Shown: positions 1 to 64,000 of the stretch, piece by piece
Position numbering within the stretch: position 1 is the stretch's first letter
How the letters are laid out: every line of letters starts with the position of its first letter
Assembly (NCBI GenBank): GCA_022592445.1
Contig: JABYQR010000076.1
Coordinates: 83,447-147,446, forward strand
Direction: 5' to 3'
Origin: Cytidiella melzeri
Taxonomy: Eukaryota > Basidiomycota > Agaricomycetes > Polyporales > Irpicaceae
Length of the DNA stretch: 64,000 nt
Translations under genes and position numbers: made by a program
The notes under the pieces: model-generated
Databases searched by the model: none
Seen by the model: only the letters and a program-made list of their open reading frames with translations
What the model was told of the DNA's origin: nothing

Positions 1-2384
1 ACTTTACATGTTGAATACCACATCCAAGTGTCTACAGCGGGTACAAAGGTCCAAGGGTGGGAAGTTGACAGAGCAGAGACCGATAGCGTGCGAAAGAAGA
101 AGCAGCAAGACAGCGCCGCCGGCAGTAGAACAGACCAGACCAGATTCGAACTCTAGATCTCAAGTCCGCAAAAAGAACTGGAGCATCACGGGGACCGCGT
201 TCTCAATGTTGATGAATCCCAAGAGCAGTGTAGCTTTCCGGGTTTCCAGGACAGTCGCAGCCTCCCAAGAATTTCCCCCGAGAGACAAGTGTACTGATCC
301 CTGCATCGCAGAAGGTCGAACGACAAAATTAGAGTTTACTAGTTAAGTAGGACGGGATGCGTGCCAACAAGAACTTACCTGTTGAGGACTTTGCAACATC
401 TGCTGGTAGATCTTCGAGTCCGCAGCGCAAGATGTAGCGGTTACTCCCGGATGTGAACGAAGTAGGGAGACGTGGCCGAGGCAGTGAACAAAGTGAAGCG
501 TCCACTTTGCCGGAATTTCGGCACTGAAGCGTCAGAGAAGACGGTAAATGAGATGTCGCACTTTGCCTGAGTTGTCTGTATTCGGATTTTCAAGGTTGTT
601 GCGCTCAGATTTTAGCGCGAGCTGCATTTCACCACGTCCTTCCCAGGCATGGAGAGTCGCCTTTCCTCGCTTAATCGCTTGAACAAGTAGATAAGCTGTG
701 GAGACTGGGGATAGTTGAGCCAGCAGCTGAATTTCTCGAAGCTGATAAAGCGCACAGCCCCATCTGTATACGCAGTCACCACCCTTTGTCCAGATAAACG
801 AGCTCGGCAAGCGGGACTCAGCTGGGAAACTGCGGTCCTGCGTTCTAGAAAGCGACTGATGTTCAGCATAAATGTCTTCCGAGGTATTCACTGCCAGAAA
901 GGGTGTGACAATCCAAACCGTGGGGTGCCTCTGCATCGACTGCGGTGTAAAACAAACTCAGCTGGCGGGTAGAATCGGATAGTATGACTATATCACGGCC
1001 CGTAGGCCCATTCATTGAGTGACACTATCTGCAGCTTGGTCTCTTCGGCGACGTTGATAGAGATGATGTACGGCAGTAAGTGCATCCAGATCGTGTCATG
1101 AAGGCTTGTAGAGCACAGACATACCAACTTGTTTCCTTCGAGCCGTACAACTGGCGTATCGTGAGGACACGTCGATTGAATGAGCATCTGATCACTTCCT
1201 GGTCCGGTATGCGTCCGGTATCAGCCCAGCAGAGTAGATGTTGTGTCTCGAAGGCCAGAACGCAGGTAGAGAGCGCGGTGTGAAGTGTAAGTGGCGTATC
1301 TGACGTTGATCAGTGAAATGAGGAGCGTTTGCTGCGTTGTACGACGTACACGAGAGTCCCGCTGGTAAGCAAGGGGTAGTCGAAGGACGTGCGAGGTCTG
1401 TCTTGTATGCATGCGAGGTATTTCGGAGTAAGAATCCGTGTGGACGCAACCACCGTTGAATCATGCCTGATCAGGATCGCAGCCGCAAATTACGGCCAGA
1501 AGATCAAGAAGGTCATAAGGTATACAATTCGAGCACTGGAAGACGCGGTACAAGTGTCGATAAAGATGGGAAGGATAGCGAGAGGACCCGGTCGCCTTGA
1601 CCGATAGGACACTGAAGATGTCAGCGGACCATAGGAATCGAAATAGCGGTGGGATTTTGCGTGAGACACCCAAAAAAGCCATTCTGTGCGACTTGCGTCG
1701 TTTCAAGAGTGTTCATAGGCGATGCTGGATGCTTGCAACGTTGAGGAGGTGCTGGGGGACGCCATTACAGATGGGCGTGGTGAACTGGCGGCGGAGCGCT
1801 GGCAGGCGGCGAGGTGGGGATCATAATGTGTGACACGTGGCGGTCACGCGAGAATAAACTCTATTACTCTGTGCGGTATGTGTTAGTGCGCTCATGTAGT
1901 AAATCGACGATTCGAGCCTTGCACCGTTTGAGCGATGTAATATAGGGGGCAGCTTGGAATATCGGCTCTCTCCCTCTCAACTTCTTTCCACGATCATCTC
2001 TTAACGACGAATAACTGCTGGACCTTGACATTCCACGCAAGCTGTGAACACCTTTGCTCTCTTCGGCATTCGTCTTTCGCACCGTATGTTACGAACCCTT
2101 GAACGCTCTTTCTTCTAAGGCACGGAGACAAGGACGTCAAGCCCCACGTACAAATAACAACTCAGACTCTGCAGCCCCAGCAGGAAACGCACAAACAGGG
2201 CTTTCGCTGCTCAGTACTGTCCGTCATGAGTCACAGCGGGTACGACACAAGATATGTGGCTTCCGACCCGAACAGCCCCGCCTATACATGGGTATGCTCC
2301 ATCGTCACTGCGAGAGACGTGTCAGCTCTAACCGGTAGCTCATAGGCTCCTGAACCGACGCAGATAACATATAATTCACCGCAA
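1..2384. other. No supported gene
   Basis: About 2.4 kb upstream of the first zinc-finger gene. Reading frames on both strands are short and overlapping, and I could not join any of them across consensus splice sites into a convincing protein. A minus-strand frame near 532-936 is open for 134 codons but resembles nothing I know. The last few hundred bases probably hold the promoter and 5' leader of the next gene. Confidence 0.5.
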
Positions 2385-3397
2385 ATGCCTTCCTTGACGA
2401 GCTACAAGTCTTGGAGTGCCGGCCCTCAGCCAGAATTGGATGCGACGATCATGCACAGTCCGCCAATGACCTATCAGACTCCTTCTCCCATGTTCGTCTC
2501 TGAGCTTACGCCTGATATCGCCGTCGCTGAGCGGTCCGCGACCGCTATCACGTTGGATGAGCATTGTTATGCTACCCCGGAGAACCTTCCAAGCAGAGAC
2601 ACGCTCAAATCGGCTCGAAGGGTGTCGCGTCGGCCGAACCCTGTCGCCGTTCCCAACCTCACCAAGAAAGCCAGGGGTCGGCCCGTGCCCACCAAGGACA
2701 CGCTGCTCAAGCCAGGCAACGGCAGGGCGTACGCATGTCCTGTGCAAGAGTGCCGCAAAGTGTTCACGCGCGCAGAGCACTTGAAGCGGCACACGCGCTC
2801 CATACACACGAATGAAAAGCGTGAGTTCCAGCGCATCTCTGCCTGACGATGTGTCTCCTTGCTATTTGCCAGAGTATTGACGCTAACTATGCATCTCGAT
2901 AACCAATAGCCTTCAAATGCGACGAACTCAACTGTGGCAGGCTCTTCACTCGTCATGACAATCTTCTGCAGCATCTCAAGAACCACCGCAACTCCCCGTC
3001 ATCCCGCGACGTTTCTGCCGATTATGGACCGTTGGATCGCGTTCACATCACTCATATGTCTCCCGAGCCCGACCACTCTCAGGTGTCGCCGAGTATGGGC
3101 GTCCTAATCCCGCCATCGATATCTGCCATGTCGATCTCGTTCAGCGCGCAGCAGCAACACGAGGTTGCTGACTACCGGGGAGATCTCAGCTCAGATATCG
3201 GAGGTGTGCCTTCCCCAGGTAGCAGCCCTGGACCTAGTGAGCCGTCTTACATGACTTACACTTACGGCTACGCGTGGCCACAGTCAGACATTCGCTCGCA
3301 CCCTCCGGCTACCTATGCTATGATGGAGCCAAGATACTCGCATACAACAAGAGAGCAATTCATTTCTGCTGCAGGAGCCTATGCATTCCACGTTTAG
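2385..3397 (+). CDS. C2H2 zinc-finger transcription factor (two fingers)
   Basis: A probable nuclear DNA-binding regulator of 307 residues in two exons, 2385-2820 and 2910-3397. The 89-nt intron starts GTGAGT, ends AATAG, and splits a proline codon after TNEK. Finger 1 uses C118, C123, H136, H141 and finger 2 uses C149, C154, H167, H171, joined by the classic linker TNEKPFKC. The order Cys-x4-Cys-x12-His-x4-His, with RAEHLKRH and RHDNLLQH helices, resembles the yeast Msn2/Msn4 class. A basic stretch, VPNLTKKARGRPVPT (about 89-103), precedes the fingers and recurs in the gene at 8220-9869. The remaining N- and C-terminal parts are rich in Ser and Pro and look disordered, as in activators. The start is the first ATG in a frame open through finger 1. 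The family is clear; target genes and the regulated process are unknown. Confidence 0.88.
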
Positions 3398-5762
3398 GTT
3401 ACTACTTCCTCCTTTCGGAACATCTCTTTTTAAAAATCCTGTCCCTCTCCAAAACACGGTGTCATCATGATTGCGTATTTTCAATTGCCTTCTAGGGTAT
3501 AGCGGTACTATTCCAAGTTCAGTCTTACTTCTGTAACATACATGCAGCATCGGCCATTGTTGTCTCGGCATTCAAATTACCGCACGGACTATCATCTCTC
3601 CTCGCATCAGCTCGCACTGTACCTATATGTATCTCTTTGTAGCATTGTTTCAACGACCTGTAACGATCTTTAATGAATCATTCTATGTAGTTATCCCAGC
3701 CAAATGAGAAGAGGCCGCAATGCAAATCGGCCAAACATGAGTGTGGAGACTCTACTTACTCCTCGACCAGCGGGACGCAACCCCGTGACCAATCAGGATG
3801 GTAGGATAACTGTCGTTGTAAAACAACGCGGTACTTTTGGAGTTAGTATGGGAACTTCGGGCCTTGGAGGACCATCGACTTCACGCTTTACGGGTCGCTT
3901 GCCAGTCTGGTTGCCGCGGCCACAGCGCGCTCGGTTACATGACATTCACGTTGCGTCCGAAGTCGGTGAAAAGGTTGAGCTCACATTGAGAAGGTACCGT
4001 CGCAATTGACTTGGTATACGTAGCATACGGAGACCCATGTAACAAAGAATATGGGGCTCTCAAACGCTGCCCAACATCTTGCAGATAACACCTGTGACAA
4101 ACCGTCCGATGCATGAGGGCGGATGTGTGTTCGTGTTGCAACGTTTGATTGTGTGATTTAAAAAAGCCGAACCAGTCATTGGGCCATAGATGATTGGCAT
4201 CACGAACGAATGGAGTACCTTAGGTCCGCCTAATTTACCGTTATGGTGAAACAACAGCGGTCCCGCATGCTAGCCGACACGCCGCTCTGCTGACGCAAGA
4301 GTAAGAGATGGGAAGCAGAAAGCAACTGCAGCGCCACAGTCAAGTGCAACGTTGCAGTCACACGGGTTAGGATATGAAAATAGAAACGCACATCATCTCA
4401 AGTTCATAATATTTAGTGGATAGTGTACTTGGCTGACACTAGGTTGATCAGTTGGACGTGTTTCAGGTGTGCAGATTTTCAGCCCTGGCACATTGCAAGC
4501 TGATCTATCAAAATTCTCCAGGCCAGTCAGTGCAGAACACTTGAAACACGTCTCAATTTCTTGCGTTCGGCCAATCCTTCATTGCCAGGGCTAGTGGTAC
4601 AGTTCGCGGATTCAAAATCAACGACGAGGCTATGGTCACTGATGTGAGAGAAGCTATCGCCCTTTGGTCTGTGGATTTGAACGACATCTGGCTGGGCATT
4701 GAACAGCGAATCTGACTCACGAGTTGTCTTCTTCAAGTATGGTATGCGCTTCTTCGCAAGTATAGCAAAAGTGCATTGCTCAAAGGAGTCTGCAAAGACC
4801 TCAAATTGAACTTGAGACGGTTATTGATGTCTCAAGTGGGATATGAGTGGAGACAAGGCTGTAGCAACTCGCCGCTAGTAGATCATACGCCTGGATGATT
4901 GATTCTGAGGCATTTGACGTAGCAGAAGTGAGACACTTAAAGTACGCACCATGCGGCTAGTGTCTGTGCTGAAGCATGCTAAGCTGAGTTTCACTGATCC
5001 CAGAGGCAAGACGTAGAGGAAAGCTGAAATATCTGAGTAGTTCTTCGTAGGGCGGCGAACAGCTCAAGGTGCTACAAGGAGTGTAGTACCGCCAGATTAC
5101 TAAACGACAATCGTTGATCTTCACCTTTTTAGGCATGTCTCACACTCAGGCACTGTGAGTTCGCTGATGAATAATAAACATTGATTACAATATGTAGCTC
5201 GGCATCGTCACTGAGCCATCGATAAACATAGCCCCCAAACATGAGGCAGATACTACTCTGCATTTCGAGGCCACGGGAACAATTGCAACGAACCTTCGAA
5301 TACGTAGTCTTTCGCTTGTGGCTGAAGCGATGCTCGAAAAAGTATCATGCAAAGGAAATGTCTTACCTTCTCTAACACCTTTGCTCGCCGTTCTCACCGA
5401 GTCTCACGGAAATCCAGGCTCGCACCTTTTTCCATTTCCATTGCTTCTCAGGTGTTCTCATTTTTAGGCGGACAAGACTACGACTACCCCCGCACACTGC
5501 GCAGTGAGCTAACCCCTCAACTTGCGGTTTCTTCACTGTCCGCGGCTCTTCCTGAACCGCCATACCAGAGCGTACTGCTCAGTGTAAACGGGCCTTTGGT
5601 CCATGCGGCGCTCACGGCGGCGTTAGCTCGGCAAGACCGGACGGCATGGACGGCACCGGCAGACGCGTCCGGCGACGCGTCCAGTCTGTCCTTCAACAAC
5701 AACCTCGACGCGTCGCCATCCTTGATATTCTCTAATTCACCGATACCTGCCTTTCTTGCATC
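3398..5762. other. Intergenic, no supported gene
   Basis: This stretch holds the 3' end of the zinc-finger gene and the leader of the centrin gene. The frame open from 5347 to 5907 and its antisense shadow overlap the centrin start, and neither looks like a known protein. Nothing else is visible. Confidence 0.5.
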
Positions 5763-6381
5763 ATGTACGGGTCTTCTGCTGCACAAAAGGCCAAGCGCCG
5801 CACACACTCTCGCCCAGAACTCACGGACGAGCAGAAGCAGGAAATCAAGGAGGCCTTCGAGTTGTTTGACACAGACAAGGACGGTTGTGTTGACTATCAT
5901 GAATTGAAAGTAGCGATGCGAGCGCTAGGATTCGACTTGAAAAAGGCAGAGGTGTTGAAGATTCTAAGAGACCATGACAAGACAGGACATGGGTTGATGG
6001 ACTTCGAGGACTTCGCGAAAATCAGTTAAGTATTCCCTCAGGGCTTACGCCATTTGTTGAGCTACTAATGCAGCATTCGCAACAGTGAGTGAGAGAATAC
6101 TTGCGCGTGACCCTATGGAAGAGATTCGGCGAGCTTTCCAGCTTTTCGATGACGATAACACGGGGAAAATCAGCCTCAGAAATCTGCGAAGGGTGGCCAA
6201 AGAAATCGGTGATCGGCTCGAAGATGATGAGCTGTGCGTTCCCTTTATGCTACTGCTGTTCTTCATACTAAATACCATGGTACCCTGCTCCAGTCAAGCC
6301 ATGATCGACGAATTCGACCTTGACCAAGACGGAGAAATCAATGAGCAAGAATTCTTCGCTATCATGACGGACGACGCATAG
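5763..6381 (+). CDS. Centrin (Cdc31-type EF-hand protein)
   Basis: Calcium-binding EF-hand protein of 165 residues. In fungi this family acts at the spindle pole body in its duplication, and in the TREX-2 mRNA-export and XPC-type repair complexes. Exons are 5763-6024, 6086-6233 and 6294-6381, with introns GTTAAG...AACAG and GTGCGT...TCCAG. There are four EF-hand regions. The first loop (D36-E47, [12 protein letters not shown]) and the last ([12 protein letters not shown]) are canonical. The middle two have degenerate last positions, as usual in centrins. The segments [14 protein letters not shown] and [16 protein letters not shown] are diagnostic of centrin rather than calmodulin, and length matches yeast Cdc31 (161). 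The short Lys/Arg-rich N-terminus before [12 protein letters not shown] is normal. An upstream acceptor at 6073 would add a few residues and fits the family less well. Confidence 0.93.
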
Positions 6382-8219
6382 CCGTCAAACTTCTCCGTTC
6401 ACTCAGCAAGGAATACCCGTAAGTAGCTCTAATTTTATGGCCTTTGTGACCCCCCTGACTGACGTCCTCAGGCGCCATCTACACCTACCATCTCACCATG
6501 TACTCGTATGGGCATGTACTGATACTATGATGATCTATCTCATCCTGAGCTGTGGTGCATCTCCTGTCTCGGTTTTTGCACACCGTCGGGTAGATCATAT
6601 GGGTGGACCATCTATCCTCTGATGCCGATGTCTTGTCTCGCTCTTAGTCACACAAGCTCGCCAGAGTACTACAAATCGTCACCCTAATAATTGTGTTGTC
6701 TACTTCTGAATTTGCTGTTGTTAATGGGAACGTTGGGTCAAATATATGCTCGAGTGACTCTCGGGAGCTTGTCTGTGCGATGTTTTCTCTCTTGCACATT
6801 TGCGGGTAATTGGAGTTCGTTGTACCTTTTGTATCCTTGACAGTCATGACGAGGTATCCTCCATTGGCTTCTGTCATGGACCCCCGCGCGCGGAACAACA
6901 AAAATTGATGGCGAGCAAACACGAGGCTACGAGACGCCTCTGCGGAGCGGCCGCCTAAAGAGGAAGCGCGCTTAGTCAGCGGGCTAGAGCTGTATTCAAA
7001 TTCTCCATTCTTCAGCGAAATCTAACGTTTACTTTCAGCTTTTATGTTGAACAGAGAAAGACACGACCTGCTTCCGAATTGCGCTTTGTCAGTACCTGGT
7101 CCCTGAAGCAATATGGATGAGTCGACTTGACATCCCTGGGTCCTCAAAGCCGATCGATCCAATTCGCTAATTGTAGATCGCGCGGAGATTAGGGCACAAA
7201 GACTGTTTGTCGAATTGTTAATTAAAGAATGGTGCCGGTTGTGGATGAGCGAGTTGGCCGGTGCAATGCGTCCGACAATTTTGTTACCGTTTATTTAACT
7301 GAAACAATGGCTGCGATAGAACACTCCAAGCTACAATTCAAAAAGAGTGGCTTAGCATATCTGAACGTTGAGCCCTCGTCCCTACCGGAATTAATCCCTG
7401 CGCAGTTAGCCAACCTTTCAGCTCAACATCCAATATGGCTCCGAGAGACACCCAATATGAATGTGACCTCTTATGTAATGGTCGATCGGAGGTATTAAAC
7501 GCGGGCTTGTTATGCCGCAGCTTTTCTTCGAGGCTCTTGGCTCAACAGCATCCGTACGGTGGCGTTGTCCCGTGATTAAGCTGTAGAGTCCATCTCGGCC
7601 GGATGTTCTCCGAGCGAACACAAAGCAGGGTGATCTTGACCAGTTGATGCATGTTTCGAAAGTGTGCTACGCCGTACTGACACGTATTTCTTGCCTGGGA
7701 GCGCAGTAGTATCCTTTGTCATTGTCAGAAAAACAAGACCTTCATTGAAGGGAGCAATGACGATCTAGTAGATAAGATATATCATATAAAGTCACGGTCA
7801 ATCAGGCTTGCAATCTCTTAGGTAATACTATAGCGGGCGTTGGTCCACTCCGCTATGATCGTGGCTGAGCGCTGAGCACCGCGTAGCTGTGGAGAACTTG
7901 ATGACTGACTGGCAGCGATTTGGAACATGTAGGTGGTGATAAATGAGATGGCGATGCGGGTGCAACGTGATGTCTAAATCTGTAGATTTTGCGCATTTTG
8001 GGCCACAAAAGATTCGTTTTATACGCTTGGTAGTAGGCTACAATAGACAATGTTCGTGCATTGATATGATACAGTAGTGAAGGCTACGATAGCTGACCAT
8101 CATACTTACGAACACGAGAACTGGTCGCGCTGGACCATGACGAAGATAGACATAAATTAAGAAACCAGATGATCGAAACAAATCCCATCCAACCAGAACA
8201 AAAGAGAAAGTCCTCCCGC
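6382..8219. other. Intergenic, no supported gene
   Basis: Contains the 3' flanks of the centrin gene and of the second zinc-finger gene, which converge here. A plus-strand frame of 89 codons at 7229-7498 is the longest candidate, but it has no recognisable motif and no clear splice partners. Confidence 0.5.
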
Positions 8220-9869
8220 TCAAGCTGACATATCCTCTGACCCTCGTGGCTCGTTTCTATGTACACGCATATGCTGGCGCAAATTATCGTGTCGACTAAA
8301 GTCTTTGCCGCATTTGCTGTACGGGCATTTATGCGCTATCAGAAGTCAATTAGCCAGAGATTTACAAGACGTTGATGGTGAACTCACGTTTTTCGTTCGT
8401 ATGAATGCTGCGAACATGGCGTTTCAGATGTTCGCCTCGCTGGAAGCATTTGTTGCAACCCGGTACTTTGCATCTATAGCTGCGAATGTTCTGATAAATG
8501 ATATTCAGCTGACCGCCCGAAGAAGCTGACACCAGCGGCAAACATACCTTGTCAACTCCGTTCTGAGACACGACCACAGCAGCGGTGGGCACACGACGTC
8601 CTCTGCTCTTTTTGGTGAGATTGGGGACAGGGACCGGCGGCGCAAGCTTAGGCCGCTGACTGTCCGCCGGTGATACTGATCGCGCGATAGCCATGCTACT
8701 TTGCCTCAGCGACGTCCTTCTCGTCCACATACCGCGCAAGGTTTCTTTGTTGGGTGTGTACTCATCGTCATCGATGTCGTCTCCCTCTTCCTCTCTCTCT
8801 GACTCCCCACTATCTGCAGAAAGTCCACTGGCTGAATCCTCCTCGTCGCTCACTCGTCGGCGTTTATGGAGTGGTCGATCAGCGGCGGGTGATGTCCGGG
8901 CGACTGTGGCCATCGACCGACCTTCCTCAACTGGAGCGATACTCTTTTCGCTGGTTACGTAGCTGCTCTTTGGGATTGAGAGCTCTTGCGTCGGTGAAGG
9001 GGGTGGAAGGCTGGTGTAGACTTGATCTGGGGATACGGTAGGGGAGGGCGAAACGTCCTGCATGCTGACGAACCGCGGGGGCAATCCATTAGCTGGTGAA
9101 TACCGCAAAGACGGAGAGTTGAGGACATATGTTGACGCCGGTGATCTTGAGCGAGAATGCAAGGTGGTCTGAACAGTTATCCGAGGACTGCCTGATGCGC
9201 TGTAAACGACCGACGGTAGAACATTATCTATGATGACATGAGTTAACGACGCCACGAAGTTCGATATAACTTACCCTGAGCTGTATATGCTGTCAGGGCC
9301 GGCTCCTGCGTCATAACGCTTTCTTCCCCGCTATAGAATGAGCCAATTTCCCCGGGAAGGTATGGATGGTCCTTCGAAGCGTTATCGAAGTATGACCCAC
9401 TGTATCCCGCGGGATCAGGATATCTCGAATCGCTTGATACCTGAGGACCAAAATGGGATGGAGTCGAAAACTCGTGGTAGCCGTGTTGTTTGTCCTGGCC
9501 CCAGGTGAAAGAACGCGGTACTTGTGACTGGTAATGTTGGGGCTTGGAAGTGGCGAACGTGTAATGAGGCTCATGAAAGTCATGCGGTTGCTCGCGGGTG
9601 GCCATGTCGGGGTGCATGGAACTTGAGGTCGAAGAAAACGAAGAAGTGTGGCCGCTCTGGAATCTCTCTACAGGAGAAGATTGGTGGCTGTATGTGCCAA
9701 TATAGAATGGATGTGAACTAGGCGATTGGAGCTGCGCAGACGAGCGAAGGGAAGAATAAGGCGGGATGACTGACGGGAGGGTGACGAGGGCGGGAGTGTA
9801 CATCTGAGACTTGTGTGTGCGAGCGGGAGTGCGATGGCGAATGGAACGACTGGAGAGCGTCGGGTTCAT
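8220..9869 (-). CDS. C2H2 zinc-finger transcription factor (two fingers)
   Basis: Probable nuclear transcription factor of 516 residues. Exons on the minus strand are 9869-9275, 9227-8388 and 8335-8220. The first intron is GTAAGT...CATAG and the second GTGAGT...GATAG. The fingers are YRCKVPGCNKCFQRGEHLKRH and, across the second intron, HKCPYSKCGKDFSRHDNLRQH, with the protein ending 18 residues later. The intron falls at the same codon as in the gene at 2385-3397 (after TNEK), and a related basic block, VPNLTKKSRGRRVPT, lies before the fingers, so the two are paralogues. Upstream is a long Ser/Pro/Tyr-rich region and an acidic patch (EREEEGDDIDDDEYTP). The extra N-terminal exon makes it about 200 residues longer than its paralogue. 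The domain call is firm; function is unknown. Confidence 0.88.
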
Positions 9870-12248
9870 CTGAAAGTACGAAGCTCAGCCTGGGACTCTA
9901 TAAGGCGGGCGAAGTGGATCTAGGCTGACGGAAGCGGATGCAACGGAGGAAGAAATGGAATAACGAATCTGTGCGATTGCTGCCCAAAGAAGGTATAGAG
10001 AGACTTACTGTACACGAGGGCACTACCGAAGTGTTGGTGGGGACTTTTGCAGTTTGGCACAGTAGACGGACTGGGAGCGTTTTATAGGGAGATGTTGCAC
10101 TCGCGAGCTGGGTATACTGAGAATTTTCACCTTTGTGCCCTGTGGCATGTTTGCACCGCAACTGATTCAAGACTTCTCTCAAACCAGACGACGGGCAGTG
10201 CAAGTTCGCTTGAGCTCAAGCAGACGGAAACAATCTTCAGCGGCTGAAACGCACCTTGTGCCAGCACCGAATTTGAGTCAACCCAGACCAAAGCAAGCCA
10301 CCTGGCCAGAAACAGTCACGGCGGATGCGATCGAAACCCAGCGGCGTTCCGGTCCTCCACGGCTACTGTTTAGCCGTCGCGCATACGGGCGGCCGCAGAC
10401 GTCTTGGGGCGACGATGAGTGGATGCAACGTCCATGTAAAGTGGGTGTGGTCTCTACGGTCACTTGTCGACGAGAGATGAGCTGAGGAGAACGACGCTAA
10501 CGTGGAAGCCAGGAGAGACATTTCGTTGCTTTGTGCGATCGTCAGAGTCCCTTGATTCTGAACCTTTCAGGCTGTGCCTGGTAAGCACCATTTACCTATT
10601 TGCTAGCTCTAGGCCGTGATTTTCAACCGGCGCGGAACATCCGGGCTGCGTCACCCAGTACGTAGCGGGCCAAAGAAATCGTCGTCCTGCCAGTCCAGGA
10701 GGACTTTGCCCATTGTGCGTGACAATTGGGCGAATGTCACATGCAGTGAATGCCTTCCCGTGTAAAAACGGCGGGGTTTGAGAAGGTCTATCAATCTCGC
10801 TCTTTTCCGTGCGTCACCACCAACCATCTCTTTCACATCATAGATCTTACTGATATGCTCACTATCGTTTGATGTTCTTATAGCCCAGAATGCTGTGAGG
10901 AAGCTGAAAAACAAAGAAGAAAAGTCAACGAAATGTATGGGCTGACCGTGACGTACACCATATGCGGGATGCCCTACAAGGCGGGTGCGCCGGCGCTATT
11001 GATCGCCACACAGGTTGACCGAAACGTTGAGGTCGCCACCGATGTCTCACCGAGGCGTTTGGGCGTACGTCGGACTTTGGAATTGTATGCTTGGTTATGT
11101 CACAGAGCATTGCGCCGAACTTCCCGGCCGGACCTTCCTTTTGCGTGATACCGGCTAGCCGCCGGTGCCACAAAGCTAGTGATGGTCGAATAGCACACCG
11201 CAAACTTGAATTGCAGCCATCCAATGGCGAGATGCTTCATGTTTTCGGCGTGGACACTACCCACTGTGTTTTATGTACTCGGCTATACTGTCATTTACCC
11301 GCCTGTTCCCCAAGTTGGTGCAGATCTGCAGTTTATTGGTAAGGTTATCCAGTGATTTTCCCGCAATCGGTTAAAGCGGATTACCAGAGATGCCGACAAT
11401 TTAACGTCCACTGACACTGAGGCAGGTCGGCCAGAGTTAGTGGTCTCCGCGGAGCCTCGGTCTGCATTGAGCTTCATTTCCCCAAACATTTCAACCCAGG
11501 TTTCATTGAAATCACTAACTTGGGCTGCGCACTGTTCATGCTGTCCACCAAGATTGTTTGGCTCGGCAGTTGGTAGTCCAGCTGCTCTTTTGTTGAAGGA
11601 GGCAATGTTCGTTGCGGATCAAACAATTTCAAGATGGGCTCGTGAGCCATAGATAGAGTGGCTATGGTACGTACCTTAAACGTTAGATTCGTACATAGTA
11701 CGCCGATGTCGGTACATGTACAGGGCTTTAGACTTGCCTACCTAGGACTAGTCAACGGAATATGTTGGCTAGGTATACTAGTGTATCATCTATATTAGAG
11801 GGAAATTGTGCCCAAGAATAGGGTCCCGTGGTGGTTCCGTGCGTCGACGAGCAAGGTGTCAGGTGCGGTCGGCCACAGCTTGCAGCTGCAGTCAGCATCA
11901 TCTCTTGCTAACTTTTTCTAATGATACAACCAGCCTCGCAGCTTGAACTTGAATTCAGATGTCGAGAGGTTAGTCACTACAGCCTCCCTTGCGTCACTGC
12001 ATAGTTTGCACAAACGTTGGATAGGTTAAGCATCGGTTGAGCAGCACTCATTATTGTGAGGCAGGACCGATGCCGCCGCGGCAACCAACGAGACGCGATC
12101 ACGTGCTGGTGAGCTGCACGTGGAGGACGCGTCTGTTGATCAACGCGTCGCCTCGCGTCAATAGAGCCGCAAAAAGCACAACTTCATCTCATCGCGTAAT
12201 TTCCTTACTCTTCCTCGTCTCCATTCCATTCAACCACGGCGGCTTGGT
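9870..12248. other. Intergenic, no supported gene
   Basis: Upstream flank of the minus-strand zinc-finger gene and of the homeobox gene, which diverge from here. Minus-strand frames at 10651-10914 (87 codons) and 10925-11224 (99 codons) are the best candidates, but neither has a motif or clear splice context. No repeat or RNA gene was recognised. Confidence 0.45.
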
Positions 12249-13373
12249 ATGATTGCTTCAACCGCCGCTCGCGGAGCTAACCCTCTATCTCGCACATCCT
12301 CGGCGTCGAGCGTCTCGTCAGTAGACACTCAGGCAAGTTCGGACGACGTGTCGCGCGACGGCGATACCCCACGACGCACCCGCAAACGGTTCACTAGTGC
12401 ACAACTAATGGCACTAGAAAACCTATTCCATCAAACATCCCACCCAACACGAGAGCAAAGAGAAGGGTTAGCTGAGCAGGTTGGGATGTGAGCCACCTTC
12501 CATCTACTCATTACTTTTCGCCGCTTCTCACATGAGTCACCCACGTACCATAGCGACTTGCGCGCGGTGACCGTGTGGTTCCAGAACAAGAGACAAACTG
12601 AACGCAAAGTTGCGCTGCATAACACCACGAACGACTGCACCGCATTGACTAACGCGTCAACTCCGTTTCCCTCAATGCATAGCATGGGCATGGGACAGTC
12701 TCCACAGATGTTCAACGCATCTGCAAGTCATCCGCCTCTCTCTGCGTCACCTTCGCTATCGTCTATCTCCTCTACGAGCCTGCGCACAGTTCGCTCGCAT
12801 ACGAACTGGCCACAGCTCTCCGACCACCGTCGACCGTCACTAGACCACATTGCATCGCGTTCGGAGCGTGTCAACCAAATTATACGCACACCAACACGCC
12901 ATCGCACACAATCGAGTCCCAATAATTCGCACAGGCTGTTTGACAATATGCCGAGTTCCCCGCTTAGCCCTACCGGAGACCGAGACAGGGTGTACATCGA
13001 CTTCGCGATGCGAAAAAAAAGCAAAACGAAACCAACGCTGGAATGGGCATGTGCGGCTGCAAGTATGTCGACCAGAAGGCAGCTTGAGGAAGGGGACATT
13101 GAACCGAGTTTATTGGACATGGGTGGGGACACCGAGGACGAAAATGACCTGCACGAGGCCATCACGCCTAACAGCAGCGCGGGACGAGACGCCAAAATCT
13201 GGGAAGGCAGAGACCCCACTGCGGCGCAAGACTCTTCGATTCATCTCTTGATGACACCGAAGGCAAAGAGGACAGCGAGGCCGAAGATTACAACCGCCGA
13301 TGCGGATGTTATGGATGCCGCACTGGCACTTTGTGGCCTAGGATCGGGCTTCACTTCGAGTATTGCGCAGTAA
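12249..13373 (+). CDS. Homeodomain transcription factor
   Basis: DNA-binding protein of 352 residues from two exons, 12249-12487 and 12554-13373. The 66-nt intron (GTGAGC...CATAG) lies within the homeodomain, between helices 2 and 3, and splits an isoleucine codon. The homeodomain occupies about residues 40-100. It begins RRTRKRFTSAQLMALENLF and its recognition helix is VTVWFQNKRQTERK, with the invariant W-F-x-N-x-R. There is no three-residue loop insertion, so it is not TALE class. The N-terminal arm is Ser-rich and the C-terminal 250 residues are low in order, with a Met-rich and an acidic patch (DMGGDTEDENDLHE). Homeodomain proteins of this general kind include regulators of fruiting-body development in mushrooms. 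That role is inference here, as is any link to the mating-type locus, for which I see no partner gene nearby. Confidence 0.88.
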
Positions 13374-13736
13374 CCTCTCGGTACAGAACCACACTGTTAC
13401 AGGATATCCACGGGCCCATCGAGCTAGGACTTGTGCACGTGTGGATCAGGTTTCGCTCCGTAAAACCGTTGGCAAATGGGAGATGGATGTTGAACATTGA
13501 GGGCTCGGCCTATGCATGGTAGTGCGTGCTGGTCACGGCTGCCCCAGTGAACGCACAACCAATGATACTTGTATACCATTTGCATTTCATAATTAATAGC
13601 ATGCAGACAAATTCACATTATTTCTTGACACATTAAATATGTCTACATTCATGGGAAACAAATTCGTGAGTAGAGGTAAAGCTAGTGCCTCTAAAGGTCG
13701 GCATGCTGCGCCGTTCGAGGTGACCATAATAATCCA
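13374..13736. other. Convergent 3' flanks
   Basis: Short region between the homeobox stop and the stop of the minus-strand methyltransferase gene. It presumably carries both 3' UTRs, and no other feature is seen. Confidence 0.5.
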
Positions 13737-14996
13737 TCACGGTTCTAGCCAGCCAATGCTGAACAGTCTGTAACAGCTCTCATCAGCACGTCCAATCCCA
13801 CTGTGCTTTCCCATACCCTCCATACGCCGAATTCCCAGCTCCATCTTGTTACCACCACTAGCCTTGATGGCGGCTTCCGACCGGAAAACAGTCTCGACTG
13901 TACCCGCCATTCCTTCATGACGCCCAGTGGATCGCACGGGAATGATCAACCAAAAGGTCCCGCCTTCCTGAGAAGTACGAATGTAGTCAGAGCGCCGCGC
14001 AGGACGACGCAGCAACATCTCGACGCAACTTTTGATCCATTGTGCATGTTCAGGATGATATATGACGTCTGCAGCGAGAATGATATCGAAAGGCTCATGT
14101 AAAGGCGCATTGTAAACAGGGTTTTGCCAGTCTAATGACACCACTGTGATCGGAGAAGATGAATCGAGGTTGGTGTCAACGTTCGAACGAAGGTTGTCGA
14201 GGACTTGTGCATGATAGTCCGTCGCGACAACTTCCGCGGCAGTGGAGGTCTGTTTACAAAGCTTCGCCGCAGCAATGCTGAGTAAGCCTGTGCCTGCGCC
14301 CAGCTCAAGAATGCGAATGTGACCGGCTGGTGCAAGACCGAAAGCCTGCTGGTCTGCGCACATTCGCTCGGCGAAGACAATAGCGCTCCCCCAGCTCTGT
14401 AGGCCGACCGACGTATGATCTTGGCTGAGCAACGGAGCATCATTCAGCTCGACCTTGATGTCACCGGTCTCTCTACCGTGCTTGTCGAAGATAGGAAACG
14501 AGAAAGATCGCGTGAGAGCGTCTTCTTCGTCTTCTTTACCTGCAAAAGAGGCGAGCAAAGATGCTGCATCATCAACCAATTGTGTACGGAGCTGTTCGCC
14601 CTCCGGGGTATCGGGTTCGTATACCCACGTGTCGGAACGCGCCGCGAACGTAGTCAACCATCGGATGACGAATTCGCGCTCGAAAGGATCTGAGCGGAGA
14701 ACATCGATGTCAAAACCTTCGTCGTCTCCGTCGTCGCTGGTATCTTCAGGTTCTCCGTCCTCATCTTCTTCGGCTGAAGCATAACCGGAGTCGGGAGCGG
14801 AGACGGTGTGGAGAATATGTTTAGGATGGGTCAGCGCTGGTGTACGACGAGTTGGGATGGAATACGACGCATATATATTCCGCAAATTAGCAAGTGCTTG
14901 CTCTATTCGTTCGGTAGAGTAGCTTGAGAGACGTGACAATGGAGGAAGGATAGCAGTCGGAGCCACAGGCTGCGCCGTACGCGTCGAGATAGCCAT
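13737..14996 (-). CDS. Class I SAM-dependent methyltransferase, Methyltransf_16 family (Efm2-like)
   Basis: Single-exon protein of 419 residues with the seven-beta-strand methyltransferase fold. Motif I is LELGAGTGLLS (about 230-240), followed by VVATDYHAQVLDNL (post-motif I) and AADVIYHP (about 308-315). The segment VGLQSWGSAIVFAE (about 197-210) just before motif I is the hallmark of the protein-lysine methyltransferase group (METTL21/EEF2KMT/Efm families). Length equals that of yeast Efm2, which methylates elongation factor 2, so a translation-factor lysine is the likely target, in the cytoplasm. An acidic linker (about 75-98) separates a short N-terminal helical region from the catalytic half. 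The gene is divergent to the Gon7-like gene. The exact Efm subfamily cannot be fixed by eye. Confidence 0.82.
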   Translation of the reverse strand: MAISTRTAQPVAPTAILPPLSRLSSYSTERIEQALANLRNIYASYSIPTRRTPALTHPKHILHTVSAPDSGYASAEEDEDGEPEDTSDDGDDEGFDIDVLRSDPFEREFVIRWLTTFAARSDTWVYEPDTPEGEQLRTQLVDDAASLLASFAGKEDEEDALTRSFSFPIFDKHGRETGDIKVELNDAPLLSQDHTSVGLQSWGSAIVFAERMCADQQAFGLAPAGHIRILELGAGTGLLSIAAAKLCKQTSTAAEVVATDYHAQVLDNLRSNVDTNLDSSSPITVVSLDWQNPVYNAPLHEPFDIILAADVIYHPEHAQWIKSCVEMLLRRPARRSDYIRTSQEGGTFWLIIPVRSTGRHEGMAGTVETVFRSEAAIKASGGNKMELGIRRMEGMGKHSGIGRADESCYRLFSIGWLEP

Positions 14997-15311
14997 ATAG
15001 GGAGTTTTTCTAAGGGTATTGTGCGATATGAAAGTACTTGACGATAGGTCTATGAACGGTGAACGATGCGTCTAGAGGGTATCTTCTAGGGAAGGCCTAA
15101 GAGAATGAATAAAAGGTGCGACCAAGGGCAATTGTGAGGCCACCCTTGGTCGTTATGAGCTCGATAGAGGCATAATTAGGATGGACGTGGTGGAGGTGCA
15201 AAAGCAAGGACGTTCTGTCTTCAAATTCTTGACAAACTGCAGGACGGCAATCACCGAGCCACGCTTGTGAGCGATCGGCGTCTGCTAGGCTGCTATACTT
15301 AAACTCTAGCC
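14997..15311. promoter_or_regulatory. Shared divergent promoter region
   Basis: A 315-bp interval between the start codons of the methyltransferase gene (minus) and the Gon7-like gene (plus). Both promoters must lie here. No clear TATA box or operator was recognised; the call rests on gene layout alone. Confidence 0.45.
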
Positions 15312-15614
15312 ATGAGCAGCAAAATCACCATCGCATACGAGTTGAGCCCGCCAAAAGACGTCGCAGCGCAAGGATTGTGCGTGAGAAAGACGCACGAGAT
15401 CACTATACCTGGAGGCAATAGCTCGCTCAGGGCACATTATGAGAGCGTGAGGGAGGCAATTGCGAAGGGGAAAGATATAATCGGCGAAGAATTAACTATA
15501 TGGAGGGACGTCGTAGGTGATAGAGAGCAGTTTAAAGAGTCAAAGACCGCGAGACCCAAAGAGGACGACGATGAGGAAGAAGAGGGTGAAGGAGAAGAAG
15601 AAGGAGAAGAGTAA
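15312..15614 (+). CDS. Small acidic-tailed protein, possibly EKC/KEOPS subunit Gon7
   Basis: Single-exon protein of 100 residues. The N-terminal third looks like beta-strand (KITIAYELSPP), the middle is a helical segment (HYESVREAIAKGKDIIGEEL) and the last 25 residues are almost all Glu, Asp and Gly. Size, the central helix and the acidic tail match the Gon7 family (about 100-125 residues), a subunit of the complex that makes the universal t6A37 modification on ANN-decoding tRNAs. This assignment is by resemblance of layout, not a conserved catalytic motif, and other small acidic chaperone-like proteins remain possible. The gene starts 315 bp from the divergent methyltransferase gene and ends 164 bp from the convergent uL2m gene. 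Confidence 0.5.
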   Translation: MSSKITIAYELSPPKDVAAQGLCVRKTHEITIPGGNSSLRAHYESVREAIAKGKDIIGEELTIWRDVVGDREQFKESKTARPKEDDDEEEEGEGEEEGEE

Positions 15615-15778
15615 CTTAGACGGTTCGTCCATGTCCAAGCTCATGCAATGATGCTCACCTGTGACTCATTTGCGCCTCAGTCACAAGTCGCTATCTCACG
15701 ACAGAGAAGAGGTGTAGATGTGTATAGATGACCCATTAGCACATCGAATATACGATACAACACAGTGCTCGCCAGGCT

Positions 15779-17015
15779 CTAGCCACGCTTCTGCTTCCCT
15801 CGCGGCCTTTCAAGCACTACCATCTTGTTGCCGTTCTTGTGGCCTTTGGGTCCCGGCTTGCGAGTCCGTTTCCCTTTGCACAACCAGCCCCAAACAGAAC
15901 GTGGCTGCTTGTTACCCTTCGATTTACCACGTCCTCCTCCGTGCGGATGATCGCATCTACAGAAAACGCTAAGTAACGGCAGAAGATAGAGTCTGACGTC
16001 CCACCATCACGTACCTGTTCATTGCCATACCACGGACCCGTGGACGACGGCCAAGCCAGCGATTCCTGCCAGCCTTGCCTAAGTTCCTATTCTTCCACAA
16101 TCCATTGCTGACCTTTCCTATGGTAGCGACGCAATCCTGTAGTACTTTTCGAACCTCTCCGCTCTGTAATCGTACATGCGAGTACTTTCCATCGTCTTCG
16201 TGTGCGAGCAGCGTGGCAAATGTGCCAGCTGAGCGTACAAGCATGCTACGACCGTCGGGCTTGAGATTCAAGCTATGAACAATGGTGCCGGTGGGAATGA
16301 GACGTAAGGGCAACACATTCCCGACTTTGAGAGTTTCAGTACGAAGGACACCCAACGAGAGTGTCGCGCCACCAGTCAATTGAGTGTCGCCCGTCTCTAA
16401 GGCCTTGCCGCGAAGGGATTTCGAGTCGACAAAGCCTGGAATTCTGCCCGCCGGAATCCCTTGCCTGAAGCTCTCCACGACATCGCCAGCCCGCAGTCCC
16501 TCCGGCGCGAGGATATAGCTCCATAATTTCGTGCCGGTTGCACTTTGGACACGACTCCTCAGCAAAGCAATATGTGCAGAACGTCCTGGGTCATACTCGA
16601 TACGGACGACGTCGTGAGGACCAGGCTCCGTACGCATAAAGTCGAGAATACGAATGCGACGTTTGTGACCGCCGCCGCGGAATCGGATCGTGATACGACC
16701 ATGGTGATTACGTCCGCCTTTCTTGCGGAGGGGAGCGGTGAGTTGGCGAACTGGCCCTCCTCGATACAAGTAAGGCGACATGGGCATTTTTAGATGACGA
16801 ATGGAAGGGGTGATAGGCTTGTACGTCTTGAAGCGTGTCTCCATTTGTTTGAAGGCATCGCTGATTTCTGTGGGCTTGCGCGACGTAAGACTCTCGGTAG
16901 CGAGAGTTCGTGTAAGGGCATAGGTTCGGGTAAAAATGGAGGACGAGGTCGTTGGCGAGGCTACCAAAGTTGCCCGAGAACGAAGTAAATTAGTTCCGCA
17001 TCTTGCTGCGAACAT
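15779..17015 (-). CDS. Mitochondrial large-subunit ribosomal protein uL2m
   Basis: Core 23S-binding protein of the mitochondrial ribosome, near the peptidyl-transferase centre. The model has two exons, 17015-16015 and 15956-15779, giving 392 residues. The intron (GTACGT...TGTAG) falls after GMAMN, inside the most conserved part. The second exon completes the hallmark [13 protein letters not shown] and a Lys/Arg-rich tail ending RGKQKRG. Other uL2 signatures are [15 protein letters not shown] and [12 protein letters not shown] chose the ATG at 17015 because it opens a typical presequence ([17 protein letters not shown], basic and amphipathic, no acids). An in-frame ATG at 17204 would add 63 less plausible residues and run into the RVB2 start region. 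The divergent RVB2 gene begins 134 bp away. Confidence 0.92.
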
Positions 17016-17149
17016 ATGTGCTGGTCGACGCCCTCGCTGTCGACGTAGCCGGTAGTGACTGGGATAGTCACCGCGACCGGCGCGTTGGACAAAATGAGAG
17101 TGATGGCGTTTGTTTGCTCGACCAAACAAACGCGTTTCTTCCTGCAGCC
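17016..17149. promoter_or_regulatory. Short bidirectional promoter between uL2m and RVB2
   Basis: Only 134 bp separate the chosen start codons of two divergent housekeeping genes, so the two promoters and both leaders must overlap. No TATA box is evident. Confidence 0.45.
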
Positions 17150-18932
<1,783 letters not shown>

Positions 18933-20204
18933 TTACCATTGCGATACGGTGTATTTGATGCATTGTGCGTGTCTGACTGATGTTACCGTCAATTTCCACC
19001 CTCACGCCGAATGACAAGTGATATTTCCCCTAGTCTAGACTGCACCCTTGCAATATCACTTGGCGCATCCTCAACTGCCATCAGGACGATGTCAAGCAGT
19101 TCTTGAAGTGTAACAATCAAACGCTGACATTGTCCGCTGTCTTCACCTTCGAGAGTCCAACAAGGGCTGGAAGGTTTGTATCAGATTTGCGCATATGATG
19201 CTGTTGATCACATCCTCAGACTGCATGAGGAAGAACTTTGGCTCGTCGGGGACATGTTGTCGGCCAGATGTTTACCCATCCTCAGGCTGTCAGTTCAGCT
19301 CGGCGTAGATTCCTTATTGGTGCCTGCTTGGACTAGTTTGTTGCAATTTTCTGAGCTATGGAAAATAGGAAACAACAGCAGCCTCCTTCATTCCACGGCG
19401 TAACCTTGCATCTATCTCGAGGGTTGCCGTGGAAGATGTCCTGCAGCTGTTCATCGGCAGGTAAGCAGCATGATGAGGCATACAATGTTGCGCATGCGCC
19501 GGTAGTAGAGCTGCAGGAAGGGACGGTTGGTAAACAAGGTCGGCACCTCAACTAGGCTTTTATCTCTCACACCTTCAGCTTGTGTTTGTCTGCGTCATCG
19601 AGGTATCAACCATGGGACGAGCACAGCTTGTCCAATAAGACGCGTGTCCCGCTGCGGTGGGTGGGTGGGCGAGGGAAAATCTCCCTCTTTATAGGCACAA
19701 CTCCGTCTCCGCTGGATGGGGGTCTTGTAGCAGTGGTCCCAGGCCCTTGACAGGTTTTTCCGCTGCGTCGTTCGTTAGGCTAAACGTCGCAGATTGGCCT
19801 CGCTCGATTCATATGGCGCCAGTGTTCTCTAAGCGAGGTCACAAAGGGCATTACTCCGGCTTCCGACCTCGACTGCTTCTGACACAGCATGGCATTTGGT
19901 CAGGCCGACCGCTGTGTTGACACCCGAGACCTCTTGATAATGGTGAGCCCAGGTTCTCTCGTTATCCGGTGCTGCATGAAGCGCGTGTAGGTGTCCTCTT
20001 GACCAACGGCCCAGCATGACCCGGATGGATACGATGGTCCATTGGAGTGCCTACGTGTAGAAAGTCCGTAAGTTCTTGACATGGTCCGGCCCGCGCCACT
20101 CTGACTCTCGTATAATACAGAGCGATTTATCCGTTGCTCATCCTCCCAAGTTCCGCCAACCAACCGAATCCCACCAAGATTATCCGCACGATACACTCGC
20201 GAAC
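18933..20204. other. Intergenic, no supported gene
   Basis: Holds the RVB2 3' flank and the upstream flank of the small gene at 20205. Frames are short on both strands, and no motif, tRNA or repeat was recognised. Confidence 0.45.
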
Positions 20205-20732
20205 ATGGTGAGCTGCGCTGCTCTGCTCTGTCCGCCACAGCGAGGTGACGTACAACTGTCAGACTACCGCACAGAAGGACCAATTTCGGTCGCTCAAGAA
20301 CGTCGTCAACTCGAAGCTCACTTCGTCACTCAAATCGGTATGTCTTGATTTCTGTTCTATGCTGGTTCACTCGAGGGCTGATTGAGGATTGGCCGTATAG
20401 CGACGTCAAGCGCAATTTTCTAGACGTGCTTTGATCACACCGTCAGCCACTCAATCCGAATGTAGCACGCTGGTAAGATATTTCAGTTTAGGGAACATGA
20501 ATTGGTGCTAATGTCGTCGCCAGGTTGACTTCTCCCTCGACTACCTCGCGGACAATGTTGACTGTGAGGGAACCGACGAGTCTTTCCTCGAAGCAGACAA
20601 CTCTGCTTGGGGCCATAGCCGACGATCTCAGGCGTCAGCTTCGCGATTCCAACCTTCTAACAGCACGCCAGAGCGTCACGAGACCGCACAGGTAAGCAGA
20701 TCAGTCATTCATCAGGCATCAACTCACAGTAG
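20205..20732 (+). CDS. Small orphan protein, five-exon model
   Basis: I do not recognise this protein. The model joins 20205-20207 (the ATG alone), 20263-20337, 20401-20472, 20524-20691 and 20730-20732. Every junction is phase 0 with a good consensus (GTGAGC, GTATGT, GTAAGA, GTAAGC; acceptors all AG), and every exon is open only in the joined frame, which supports a real gene. It gives 106 residues: a basic helix-like start (TTAQKDQFRSLKNVVNSKL), an Arg-rich middle (RRQAQFSRRAL) and an acidic then Ser/Arg-rich end (VDFSLDYLADNVDCEGTDE). The last exon is just the stop codon. It falls three bases before a block duplicated from the RS-protein locus, so the original 3' end may have been replaced. 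Using the next AG (20732) instead would read 28 codons into that block. Confidence 0.5.
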
Positions 20733-20734
20733 GC

Positions 20735-21285
20735 GTATAGATGCTTGATGCAGATGACAGAGCGTGGAATGGATCAAAGCAGAACAAGTCGTTGCCAACT
20801 CGTATTCTCCACGCCTTAGCGGGCCAATGAGTCGATTACTTCGAATGCCGAATGCAAGACGCACAATCTGCACATTATTTATGTAATCTACAGCTGCGGT
20901 TAATGAATGTGCTGTCACCTTGCGTCCAGAGAAACAGAGGAAAGAAAGACGGTCTCGTGAGGAAGCTTATTCGAGTGCTATGGAGCAGTCTGTGCCTTAG
21001 CTGAATTCCTGTTTCGCCAGTCGCTTGGTCCTTTTGCCTAATGGCGTCAGCATGCTGTCACCCAGCAGCGTCTTGCCCATCCCTCGCACCGACTTGACTT
21101 TCCTCCTTTCACTTACCAGCAGCATCTCTACGAGCAATTCTGACAATCGACGAGTATGTGTGACTGAAGTGAAGCCGCTTATCAAATGGGAGTTGCGCAC
21201 TGTTGTCAAAGTAGACTCATCTGACTCCAAGCCATCTCCCTTGTCCTTCAATGAACGGTCTGCCTCCCTCTCGGCTCGCTTCTAG
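20735..21285 (-). pseudogene. Truncated duplicate of the 3' part of the RS-protein gene
   Basis: Direct-orientation copy of 35920 to about 36490, which holds the 3' flank, last exon, last intron and part of exon 5 of the RS-protein gene. Matching stretches include GTATAGATGCTTGATGCAGA in the 3' flank, and protein pieces such as DKGDGLESDESTL against DKGDDGLEADESTL. The copy keeps the intron, so it arose from DNA and not from mRNA. It has small deletions, including about 23 bp in the last exon, and base changes that break the frame. No start, promoter or upstream exons are present, so it is not expected to make a protein. Confidence 0.8.
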
Positions 21286-21302
21286 ACCTCACAGCTTTCC
21301 GG

Positions 21303-21690
21303 CCTTCTGAAAAGCTCACAAGTGCACAGGTTCTGCCTTAGGAGTCGTGGGGCTCGCGGAACAGTCGTTGTTTTGTCAACATAAAACTAGAGATGGATAG
21401 GAAGCCACGGCTATCAGGTGCTCTATCCCGACTTCACTCTTCTTCGGTTCAATTCTTGAAAATTGCTCAGGTACTGCAGAGAGCGAGTAAGGACCACGTC
21501 ACTGCCGGGATGAATCTGAGTCCTCCTCGAAAAGGGGAAGTTGTTCCGCCTCCCTAGTGCCAATAAAATCGCGCCTGCGTGGTCATTCCAGGATGCAGCG
21601 AACGGATTATCCGCCATCCTACCGTCATATGGCAAGAAGAGTTACTTCCTCAAGACATTGTTACTATGCTTCCGTATAGGAATGGGCCGA
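21303..21690 (+). pseudogene. Decayed fragment of an F-box gene C-terminus
   Basis: The stretch aligns by eye with about 35225-35625 of the F-box gene downstream, in the same orientation. Anchors are a shared TCGTGGGG/TCATGGGG...CGCGGAA block near 21340 and TCATTCCAGGATGCAG followed by TATGGCAAGAA and ATGCTTCCGTAT near 21590-21680. Frame breaks and stops throughout show that it is dead. The F-box itself is missing: the fragment begins right after the duplicated RS block. It is probably a tandem paralogue of the surviving F-box gene rather than a recent copy of it, as the middle part differs. Confidence 0.6.
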
Positions 21691-22575
21691 TCCAAAGCCA
21701 ATGTTCGTAATCGCAGGCGAGCCATGGGTTGCCTACGCCCACTATGTGAGTCGGCAGGCTGGTCGCTGCACCACGAGAGATCTCATACAGTATCTGAAGG
21801 CTCACAACCCAATAAATCAATGATGCCACATACTGCAAGTGCGAAACTGACAGACCTGGGGCTGTGGCTCGTGTTGGAGTAAAGGGAGGTTGTACCGTTG
21901 GGAAAATGAGTCTGCATTTGTTGTTCAGCGTAGCATCTTCCGCAAAACACAACGATTCCTGTTGTTGAGACGTACCGAAGCGATACCAGAACCCTTTAAA
22001 GTGTAAAACAGGAGACCTCAACGACTTTGACATCTAGCAACTAAGATGTGACTAATCATAACGGAGTCGACCGCTGTGGTGACCACTACGTAAGCCTTCG
22101 TTGCAAGCAATTAAGCCGTGGCAGACTTACCTTAAGGTGGGGCTACAGCTGGTTTGTACCAATGTCGTCTGTACTTGCGCCAGTGTCTGCAAGGCTGGAC
22201 TGGGAGCGCGCTGCTTCCAGGTTATAATGGACGTTTTTTCGATACTTCGCGACCAAGTCCGCAGCAGTCTTCACTTGCTCGTTTGCACGGACAGTTTCCT
22301 TAGGCATGTGTCGCTCGCATCTTCATCTGTCTTGTCCTGTGAATACTCACCTCGAGACAATGGTTCAGCTCAACGATCGCCTCCGTGAATCTGTCCTGTT
22401 CCGAGTCGGATTTCAGCACAAAGCTCGACAGTCAGAATACAAACTCACTGCGTTCTTCACAATTCGCTGCAGCAGCACGGTCTGGCGTTCTGCGTGGGGA
22501 TTATCCATGGGTGAGAGGCTAGCATGGGTGCCAACTCGAACGAACAAACAAATGACTTTATTGATGCCGCTCGTT
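21691..22575. other. No supported gene; ancestral upstream flank of the F-box gene
   Basis: No convincing coding region. Before the LINE and Harbinger insertions this DNA lay directly upstream of the F-box gene, because removing both elements joins it to 28669-28790 and 33782. Confidence 0.45.
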
Positions 22576-22589
22576 GAAGCGCCGATATT
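22576..22589. repeat. LINE target-site duplication, left copy
   Basis: The 14-base GAAGCGCCGATATT here is repeated exactly at 28655-28668, right after the poly(A) tract. The two copies bracket the non-LTR retrotransposon and fix its ends. Confidence 0.93.
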
Positions 22590-22785
22590 CGACACTTCTT
22601 GAACCCGTACCACCACCACTAGGAAAATTCCCACGCTTAAGCACAACGCTCTCCTCGCCACCATTCCCCCTCCCCTCTCCCTTAATCGCTCGTGTTCGCC
22701 TTTAACTGCTCTATACATACATATATTCCTTAAATCTCGCGTTATTAGCTTACATCGTTAAAAGTCTCGGCCCCTTTAATACATC

Positions 22786-24624
22786 ATGTCTGGCGTCACA
22801 CCAGACGCGGATATGGCCTTACTCCCATCCCAGCAATCTCTCGAATACCTCACGCCGCCGCCTCTGGATTGTCAAGCTGAGTGTAATCAGCCGATAGTCC
22901 ATGAGACACCTGCTGTCGCATATCACAATCCCTCTCAGATTGCTCCAGCTAACTATGCCTCTCATCCACCTCAACCCGACCAGTCTGGACCGCTCACTAT
23001 AGAGGGCGACGAAGACTTATGGGGGGACGATGTCTCCCCGGAGGCTCCTTACAACGCATTCCTACCCTACGAAAGTGAAAGCCAGATAAGCGAATCGCTT
23101 CCTGCTTTTGCAGCCACCCTGTCCACTCTCGCGGCCTTCTTGACTGAGCCTATGGTCATGCACCGCATTCAAGACCTCGCAAGGCAACCTAAGGCCTTTG
23201 ACAACACCATCCTACCCATCTTCAACAATTTACGAAGCCTTGTCAACCAATGGAACAACACCGTCGACGACGAGCTGTCGATCAAGCGGTCGGTCTCCGC
23301 CCCATCTCCTCGCATCGTCTCAACTGGAAACACGCCTCTTGTCTCATCCCCCATGACGCACGCAACACATACAACACAGCCCGCGCATATGCTAGGCACT
23401 GTCCAAAGGCCATTCCGAGCTGGAGGGACGCCAACGCATCACACGACTCAGACGACGTTCCCGGTCGCCGCTGCTCAGAGAACCCCTCCTCCCATTCCCA
23501 TTGCCAATCGACCGGCTCCCTCGTACGCCCAGGTCGTCAAGTCACGTCCAGTCAACACACTTCTCAACATTACATCGGCTCTTGCCTCTGCCATGCCCGA
23601 CGCTCCTGCTGAGGCTGTACTCTCCATGGCCACCAAATTAGTGCCGAGACCTCCTAGCAATCGGGCCGTTCCTCGACACGCCCCACGAAACGCATCCAAA
23701 GTCATCACGGTGAAGCCGTCTGGTGGCAACGTCACCGTGTCGGAAATCCCCAATGACCAACAACTTCTCAGCTCGTTCTCGCGTGTGTACGAGGAGGCCA
23801 AGATGACTGGTCGTGTGCCTCACGACGCACCGAGTGTCCTCTTTGTGAGGTGGATCAACAATTCCCTCCAGTTACGATTCCGCACCTCGCCTTGCGATGG
23901 CACCGAGGCGGTCATTGAATCCTTTTGGCGATCTTGCAGGGGCTTGAGCAATGCCACCCCGATCTGCTCTAAGTTCCGCTTCCGCAACGGTGTGCTATAC
24001 CGTCGCGTTCCCTTTTCTGACCCGACTATTGCTTCATCTGACGAGTCAATCCAACAGATCAAAGAGACCCTCCTTAGCCAATATGCATGGGAAGGAGTCA
24101 CCATGATTGGCAACCCGCGTGTTCAGATCACCGAAGGTTCGTCCTTCGGAACAGTCTTTGTTGACTTCTACGACAGCTCCACTTCGCGCTACATGCGTCA
24201 AGTTATGCGGCAAGTGGTTCACCTGAACGGTGCTACATGCCGGGCCATTCAAGCACAGAACTTTCGACCGGCCACCCCGCGCTGTGCCATCTGCCAGCGA
24301 TGGGGGCATCCTGCAGACATTTGCCACTCACAGGTGGTAAGATGCCCTGTCTGTGCACAGCCTCACGACAAGCGCAACCACGACCACCTAGCCCCTCATG
24401 CTCCCACCAAATGCTTCAATTGCGGTGAGTCCCATCGGGCTGATTCCGCTGATTGCTCATTCTTCCAGCACCGACGCGAACGCGAATGGATTCAAAATCA
24501 CCAACCACTCTCGCAAGCTGCCCAGCGCGTACCACATAATGACCTCCGCCAGGGTATAAGATCCAGGCAGACCACCCGTACAGGCATGGGGCGACAAGGC
24601 CCTAGCCTCGGTCAATCAACCTGA
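22786..24624 (+). CDS. LINE ORF1, gag-like nucleic-acid-binding protein
   Basis: Uninterrupted frame of 612 residues, the expected partner that coats LINE RNA. The N-terminal half is rich in Pro, Thr and Ser and of low order. The middle (about 300-490) is likely the RNA-binding core. The C-terminal quarter has Cys/His knuckles: CAICQRWGHPADIC (C-x2-C-x4-H-x4-C), CPVCAQPHDKRNHDH, and CFNCGESHRADSADC. The stop (24622-24624) is 11 bases before the ORF2 start and in another frame, so ORF2 may be translated by reinitiation. The frame is unbroken, unlike ORF2. Confidence 0.88.
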   Translation: MSGVTPDADMALLPSQQSLEYLTPPPLDCQAECNQPIVHETPAVAYHNPSQIAPANYASHPPQPDQSGPLTIEGDEDLWGDDVSPEAPYNAFLPYESESQISESLPAFAATLSTLAAFLTEPMVMHRIQDLARQPKAFDNTILPIFNNLRSLVNQWNNTVDDELSIKRSVSAPSPRIVSTGNTPLVSSPMTHATHTTQPAHMLGTVQRPFRAGGTPTHHTTQTTFPVAAAQRTPPPIPIANRPAPSYAQVVKSRPVNTLLNITSALASAMPDAPAEAVLSMATKLVPRPPSNRAVPRHAPRNASKVITVKPSGGNVTVSEIPNDQQLLSSFSRVYEEAKMTGRVPHDAPSVLFVRWINNSLQLRFRTSPCDGTEAVIESFWRSCRGLSNATPICSKFRFRNGVLYRRVPFSDPTIASSDESIQQIKETLLSQYAWEGVTMIGNPRVQITEGSSFGTVFVDFYDSSTSRYMRQVMRQVVHLNGATCRAIQAQNFRPATPRCAICQRWGHPADICHSQVVRCPVCAQPHDKRNHDHLAPHAPTKCFNCGESHRADSADCSFFQHRREREWIQNHQPLSQAAQRVPHNDLRQGIRSRQTTRTGMGRQGPSLGQST

Positions 24625-24635
24625 ATATCATCCTC

Positions 24636-27600
24636 ATGATCCCTGACACAAGGAGCACTTTCCGGGTAATCTCTTATAACGCAAACCATACAGCTAACAA
24701 CACTGCAGCTGTGCTGCAGCATTTCATTCAAGCTGACGCCATTCTCATTCAGGAGCCTTCGTATTCGGTGCTCAAACAAACCCCCTCTCCCACAAACCCT
24801 CTCGGTGATGAGTTCTTTGGAACTCAAGCCCAACCGGCAGACTGGCTTCTTCTAGAAGTCAGCGACATCCGACAAGCAAGGGTAGCCTGCTATGTAAATC
24901 GCAGGTGGGCTGGATCCAACCCACGCACTCGCCACGACATCATTTCGCACCCCCACCTACTGTGTTTCTCTCTTTCCTTTGGCCACACTGAACGCTTCTT
25001 CCTCAACGTCTACAGTCACCCTAACACCCATGACGCCACTCATACCCTGCTCTCTGCACACCATCTTCCCGCCTTCACCCTGGTTGCAGGTGACTTCAAC
25101 CTCCACCACATGCTCTGGGAATCGGGGCGACGCGACGATCGTCACGCCCAGGAGGTCATCAACTTTATGCCGGACATAAATGTGTCCTTGCTGAATGCTC
25201 CAGACGTCTTCACGCACTTCCCTCATTGGTGCGGATTGATGCCCTCAGTCATCGACCTGGCTTGGATTGACTCGGCGATGGTCAATCATCCTCTCTCTGC
25301 CCTCACCATTGATGCTGACATGCGCATGGGATCCGACCATGCCATTCTTGCCATTGACATCCCTACAGTCCCAGAGTACACAGCTCTCCCGCGCATAGTC
25401 CCAAACTCAGATGCTGAGACGGACTTTATCCTCGACATTATTGAGGCCGCACGTATGCGCACCCAAGATTCCCTCTCCTCTTCCAATGATGTTGACCGCT
25501 TGCTCACAATGCTCTTTAATTCTGTACAGGAAGCTTTTGAAAAACATGCTACTACTCCCCGTATCTCAAGCCACTCCAAACCGTGGTGGAACGAGGAATG
25601 TCGAGAGACGCTCAGCACGTTTCGCCAATCTGGCTTGCAGGAGGATCGTTGGGCCTTCTTCCGAGCAGTGCGAATGGCCAAGCGCCAATACTTCGATGGC
25701 GTAATTGCTGAAATGACAGCGAAAAAGTGAGTGTGGGACCTCACTGCATGGTCCAAACCACGACTGATCTCAATGCTGTCCCACATCAAGGGAAGCGATG
25801 GAGCCACACTTTCCACCTTTGACGATTTTGTTAGGGGATGCTCTGCACAGTTTTACTCTGCACGGGAACGTGCAGTCGATCTGTCCATAGTTAATGTCCT
25901 CGAGCAGCGGGACATACGACCGTTTCTACCATTCTCGCAGCAAGAATTGAGGGAGTGTCTCGCATCAACCTCCTCTCGCTCCGCGCCAGGACCAGATCAC
26001 CTTACGTGGTCAATGATCAAGACGCTCGTGGCTGAACGCGAGATTGAAACGTACCTCTTATCTCTCTTCAATGCATGCATTACTAATGGTTTTTGGCCCT
26101 CACAGTTCAAGTCGTCAGTTACAGTGGTCATACCCAAGCCCAAGAAAACAGACTACACGGTACTGAAGGTGTATCGTCCAATTGTCCTTCTCAGTTGCAT
26201 GGGCAAATTGTTGGAAAAATTGATTGCCAACCGCATGCAATACGACTGCGTGCGACACCAGCTCCTGCATCCATCCCAGTGCGGCGGCATTCGTCACCAC
26301 TCCACAGACGACGCCGGCCTCCTACTTGTCCACCACCTTAGAGCTGCACGAGCGGCTGGCCTGCATTCCTCTTGTCTCGCCATGGACATCGCCCAGTTCT
26401 TCCCCTCCATCAATCACCAACTCCTAGTTGCCATCCTCCAGCGGCTAGGCTTCCACCCCTCGCTGTGCCAACTTGTGGCCACATATCTTGCCAATCGTAC
26501 CACTCAATTCCGGTGGGCAGAGCAATTGTCTGGCCCGGTTAGCTGCGCCGTTGGCGTAGGCCAGGGCTCATGCCTCTCCCCTACGTTCTCCGCTTTAGCC
26601 ATCACCCCTGCACTTTTCGTCATCTCCAACTTTTTGCCGATTCCAAATTCCACCCTCCGCTCGCTCCTTCTCTTCTTCGTCGACGACGGCACTCTCGCGA
26701 TTTCTTCTGATTCTTTAGGTACAAACATTTTCCTTCTTAAGAACCTATACCTCCGCATCACAGAAACTTTTACTCGTATTGGCATTGTTCTTGAACTTGA
26801 TAAACTTGAACTCGCCCACTTCCCACTACCCAAATACCACGGACCTTTACCTTCTCTTACTGTCACCATCAACGATTCATCCATAACACTTCCTCCCAAA
26901 CGCATTTGGCGTTATCTTGGTTTTTTCTTCGACTCCCAACTTAAATTTCAGTATCACGTTCGATTTTACGCTACAAAGGCTCTCAGCACCGTCCGCAGAT
27001 ACCCCATGTTAGGGAATTCCAATCGTGGCCTCGCTCCAATGCAGAAACGCCTCCTATACATCTCTTGTGTTCGCCCCATCCTCACATACGGTTTTCGCCT
27101 TTGGTTCAATCCTCGCAAACCCCAGAAGACCCTCATCTCGTTGCTGTCACACGCCCAATCAACTGCCGCAAGGTGGATATTGGGCGCATTCCGTACATCC
27201 CCCATCGGCGGGATGGAAATACTCGCTGGCCTCCTGCCGATCCGCCTTCACCTCCGAAAACTTTTCGACACGTCCGTTCTCCGCACCCAATGTCTCCCTT
27301 CTAGTCACCTTGTCACTGTCACGGCCAATCCCAACGCCGTTCGCAATCGCTCCCATTCTGTCGGATTTCCCATTCACAACATCCTGCCGCACTCATCATT
27401 GCCTCTTCAAATCCATCATCAATCCTCCACCCCCAACCTCGAGCCAATCAGTCATTCACATCCTGAGCTACAGCCCGGAAATAGAGTATTAGACGTTTTT
27501 GCCTCACGTATTTCATTTAATCTTGACCATCCTAAAAAATCATCTGACGCTTTTAAATCTTGGCTAGATAGTAAACAAACCTTTATTCGACGCTTAGCTT

Positions 27601-28487
27601 CCTCCCCTTTAACCACTTTTGCCTTCTCTGACGGGTCAGCGCGAACAGGAAACCCGGATGTCGCCGCCGCCGCCTACTGAGTGTATGTTGGACGCGCCCT
27701 CATTGCCTCAAGGGCTTTCACCTACTCAAACGCCACGTCCTTCGACGCCGAACTTCTCGCCCTCGCGGCGTGCATTGCGCGTGGCATCAACACCACCACC
27801 ACCGACCTTCACATCTTCTGCGACAGCGAAGCCGCCATGAAATCCCTTCTTAAAGTGGAACCACACTCCGCTCAGGCCATCTCCATTGGCATCTCCAATC
27901 GACTACGCGCATGGTTCACGGTGAACCCCGCAGCTCACCTCCATCTCCACTGGTGCCCAGGGCACGTCGGTGTCAAGCAAAACGAGTTGGTGGACCAGCA
28001 AGCTCGGGCAGCGCTGGATAACCCGAATCCCATCCCATTCACCTCGGTCGCATGGACCAGGAAGACAGCCAAAGGCCGCGCAGTCGCTGCGTGGGCGAAT
28101 ATGTGCCAACACCCCGCATATCGGGGGCGCAATTTCCTATGTGGTCGAAAGCCGATCATACCTACCACCCACAAAGGAGGAAAGTTGCTCGCACGCTTCA
28201 CCACCAACAGCCTAGCAGCTCGAGCAGCCCGGGCCATATTGAACCATGCTCCCACCGGAGAGTATCGACACTGATTCTTTCCGAACGAGGCAACCCGCTG
28301 CGATCAATGCACCGTCTTTCACTCGCGCACACATATCATCAACCAATGCACTCGGTATCGCCGGCCGCGGCGCAACTTCCTGGAGTTTCTCAAAAACTCG
28401 TCTGACCCCGACCCTGCGCTTCACTCCTTTCTTCTTGAGAACCCCCTCGCATTTACCTTCGATCACGCTCCTCACAATCATGGATAA
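24636..28487 (+). pseudogene. LINE ORF2 (endonuclease, reverse transcriptase, RNase H) with three in-frame stops
   Basis: A 1,284-codon frame that stays in register from end to end but is broken by TGA at 25728-25730, 27678-27680 and 28272-28274. The first 250 residues are an apurinic-type endonuclease (FRVISYNANH, IQEPSY, VAGDFNLHH, GSDHAILAID). The reverse transcriptase follows, with AMDIAQFFPSINH, GVGQGSCLSPTFSALA and the catalytic FVDDG. RNase H has FSDGSA, CDSEAAMKSL and HWCPGHVGVKQNELVD. The tail carries CDQC...H...H...C, a zinc motif common in fungal LINEs. Each stop would read as arginine if TGA came from CGA. The enzyme as written should not be made in full. Confidence 0.92.
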
Positions 28488-28628
28488 TCATTGAGTTGGT
28501 AGTGTACATCCAATGCGCGTCGCGCGCGTCTTGACTTCAACGTCTTCCTGTCACGCGTACTCTACTATGTGTATAGTCCTACAGTTTGTTTCGTCTCTGG
28601 CTCTGCCGACGGTTAATAACAATGATTC

Positions 28629-28654
28629 AAAAAAAAAAAAAAAAAAAAAAAAAA
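28629..28654 (+). repeat. Poly(A) tail of the LINE
   Basis: Run of 26 adenines directly followed by the right target duplication. It marks the 3' end of the reverse-transcribed RNA. Confidence 0.95.
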
Positions 28655-28668
28655 GAAGCGCCGATATT
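28655..28668. repeat. LINE target-site duplication, right copy
   Basis: Exact repeat of GAAGCGCCGATATT found at 22576-22589. Confidence 0.93.
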
Positions 28669-28790
28669 GATTGCGAAGTTTGGCACACTTCCCTCATATG
28701 TCTTACTCAACCTACTAGAAACTCTCAACCTCAACTTTCTGGTAGTTCGGGTGCTCGAGCTACCGCAGCACAACCAGCTGGTGTACCTAT

Positions 28791-28985
28791 AGGCGTGGTC
28801 AATTCTTAGGTGGTTCGTCAGGTCGCTGGTTCGTCGAGTTCGTCGCCACCATTGGTGGCGTTTCCTGGGGCATGCCGGGCATGCCGAGAATCAGCAGAGA
28901 TCTCGGACGTGCGCCCTCTCCACTGGCCATCCCACCGTTATGCCAAAAGTGTATTGGCTGTCGGGAGTGTCATCAGTATACTACA
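28791..28985. repeat. Harbinger left terminal inverted repeat (~190 bp)
   Basis: It matches the reverse complement of about 33590-33781. The first 60 bases are identical and only scattered mismatches occur over about 170 bases, fading near the inner end. A direct pair of GGCATGCC/GGGCATGCC words lies inside. Confidence 0.88.
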
Positions 28986-29190
28986 GCACAAATATTAAGT
29001 AGTGTACTGTACTTAAATCTATAAAATACATTGTAGTCGGATTATGCACACTTGCGCGCACCTCCCGCTCTAGACGCCTAGGATTTCCCACGAGAGCCGA
29101 TGCAGACGCGACTTGCACGGTTTTTTCGTTCTATCTATTCACACTATTCTCTACGACTTACTCAAGAGAGTTGGACTGGGATGTCCAGCT

Positions 29191-31222
29191 ATGGCTGGGG
29201 TGCAGTGGGGTAAGTCTTTGCCACTTGTCAGTTTCTACTTTTTTGCTGATTTATTCCAGGCCTTGGGAGCAGAATCCCGAATATACCTGCAGGAGGGCTG
29301 TTGGAATACCTTCAGGATAACTCAGTGGGCACGGATTTGAATGCATCTGAGGTAAAGTGCTCATGCAGATGAGTCAAGCAGCAGACTTACCCAATTATCA
29401 GGATAACCGTACTGTTTTCCCTTCGCCCGATACACACCGCGCACAACGAGAACACGACACCGCGCGCAGAGCCATGGTTGGCACTGTCGGATCGGCCAAG
29501 GAGGGGGTCACTGCGGAGCCTCTTGGAGCTCGTGAAGGCCACTCGGAATGTCAGTACCTTGCTCTACGCAACGACGCGGTACGTATCACAAATCATATGC
29601 GGCCGAGCCTTGAGTTGTTTGCTTACATGCTATTCAGCACCAGCGGGGCGGCTCGTACATGGCCATCCAGCGCCGTGAGGCCGCGCAACTTGGTGCTGAG
29701 GTGGACTCTCCTCCAGCTGTCGCTCCTTGCATTGCCTACAACACCGGCCTTGCCCTCAACACTCACGTCGACGCGAACGCTCGGGCTGACCTCGGAGACG
29801 AAGATGATCTGTCTCCCGTGCAGTTCGCTGACGATAATCTGCTGCAAGTTGATGAAAACTCACTCTCTAATCTGCCTGTGCCGGCCGCATTCACTCCGCT
29901 GCTGCCTGAGCTATGCCACTCGCACAACGCTCAGAACCACACCTCCCGCAGGGCTCACGCAGGTTCACTCGAGCTGCATCCCTCCGACCACCGCATGACA
30001 AAACGAGCTCGCCGTGCTGGCCCTGCTCATGGAACAGACACTCATCCGCACTCCACTCCGCCGCAGCCCGTGCCCACGCCGGTTCAGAAGAAGGGTTCGC
30101 TCGCAACGTCCCGAAAACTGACTAAACCAGCATCAGGCCTGACCAAAGCTGATGCCAAGAAGGAGGTTGATGAGAACCATGACCGTGTTGCTTGCAGTTG
30201 GCCAGAGGACGAAATCAGCAAGTTGCTACACGAGTTACTTGACCCTGACGGTGTCGTGGGCGCAACTCTCAAAGCTGATCAGCAGCCAAGCAATTATCAC
30301 TTTAAGAAGGTGAGGTATCTGTTCTCTTGCTCAATGTCATATGAGGTAACATTGGTGTATAGCTTGCAGCGTCACTGTGGAAAGGTGTCCGCAATGACCA
30401 ATCGTTGAAGAGTAAGTATGTGCGCATGAGGGCGGAGTTTTCGCAGATCATACAGCTGGAGTCGTTCACGGGTGGTGGCGGAGATGCTGATACTGTCGAC
30501 TATGGTAATGAGGGTGCAGTCGATGCCCGGCTGAAGTCTGCAGCCAAGGCTGGAAAAGAGGTCGGTACACTGACGGGAAAGAGGTATCTCGAGTGGAAGA
30601 ACAATGGGTGGTATGAGTTGTTCAACAATAGGTGCGTATTTTGTTCCACAGTTGACTTATGCTGAGCTGAGGCTTGTTTAGACCTGGAAGCCATGGCGGC
30701 TTGGTCCGCAGGCATGCTTTTCGCTCGGGTGCTCTGAGTGATCGCGAAGACCTTAGTCTCGGGAGTCCTGGCAGTGACGGAGACAATGACAGTGAGTAGG
30801 AGCACTTGGAGAGAAATAACAGCCATACTAATAATACCTAAGACTCTGACGTGGAGATTGTCTCAAAGCCAGCTTTGACTCTTTGCAACTCTGCTCAGGG
30901 GTTGAAGACGTCAGCGCCACTTCACCGCCAGCCCGGTGTGCCGATACCAGCTCATGTGCCTCGCACACCAAAGACCAAAGCCACATCATCAATGGACACC
31001 TTCTTCGAGACAAGTGCTGCAGCAATGACTCACCACACTGCCAATGAGGATCGAAAGCTCGAGCTTGGAAGACGCAAAATTGAGCATGACATCAAGAAGG
31101 ACAACTTTGCCATGGCAGAGCGGAAGGTTGCGCAGGCGCGAGAATTTCTCAGTGATCCAAATACTGATGAAGTTATCAAAGCCCAAGCACGCAAAGCTAT
31201 CCAAGAGTTCTTCAACATGTGA
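29191..31222 (+). CDS. Harbinger SANT/Myb-like DNA-binding protein
   Basis: Accessory protein that in this superfamily binds transposon ends and brings the transposase into the nucleus. The seven-exon model is 29191-29209, 29260-29351, 29402-29578, 29638-30309, 30363-30631, 30682-30791 and 30843-31222, with consensus splice sites and matching phases, giving 572 residues. The N-terminal 280 residues are of low order, with basic stretches such as MTKRARRAG. The core follows, with SWPEDEISKLLHELLDP (Trp-rich helix) and KKLAASLWKGVRN, the pattern of Myb/SANT-like domains in transposons, and KRYLEWKNNGWYELFNN. The C-terminal helix is charged (KLELGRRKIEHDIKKDNF). No in-frame stop breaks it. The first exon is the least sure part. 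Confidence 0.75.
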
Positions 31223-31442
31223 ATTTGAGGCTTTCTCTCTAGTTGGTGATAATTATACCCAAATTGGTTTTCATTCATTTTGCCCTTACACATCACTTTC
31301 ATTTGAGCACCTTTGCAAACCATTTCCACAGTCGTTACTTGTTACTCTAATGTCAGGATTCTAATCACATATATAAGTAATCTATTTCCACAGTCATTAC
31401 TTGTTTCTCCGTTGTTAGGAATCTTATCACATATATTTTAAT

Positions 31443-32995
31443 CTATGCAGGAAATAATCTATCTAGCATCTCATTACGAAACGCAAGGCCTTCAAGACGT
31501 AATCTGGTACTGTTCTCTCCATCAGGAATATTAGGCTCTTCATCTCCCACCAAGTTTCCCCCATAAGCTGGCAACACCTGACCTTCTTCTGGTAAGTCAT
31601 CAGGAGAGTAGTCTCCAATGACTTCTGGATGATCTCCAATGTCAATGCATATATTGTGAATGATCATCAATGCTTCGATAACTCGGTAAACATCGTCAAT
31701 GTTTTGTGGTGTTGACAGCAGCTTTAGTGCTGGAAATCGGCCCTTGAGCATACCAAATGCATGTTCCACATATATGCGTTTGTTGGATAGGTTCTTGTTG
31801 AATTGTCGTCTACGAACTTTCTCATTTCCACCTGCTTGCTGAATTTCAGGCTCATTAAATGGTCGCAACACAAACGGGCTAGATGGATAGCCTATTTTGG
31901 ACCTTTAATATGCATACAGCAGCCAGCTCAGGAGAGACTGATACTAACCTTTGTCTGCCAGCAGGTATTCACCAGGTTGGAATAAGAGATGTCGCTGCAT
32001 CCAAACATATGATCTCTTCCAGATTGTGACATCTGGTACTGATCCTGGCCAACCACCCTCAAAAGCCATGAACCTTTTCTGGTGGTCTACAATAGCCTGA
32101 ATATTAACCTTGCAACACATTAGGATAGATGTTCAGAATACAAATCAAAAATCATACCGCAGGAAATTTCTTGCGAGATAAATATGACACTCCTTGTTGG
32201 TGTGGCATACTGCTTAGCCGTATTAGGCTTCCATCAACAACACCAATGCATTGATCAAACCCATTTTCACCAAAATGCTCCTTTGACTCTGCATGTCGTG
32301 CATTATCTCCCCATACTAGTGTCTCTGAACCTAACTCTCGAAGTGCTCGGGTTACCCGCCTGAATAGAATAGCTACTGGTGAATAACTTTAAGCTCCTAA
32401 TAGCTGAGTCACATACCGGCAGAATACATGAACAGTACCTTTGCCAAGGCCCATACGGTGTGCTACAGACTGTGCATTGGAACCAAGCTGGCCATACCGC
32501 ATGAGGAAGCAGCCTAGCTGGTAACGGACAGGATGCTGCGGCTTTCTTCCAGATGATTGGAAGAGATTATTTTCCTCTAGACGTCCAACAAGAAAATCAA
32601 AGGTTGTGCGGCTAACACTAGGTTGTTATATATGAGAATCTTTGATAATGGATTTTCAAATGTATGTTTTACCAAAATTCATGACAGAAATCTCTGTCAG
32701 GCCAGGACAGAGCTTTGTTGAAGAAATCATGACATTTTTCAAGCTGGTCGTATTATCCTCGAGGGCCTCTGGCATTCTGCAGGTGGGCAATTGCAAGGAT
32801 GTCTATTCCTAGGCGGCGCAAGAAAGTTGTCACTTCATCTGGAATGTCATCAAGTGTATCATCTGGCACAAGGCTGTCTATAAGTGCCTCAACATCAATG
32901 TCATCCTCGAGTGAGCTTGCAAGAAACTGAAGGTTGGCACTGTGGGCACAGAGAAGAGCTTGAAGTTGAGTTCGAGAGATAGTATGAGAACTCAT
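31443..32995 (-). pseudogene. Harbinger (HARBI1-like) DDE transposase with one in-frame stop
   Basis: Nuclease of the DDE_Tnp_4 family. Minus-strand exons are 32995-32673, 32617-32417, 32359-32158, 32108-31949 and 31891-31443, giving 445 codons. The N-terminal part holds RTTFDFLVGRLE and a helix-turn-helix-like region (NAQSVAHRMGLGKGTVHVFCR). Catalytic acids lie in GVVDGSLIRL, in YLLADKGYP and in NKRIYVEHAFG, and WPGSVPDVTIW is the usual block between the first two. A TAA at 32753-32755 (codon 81) interrupts exon 1 with no splice site near enough to skip it. The glutamine codon CAA is the simplest ancestor. All else is intact, so inactivation looks recent, or the protein may be made from a downstream start lacking its N-terminus. 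Confidence 0.85.
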
Positions 32996-33589
32996 AGCAG
33001 CAAGGGAAGTTGAAGACTGCTAGTAATGACAACTTGAGAGGATGTGTTCACTTGAACAGGGATGTTAACTGTAAGGACCAGAGGAGTTGGAAACAGGGGT
33101 GAAAGGGCTATATGGCAACAAGGCAGTGTCCATGTGGTAAAACAAAAGATGTGACTATAAACAAAGGGGTCATGAGAGACAAGAAAAGCTTTCAATAGGG
33201 GTAAAGTTCATGAGTAGGGCCGCAAAAGTCTATTACACCTACTTTAGACCTAAAAATACTCGGTTGGCTCTTGAGTTTAGAGTTCAAGAAATTACATTAG
33301 TGGCTGCATTCATCCTAAGTGGGCTGATACTGGTTCTAACCTACAAAATATGTATGGAAGAAACACTTAGATTTCTCAGCCCTGCTGCTACCCAACTGCA
33401 TTTTTTGGGCCTTAGGTCTAGGGTCATGGCATTAGCTGTAATTTGAACATGACAGTATATGGGAAGCTGTGTTATGGAACAACAAAAAGCCCCTGTGGGA
33501 AATCATGGGCATCTACAGCAGAGAGGAGCACAGAGTGAACAACATTCCTGGATCGTATGCATGGTGCTACAGTACAATAGTCAACTTTG
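32996..33589. other. Non-coding interior of the Harbinger element
   Basis: Upstream region of the transposase gene, between its start and the right inverted repeat. No coding potential or sub-repeats were recognised; it should contain the transposase promoter. Confidence 0.5.
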
Positions 33590-33781
33590 TCTATACTCCT
33601 GAGAGTCCCGACAGACAGTCCACTTTTGGCATAGCGGCGGGATGGCCAGCGGAGAAGGCGCACGTCCGAGATCTCTACTGATTCTCGGCATGCCCGGCAT
33701 GCCCCTGGAAACGCCACCAAAGGTGGCGACGAACTCGACGAACCAGCGACCTGACGAACCACCTAAGAATTGACCACGCCT
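33590..33781. repeat. Harbinger right terminal inverted repeat
   Basis: Inverted partner of 28791-28985, ending GACCACGCCT. Inner bases diverge more than outer ones. Confidence 0.88.
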
Positions 33782-33793
33782 TATAACCTGGAA

Positions 33794-35694
33794 ATGGACA
33801 GTCTAAAACGCCGTATCAGAGACTTTATTCTCCGCCTGCGATTTTCCCTTGATTCCCCTCCGATTGCTCGTGACTACACTAACCACCCTCTTGAGGAATC
33901 CACCAGTCCTTTGCCCACTGAGCTCCTTCTTCAAATCTTTGTGCAGATTTCTGTCGAAGATCTTTTACGATGTCGTAGGGTGAGTTATCAAATCCCTCGT
34001 TGAAGCGATGACCGATCTCAGTGGTTAATTCCATCAACCTGTTAGGTATGCAGAGCGTTCCAGGCAGTCATCGATGGGTCACCTGAGACACAGTACTACA
34101 TAGAGCTACACGTCTCTGGCTACAAGAACAACAATGCTAACACCACCATGGGAGCAGAGGCTCGCTTGGAGGCTCTTCAAGCACAGCAACGGTGGTGGAA
34201 AGCGCCAAGCGAATCAGTTCAGAACCCGGAAGACTTTGGATGGGCCTCCAATAACAGCCACAGCCAGTTCTATGATAATGTGTGGATCCGTTGTACTCCG
34301 ACTTGGAGGTGTGGGGCAGCGCCCGGGTATAATGCCATACAGTGCATCTGCTTCGAACAGGCTGCGGACGGGAGGCTACTGGCGGATACCTGGAAATATT
34401 CGTTCCCATATATTTTTGAGGCCGTCGCTGCAGACCCATCGCGAGATAGGCTGTATGGGTTGGTCATGAACGACGGCGACCCACGGGGCTATAGGTACGC
34501 CACAGCTTCGTGCCACACCGCTTGCACGGCTGGTTCAACTTCATCACCAGACTTCTGACGATGGCTATGTCAGACGGTGCTGTTCTGTCTGAGCAAGTGC
34601 TCGAACCCGATGCACTGGGTGATCACATTCAAGTTCCAATCACGATGCATTTCGAGGAGGAAATCATCGCCGTTGTGACTGAATCCATAAGAGCTTCAGC
34701 TGTCCGTGTTACACTCTTGGATCACCAGTCCGGAGTTGCTATAGCTGTAAGCACATACATACCAATCGCAGATAGGTGGTATATGACTGATGATCTCTAG
34801 AGTATTTCTCGTGGGACGCGGGTTCACTCCTGGGGGGATTCGGAGCACATTAAGCTCCAGCTTATCACGAAAAGCTGTTTCCTGCTCCACGTCATGGACT
34901 ATGGGAACATCATAACGGAAGTATACGTGGTGGCGCCAGCAGCCGCTACACAGCCACTAAACATACAGCTCGTTGCAACGTTTGAATACCCTACGGTTCA
35001 CATCGACTTCGACGACAATAAGAGTACCTGCAACTACTACAACCGCTCATTCACCGTGGAAAAGTCCCGCTGTGGTGGCCTGATGACTCGGAACGCGCCT
35101 CCGCGCCCATTCGTGCGTTCTCATGGTTCAAAGATCCTCTTCATACGGCGCATCTATGGCTATTCCAGCATCCTTCACTGCGTACAGCTGTCCGTCTTCA
35201 TGTCTGCAGTGGAAAATTCCCGATCTTCTCACTTGCTCAAACGAGCACCAGTACATCCTTGGAAGTCATGGGGTCCGCGGAATACTCGCTGTTTTCTGGA
35301 CAGCGTCTCTGGATGTCATTGGAGCTATGGCCACCAAATGATATGTCGAGACAATACCTTGCTTGACTTCAGCTCCAGCGACATCGCTCGGGATTTGCGA
35401 AATGCGGCTAACAAGGGACATGCCAGCACTGAGGCAAGGCAACCAACCCTACGGAAGGGAAAGTCGTTCCAGCTTTGGCAAGGGCCTGAAGAACATGAGT
35501 CGATTCAGGACCTGGACGACGTAGTCATTCCAGGATACAGTGGGAGGATAGTCCGACGAGCTACTGTCCTACGGCAAGAAATGTTGTTCTTCCACGATAT
35601 AATCACTACGCTTCCGTATCGGGAGACGAAGATTCCAGAGGACTTAGATGGGAAGAGCCGAAAAGCCCACCTGCCTTTCATGAAAGTCGTGTGA
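33794..35694 (+). CDS. F-box protein of the large agaricomycete family
   Basis: Probable substrate adaptor of an SCF ubiquitin ligase. The four exons are 33794-33979, 34046-34494, 34551-34746 and 34801-35694, giving 574 residues. Splice sites are GTGAGT...TTAG, GTACGC...CCAG and GTAAGC...CTAG. The F-box is near residues 40-75, with LPTELLLQIFVQISVEDLLRCRRVCRAFQ split by the first intron. The rest has no named domain but matches the long beta-rich C-terminal part common in mushroom F-box families. A Harbinger element ends 12 bp before the ATG and a LINE lies just beyond, so the native promoter is now 5-11 kb away. The gene may be silenced or driven by transposon DNA. Its frame is unbroken. Confidence 0.82.
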
Positions 35695-36153
35695 CTATGA
35701 GTCATGTACTGAATATACTCTTACTGGGTTTTGAATATAGCATCTGAGTCCGTTTTACTAGTACAGCCACTGTGTTCTGTATGACTTGCTGCCCATGCAC
35801 AAATGACGGCGCGTTCCCAACTTTCACAATCAGCTTGCTACCTCAGGTCAAAATCAATCGACGCAGGTGCGCACGCTCTTCCAAGAACTCAGTCGCTCCC
35901 TAGGCAACAACTAGCACATGTATAGATGCTTGATGCAGATGACAGGGCGTGGAATGGATCACAGCAGAACAAGTTGCTGCCAACCCATACCTTAGCGGGC
36001 CAATGAGTTTAGCATCATGAGTTCAAGACGCAAACTGGACGTAAACTACAGCTACAGTTGGTTGATGTGCTGCCCTTTGCGTCCAGAGCGATTGCGGAAA
36101 GAAGGATAGTCTCGTGAGAAAACTGATTCGAGTGCTATGGGGCAGTCTGTGCG
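35695..36153. other. Convergent 3' flanks; start of the duplicated block
   Basis: No gene seen. The part from 35920 onward is the source-side copy of the block found at 20735-21285. Confidence 0.5.
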
Positions 36154-37334
36154 TCAGCCGAAATTCTGTTTCGCCATCTGCATGAACATGTCCATCGTTG
36201 CCCGGTCCTTTTGCCTGATGGCATTGGCACGCTCTCGCGCAGCAGCGTCTCGCTCATCCCTCGCGCCAAATTTACTTTCTTCCTTTCGCTTACGAGCAGC
36301 ATCCCTACGGGCAATTCTGGGGGGTGAAAGCAAACGACGAGTATATGTGAGTGAAGGCGCTTATTGAAAGAGAGTTACGCACTGTTGTTGAAAGCTATCG
36401 CTGCCACCCATCAAAGTAGACTCATCTGCCTCCAAGCCATCATCCCCCTTGTCCCTGAACGACCTGTCTGCCTCCCTCTTGGCTCGCTTCTTTTCTAGCA
36501 TACCTTCACGCCCAACCTCTTTTGGCCCAATCGTATCCTCAATCCTCTCTTTCTCTTCCTTCTTGTCACGCTTTCTCTTGAGATCTCGTTCATAACCACG
36601 TCGAGAGTCTGTGTCTTCACGTGCCAGAGCCAGGTCTGACTGACTAGGGAGCGTAGGACCTTGAACACGGCCGCTACCACTGGTACTGGCGGATGGTCCG
36701 ATGTTGGGACGGCCGTTGTTTGCAGCACTTACTTCCTGCCGCGCTGCTCGTAACGCCTCTGCGTCAGCTTTGGTGGCTTTTGATGCAAAAGACCATTTGT
36801 AGCCAGTTTGGGTGCTGGCAGCTTGGGGTTCTACGCCGTAGTATAACGTTTCTGTAGAGGCTAACGTGAGACTGAGAGGCACAGACGGCGGATAAAGACA
36901 TACTGGGTAATTTGCCCCTATTCCATGCCTTTAGAAGAAGTCATCAGTATTGATGGGAACTGGGCAGATTCAATGTGGGCATGCGTACCTTCACGAACTT
37001 GCGGAAGTATCTGCTCAATCCTTAGTGACTACGATGAGACGAAAGTAAATCACTTACTTTCGGGACTTGTCGCTGGGCAGCTCGTCAAAGTACTACAGTC
37101 GGCATTGTGGTCCATCAGCATACAAATGACATCCACGTAGGCTCGACATACCTTGTGTTTCTCATCCTTCAGCCACACTCTAAACTCATCGCTGCGTAAG
37201 AAGTAGTCCGACTCCGAGATGGGTTTTGCGTCGTTCGGTAGTCTTAAGTCTGTTTCAGGGGATGCTGAACGGTCTCTAGAGCGAGAACGCGACCGTTCGC
37301 GCGACTGCGAACGTTCTTTTCGGCGCGAAGACAT
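36154..37334 (-). CDS. RS-domain protein with conserved YFDEL...WNRGKL core
   Basis: Likely nuclear, splicing-related protein of 298 residues, with no symbol I can assign. Minus-strand exons are 37334-37152, 37092-37058, 37010-36989, 36928-36904, 36851-36383 and 36316-36154; phases all agree. The N-terminus is an Arg/Ser tract (about 5-25: RKERSQSRERSRSRSRDR). The core, spread over four exons of which two are only 22 and 25 nt, reads FLRSDEFRVWLKDEKHK, YFDELPSDKSRK, YFRKFVKAWNRGKLP. This block is found in RS proteins across eukaryotes. The C-terminal half is charged and coiled-coil-like (DLKRKRDKKEEKERIED; RRDAARKRKEESKFGARD). The start gives the RS tract at once. A partial copy lies at 20735-21285. 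Confidence 0.78.
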
Positions 37335-37678
37335 GCAGTCACTGGCAGGGTGTAGAGTGCTTTAGACGCCAGTGTCCTGGAGTATGGCGAGATATGATCG
37401 GGAAGTCGGCGCATCAAGCGCATCAGGTTAGATATGTTTTTCAGAGAAACCCGTCACTCCGCCCTCCATTCGCCCACACACTCACAAGTTGCGCGGACGC
37501 ACGGCCCCTACCCTATAAACATAGCACTGTATGTATAGCCGACGACTGCTGGCTACCCAGAGCGCTGAATGCAGTTTTATTATACCAGACTGGACGACTT
37601 GCGATGCAAGATTTGATATTGGGCTGACACCCGTTTGGTACTCAGTTTCTGATGTTAATCACGCTTGTCTTGACTTTG
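37335..37678. other. Intergenic, no supported gene
   Basis: Upstream flank of the RS-protein gene and 3' flank of the small gene at 37679-38042. Nothing else is visible. Confidence 0.45.
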
Positions 37679-38042
37679 CTACAGAAAGCGAGGAGCATTA
37701 TGGCTAACTTCTGAATGTACAGGGATAGGCTGGAAGGCCATCTCGGAGACGATAGATGAAGTTGAAGACTCGGTCTCATGATCTTCTGGTGTCGATGTGA
37801 TTTATGCAAAAAGTGATGTGCTCGTCTCGCTGCCTTCATGAAAATGCAGCTAGCGGTTTCTCTCGCGCACCGCTGTGCCTCTCCTTTTGACTTGAGCGGT
37901 CAATATGTGAGTCTTCCGGTTCACGAATGATAAAGTCGAACTGAACGGCGCGTTTACAGGACATGAGTCGGGAGCGGGCCCGAAATTCAAGGAGGCGAGC
38001 TTGTTGCAGCAAGTCGCCAACCTGGTTTGCTGAACTTGCCAT
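37679..38042 (-). CDS. Possible small two-exon gene, unknown product
   Basis: Tentative. The ATG at 38042 opens MASSANQVGDLLQQARLLEF, a helix-like start that looks coding. It can be joined through an 85-nt intron (GTGCGC...CCAG) to a second exon reading EDHETESSTSSIVSEM and ending at TAG 37679-37681. The frame also stays open past that donor for some codons, so other ends are possible. No known domain is seen. Neither expression nor the splice can be judged from sequence alone. Confidence 0.3.
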
Positions 38043-38734
38043 GGCGAAAGCTGTCGATTGAGTGATTGGGCACCACGAGGATACTGACGTCCTGTCAAAA
38101 CGCACCTGCAGGACTGAACATATTCTTCTCCACTCCAAGTCACCTGCTGTTCGCTTTCTCGATCCCCGCTCTTCCGTTGTCCCATTTCACGCGATGTTTT
38201 CGGCCTTCGCAGCCAACGACGTTCCCGTTCACGTGTCGCTCATGCAGACCTACCGCCAGCAATAAGAGACTTGGCGTCCGTACAGGTCGATCGTCTATAC
38301 GGCTCGCTCTTTGACGCCCCGGGCATCAAATCCGCTCGTTATTCGCTTCGTACGTGTCATGTTTTGGCATTTTCGTGCTGATCCACGTCTTGTTTGGGTG
38401 GAAAAGGTCCATCCTCTTCTTTGTGGCGTCTCGCGAAGCACCAGAGGCTGAGATGCCGTGCGACATCGAAGCACCGAAAGCCATTCATCACCACCAAATC
38501 CTCAACGTATCCTGAGTTTACCTGTTGATCGACCACTGACGGAGTTAGCTTTCGTGCTTCTCTCTCGGCGTCGTGCTTCTTAACTCCTCCCAACTTGGAA
38601 TTAATTTCACCAGATGAGGAAACTCAAATGTTTGAATTTAACATCACCCTCCCCAAAATCGCAGGCGTGAAAGTATATATTCCACCTTCACCCGTTCAAC
38701 TTCCCTTCACCCCGCCGTCCCCGCCATCCCCAAC
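38043..38734. other. Intergenic, PUF gene promoter
   Basis: Pyrimidine-rich flank before the PUF gene start, with a TATATA-like stretch near 38670 about 65 bp upstream of the ATG. No gene is recognised. Confidence 0.4.
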
Positions 38735-41395
38735 ATGAACTCTACCGTCTCCTCCCAGTCCTACGGCCCTCTCTTCGAGTCGACTCGGCGTCCTTCTGCG
38801 CCAGGCTTGAGCTCCTCCATCTGGGCTCCTCAACCTCAGCCTTCGGATAACGCCTGGTCCAAAGCAATTGAGTCTATCAGCAGAGTAAACGAGGATGCGC
38901 CTAAGGACTCTTCTCGTCCAGAAGTTCGGCGCACCGTCTCTCACACTCCCAGTAGAAATGGCGAGGACGTTTTTGGTCCTGTTGGCGTAAGCTGCCAGGA
39001 CAAAAAAGTCGTCGGGGCTATCGGCGACGGCCGTAAAAGGTCGACGCCAGACTATGATCCGATGGTGCGTGGAGTCCTCGCATACATGCACAGCTGTTTA
39101 TCGTTCTGACTCCCTACGTGCAGCATGTTCATCAATTGCTCCGCACTTTGAATCTCAACTCTCCTGCTCCATTTTCCTCCGACTCTTTTCCTGGGGACTT
39201 CATGCCCTCGCCCATCTCACCTGATGTCTCTCCTATCTCGACAACATCAACTCTTCTGACTCCTCCATACCAATCGCCAGCCAAAGCCTTTGGCGAGTGG
39301 AAGTTCGATCCTGCGTATGATTTCGCCTCGGCTTATCAACATCAGGCGCCCAACAGCCTTCTTTTCGAGACCGACCCGCACTCTGTGCAAGACTATGGCG
39401 CCTCCCAGCATCCCCTCTGCCGCACTATCCTGCCTTCTGATTCCATGCAGCCCACGAGTCGCTCATTTCCTCCCTTCGAGCCATTCCAAGACAGGCTGAA
39501 CGCCATCCCCAATCCCAACGTCATCACCGTGCGTGAGCCTGTGCCTCACTTGCACGCACGACAGGACTCTGGATTCCTACAACCCGGCGCATGGACGCAA
39601 CCCCGACTCAGATCTTCTTCTGGCGACTGGGCGAAGCCAGACGAGCGTCGAAATTCCGATTCCTCTATCAGTCACTCTGAGGCAAATTTCAGCCCGTCTC
39701 GCTCGCACGGCGGCGGCTTTACTCACGAGGCAAGTGAATCTACTCCTGCGACCACGAACCTGAATCTGACCAAATTCGTAGCCTATCAACTTCCTGTCTT
39801 TGCTTCATCCTTCTTCTTCTCCTCCCTATGAGCTCTTCGTTGCGCGAATTATCAAGTCTTCCGATCAGCAAGCATCGATATTTTTACAACAGAAACTGAA
39901 GGTGGCTGACACTGACGAACGCGCCAAGATTGTCGATGCCATTTGCACTCGGGGGTACGAGATGATGGCCCACCGGTTCGTTCTTCTGTCTCATGGTGTA
40001 CCTATAACTGACGCATTGCAGCTTTGGCAATTGGGCAGTCCAGCGCTGTTTAGAAACTCCCGCTACCCCCGCCGAGAAAAGGAAAATTGTTAGCTGTATG
40101 CGGTAAGAAGGGCTTGCGATGTATGTAGTACCTAACTCTGAAGCTGACTGGATGATGCCTTACAGTCGCCGAGTCGTCGAGCTCGCTACCAACTGCTATG
40201 GCTGTCATGTTCTCCAAAAGGCGTTAGATTGTGAGGAGGAGGTCAGGCTGCTGATTGTTTCGGAATTGCTTGTTGGCGACCCAGCTCAGACACTAGTCAA
40301 CAAGCACGCATCCCACGTGTGGAGTAAGGTGAGTGGATGATCCGTCGTAACAGCGTATTTCTCATTAGAGCGTCATGCAATAGATAATGGAGCTGAGCTG
40401 GACCCATCCTGCACCACCCATATTCGCCTAGTACGTTCTTGATCACTTGACTCCGTCTACGGGTGATACTTGAACATGATATGTAGCGTCAACAAATCCT
40501 TGAGAGGCAAATGGGCTTCGCTTGCGTGTCACGAGACGGGCTCATTAGTCGTCCAGGTTCGTCAGTCGCTGTGTTTATCAAGGTATAGTCTTTTAATGCT
40601 TGACGGTGGTTAGCATGCTTTCGAGAATCTTGAAGAGTCTGCAAAGGACGGTATCGTCGATGAATTGCTCAACCAAGGGTCAACTGTCTTTAGCGAGGTT
40701 GCCAAGAGCCAGTGGGGATCATACTGCATCCAGCACAGTGCGTTTTGCTACTTCATTGTGACGAGCCACCCAATCGATGATACCCTCTTTCCAAGTCCTC
40801 GAGCACGGCTCTGCTAAGCATCGTGACATGGCTTTGGAACATCTCATCTCCGGCCTCTTGGAGTACGCTACAAATGAGCAAGGTGCCAAGTCTGTCACCA
40901 AGGCTTTGAAAGAAGGTGGCAAGGAAACGCTCGATCGCGTCATTGCACGCATGTGCGAACCGGCTAAAGGGTGAGTATTTCTGCCTCTGGCCACAGCTTA
41001 CACGGGCGCTGATCACGAAGCGACAGTGGCCGTCGCGCCATGATCGTGGACCTCGCCCTGTCTCCCACAGGGAGTCAGCTGATTGCCAGCGTTTTGCCAA
41101 ACGTGAGTTGGTTGGTAAAATGCAGATGATTCTGATATATATCGTGCAATGTAGGCCGACAAAGACCAACGCGCTCTACTCTATGATTCGATTCGCGGTC
41201 ACATCGTAACGCTACGTGGCTGTAAGACCGGTTCTAAGGTTATATGGCTATTGTAGGTGTTGCATACCATGCTGGCGACGATGATTGACTGATTATTGCT
41301 GGCAATTTCAGTGACAGGATGGTGCGTGTATCAGCTCAGCCCTCATACCAGCTAAGGACTAACACACCTCACAGCGCGCGTACTATGGCTATTGA
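38735..41395 (+). CDS. PUF (pumilio-like) RNA-binding protein, Jsn1/Puf1-like
   Basis: Sequence-specific mRNA-binding protein acting in 3' UTR control. The 13 exons are 38735-39064, 39124-39777, 39833-39975, 40022-40102, 40166-40328, 40384-40430, 40487-40556, 40614-40737, 40796-40970, 41027-41102, 41155-41252, 41312-41321 and 41375-41395, encoding 663 residues. The first 330 residues are Ser/Pro-rich and disordered. PUF-type helical repeats follow: FGNWAVQRCLE, NCYGCHVLQKAL, NKHASHVWSKIM, TGSLVVQHAFE, QWGSYCIQHILEHG, QGAKSVTKAL, TGSQLIASVLP and CKTGSKVIWLF. The end, LFDRMRAYYGY, needs both terminal mini-exons, one of 10 nt. Reading through at 41253 would stop at once after WLL. The closest known type is the Jsn1/Puf2 group, which in yeast binds mRNAs for membrane and mitochondrial proteins. 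Confidence 0.88.
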
Positions 41396-42037
41396 TTCCT
41401 TCCAGATTTTTAGGATACCATCGCATATTTTCTCAGCATATCTTATTCGCCATCTGAACATCCACTGCGATCGCAAAAGCACGCTCTACTTTCAATCACG
41501 GAACAACATTAATAACAGCACACGTCGCATGACACAGCAAGCTCGCATATCTTTACGCATTATCTTGAAATTATCGAACAAGACATCGAACCGCAATCAT
41601 CATCTCTGCATAGCATTCTATCGAGGTTCTCGATCATTTACGGGAAGCTCATTGCATTCTTTATAGACTCTCGAGCTCGTGGTAGATGTATAATTTCTAA
41701 ACCTTCCTACACCTCTGCCATGCTTCTTATTCACCCATTTCATTGGCGCGTCGCGTCTGTAACACACCTTCGCAGCTGTCCGTTAGTTTTCGTGTTTCTG
41801 CTAGTTCTCTTCCTATCGCTCAATGCAAGACGTGGTGTATCATCCTTCGTTCAAGCGGTTGCGCTCCCTGTATGTAACAGTATATATATCGAAGTCAATC
41901 AAATGTATGTCGGCGACGAAAAACGAAAGTGTTCCGTCTGGAGTCCTGGACGCCACCATGGCTACAATTACCGTTTTCGGCTCATGCTCGACCCTTTCAC
42001 CAAAACGTCGTCACTCGATAGCAGGTACACCCGCCAC
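41396..42037. other. Intergenic, no supported gene
   Basis: PUF 3' flank and leader of the RWD gene. The frame open from 41720 continues into the next gene, but its upstream part has no family features and is best read as leader. Confidence 0.4.
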
Positions 42038-42989
42038 ATGCCCTGTATCGCCTCTCATGCTGACTTTCAGCGTACGGTTGAGGAGTTATATCTCCTCAAG
42101 TGCTCACTACTGTCTGGTGAATCACTGACGTTCGAGGAATCTACAGACGGCGATGCGGCCATCTGGAGCAAGTGTCTTGACAGTTATCCTGAGCAACTCG
42201 AAGCTGAAGGTCACGACTATCCTCTTCCTGCGACTCCATGTTTTCGTATCGTCTTGGACGGCGGTCGATTCTGGATTGACGTCCAGTACCCGGCACTACA
42301 CTCGACAGTCGTTCTACCGATAGTGACTGTCAAGGGTGATGACATCACACGTAGTGAGCAGCAACGGTGGCAGAATATCATCGAGGAACAGATGGCTGAA
42401 GTGCGCGGCAGTGAGTATGTATTCTCTATTTTGCTTCGTACACCTCACGTTTACTGATGACTACCGCAGGTTCCCGACGTACGAGCTGATCGCGACCTAC
42501 CTGCTGCCGCGGCTCCACAGCGACGCAGGCGCGTCCCGGCTTCACTCGACTGATAACCATTGCCGTGACGTGGTTTTCCCAAGCATGTTGCCGTCTCGGG
42601 AAAGCAACAGTGTGACTGCACCTCCGATGCGGTACTATTACCACGCGCTTCTGACTTCCCACCACTTGATTTCGCCGACCAAACGAAAGAACATGCAACA
42701 GTGGTCCTCTCAGCTGCGCGTCTCCGGGTTCGCGAAGGTGGGGTACCCAGGATGTGTATATTGTGAGGGTGAGCAGGAAGATGTGGAGGAGTTTGTGGCG
42801 AATGTGAAGGCGATGCAGTGGCTGGCGCTGCGCGTGAGGTTTGTCGAGGCTCTTCCGGAGGGTCTAGAGGAAGGAAGGCGGGGATGGGTAGAGCTGGAAA
42901 AGGTAGGAGAGGTTGTGGAGGAGATGAGGCGGCTTGGGCGGGAGTGTTTTGTGGTTGAGATGGGAATAGGGAGTGCTGGTCAGAAGTAG
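42038..42989 (+). CDS. RWD domain protein with Prp3 C-terminal-like domain (RWDD2-like)
   Basis: Two exons, 42038-42414 and 42470-42989, give 298 residues, close to animal RWDD2 (about 290). The intron is GTATGT...CGCAG and joins RGSE to FPTYEL. The N-terminal half is an RWD fold (TVEELYLLKCSLLSGE at the start, ATPCFRIVL and FPTYELIATYLLP later). The C-terminal half matches the DUF1115/Prp3_C domain: YYYHALLTSHHLISPTKR, FAKVGYPGCVYCEGE and MQWLALRVRF. The family is conserved but its role is not established. RWD domains usually bind proteins. The start at 42038 is the nearest in-frame ATG; an upstream coding exon cannot be excluded. Confidence 0.8.
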
Positions 42990-45900
42990 TGCTTGTTGGG
43001 AGCAATGGTTGAGTTTGTTGTTTGCAGTACCATGAGCATATTACCGGAAGTGTAACATGTCTCCCTGCTAGGGTGTATATTGTAACCCAACCTACCATGC
43101 ACCTCACTGTGTTCTCACTCATATATTCCCTGCCACTTCGCGCCAACCGAGGGTTTTGCCAGACGCACGACGACGTGGTACCCATCCTGTCATATTTCAG
43201 CTACTGAAAGTGTGAACTGCGCCTCCTCGGAATATAGCGAAGACTACGTGTCTGACAACGGCAACCGTCGTGGGCCAACAAAGAACACTCGGTCCGAACA
43301 GTATCTCCATCGATCTGCAGTTTTGTTCACAACAGGAAAAAAAAAAGAAACGCGCTCGAAGATTGAGAACAAGGAGAAAGAGAAGCTTCCTTCGGTGTTC
43401 TCCCAAGAACCCAAGAGCCAAAGTCTCTTGACGCGACTTGCCGCACCTAACCAAAGCTTTTTTGTTTTTTTTTGCTTTCTAGATTTTGCTTTGCGGTTGA
43501 CGATTTCCGAGACATCCAATCCACCGGGTACGGCCAGGAAATCCTAATCCTCGGTATTAGAAGCATCATCCCAATCTCACATGCCAAGATGTGAGTAAAT
43601 TACGCGTGTATCCCTGTAGCATTGAGTTTGACGAGGCATGGCGTTGACCAGTGACAACGTTGTGTTGCGGTCCGCAGGTGGTTGCAGTGCAAAAGTCGTG
43701 CGCGGCGCGATGAAACGTTTCCTTTGGTACAGAGAGAGGTCTGGCGATAAACATGAACGATTGCAGTTTGCATATCCCGAGCGTGGTGGGCACAGTATCA
43801 GCCGTCGGTAGTCAGTCGTTTGCACGAAGGAAACCACCGCCGGTAGTAGTGGCTCCTCGCGACTAATACAACTGATGCGCCTCATTGAAAAGTCGGTCCG
43901 TGGCCGCGACATAGTACAAGCTTCTCTACTGCCAACGTTCGTTGTATATTTGTTCTGCCTGTTGAGTAGTCGGACCGTGAGCTTGAAGGAGGAGATCGTC
44001 GCTTTTACGGGAAAATGTTTCGTTGCACAGCCAATTTGATTGTCCCAGGTAGTCACTGTGAGATGCAGGGAGAAACACGTTCAACAGCGGCAGCGGTACC
44101 GCCTTCCGCCAAGCGTACTGTCCAAAATTTTCTGTGTGATGAAGGTCGACCCTGGATGGAACCATTGTTCATGATCGTCGTGCAGTGGTTGGACAGAGCA
44201 AGTCTGTTGAGAACGTTTTATTGCACATACCTCATCAGCACTCGCCAACAACGAGACAAAGATGGCTCACCATACAAGACATGTCGAGTAGTACATATAA
44301 CGAGTCGATCGTGTAAAACGGCTAAGAGAGAAAGAGAGACTGCCGTTAGTAAGCATCCTCGTGTGGGTCGTTGCACATATATACACACCGACGATCCTCT
44401 CATTCAGCCGACACAGGATCAGACGTACCGAGTTGCGATAAGCAAACACAGTCGTATTGGACAGAACTGAGTATCGTAAGCTTGTTTAACCGGCGACGAC
44501 AAAAAAAGCTTAAAGCCAGGCTGCGAACGGAGTTGTCGGTACGACGAAGGCTAATGAAACCCGTTCTGTGTGTGGGTTCTCCTACGGATCTCTCCAGTCA
44601 TCCACTTCCCAAGTGCGCGATCTAAGAAGAAAAAGTACCGTTAGGGATGCGCCGTTCTGGGCGGGCGTAGATCAGGACCGTTCCTCGGTTTTTTTTCTTG
44701 TCGTCGTCGTCGTCCCTCAGGCTTTGCGGACAGGTGTAGGAATTCCGCCTTTATGGGGATGACGGTGCGGCTACCGTGGTTGTCCTCGCGATAATTTGCG
44801 GTTCGGAGGATGAGAAAGTGGCGGTCCACCTCCAATGGTGTAGTCCAAACGGAGGCGCTGATGGAGGAAGTTTTTTCTTTGCGCTGTCAAGGATTAGTGC
44901 CGCTCGCACAATCGTTTTGCATTGCGTCGGGAATCGGCACGAGAGAGGTACATAGTACGCCTGCAATGGTGCTGTGAGGGGATTCATAAAACGTGTGAAT
45001 GCCGCGTTTGTCCTCTGCTAGCCACATTGTCAGCTAATTCTGATGCTGATGTATGAAGGAACGTCGCTTGTGCGAAAGTCGAAAGCCCCGTTTGTTGTCA
45101 CCAAGGTTCACATACGTACAATATTGCCAGCCTACCAGTGAGACGCCGTGTACCCCACCGGTGAAGATGACTGCGCCATGTTGAAAATTCTGAAAAAAAA
45201 ACGACAGGTGAGGTTGTTGTGCTCGAGAGGAGTGAGCCAAAGTCCCGACTTGCGCTTTTCAAAACTCTCTGCACCTTGTTGATCTCGACAGATCACAACA
45301 AAGAGGCCACGATCCTAGCGCCGTGGACGAAGGCTATCGACCGAAGATCTCTGGGCACTGCTGTTTCGGGGGAGAGCTAGACAAGGACGTTCTTAGTGTT
45401 TTCGAGGCAAGATTATCCTGTCTCGAAACTGTTTCTTTTCCTGGCGGTTAGACAGGGCCGCCGTCCCAGGAGCGAGTATTGGTTCGGCATTATTTGCATC
45501 GTAGGCCTGAACGAGTAGTCGCCGCCGTATTGTAGATGCACAGCTGCATCGTACTCAGCACTGTAGATACACTCCAACGTCAGTCGTCCACTTTTCAAAC
45601 CAGGAAACACTCCAACTGACCTGCGGACTCGATCTTTACAAACGTAGTACATGACCAGAATGATCTAGTGCAACCCACATAACATGTCGGTGAATTCTCT
45701 AGGCCTACTTTGCGGTGTTGTCAGCACGCGGGCAGTTCCTGGGAACAGGTAAGTAAGAGAGCCAGGGGATTGTAGTAGGACAACACCGACCGGGTTAGGT
45801 CCAATATCCGGAAATTTCGGCCGAGGCAAAGGGTGTTAAAGTGGCGATCGTGCTGGTGGTGCGTTTTTGGTTTTGCTTATGGCATCCGGTCCACCAAAAC

Positions 45901-48900
45901 CACGCAAACGTGGTCATGGCAAGGAGTAAGTATCAGCGTTTGTGGGAGACTTGATTCCCGCCGGCCCACGCGGGAAGGGTAATTACAGGTGCATGTTGTA
46001 TAGCTTGGCATATGATCTGCGACACCCGTTTATGAATCAAGTGGCTTTTCGTAGTCCGCGACGGAGCTTTGGGCTTACCTCTGGTTTTCTGACAAACCTC
46101 GACCGGCGAGAGAGAGTTGAAAGGATTCGAGTTCCGTGGCAGCGGCGGTGGATGCAACAATGGAATGGAGGAGAACAATGGAAATCCTTTCCTGTGCATG
46201 CCGCGTTTCGATGGACCATGTCGAGTTAGCACAGCATACATGTGTGCACACAGACTACTGTAATGTAAATGAAACGGTCACCAAAAGATGGTCAGTACTG
46301 CGGCTGAAGGATATTGAGCTCTCCACGCTAAGATGAGATAACCCGCGGGTGGCGAAAAAAAAGTCTAAAAGGTTGCCTGATACGGTAAAGGCACTTGGCA
46401 TCCTTTCTATGAAACGCGACGTTGTTGTTTGAGTGCCAGTGTGGATAATTAAAAGTTTTGTGGATGAACCATGAGGATATCGTGCTCGAAGACTGCTGTG
46501 TACATTGGGTTTAGTCGGGCGTGGCGATTGTTGCCTCAAGGACACAAAGCGCCGTTAGTAGATGACCTTTGCTATCAGCCTGAACTATACCAGTGTGGGA
46601 AAGTGTGGGGTGCCACAGAGGCGTATGAACCAGAGGCTGACGAGAGGATGTCGTTCGAGGTGGTTGTCGTGTTCCAGCATCGAACCAGGTCGACTCTAGA
46701 CTACACGGCCGCCATCATGCGTGTAAAGCAATATGACACTTTCCGACATCACCTTCTCCAGCGTGTATATACACAACACATATATAATCTGATCATGGGG
46801 GTAGTCGCATGAAGACGAGACCTTTTCTAGCCCACGAGTTTCCTTTCAAATGTATATGTATTGCAATAACAAGGACACTACAAGTATCTGCCGAGCGGAA
46901 TCGAGCAGTTGCCAGTTACTGAAAGTCTGTTTTGCGTAACGAGCAACGTTCATCTGGCTGCTGCTGCGCCTCCAGCTTCTGTACACGACGAATGGAAAGG
47001 AGAAGGAAATCAAGGGCTTCGCGAGTTCAGCCCTTGACGTGCGTGTTGATTTGATGACGCACCCCCACATCTTCAGCGCGAGGAAGGCACGCCCAATGGT
47101 CGTCAAGTACACCGAGTGGTTCGACGGAGCGCAGGTTGTGGACAACGGTTTCAAAGACGTGCGTACAGCAGACGTAGAAGTGCCCTCTTCTGATGACGAA
47201 GACGCAAGAGACCCGAGCGTGTGGTTTCGACATATGTCATTCGGACTTGCATGTCACGACCCAGTCGTCTACTGAGCGTGTAGGGAGGGTCTAGAGCCTA
47301 GGCCGGGCGATGCGCCTGCCTAGTGCGCAACGAGCAGAAAAGTCACGGTGGTCGTGTGTGCCACCTCCGATGGCCATCGTCTGTAACACACACGTAGGTC
47401 AGGTAATCCATTCCTTTCACAAACTTGGCTCTCGCGCCCGTGGGTTGTTGGATACTCATTTTGCGTCTTGTTAATTGATGAGACCTGTGGGAAACGACGC
47501 AATCAACCACTGTCGGTGATCAAAAACAACAACAACAGCCCACGCAACTGACAGCCATCCATCTGGAGGGGAGGATGGAAGGATGGATGGAAGATCGCTG
47601 GGTGAACGCAGAGCCAAATGAGGGTGAACAGAAAGAGGGGAGGGGACGAGTACTTGGTGCATGTGAAGGACAAATTGGACAAAAAGGAAAAGCGTCTGAA
47701 CTATGGCAGCACTGATGGGAGTCTGTGTTTCCTGCTGTACTCCGAGCTTGAGCGTAGCGTTCCTAGAAAGTGAGTAACCCCCTACGAATTTACAACTCGC
47801 CACCTTGTCTGACGGTGTTCCCGCTTGTGTTCTCCTCGCACGTCAATTGTCAAAATGGCTGTTCGGAATTCGTGTTACGTAAAAGACGACAGCGTTGCAG
47901 TCCACCTCAATCACTATTGAATAGACGCGCGACTCGGTGAACTGACAAGAGATCTGGAGAGAAGAAGATCTCAATTCAATGTTGTGTACAATCTATCTCT
48001 TCCGTTCATACAACCAGATCGTGATCGGTGAGGACGACGGGGGCTCCGATGTGTCGGGGCGCATCCAAGCTTCAGAGAAAAAGAAAAAAAGAGTGCATGA
48101 AACGAGGGAAACTAGGAGGTCAGTCTACGATGTCGCCTGACGCGAGGAGACGGTCGTCAACGCAGCGCTGGGGACTACCAGGCACGACGTCGCGTCCATG
48201 TCTGACCACAACCCATGACTGTGTGTGACGTCGAGAGATACACACCAGGTGACGCCAGCGACGCGCCTGTGTTTGCTCATCGGACGAGTAACTGAATGCG
48301 TCGGCGGTGACTGAGAATCGTACTTCGCGTTTTTCTGCGCGGGGATGGTTTGAACAGATTCCTGCAGGTGTTGACGTACACAAGAGGGATCGGTAGCATA
48401 AACGATGAAAGAAAGGTAGGTACAAGAAGTGGTGAGATTCTGTTCCAAGCGAACGAATGGCCGTGTTGGCTGGAATTGAGTATGGCCATGATTGGTTGCG
48501 GGACTGAATATAGAGAACGAACGGATTGAGTAGGTGTGTACCTCGAGGCAGGCCAAGTGGAGCTCGTTGCAATGGGTGTGGAGTGGGACTTTGATTCGAG
48601 GCAGCCTTGTTTGTTTGTGTCCGTAGAGCGCCCTCGACGCTATCTGTATGTTCCCCGTGAATTAGTGTGTCGACGAGCCACGCGCACGAGAGTTAGGAGG
48701 CGGGGGAGAGGGGATTGTTGCCGCCGCACTTGGAGGCGGGGTGAAAGCAAAGAAGAGGTGTTGCCTGGGATGGACAAGTGTGAGAACCGGCGACTTTGCT
48801 GCTTGATCGAGATCGTTCGATGGGCGACTGGAAAAGCAACCAATCTTCCACGCGCTCGCAGAAAATAAGACGCATGATGGGAAAATACAAGATGGAATCA

Positions 48901-49699
48901 GCGAGGAATGCAACCAGGGTGAGCTGACTCACAAGCTAGAGTAAGAAATTTGTCGAGATCGTGAGGGCTAGAGTACAATGCAGTCGCAGTACTGAGTAGC
49001 GCACAACCACACAGCGGACAGGGGCAGTGAGCAGAAAGTTTTCGAGCGTGTTTCACTACACGGACGGGATGGACATTGTGCGGAGGCAAACAGCGTCGAG
49101 ACAAGGCGGGCGGGAGGCGGAGGCAGAGGCGGGAGGGCGGGAGCGAGTTTATTTTCGTGACATCACCCATGAGCAGCAGACGCCTCTAGGCCATCCTCGC
49201 CCGACTCTCTCCCCTCTTTTCTTCCTCCTACCCCCACCTCCTCCTCCTGCGCTACCCCCAGCGGTTGCAGTAACATACATACGGGCACACAACAATCTCT
49301 CTTGGGCCCTCGCACATCGTTATAACTCGGACCCCCACACCCGAACCCAACACGAACATCTCCCCGCAGAGGAAACGTCGGTCAATTCCCTGCGCTTCTC
49401 CATCCACATTCACTCACCATTGTGCATTCACAGCCAGTTTGGATCTTCGCCCAGTCCTTTAGTGCTCCGCTTGGACTGCCATCAGCGAGGGTTCGTCCAC
49501 CTCATAAGCCTGTATTCTATTCCCACTAAACCCGGCAACTCCACGTCCCCCCTATCTCAGGTATGCCGCTTTTAGTCTCGCCCTCAACTATACACCTTAA
49601 TCATTATCGCCTTTCATAGATAACGACAATCCCCCCCCTCCCCCACCCTCGCTATTAACTCCTCGAGGTCCTCTCCCAACCATCGCAACCTCTTCCACA
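42990..49699. other. 6.7 kb gene-poor stretch
   Basis: No recognisable protein domain over 6.7 kb. Frames are short and changing. The best candidates are the two-exon model at 45879-46229 and open frames at 46471-46812 and 47039-47275 (the latter reads TEWFDGAQVVDNGF and an acidic tail), none with a known family. The last 500 bases before 49700 are very pyrimidine-rich, as expected of the next gene's promoter and leader. Non-coding transcripts or a very long promoter are possible. Confidence 0.4.
45879..46229 (+). CDS. Possible two-exon small gene, unknown product
   Basis: An ATG opens MASGPPKPRKRGHGKE, very basic and Pro-rich. A good donor (GTAAGT, 45926) and acceptor (TTACAG, 45988) join it in phase to a second open exon, 45989-46229, for 95 residues ending at TAG. 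The second exon (ECMLYSLAYDLRHP and a long Arg/Trp-rich end) shows no known domain and could be chance. The consensus splice pair is the only support. Confidence 0.25.
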
Positions 49700-52600
49700 A
49701 TGCCTTACGCGCTGCCCTCTTCCTCCTCGTCCTCTACCGCGACTGCAACCCTGTCGCCGCCCTCTCGTCCCACTCATCGTCGCACCCGCTCAGCCTTTTC
49801 AGAGGAAAGTACTGGGCCCGGTGCCTTTGGCTCGCTTGGGTCTCTTCCCCGTCGCCGTTCAAGCAACACCTCCTCCAACTCCAAAAAACCTCTCTTCCAC
49901 CTCGAGGACGAAGACTCACCTGAAGAAAATGTCGTCGTCGACGACCTTCCAACGATCTCGACAGGCCCCCTCACCCCGTCGTATGCCTCCACCAACTCCC
50001 TGCGTCTTTCGATAGACTCGGGGCGATTCTCGCCTTCTGTGAACCCGCCCTCCTACATCTCCATCCCCAAACACAAGCCGTCTTCGTCATTAACCAACGC
50101 CGTGCCCTTCCCCACCTCATCGCCTGTCACTGACAGACCACACTCACCGTTCATACCACCCTCGCCACCGCACACCAGCTCCCTCCCACGCACCCCGAGC
50201 ACCCCTATCATCCTCTCAAACGGAAAGCCGCTCAAGTCCTCTCTCAAATCGTCCTCGTCTTCGCCCAACGTCGCTGGTGATTTCACTAGCAACCAGCGAA
50301 GACATTTCCGTGCCCAAAGCGCCCCAAACACTCCCAAAGTCCACTTTGCGGAAAAGGACGCAGGGCTGGAGATGGTCAAGGTGTTCACCAAGGGTGGCAA
50401 ACCTGCGAGCCTGTCGAAACCGTCTGGGGAAGAGACCGAGACGGAGACTGAAGCAGAATCGTATCCTTTCCCTCTATTCTCTCCCAGCTCTCAGGGAATG
50501 TTCTCTTCGTCGCCCCTTGCCACAGCGGGATCCAGCGGTGCGAGACCTTCGCAGCAGCTTTTGCACGAAATCGACACCAGCACGGCAGTCACTTCGTCGA
50601 TTCCGAACCCGTGTCCATCACCGCTCGCCAACGTCTTTCTGGAAACAGTCACTCTCCCTCGCACCCGGCCTCCGACGCTCCGTGGTACCGTCATTGTGCG
50701 GAATTTGGCGTTTGAGAAGCATGTAGCGGTCCGTTTCACACTTGACGATTGGCAAACCACGAGCGAGGTTCTGTGCAAGCACGTTGTGAGTTTGCCCGGT
50801 CTTCCACCGCCGTTTCCCAGACAGCAAAAGTCGGTTAGGACGGTAGGAGATGTCGCGGCGAGTCTCGCGAGTGGCGAGGAGTCGAAGGAGGAAGATGGGC
50901 CCTCGTGGGATCGTTTCTCGTGCGTAAATGTTTTCCTCATCTCGACCGCATCGGCTCTAACGATATTCTTCAGGTTCACGATTCGGTTAGAGGACTACGA
51001 GAGCAAACTCGCAGATCGCACAATTTACCTAGTCGCGCGGTACGTTTCGATCGCGGGCGAGTTCTGGGACAACAACGACGCGAAGAACTACCGCATCGGT
51101 TTCAGAAGGAGCGCCATTTCGCCGCTCTCGACACCGAGGATGCAGCCGGTCTCGACGATTGCCAACACGCTCTTCTCTAATAGTGACACTGCCGGTAGTG
51201 CAGTCGTGAGTCAGCAGAGGAGTTTCAGCGCGCCGAGCTCGTTGAAGGTGACGCCGGTTACTGGCGCTGCTTCGCCTGTGGTGTCGAGAGCTACGGTGAA
51301 CGGCACTGAAGCGAGGCGAGGTGTTTCCATCAGCGCAGTCAAGCAGGCTGAGGAGAGTGAGAGCGAGGTAGAGAAGGCGCCGATTGAGAAGGATTCGGAG
51401 GGGTCTGAGCAAAAGTCGCCGTCGTTGGCTCTGCCTGCCTCTATCATCCGGAGACATTCGTCGCCACCGTCGAACAGCCCTGAGACGCGTTCCCCGCACT
51501 TGCCCCTGGCGCCACCGAGCTTCTTCAACACGGCGCCGTCGACGATGAAAAGTCCGACGACGCAGAGATATATCTCGAGGAGGCTCAGCTTGAGCAACTA
51601 CGTTGCGCCGTCTGCGTCTCCCGTGGAGGAGAAGAAGGATGGGGAATCGAGTAAGGAGGGTGCGCTGGTGACGCCTCCGACGACGCCGCCTAGAGATGGG
51701 AGGCTGAAGGAGCTGCCAGAGCCTTCGAGGGAGTCGGGCGAGGTCTCACCAGGGATGTTGTCACCGTTGGTGATGATTGGAGGTATGCCTGCTTCCAACG
51801 TCTCTGCGCCTCTGCCTTCCTCGCCGTCCTCTTTCGCTTCGTCTGCCCGTCTCAATTCTCCTCCTCCTCGCGTTACGTCCCCTCCTGTCATCAGAACCTC
51901 GGACCTCTCTGCCACCAAACCCGACACAGATGACGTACCATCTTCTGCCATGCCTTTCTCTCCATCTTCGCGTGCGAGGTTTGGCATGAGCGGGTTGGGG
52001 TCGCAGTTCGGGAATTTGAGTCAACTGGCGAGTCCTCCCGTGTCAAGGCAAGGGTCGGAGAATTCGACGCCGAGCACGAGCGGGAGGAATTCACCATTGA
52101 GGAAGCGCTCTCCTCCACCTTCGACCGCCGCAAGCATCGGACGCAAAGGCAGCCCTATCCGTGTAAAGATACCTACCCCCGAATCCTCCTTTGCAGATGA
52201 GGTGAGGAGGTTGTCACCACCTTCGCCGGAGGAGTCTGAGTCCCAGGTCACTACGCCGACGCCGATGTCGCCTGGGCCTGTGCAGGTGCCTGGCCAGGGC
52301 AACAAGGTTGACACTTCTGACTCGTCTTACGCGGCGTTCGTTCGTCAATGGTGCTTCGCGCAGTCCGCGCCTCCGACTCCTGGTGTGCAGCTAGGCACGG
52401 AAGGCTCGCCGAACGGGTCTTCGCCACCCAGCATGGTATCCCCGTCGTCCGTGAGCTTGAAGTCGACCTCAGGTTCGCAGGTGTCGCCGTCGTCACTTCA
52501 TGGATACCCTTCTGCGAGCGCGATCGCCAGCCACGTTGGTCCGAAGCGGCAGCAGGCGTGGCCGGTAGAGCATTTGGGAGGGAGTAGCGGCTACGGGTTC

Positions 52601-52729
52601 CCTGGGTTTGGGTTTGGTGGTGTACAAAAGGGGCAGGGCGTTGTTGGCGGTGAGTTGTATTCTGCACTCGATAGTGTTGCGGACGCCGCCTCTGCTGTCC
52701 CGGGGTATGCGAGGGGGATTATTGTTTAA
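49700..52729 (+). CDS. PP1 regulatory subunit with CBM21 domain (Gac1-like)
   Basis: Glycogen-targeting subunit of protein phosphatase 1, expected to bring PP1 to glycogen synthase. Exons are 49700-50919 and 50974-52729, giving 991 residues. The 54-nt intron (GTGCGT...TTCAG) is a multiple of three without a stop, so an unspliced form of 1,009 residues is also open. The PP1-binding RVxF-type motif is KVHF (about 213-216). CBM21 covers about 305-445: VFLETVTLPRTRPPTLRG, VIVRNLAFEKHVAVRFT, then across the intron FTIRLEDY, GEFWDNNDAKNYRI. Splicing gives WDRFSFTIRLEDY, the correct domain sequence. The rest is Ser/Pro/Thr-rich and disordered, with many possible phosphorylation sites. Length is in the range of Gac1/Pig1 and filamentous-fungal homologues. 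Confidence 0.87.
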   Translation: MPYALPSSSSSSTATATLSPPSRPTHRRTRSAFSEESTGPGAFGSLGSLPRRRSSNTSSNSKKPLFHLEDEDSPEENVVVDDLPTISTGPLTPSYASTNSLRLSIDSGRFSPSVNPPSYISIPKHKPSSSLTNAVPFPTSSPVTDRPHSPFIPPSPPHTSSLPRTPSTPIILSNGKPLKSSLKSSSSSPNVAGDFTSNQRRHFRAQSAPNTPKVHFAEKDAGLEMVKVFTKGGKPASLSKPSGEETETETEAESYPFPLFSPSSQGMFSSSPLATAGSSGARPSQQLLHEIDTSTAVTSSIPNPCPSPLANVFLETVTLPRTRPPTLRGTVIVRNLAFEKHVAVRFTLDDWQTTSEVLCKHVVSLPGLPPPFPRQQKSVRTVGDVAASLASGEESKEEDGPSWDRFSCVNVFLISTASALTIFFRFTIRLEDYESKLADRTIYLVARYVSIAGEFWDNNDAKNYRIGFRRSAISPLSTPRMQPVSTIANTLFSNSDTAGSAVVSQQRSFSAPSSLKVTPVTGAASPVVSRATVNGTEARRGVSISAVKQAEESESEVEKAPIEKDSEGSEQKSPSLALPASIIRRHSSPPSNSPETRSPHLPLAPPSFFNTAPSTMKSPTTQRYISRRLSLSNYVAPSASPVEEKKDGESSKEGALVTPPTTPPRDGRLKELPEPSRESGEVSPGMLSPLVMIGGMPASNVSAPLPSSPSSFASSARLNSPPPRVTSPPVIRTSDLSATKPDTDDVPSSAMPFSPSSRARFGMSGLGSQFGNLSQLASPPVSRQGSENSTPSTSGRNSPLRKRSPPPSTAASIGRKGSPIRVKIPTPESSFADEVRRLSPPSPEESESQVTTPTPMSPGPVQVPGQGNKVDTSDSSYAAFVRQWCFAQSAPPTPGVQLGTEGSPNGSSPPSMVSPSSVSLKSTSGSQVSPSSLHGYPSASAIASHVGPKRQQAWPVEHLGGSSGYGFPGFGFGGVQKGQGVVGGELYSALDSVADAASAVPGYARGIIV

Positions 52730-54054
52730 AAGAAGGCGGCGGCGGCGGTGGTGGTGGTGGTGTGGGGGGTGGTTTTTTTTCCGTGCTGGGATCTATCTCG
52801 GATTTATTCTTGTTCATCTATGTGCTTTCCCAACCAAATCTTTGGGCTGCCTCCTTGTTCATGCAAACCAGCTTACCGTTATGCATCCATCGTTCCACAT
52901 TACCCTTGCGTCTTGTGTGATCTCGTTGGTGGTGGTCGTCGCGTTGTGCTTCAGGTGCGAGCGAAAGGCTGATGCGTTTTCGTTTTATTATAGCTCAGAC
53001 GAACTGAGGTCCCCTTGTTACCCTTGCTCGCATCTCCTATCAGTCGTCTTCTCCGCACCGAACAGCATCGCTTTCCCATCACGACGACAGGGTCGTTTCG
53101 TAAATGAAAAATTTTGGGACGGCGGCGTGACCTCTTTGTCTCTCCTCTCCCTGGATCACTTGAGCGACACTCTCGATAAAATGCTCCTACACTATACGGC
53201 TCGCTCGGACCTCACTGGCAGCTTTTCGGTTCTCTCTTCCTTTTACGTCTTTGAAACCGTCGTGTACTACTAATGGACGACACCAACGCCTTTTGCTGTC
53301 CGCGTGCGGCGTACGTACGTTACATTTACAACAAACAACACTTCCGCCCAAAAATTTCGTTCCGAGGGATCCGACGACGTGGATCAGCTGGTCGATCTTC
53401 GTTTTTCGCCAGGTTGGTTTGAGGGGAAGGCGGGTGCGATTTTATTGTCCTCCGTTTTTCTGTCTCGTGGTCATGCGACCTCGATGGACGGAGACGTCGG
53501 GCCATCAAAGACATTCGGGGAAATGTCGCGGTCGCCTACGGTCGGTATATAACGAGCGAAGTCTTACTCCTGCCATTCGTCCCATTTTCCATGCGCAACG
53601 GCCGTGCACATCAACTCCTCCAAGTTCACGTCTATCACACTCTTGCCTTCCTTTCATACAACACGGCAGCTGTCCTGCTCTAGATCTATCTATTCGCCTG
53701 GCCGACGCCACAAACTTGATGTGGATTCAACAACTACAAGCCATTGTTCGAAATATTGCTCCCCTACCTCTATTCTTCAGCTCATCAACGCTTGCTCACG
53801 TCCCTCTCACTGTCTCTCACTCTATTCATCGTTTTTTCTTGGTTTCTCGTGTTGGTTCTTCTACCTTACCCCCTCTCAAAAAACCTACATATCCGGCCGC
53901 ACGCATTGACACTTGTGACGTCCTCCATTCACACACGCAATAATCCTCATTCTTGAAAAATCATCTTGCTGTCTGCCTTGGTTGTCCTCATTTCGATTTC
54001 GTTGCACATTTGAATCTGTAATGTACCAGTACTTGCTCAACATGTACACACACC

Positions 54055-54086
54055 TCTGTCTCTGTCTCTCTCTCTCTCTCTCTCTC
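54055..54086. repeat. TC dinucleotide microsatellite
   Basis: Run of TC with two TG interruptions at its start. Simple repeat in intergenic DNA. Confidence 0.85.
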
Positions 54087-54324
54087 AATCTCATGCATGT
54101 ATACCTCAAGCTCTGAACAATCTGTTTTGCGGTGACCTGTCCATGGTTGCCCACTGTTTTTTCTTGTATGTCACCATGCGTAGACTTAGATGTAACAATC
54201 TGCAATTCTCATTCCGCCGATTGTCAGACAGTCCCATTGTTCAAACTTTTAGCGAGTTGTTGTTGCATGGCACGGCTTAGATTTCCGTGGCCTCGTTGGT
54301 TCAGCGTACTAGGCCCAAATCAGC

Positions 54325-54358
54325 CCTCAGGCCTCAGGCCTCAGGCCTCAGGCCTCAG
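54325..54358. repeat. GCCTCAG 7-bp tandem repeat, about five copies
   Basis: Perfect copies of the heptamer GCCTCAG in a row. The inverse word appears twice at about 55486-55500. Confidence 0.85.
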
Positions 54359-55739
54359 GTACAGCCCGTGCGGGACCGATGCTAGCTGCGGTATCATGAG
54401 ATCACGAATTCCGGAAAGTGCGAAAGTGAAAAAGTGCGCAATTATGGGGTATGGGGTATTATGGGGTTTTTGGATTGCAGATAGCAGCTAATCTAACACA
54501 CCCATACCGTGGGGACCTAGACTAAACGCGGGTACAAATAGAACCGCCCGGGGCGAGAGGACGATGATTGTTTCGAACAGGCAAGGTAGCTGGGATTGAT
54601 GACTGGAGTGAAGCCTACGTCTGTGGCGTCAGAGGTGGTGCTTGGGTACGCCGAGAAAAGAAGGAAAAGACGCACGTTTTCTCTTGAGATCCAGGTGAGG
54701 AAGTTAGCGCAGCCGAAGGGGTCCCGGTGACGGTGTGTTGAGAACCGGAAGGGCTTGGGAGAGTTGTGGGAGGGAAGCCTTGGGAAATGTGTCAAAGCGA
54801 TGAGACGGCAGCCGCTACTTACGTTTCAAGGTCGGGGAAGGGGTTGTGATTCTGGCTTATCTGAATGGAACGAGGGGCGGTTACGAAGATGAATGTGTAC
54901 TTGGATCTAATCGTATGGAGATGGGTAGAGTTGAGGGTGGGATGAGAGTCTTGGCGGCTGGACAGAATTGCATTGGAGTGTTCAGTGAGTGGCCCCTTGA
55001 CGAAGTCATGCAAAGAGGAAGTGGGCTGGCCAAAGGCTGATGAGGATCCACAATTCGATGGTGGTGTCGAGTCCAGATGGCACCAGCGAGCAAGCCCAGA
55101 GATCGACGTGGAGTCTGTGTAGTTCATGTGGTGGAGTTGGTTTGCAACTGTGTTGGTAGAAGGCTGACAGAGTTCAGCAGACTGTATAGCTCGAAGATCT
55201 AGTTTGAAAGGAGCTCATTGTCTAGGCTTGTCTGTACATCCCATTTCCATCTCGGCCAGTCAAGCTTCGCATCAGAAATAGCGTGGCAGTTGACTGGTAT
55301 TGTTCGGGGTTCCAAAGTGAGAGCACTACACGGCCAGAAATCAGTGTGAGTATGCAACACGGCAACGACAGAAGTAGGAGGATCTTCTCGTACTGAGATT
55401 GGGTAGATCAAAGGCAGCTGCACAAAGCAGGCACGGGTGGCAGAATCTTCATTTGAGCGCAGCAGGCAACCATCGTCAAAGATGAGGCCTGAGGCCTGAG
55501 GGTTGGTCCCTCCGATATGGCATATGTGGAAACGATTGGATTGCTGTGCGTGATAGCACGACATCTGGAAGCAGATTTGAGTGTGCCACGCGGTGGTTAG
55601 ATAGCTCACCGAGGAGAAAGCTTAACCAGCTCTTTACGAGGAGTGTATGGACAAGTGCCGAATGATTGAGCGAAGCCGTACCGTGTCAACTCTAGACAGG
55701 CACCTATCCATCCCTATGAAGTTATTTTTGGGTTTTTAT

Positions 55740-55895
55740 TAGTCTCGTTCCCAGACGTTATGGGACACGACCTCGCTACGCTCGGGGACGAGACAAAAGA
55801 CGACTCGCCGACGCTCGTACCTAAAATAGAAATCTTTCCATTTTTGGACACTGTTTGATGCGAAAGCGTTTTTTTGTGAAAGACCATGATCCGTG
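55740..55895. mobile_element. Solo terminal fragment related to the RecQ/DUF6589 element
   Basis: About 155 bp that closely match the left end of the adjoining element (55915 onward), including TAGTCTCGTTCCCAGAC, the hairpin arms and TTGGACACTGTTTGATGCGA. The two copies are 175 bp apart. The match stops before the 9-bp target duplication. It could be the stump of an older insertion next to which the present element landed. Confidence 0.75.
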
Positions 55896-55905
55896 CGTGT
55901 TTGCG

Positions 55906-55914
55906 AGTGTACCA
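55906..55914. repeat. 9-bp target-site duplication, left
   Basis: AGTGTACCA immediately before the element, repeated exactly at 63344-63352. Confidence 0.88.
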
Positions 55915-55931
55915 TAGTCTCGTTCCCAGAC
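55915..55931. repeat. Left terminal inverted repeat (17 bp)
   Basis: TAGTCTCGTTCCCAGAC, exact complement of the right end. Bases 55917-55927 can also pair with 55959-55969 (GGGGACGAGAC) to form a terminal hairpin with an 11-bp stem including one G-T pair. Confidence 0.88.
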
Positions 55932-56077
55932 GTTATGCCACACGACCTCGCTACGCTCGGGGACGAGACAAAAGACAACTCGCTGGCGCTCGTACCTAAA
56001 ATAGAATTACTTCCGCTTTTGGACACTGTTTGATGCGAAACCGATTTTGTGTGAAAGACCATGATTCGTGTGAGCAT

Positions 56078-56126
56078 AACGTCTGGTCCATTTCGCCCTT
56101 GTGGGTGTAGATGACCCTGTCACGTG
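56078..56126. repeat. Left subterminal inverted repeat (49 bp)
   Basis: Begins AACGTCTGGTCC and ends GACCCTGTCACGTG. It matches the complement of 63162-63210 at 46 of 49 positions. Confidence 0.9.
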
Positions 56127-56146
56127 CGCTTGATCTATGTGCGTCT

Positions 56147-56170
56147 GTGCTATCTTTCCGTTGATAGCAC
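56147..56170. other. Small hairpin, GTGCTATC/GATAGCAC
   Basis: Perfect 8-bp stem with an 8-base loop, about 100 bp before the helicase start. It shares the word ATAGCAC with the large hairpin at 62936-63000 near the other end. Confidence 0.6.
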
Positions 56171-56273
56171 GCGTCGGGCGTCGCCTCATCCCGCTTGTCT
56201 TATTTTATTGCCTGCCCCTCGTCCCCCTCGTCCCCCTCGTCCATCAATATTCTTATTTATACTCTCATAAATT

Positions 56274-59200
56274 ATGGAATCCGACGACGAATATGACGGT
56301 TTTTTTTCGCCCCTTCCGGACGTGGCATTCCTTAATGACCACAGCAATTCTACAATTGCTCGACCGCTGCCTCCGGTACCTGAATCCGCAACCACGCCTC
56401 GCAGGAGCAGCCTGCAGGCAGCTGTAAGTGACGAGTCAGATGAGGCTATACTGCAGAGAACACAACCAAATGCCCCCCCAACCAAGCTTCATGCACGAAG
56501 TTACCAAAACCTCGAGCAAGCACGCGACCGCGCAACCAAGGATCGCGATCACAAATACTCGTCGTCCGCTACACGAGAGACCATGAGGCTTCAGATACGG
56601 GAGCGCTGCGGCGGAAAGACACCGAAATGGTTTCAGGTTGACCCTGCAGAGGCATTCCTCGTCGGTATGGATGTAATTCTTGTCTCCGCAACTGGCTCGG
56701 GCAAGACGCTCGCGTTTTTGCAAAGTCTGCTTGCAGACGAGACGAATAAGTCGCAGTTGATTATCATCTCACCTTTGAACGAGCTTGAGTATGATATGGT
56801 GAGTTCATGCTCTTACTCTCACGCCAATAGGCTAATTGTATGCACCTTCACACGCGTTATTGCAGGTTGATCGCTGCAATACAATGGGTCTCCCCGCGCT
56901 CGCCATCAATGGAGACAAATGGGCGCAGGACAAGACATTACAAAAGGTGTGTATATTACTCCTCTGGCATGCTATTCAAACTGAGACTGCGAGTTTACCC
57001 ATAGAAACTTCAGGATCGCCAGTTCCGAGTACTCCTTACCTCGCCAGAGATGATCTTCGGCCACCCTGTGTTCTCCAAAATGATGCGAGACGCAGAATGG
57101 ACGAAGAACATCCTCGGAACCGTCATCGACGAGGCGCACTGTGTTCTTGAATGGAAAGAAAGCTTTCGGACCTCCTTCGGATTATTTCACAAAGCGTGGG
57201 TGTACCTTCCAGGAAAGCCGATATTTGCTGCATCTGCCACACTCACACCATCCATGATTGACTCTCTCGCCGACACCCTTTCCTTCGCATGCAGCAACTC
57301 ATTCATCTTGAACGTCGGTAACAACCGTTCCAATCTCACCACAGTTGTCTGCCGCATGGTAGGCGGCGAAAAGGACTTTGCGGCGCTAGATTTCCTTGTG
57401 GACGAAGTCGCCGAAGGCAAGCCATTGGTACGCACTATGGTATTTTTGAATTCGCGCGATACTGCACGCCGTGCATGCAACTACGTCAAGAGCAAGTTAC
57501 CCGAAGATTCCCCGTATCAAGAGCAAATCTTCGCGATGTGGGCTACCAAAAGCGCCAGGGCAAAGCGCAAGATCATGAAACAATTTCGCACAGGCAAGAT
57601 TATCATTTTGTTTGCGACCGAAGTCGCTGGCATGGTAAGCACACATGCAATTTGCATCAGACGTGTTATTGACTACCAATAAGGGCATTGATCTAGGCGA
57701 CATACAGCGCATCGTTCAGTATCTAATTCCTCAGAAGCTTACCCAGTTCACTCAGTGAGGGGGCAGAGCTGGAAGGGACAACACTCCGGCATTGGTTATA
57801 CTATTAGTTGAACCCTCCGTCTTCAAGAAAGTGCACAAGCGCAAGGCCTCTTACACCACGGGCAAGATCCAGCATTCAGATTCCACGGCACCAGAACAAC
57901 ACGCAGATGTTCCGATGGAACAAATCGCAGATGAGGCACAGGAACAAATCGGAGATGAGGCACAGGAACAACACATTCATTGCATCTTGCCACAGGACGT
58001 GGACAACCTCATGGACGAAGACCTCCACGCAGAGCACGATGGACAGTACACAGGTGAGGATCAGCATATGGAGGAGCCAGGTGATGATGTACACGAGCAT
58101 GAGGTAGGACACGAAGGGGAAGACAGGGACAACGAAGCCAACGAGCTAAGTGATGACGAGCACAACGAGAGCAAGGACGACGATGAGGACGGAGATGAAG
58201 AGGACGAGGGTGAGGACGGAGATGAAGATGAAGACGAGAACGAGGGCACAAACGAGGGAGATGAAGAGGGTGAGGGTGAGGATGAGGGAGATGATGAGGC
58301 CAGGTGTGTCGAGGATAGCGAAGAGAACGGAAACACGCGCAAGTTGTATGAAGACAATAGCGACTTCGAGTATCGCAAGAACATTGAGGAAAGCATGAGG
58401 GTTATTGCAGCTACTCACGGCTGTCGAAGGGATATTGCGGATGCATACTACGACAACCCAGAGCGCACAAATGGTAAGCACCTCTCTCAGAATCTTCTTG
58501 CACTTATATTTTTGTGTGCACACAGATGTGCCGACGACATGCTGCGACAACTGTGTTCGCAAACGCAAGGCCACAGGCGATGCCATCTTGTCTGACTACG
58601 AGGAGAACCTTCTTGTATTGGTCGCCCGTATAGAGTCTCGCCCTCCACCTCCCCCTGAGCCCACGTACTCTAACGAAGCCACACGCCAATGGAACAAACG
58701 ACGCAAGCACATCTATGACGATCTTGTGGAATGGCGTCAGGAGATTTGGACGAACGAACATAAACCCGCGCGGTATTCTCCCGACTCCCTGATCACCAAC
58801 CGCATGCTCAAGACTCTCGCAATATACGCCCGTATCAAGACCATGGAAGACCTCAAGATTGCTCTCTCTGACTGGGTCTGGGCTGACGAACTGGGGCTAC
58901 GGGTACTAGCTAGAATTGACGACTGTGACTCTCTGTGGCTGGCCAACCGCGAGCGGGAAAAGGCAGAGAAAAAGCAAAAACGCACTCTTGAAACTGCAAA
59001 AAGACGAGCTGAAGAAGACATAGCGCAAGCCGCTGCGCGTGAAGCAAGACGTCTGGCAAGGGAGCGCGAGAAATTCGAGAGAGAGCTGGAAGAAGCTCTC
59101 GAGGATTCGGTAATGTACACCTATGGCACAATTCTGACGTACAACCCAGACACGGACAGCCATGAATGTGGAGACGACAGCTTACAGCTTGAAGAGCTGG

Positions 59201-59787
59201 ACTCAATTACTGGTGCATCTACGAGCTACTACACGGAAAGTGCACTCGTCAACGCGCTGCAAGCCGACCCTCTCTCTCCTGGCTACCAAGAGCTGGTACA
59301 ACTAGATACTGCCTCGTCTCTCCCTCTGACCTGCTACCCTCGGTGCTCTACTATGCTGAAAGGCGAAAACGCTAAAAAGAAGACGATAGCCTCACGGCAA
59401 CCTGGAGCAACAGCAGTGCGCGCAAAAGCTGGATCTGCGGTAGATGCGAAGAAAAAAGCAAAGCGTCTGGCTGGCACACTATGTGCGAACAATGGCGAAC
59501 CAGCAAGTACATTGCCTTCAGCTAGTATTCCCGCTTGTGCCCCGTTGCTTCCGGCTTGTGCCCCGTCGCAATTGCCCATGCCGCGCCCAAAGCCTCGACC
59601 TGTGCCGCGCTGCATAACTTTCAAGCCGGTGTACATACCTGCGCAGGACAATCCTGCACCACAGATCCCTCCGACTGCAGGTCCGTCAACCTCTCTGAAT
59701 GTGGTTTTTGAAGCCCCCGTCGTATCGTCTCACAACGCAGCCGATGAGGCCCCCTCGCGTCTGTTCAAACGATTCAAGTTTATGTAG
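56274..59787 (+). pseudogene. RecQ-like superfamily 2 helicase with acidic insert, one in-frame stop
   Basis: ATP-driven DNA helicase. Exons are 56274-56798, 56866-56946, 57014-57634, 57684-58473 and 58526-59787, giving 1,093 codons. Motifs are Walker A SATGSGKT (138-145), LTSPEM, DEAH (241-244), SATLTPS, then LFATEVAGMGIDLGDIQRIVQYLIP and GRAGRD. Right before GRAGRD a TGA (57756-57758) stands where the family has the arginine of motif VI (QRGGRAGRD), so CGA was the likely codon. About 120 acidic residues with repeats of EQIxDEAQ split the helicase from the RecQ zinc module, CRRDIADAYY...CCDNC. The C-terminal 380 residues have a coiled coil (EREKAEKKQKRTLETAKRR) and a Pro-rich end. No RQC or HRDC domain is seen. 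Confidence 0.87.
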
Positions 59788-59823
59788 TACCAACCTTTGT
59801 ATGTAGTGTACAAAAACTATATG

Positions 59824-62681
59824 CTACTCAACTACCACAACTGTGTCTGCGTCAGCTATTATACGATGGGAGTACTCGTCCTCCAAGTCCTCGGTGAAAT
59901 CTTCCTTGGTAGACTTGCTCGACACCCGCCTCTCTGCCCATCTTTTGATTGAGGCCTGGATCTTCTGCGCGTCACTTCCTATTGCGACGAAGTCCTTGGG
60001 TGTAGAGGGAGCGGTACGCCCAGCTCAATAGACGTGCGCGTTGCCAAAGTTGTACGCCTTTTGAAGATTGGCGATGTCCGTCTCTGACTCAGGAGTGGTG
60101 TGAGCCTTCCCTCAACGGAAGTGGTTGATCTCGGCCTCTACGTGATCCTTGATCTTGTGTTGGATGGGAATTGAGGCCGATATCTTCTTAATATACTCCC
60201 ATGTGGCAAAGGGCCCGTGAACAGCACAGGTGTGCTAGTGTATTACCAATGAGATACATTGCGAGGGACAAATTTTGAGCAACTCACTTTGATATCCCGT
60301 ATGTTATGCTCTTGGAGCATGTCAAACGCCAAGAACTGCCCTGGCCGGCCTGTCGTATTTGCAAGCCAGCAATATTGCATAATGAAGGATCTGTAACAGC
60401 AGATGTAAGCGTAAGACACGTCTCAATCAGAATGAGACGTACCGCAGCTCGGGTGGCCACTCTTTCTGAAGGCCTTGCAAAAGCTCTAGAAGCTCGATGG
60501 CGTAGTTCGAGCTTTTTCCTCCGCTGAACCGAAACAGAAGACGAGGAATCCGTTCTTCTATACAGCCGACATCTCCAGTCTTCATGGCTTTGTCAAACTC
60601 GACATAGTCAAGGAGGTCGCGACAGAATTGAATACTCTGAATGAATACTTTGTCGTGTGCCTCGACCGGCTTGCTCTTCTGTTGGACAAGTGCACCTGTT
60701 GACGCATGGTGCTGCACAATGCGAGTGGCGATGGCTTTGATGCGATAAGGTGGGAGGGCGCGAAGATCCGCAATGGACTTGCACTTTGAGACAATGACCC
60801 ACAGGTCCCAAAAGCGTGCCTCAGCAATATGCCGCAGGCCTTCTTGCATTCCATGATGAAATGCGCCTGAAGTCTGTTAGTAATTATTTATATATGCAGG
60901 TAAATACGAATGACTTGCCTTTGACAGACGTGGTATGGAGACCTTTGCGCTGTAAGATCTCGAATCCATGTTGAAGGCCAAAGAGGGGCATGTCCTTATA
61001 ATATTGCTTGTGGAACGAAGTCTCCTCGGCAAGTTGAGTGTGAAACCATCCGAATATTTTGACAAATTGCTCGAAGCGATCGAGGAAATTGTCGTCCTCG
61101 CTGCGGTCCTTCTTGATTGAGCGTATATGGACGGTTGTTAGTTGATCGCCAATCCAGACCAACAGGTGCTTGAAGGTTGGGTGGTTGCGAAGCGTTTTGA
61201 GGGGACTGTCGAATTTCAATTGGCGCATCCATTCGTCCATACACTTCCGCGTGCCCTCTTGGGACGCGGACTCGAGGTGAACGGTGTCTAGGAGGTATTG
61301 GCAGACAGCGTGTTCTTTGCCAGTGGGAAGCTGCTGACGAGGGGGGAGGGGGGAAAAGATGGGATCGTGCTTGTACTCATAGGTGTTGAAGTCGAAGGAA
61401 GGTGTATTGATGAGAAACTGGATGACACGGGAGATGGCTTGCGCTTCGAGACGAGGACTTGCAGCGCGTTAAAGTTTGAGGATATCCAATGCGGTGATGA
61501 GATTGTGGGACTTTGCGACAGCTGCACGTTGCGCCTGGTACTGCAGACGGTCGGGCCAAACCACGGCAGGATCCTTGATCACAAAAATAGTCCCAGCTGT
61601 GCCGCTATCGAAGTGCGATTGCTTGTTCCGACGTTGCTTGTAGACCTGGAAGGCGAGATTCAGGTTGTCTTGAGAAGCGAACCATGCCCAGAGGGAGATG
61701 TCCGCAAACAGAGCCTGTCGCGCATCCTCGGAGAGCTTCTTGACGAGGTCGTAAACCCAGGAATGGCTCATGGTCACACCGTACGCGTGTGTGGTGTCAT
61801 GAGCCTTTGCTGCAAGGCCACTCGCCTTGAAGTATATGCTGTTGAACTGCTGCAGAAGGCAGCGTCGCTGCGAGCGACCGTAAGCACAAATACTGACCAT
61901 CATAACAATGGGCTACGTGGATGGTGTGAGACCGTGAAACATTGTGAGATAACTGGAGACTTACCTCGGTATGGTCTTTGTATGTGTTGCGCTCCAGCTG
62001 TTGTGGCGTTGACGACGCGTTGTGAAGGATGCTCCAAAGGACGGGAGCCTTTGCTTTCATTGTGGTGCTGAGCTTCTGCAGGTCGAGCTCGAGAAGGTTT
62101 TCTGCCGTGAGGTTCTTGATTGGTGCACGCACAATGGGAGCGAGCTCGCGCATCTCCCGATTGATGAGCATATTCACGTTATCGATAGAGAACTTGTCAA
62201 GCGGCCTCCGGGCACCCAGGGAGCGGAATCCTTTGATGTGGCCACGATCTCGCCCGTTCCTCCACTTCCGGACCAGTTGGGGGAAGTCCAAAGAGCCAAG
62301 GAACCCGGCTCTACAGTACCTGGATAGAATGTCATAGGTGTGTCTAGTGCGCACGGAATTTACTCACTTTATAACCCCCGTATCTGCCTCGCTGTCTTGA
62401 AGGATGGTGACATAGTATGTCATGTTTGCAAGGTCGAGATTGACCTTGCGCATCTCCGTGATGATATGTTCGATTCGCTGCACAACGACGCCAAGGGGAA
62501 GCACAGCTAAAGTGGCCCTGCATTTGTCGGTGCGGCCGTACGGACCCCCTCGGTGTGGTAGTTGGTCGTCCTCTTCAAACATGTCATTGTCGAAGTCAAA
62601 GTCGGCGCATTCATCGGGATGCACCTTGTTGTCGCCGGGGTCGAGGTCCTCCTGGTCGCGGGGAACACGAGAGCGTGGCAT
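59824..62681 (-). pseudogene. DUF6589-family protein, three in-frame stops
   Basis: Member of a large basidiomycete family, probably the transposase-like partner here. Minus-strand exons are 62681-62368, 62319-61965, 61912-60919, 60866-60443, 60390-60288 and 60234-59824, giving 867 codons. The third intron is GC-AG (GCAAGT...TTCAG). Family blocks are RSLGARRPLDKFSIDNVN, WFASQDNLNLAFQV, VWIGDQLTTVHIRSI, FVKIFGWFHTQLA, HKQYYKDMPLFGLQHGFE, AFHHGMQEGLRHIAEARFWD, RFSGGKSSNYAIELLELLQG and MLQEHNIRDIK. Acid residues in SQDN and GDQ could belong to an RNase H-like fold, but that is inference. Stops are TAA at 61469-61471 and TGA at 60112-60114 and 60025-60027. The N-terminus is acidic. Its stop is 36 bp from the helicase stop. 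Confidence 0.85.
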
Positions 62682-62789
62682 CGCTCTGTTGCTGTGAAAA
62701 AGATGCTGAACTCACCAGTATTAATACCCCTAGACCCTGTTTGCGCTCGAGCATCCCCTGGTAGTGTGACTTGCGAGCGAAGATTTGCC

Positions 62790-62812
62790 GGTACTGTCAT
62801 TTGACAGTAACC
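62790..62812. other. Imperfect palindrome, ACTGTCA/TGACAGT
   Basis: Inverted word in the upstream region of the DUF6589 gene, about 110 bp from its ATG. It is nearly the same as the centre of the hairpin at 62936-63000, so the pair may be binding sites for one factor. Confidence 0.7.
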
Positions 62813-62935
62813 CGGAGAGCTTGGATATCTAGTCGGATGTTCTGCGGTAGGTAGTAGACGGGGGCCGCGACTGTGGCTCGAGTGGACCGGGAGGAGAGAG
62901 ATGAGAGACGGTGCGCGGTCAAGTGCTCGTTGGTA

Positions 62936-63000
62936 GTGTATAGCACAAAGGTACAAGGTACTGTCAAATGACAGTACCAAGCAATCTTTGTGCTATACAC
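62936..63000. other. 65-base nested hairpin upstream of the DUF6589 gene
   Basis: The outer arms GTGTATAGCACAAAG and CTTTGTGCTATACAC are perfect complements (15 bp). Between them lies a second palindrome (62957-62978) with arms GGTACTGTCA and TGACAGTACC. It can form a cruciform or serve as a strong dyad operator, about 255 bp upstream of the gene and 340 bp from the element end. Confidence 0.88.
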
Positions 63001-63161
63001 GCGAAGGTTCTTTGGTGTATGTGACGGGACTTGTGAGAGGAGGATGAAGGGGAGAAGAGAGAGACAAGAGTTTGTCGGTGCTAAGAGGGAGAAGCCAACA
63101 CATCAAGGTAACAGATTCGAGTTCTCACCGTTATCTTATCGCAAACGCCCATAGATTTTGA

Positions 63162-63210
63162 CACGTGACAGGGTCATCTACACCCGGAAGGGCGAAACGG
63201 ACCAGACGTT
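63162..63210. repeat. Right subterminal inverted repeat (49 bp)
   Basis: Inverted partner of 56078-56126, starting CACGTGACAGGGTC. Confidence 0.9.
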
Positions 63211-63326
63211 CGAACACTCACTCAAATGACATTTTGCTCGATCACGCTTTTATATCCAACTTCGTCCCAATCAGGAAGGATTTCCGTTTCTGGCAGGAGC
63301 GATAGCGACTGTCTCCCCGTTCGAAT

Positions 63327-63343
63327 GTCTGGGAACGAGACTA
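63327..63343. repeat. Right terminal inverted repeat (17 bp)
   Basis: GTCTGGGAACGAGACTA, exact complement of 55915-55931. Confidence 0.88.
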
Positions 63344-63352
63344 AGTGTACCA
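63344..63352. repeat. 9-bp target-site duplication, right
   Basis: AGTGTACCA, identical to 55906-55914. Confidence 0.88.
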
Positions 63353-64000
63353 ATCGAAACCATGATTGTGACATAAAAAATCACAACAATGTGATGTTCG
63401 CAACTTCGGATAAATACCCATCCATAACGTCATACATCCCGCAATAACGGGCTCATCAGAAGCCATCATAACAACCAGTACGGCCCCTAATTGGTGGGGG
63501 ATCTGGGCTGTTCTCTCACCCTTCTATAAACCCCTCAAGAATCAAGTCAGGTCTCTGAGATCATCAGTCCATCGTGCTTCCGCCCTCGTGCTCACCATCA
63601 TCTCCCATCAATCACGCGCGGATTATCTCCGGCAACGTCCCCGCTCCCGCGCTCACTGTCTACAACAATGAGCGCTGTATAGTATTGGTCCATGGCTTCC
63701 CCTTTGATTCACTTAGTTCGTTTTGGCTATATAGGGTAATGAAGTGTGTAGAATACGATTTGATAGTTACTTGATAGATCTCTCACTGTAGCCAGATCTG
63801 TGGTGGTCCCAAGGGTGTCTGGCCCTCTGTATATACATGTACTGCTTCTAACGTTTAGTGGCTTTATTCCATTGATTCTAGATACATATGCAATGTATTG
63901 GTAAAGAAACCATGTTATTTGAGACAAAGAAGAAGGTGCTATACATTGAACATGGTGGAGAGTAGAGATGGGTGGCCACACATGGGATCATCTTGTAAAC
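63353..64000. other. Flank, no supported gene
   Basis: A CT-rich stretch and a 66-codon plus-strand frame at 63574-63774 suggest that a gene might start here and run past the window, but there is no motif to support it. Confidence 0.4.

What the first reader, a model, noticed from the sequence alone, without database searches (positions are those of the whole stretch)
55915..63343. A bounded mobile element that pairs a RecQ-like helicase with a DUF6589 protein
Two large genes of different families sit tail to tail, 36 bp apart, inside one unit whose ends are proven by 17-bp inverted repeats and perfect 9-bp target duplications. Both protein families are scattered and abundant in mushrooms but are usually filed as hypothetical. 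This window suggests that they move together: DUF6589 as the likely transposase and the helicase as a strand-opening partner, a division of labour loosely like Helitron or Zisupton-type systems. I know of no named superfamily with this pair. The roles are inference; the unit itself is seen.
Basis: partly seen in the sequence, partly recalled or inferred. Interest (0 to 1): 0.88.

Follow-up and report, generated by a model that had tools for sequence, protein, structure and literature searches.

The report
Jumping gene with transposase and helicase
A stretch of mushroom DNA is a decayed jumping gene whose mover enzyme, so far filed as a protein of unknown function, is steadily paired with a DNA-unwinding enzyme; it most likely belongs to a transposon group already named AcademH.

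Summary
Window 55915-63343 is a transposable element with 20-bp terminal inverted repeats (19/20) and a perfect 9-bp target duplication. A second copy (contig C127, 98% identical) starts and stops at the same two points between unrelated flanks and has its own perfect 9-bp duplication. The pairing is general: in this 49.7-Mb genome (Cytidiella melzeri) 57 of 82 DUF6589 loci have a RecQ-like hit within 8 kb, 56 of them tail to tail (2.6 expected under uniform placement), and the two proteins diverge together. AlphaFold models of two DUF6589 subfamilies (18% identical) both match DDE transposases best (Hermes, P element), so DUF6589 is very probably the transposase. KolobokH, the other RecQ-bearing group, fails on its TTAA target. 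The window copy is a relic: both genes carry in-frame stops. In 8 of 12 scorable copies the core lies inverted between the two ends. Ordinary as a kind; useful because it gives DUF6589 a function.

The parts
55906..55914 (.). left copy of the 9-bp target site duplication AGTGTACCA
63344..63352 (.). right copy of the 9-bp target site duplication AGTGTACCA
55915..55934 (+). left terminal inverted repeat
   Evidence: end confirmed by copy C127
63324..63343 (-). right terminal inverted repeat (19 of 20 positions match the left one)
   Evidence: end confirmed by copy C127
55915..56077 (+). outer end A, specific to one end of the element
   Evidence: repeated at other places in the genome
63211..63343 (+). 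outer end B, specific to the other end of the element
   Evidence: repeated at other places in the genome
56078..56147 (+). left subterminal inverted repeat; opens with AACGTCTGG, the reverse of the CCAGACGTT in the terminus
63142..63210 (-). right subterminal inverted repeat
56274..59787 (+). RecQ-like helicase gene, exons 56274-56798, 56866-56946, 57014-57634, 57684-58473, 58526-59787; one premature in-frame stop in the motif VI region
   Evidence: DEAD and Helicase_C Pfam matches; exon model; homologues
59824..62681 (-). DUF6589 gene, the likely transposase; three in-frame stops in my reading
   Evidence: Pfam PF20231; deposited protein P0010; stops

Best explanation
The unit is a decayed copy of a two-gene DNA transposon with terminal inverted repeats, most likely of the AcademH lineage. 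The DUF6589 protein is the transposase: an RNase H-like DDD/E recombinase with a Hermes/P-element-like fold that would bind the terminal 20 bp, and probably the reversed CCAGACGTT motif in the subterminal repeat, cut both ends and join them to target DNA with a 9-bp stagger. The convergently transcribed RecQ-like helicase is a steady partner that probably opens or remodels DNA at the ends or during repair. SHOWN: the unit and its ends, 9-bp duplications, many relatives, the stable pairing, a transposase-like predicted fold. INFERRED: binding sites, cut-and-paste chemistry, the helicase's task. PROBABLE, NOT PROVEN: membership in AcademH.
Confidence: 0.78

Rival explanations
1. A separate, unnamed transposon superfamily: the same unit and the same roles, but DUF6589 transposases are not Academ transposases; the helicase and the 9-bp duplication arose in parallel.
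For: No sequence link to Academ was tested; the third acid differs between subfamilies; DUF6589 appears in no paper of the library searched.
Against: Helicase type, duplication length and host group all match what is reported for AcademH.
Confidence: 0.14
2. KolobokH: a fungal Kolobok transposon carrying a RecQ helicase.
For: RecQ helicase in a fungal DDD/E transposon (PMC9587614 passages).
Against: Kolobok makes TTAA 4-bp duplications and has RR..YY termini; none of the 10 duplications here is TTAA and the termini are TAG..CTA. In KolobokH the RecQ lies downstream of the transposase domain; here it is convergent in 56 of 57 pairs.
Confidence: 0.02
3. Nested elements: a small outer repeat (ends A and B) into which an independent RecQ/DUF6589 element with its own 49-70-bp inverted repeats had inserted.
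For: The core lies in both orientations between A and B, and C106 holds A and B without any core.
Against: The C180 element carries the outer terminus and the subterminal repeat together at both ends, with a perfect 9-bp duplication; C106 has its own 8-bp duplication and lacks the inner repeat, which fits a deletion derivative; no core with a duplication at 56078/63210 was found.
Confidence: 0.04
4. Two host genes that happen to lie in a repeat-rich region.
For: 33 of 89 RecQ-like loci pair with no DUF6589 locus.
Against: Precise ends in two copies, target duplications, 57 of 82 pairings.
Confidence: 0.01

Closest known systems
AcademH (lineage of Academ DNA transposons; Kojima 2020, Mob DNA 11:15, paper not held; described in passages of PMC10045372 and PMC10799480)
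   Same: Helicase with DEAD and Helicase_C domains beside a transposase; 9-10-bp duplications; found in fungi including Basidiomycota.
   Different: No sequence comparison was possible; AcademH is called low-copy in fungi while dozens of pairs exist here; the DUF6589 link was not found in the library.
KolobokH (passages of PMC9587614)
   Same: Fungal DDD/E transposon with a RecQ helicase.
   Different: TTAA duplications, RR..YY termini, RecQ downstream of the transposase domain rather than on the opposite strand.
Hermes (hAT) and Drosophila P element transposases (structures 4d1q, 6p5a)
   Same: Best fold matches of both DUF6589 subfamily models.
   Different: 6-13% identity in the rows for Hermes and P element; hAT and P make 8-bp duplications and carry no helicase (recalled).
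AcademX (passage of PMC10045372)
   Same: The other Academ lineage.
   Different: 3-4-bp duplications; a nuclease instead of a helicase.

Membership tests
AcademH | encodes a helicase with DEAD and Helicase_C domains | tested here: met
   Pfam PF00270 E 7.3e-10 and PF00271 E 9.4e-06; feature as named in PMC10799480
AcademH | 9- or 10-bp target site duplication | tested here: met
   9 bp in 7 of 10 copies (6 perfect, 1 with one mismatch); 3 of 10 read as 8 bp; feature from PMC10045372
AcademH | DDD/E transposase | tested here: inconclusive
   Predicted fold and two conserved acids fit; third acid unsettled, active-site geometry not measured
AcademH | transposase groups with Academ transposases by sequence | not testable with these tools
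   no Academ sequence at hand; paper not held
AcademH | occurs in fungi, including Basidiomycota | tested here: met
   Cytidiella melzeri, Polyporales; feature from PMC10799480
KolobokH | TTAA 4-bp duplication | tested here: not met
   0 of 10 copies; feature from PMC9587614
KolobokH | termini 5'-RR..YY-3' | tested here: not met
   termini TAG..CTA; feature from PMC9587614
[quoted passage not shown]
   separate genes on opposite strands; convergent in 56 of 57 pairs; feature from PMC9587614
AcademX | 3-4-bp duplication, nuclease | tested here: not met
   8-9-bp duplications; a nuclease was not searched for specifically, Pfam shows helicase and DUF6589 domains
Helitron | no target duplication, no terminal inverted repeats (recalled) | tested here: not met
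   both present
hAT | 8-bp duplication and hAT sequence domains (recalled) | tested here: not met
   9 bp in 7 of 10 copies; Pfam at E up to 1 lists only DUF6589 for P0003 and P0010; the predicted fold is hAT-like
Zisupton / KDZ | KDZ-type transposase domain (recalled) | tested here: inconclusive
   Pfam at E up to 1 lists only DUF6589 for P0003 and P0010; no direct profile comparison made

The most novel reading that the evidence does not exclude
DUF6589 plus RecQ is a transposon superfamily of its own, outside Academ, in which the helicase is a working part of transposition (strand opening or strand switching at the ends). The inversion of the core between the two subterminal repeats, seen in 8 of 12 scorable copies, would then be a by-product of that helicase-driven, possibly replicative step and not of ordinary recombination.
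Probability: 0.12. Interest if true: 0.75.

Novelty: new member of a known kind. Interest (0 to 1): 0.45.

Why it matters
DUF6589 proteins fill the hit lists of two searches with fungal and unnamed metagenome proteins, mostly called hypothetical; showing that they are transposases would let annotators recognise a large set of mobile-element genes for what they are. The steady pairing with RecQ, kept down to about 25% identity, makes a clear question testable: does a transposase need its own helicase, and does the helicase set the length of the target duplication, as has been suggested for AcademH against AcademX (PMC10045372 passage)?

Tried and rejected
Nested-element model: the core flips between ends A and B, and C106 first looked like an empty outer repeat. 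Rejected because C106 (290 bp) has its own 8-bp duplication and lacks the inner repeat, and C180 carries outer terminus and inner repeat together at both ends with a perfect 9-bp duplication.

E677 as third catalytic residue: conserved in 89 of 92 sequences of subfamily 1 but not acidic in subfamily 2 (R, H, Q and others). D651/D586 in a GDxG motif (90 of 92 and 56 of 60) is the better candidate; not settled.

Alternative left end at 55740: the 156-bp stretch 55740-55895 copies end A (91%), but its flank does not repeat at 63344, so 55915 is the end.

Led nowhere: scan of viral contigs (82 pattern matches, none a relative); sequence search of solved structures (6 chance hits); RecQ family model TIGR00614 (only 30 of 184 candidates scored; it mainly separated host RecQ genes); tRNA scan (none); number of inversion events from short trees: the window/C127 lineage sits beside flipped copies in the trees of A (support 0.95) and of the RecQ-side end (0.84), which suggests at least one inversion, but the D tree supports this only at 0.53 and the stretches are short.

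Not found in print: DUF6589 or PF20231 as a transposase (no paper with DUF6589, one unrelated hit for PF20231). The library lacks the AcademH paper, so this says little about the wider literature.

Not done: no empty allele or second strain could be compared; catalytic distances in the models were not measured; the 25 unpaired DUF6589 loci were not inspected one by one.

Full report
What is there. The window lies on contig C706 of a 49.7-Mb genome in 731 contigs. The deposited protein of its DUF6589 gene, P0010, is named for Cytidiella melzeri and sits on a record of 147,446 bases, the length of C706; the species is a wood-inhabiting group member of Polyporales, Irpicaceae (lineage; habit recalled). 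At 55915 and 63343 stand 20-bp inverted repeats (19 of 20), flanked by AGTGTACCA on both sides. The RecQ-like gene runs right from 56274 to 59787 in five exons, the DUF6589 gene runs left from about 62681 to 59824, with 36 bp between their stop codons.

The ends are real. Copy C127 matches 55915..63343 at 98.0% over 7431 columns and stops at both points; its flanks differ and it has its own perfect 9-bp duplication, CTCGTATTG. Ten copies or relatives have both ends in hand: six perfect 9-bp duplications, one 9-bp with a mismatch (C446), three 8-bp (C106 and C111 perfect, C212 with a mismatch). Copies whose second end was disrupted or not in hand (C452, C22, C77, C298, two on C381) were left out of this count.

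The window copy is a relic. The RecQ reading frame has one premature stop, in the motif VI region; the DUF6589 frames show three. C127 is broken too under the same exon model (frame shifts). The two copies differ at 138 sites, 82 of which look like CpG decay (63 on the window side, 19 on the C127 side).

The pairing is general. A search with PF20231 gave 120 matches, merged to 82 loci. RecQ-like hits from four searches merged to 89 loci. 57 of the 82 DUF6589 loci have such a hit within 8 kb, 54 of them within 4 kb; 56 of the 57 are convergent, and uniform placement would give 2.6. The 57 share 56 RecQ loci, since one on C17 is nearest to two DUF6589 loci and gives the single divergent case. 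25 DUF6589 loci and 33 RecQ-like loci stay unpaired; C93:6-1253 lies at a contig end on the side where its partner would be, and C87 and C668 look like host RecQ genes. Loci are not independent; a coarse collapse of look-alike pairs leaves 36 groups. With one query alone the count was 52 of 82.

The two genes diverge together. For the 27 other pairs with both values, RecQ identity and DUF6589 identity to the window's proteins correlate (Spearman 0.79). Pairs with RecQ 36% or more identical have a DUF6589 hit in 27 of 27; those with RecQ 30% or less, or unscored, in 0 of 29. One search scored only 60 of 204 candidates, so the zero reflects rank as well as distance. In Irpex rosettiformis two DUF6589 proteins (P0013, P0029) and two RecQ-like proteins (P0124, P0125) come from records of the same lengths, 536,420 and 358,818 bases; their distance is unknown.

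What it is called. AcademH generates 9- or 10-bp duplications and encodes a helicase, AcademX 3- or 4-bp duplications with a nuclease (passage of PMC10045372). AcademH helicases carry DEAD and Helicase_C domains and AcademH occurs at low copy in Basidiomycota, Ascomycota and Mucoromycota (passages of PMC10799480). The window's element fits on helicase, duplication and host. KolobokH also has RecQ but makes TTAA duplications and has RR..YY termini (passages of PMC9587614) and is excluded. The AcademH paper is not held, so no Academ transposase could be compared. I therefore file the element as a probable AcademH member.

How it most likely works. DUF6589 binds the terminal repeats and perhaps the reversed motif in the subterminal repeat, cuts the element out or copies it, and inserts it with a 9-bp stagger; RecQ opens or remodels DNA ends or repair intermediates (inference from fold, ends and pairing). 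Smaller copies keep the first part of each gene and both ends and lack the middle (C212, C457), and C106 is a 290-bp version with the two outer ends only: these are the non-autonomous derivatives expected of such a transposon.

An unexpected feature. The outer ends A and B differ from one another apart from the terminus, so the orientation of the core between them can be read. In the window, C127 and two copies on C381 the DUF6589 side lies next to B; in C212, C381 (7758-9938), C457, C452, C22, C77, C446 and C298 the core is the other way round. The break lies in the subterminal repeat. Short trees suggest at least one inversion. Ordinary recombination between inverted repeats is enough to explain it; a helicase-linked step is the bolder reading.

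Score. Transposase-helicase transposons are known, so the kind is not new. The function for DUF6589, the genome-wide pairing and the flip of the core are the useful parts.

Noticed in passing
55915-63343 and copies on C127, C212, C381, C457, C452, C22, C77, C446, C298 (loci L031-L080): The core of the element lies in either orientation between the two distinct outer ends (4 copies like the window, 8 inverted); the break falls in the subterminal inverted repeat.
   Followed up: partly
L062/L075 (C106:14679-14968): A 290-bp element made of outer ends A and B only, with an 8-bp duplication: a MITE-like derivative.
   Followed up: yes
55740-55895: A broken second copy of outer end A lies 19 bp before the element (91% over 156 bp), making a false 175-bp tandem repeat.
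   Followed up: yes
28791-33781: Another inverted repeat, 190 bp per arm at 93%, 4.6 kb between the arms, ends AGGCGTGGTC..GACCACGCCT with a possible short TAT duplication: probably a second transposon; content not identified.
   Followed up: no
55915-63343 against L080 (C127): 82 of 138 differences between the two copies are changes of the CpG-decay type, most of them on the window side, as if methylated and silenced.
   Followed up: partly
L055 (C180:34430-35200 and flanks): A related element of about 1 kb has both outer terminus and inner repeat at each end (long, nearly symmetric ends), perhaps the older layout.
   Followed up: partly
protein P0262: A DUF6589 protein of Ganoderma boninense is named 'ATP-dependent RNA helicase CshA' in UniRef; perhaps a name that leaked from a neighbouring or fused helicase.
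   Followed up: no
DUF6589 subfamily 2 (alignment A4): E677 of subfamily 1 is replaced by R, H or Q and others in subfamily 2, so the third catalytic acid must differ or lie elsewhere.
   Followed up: partly
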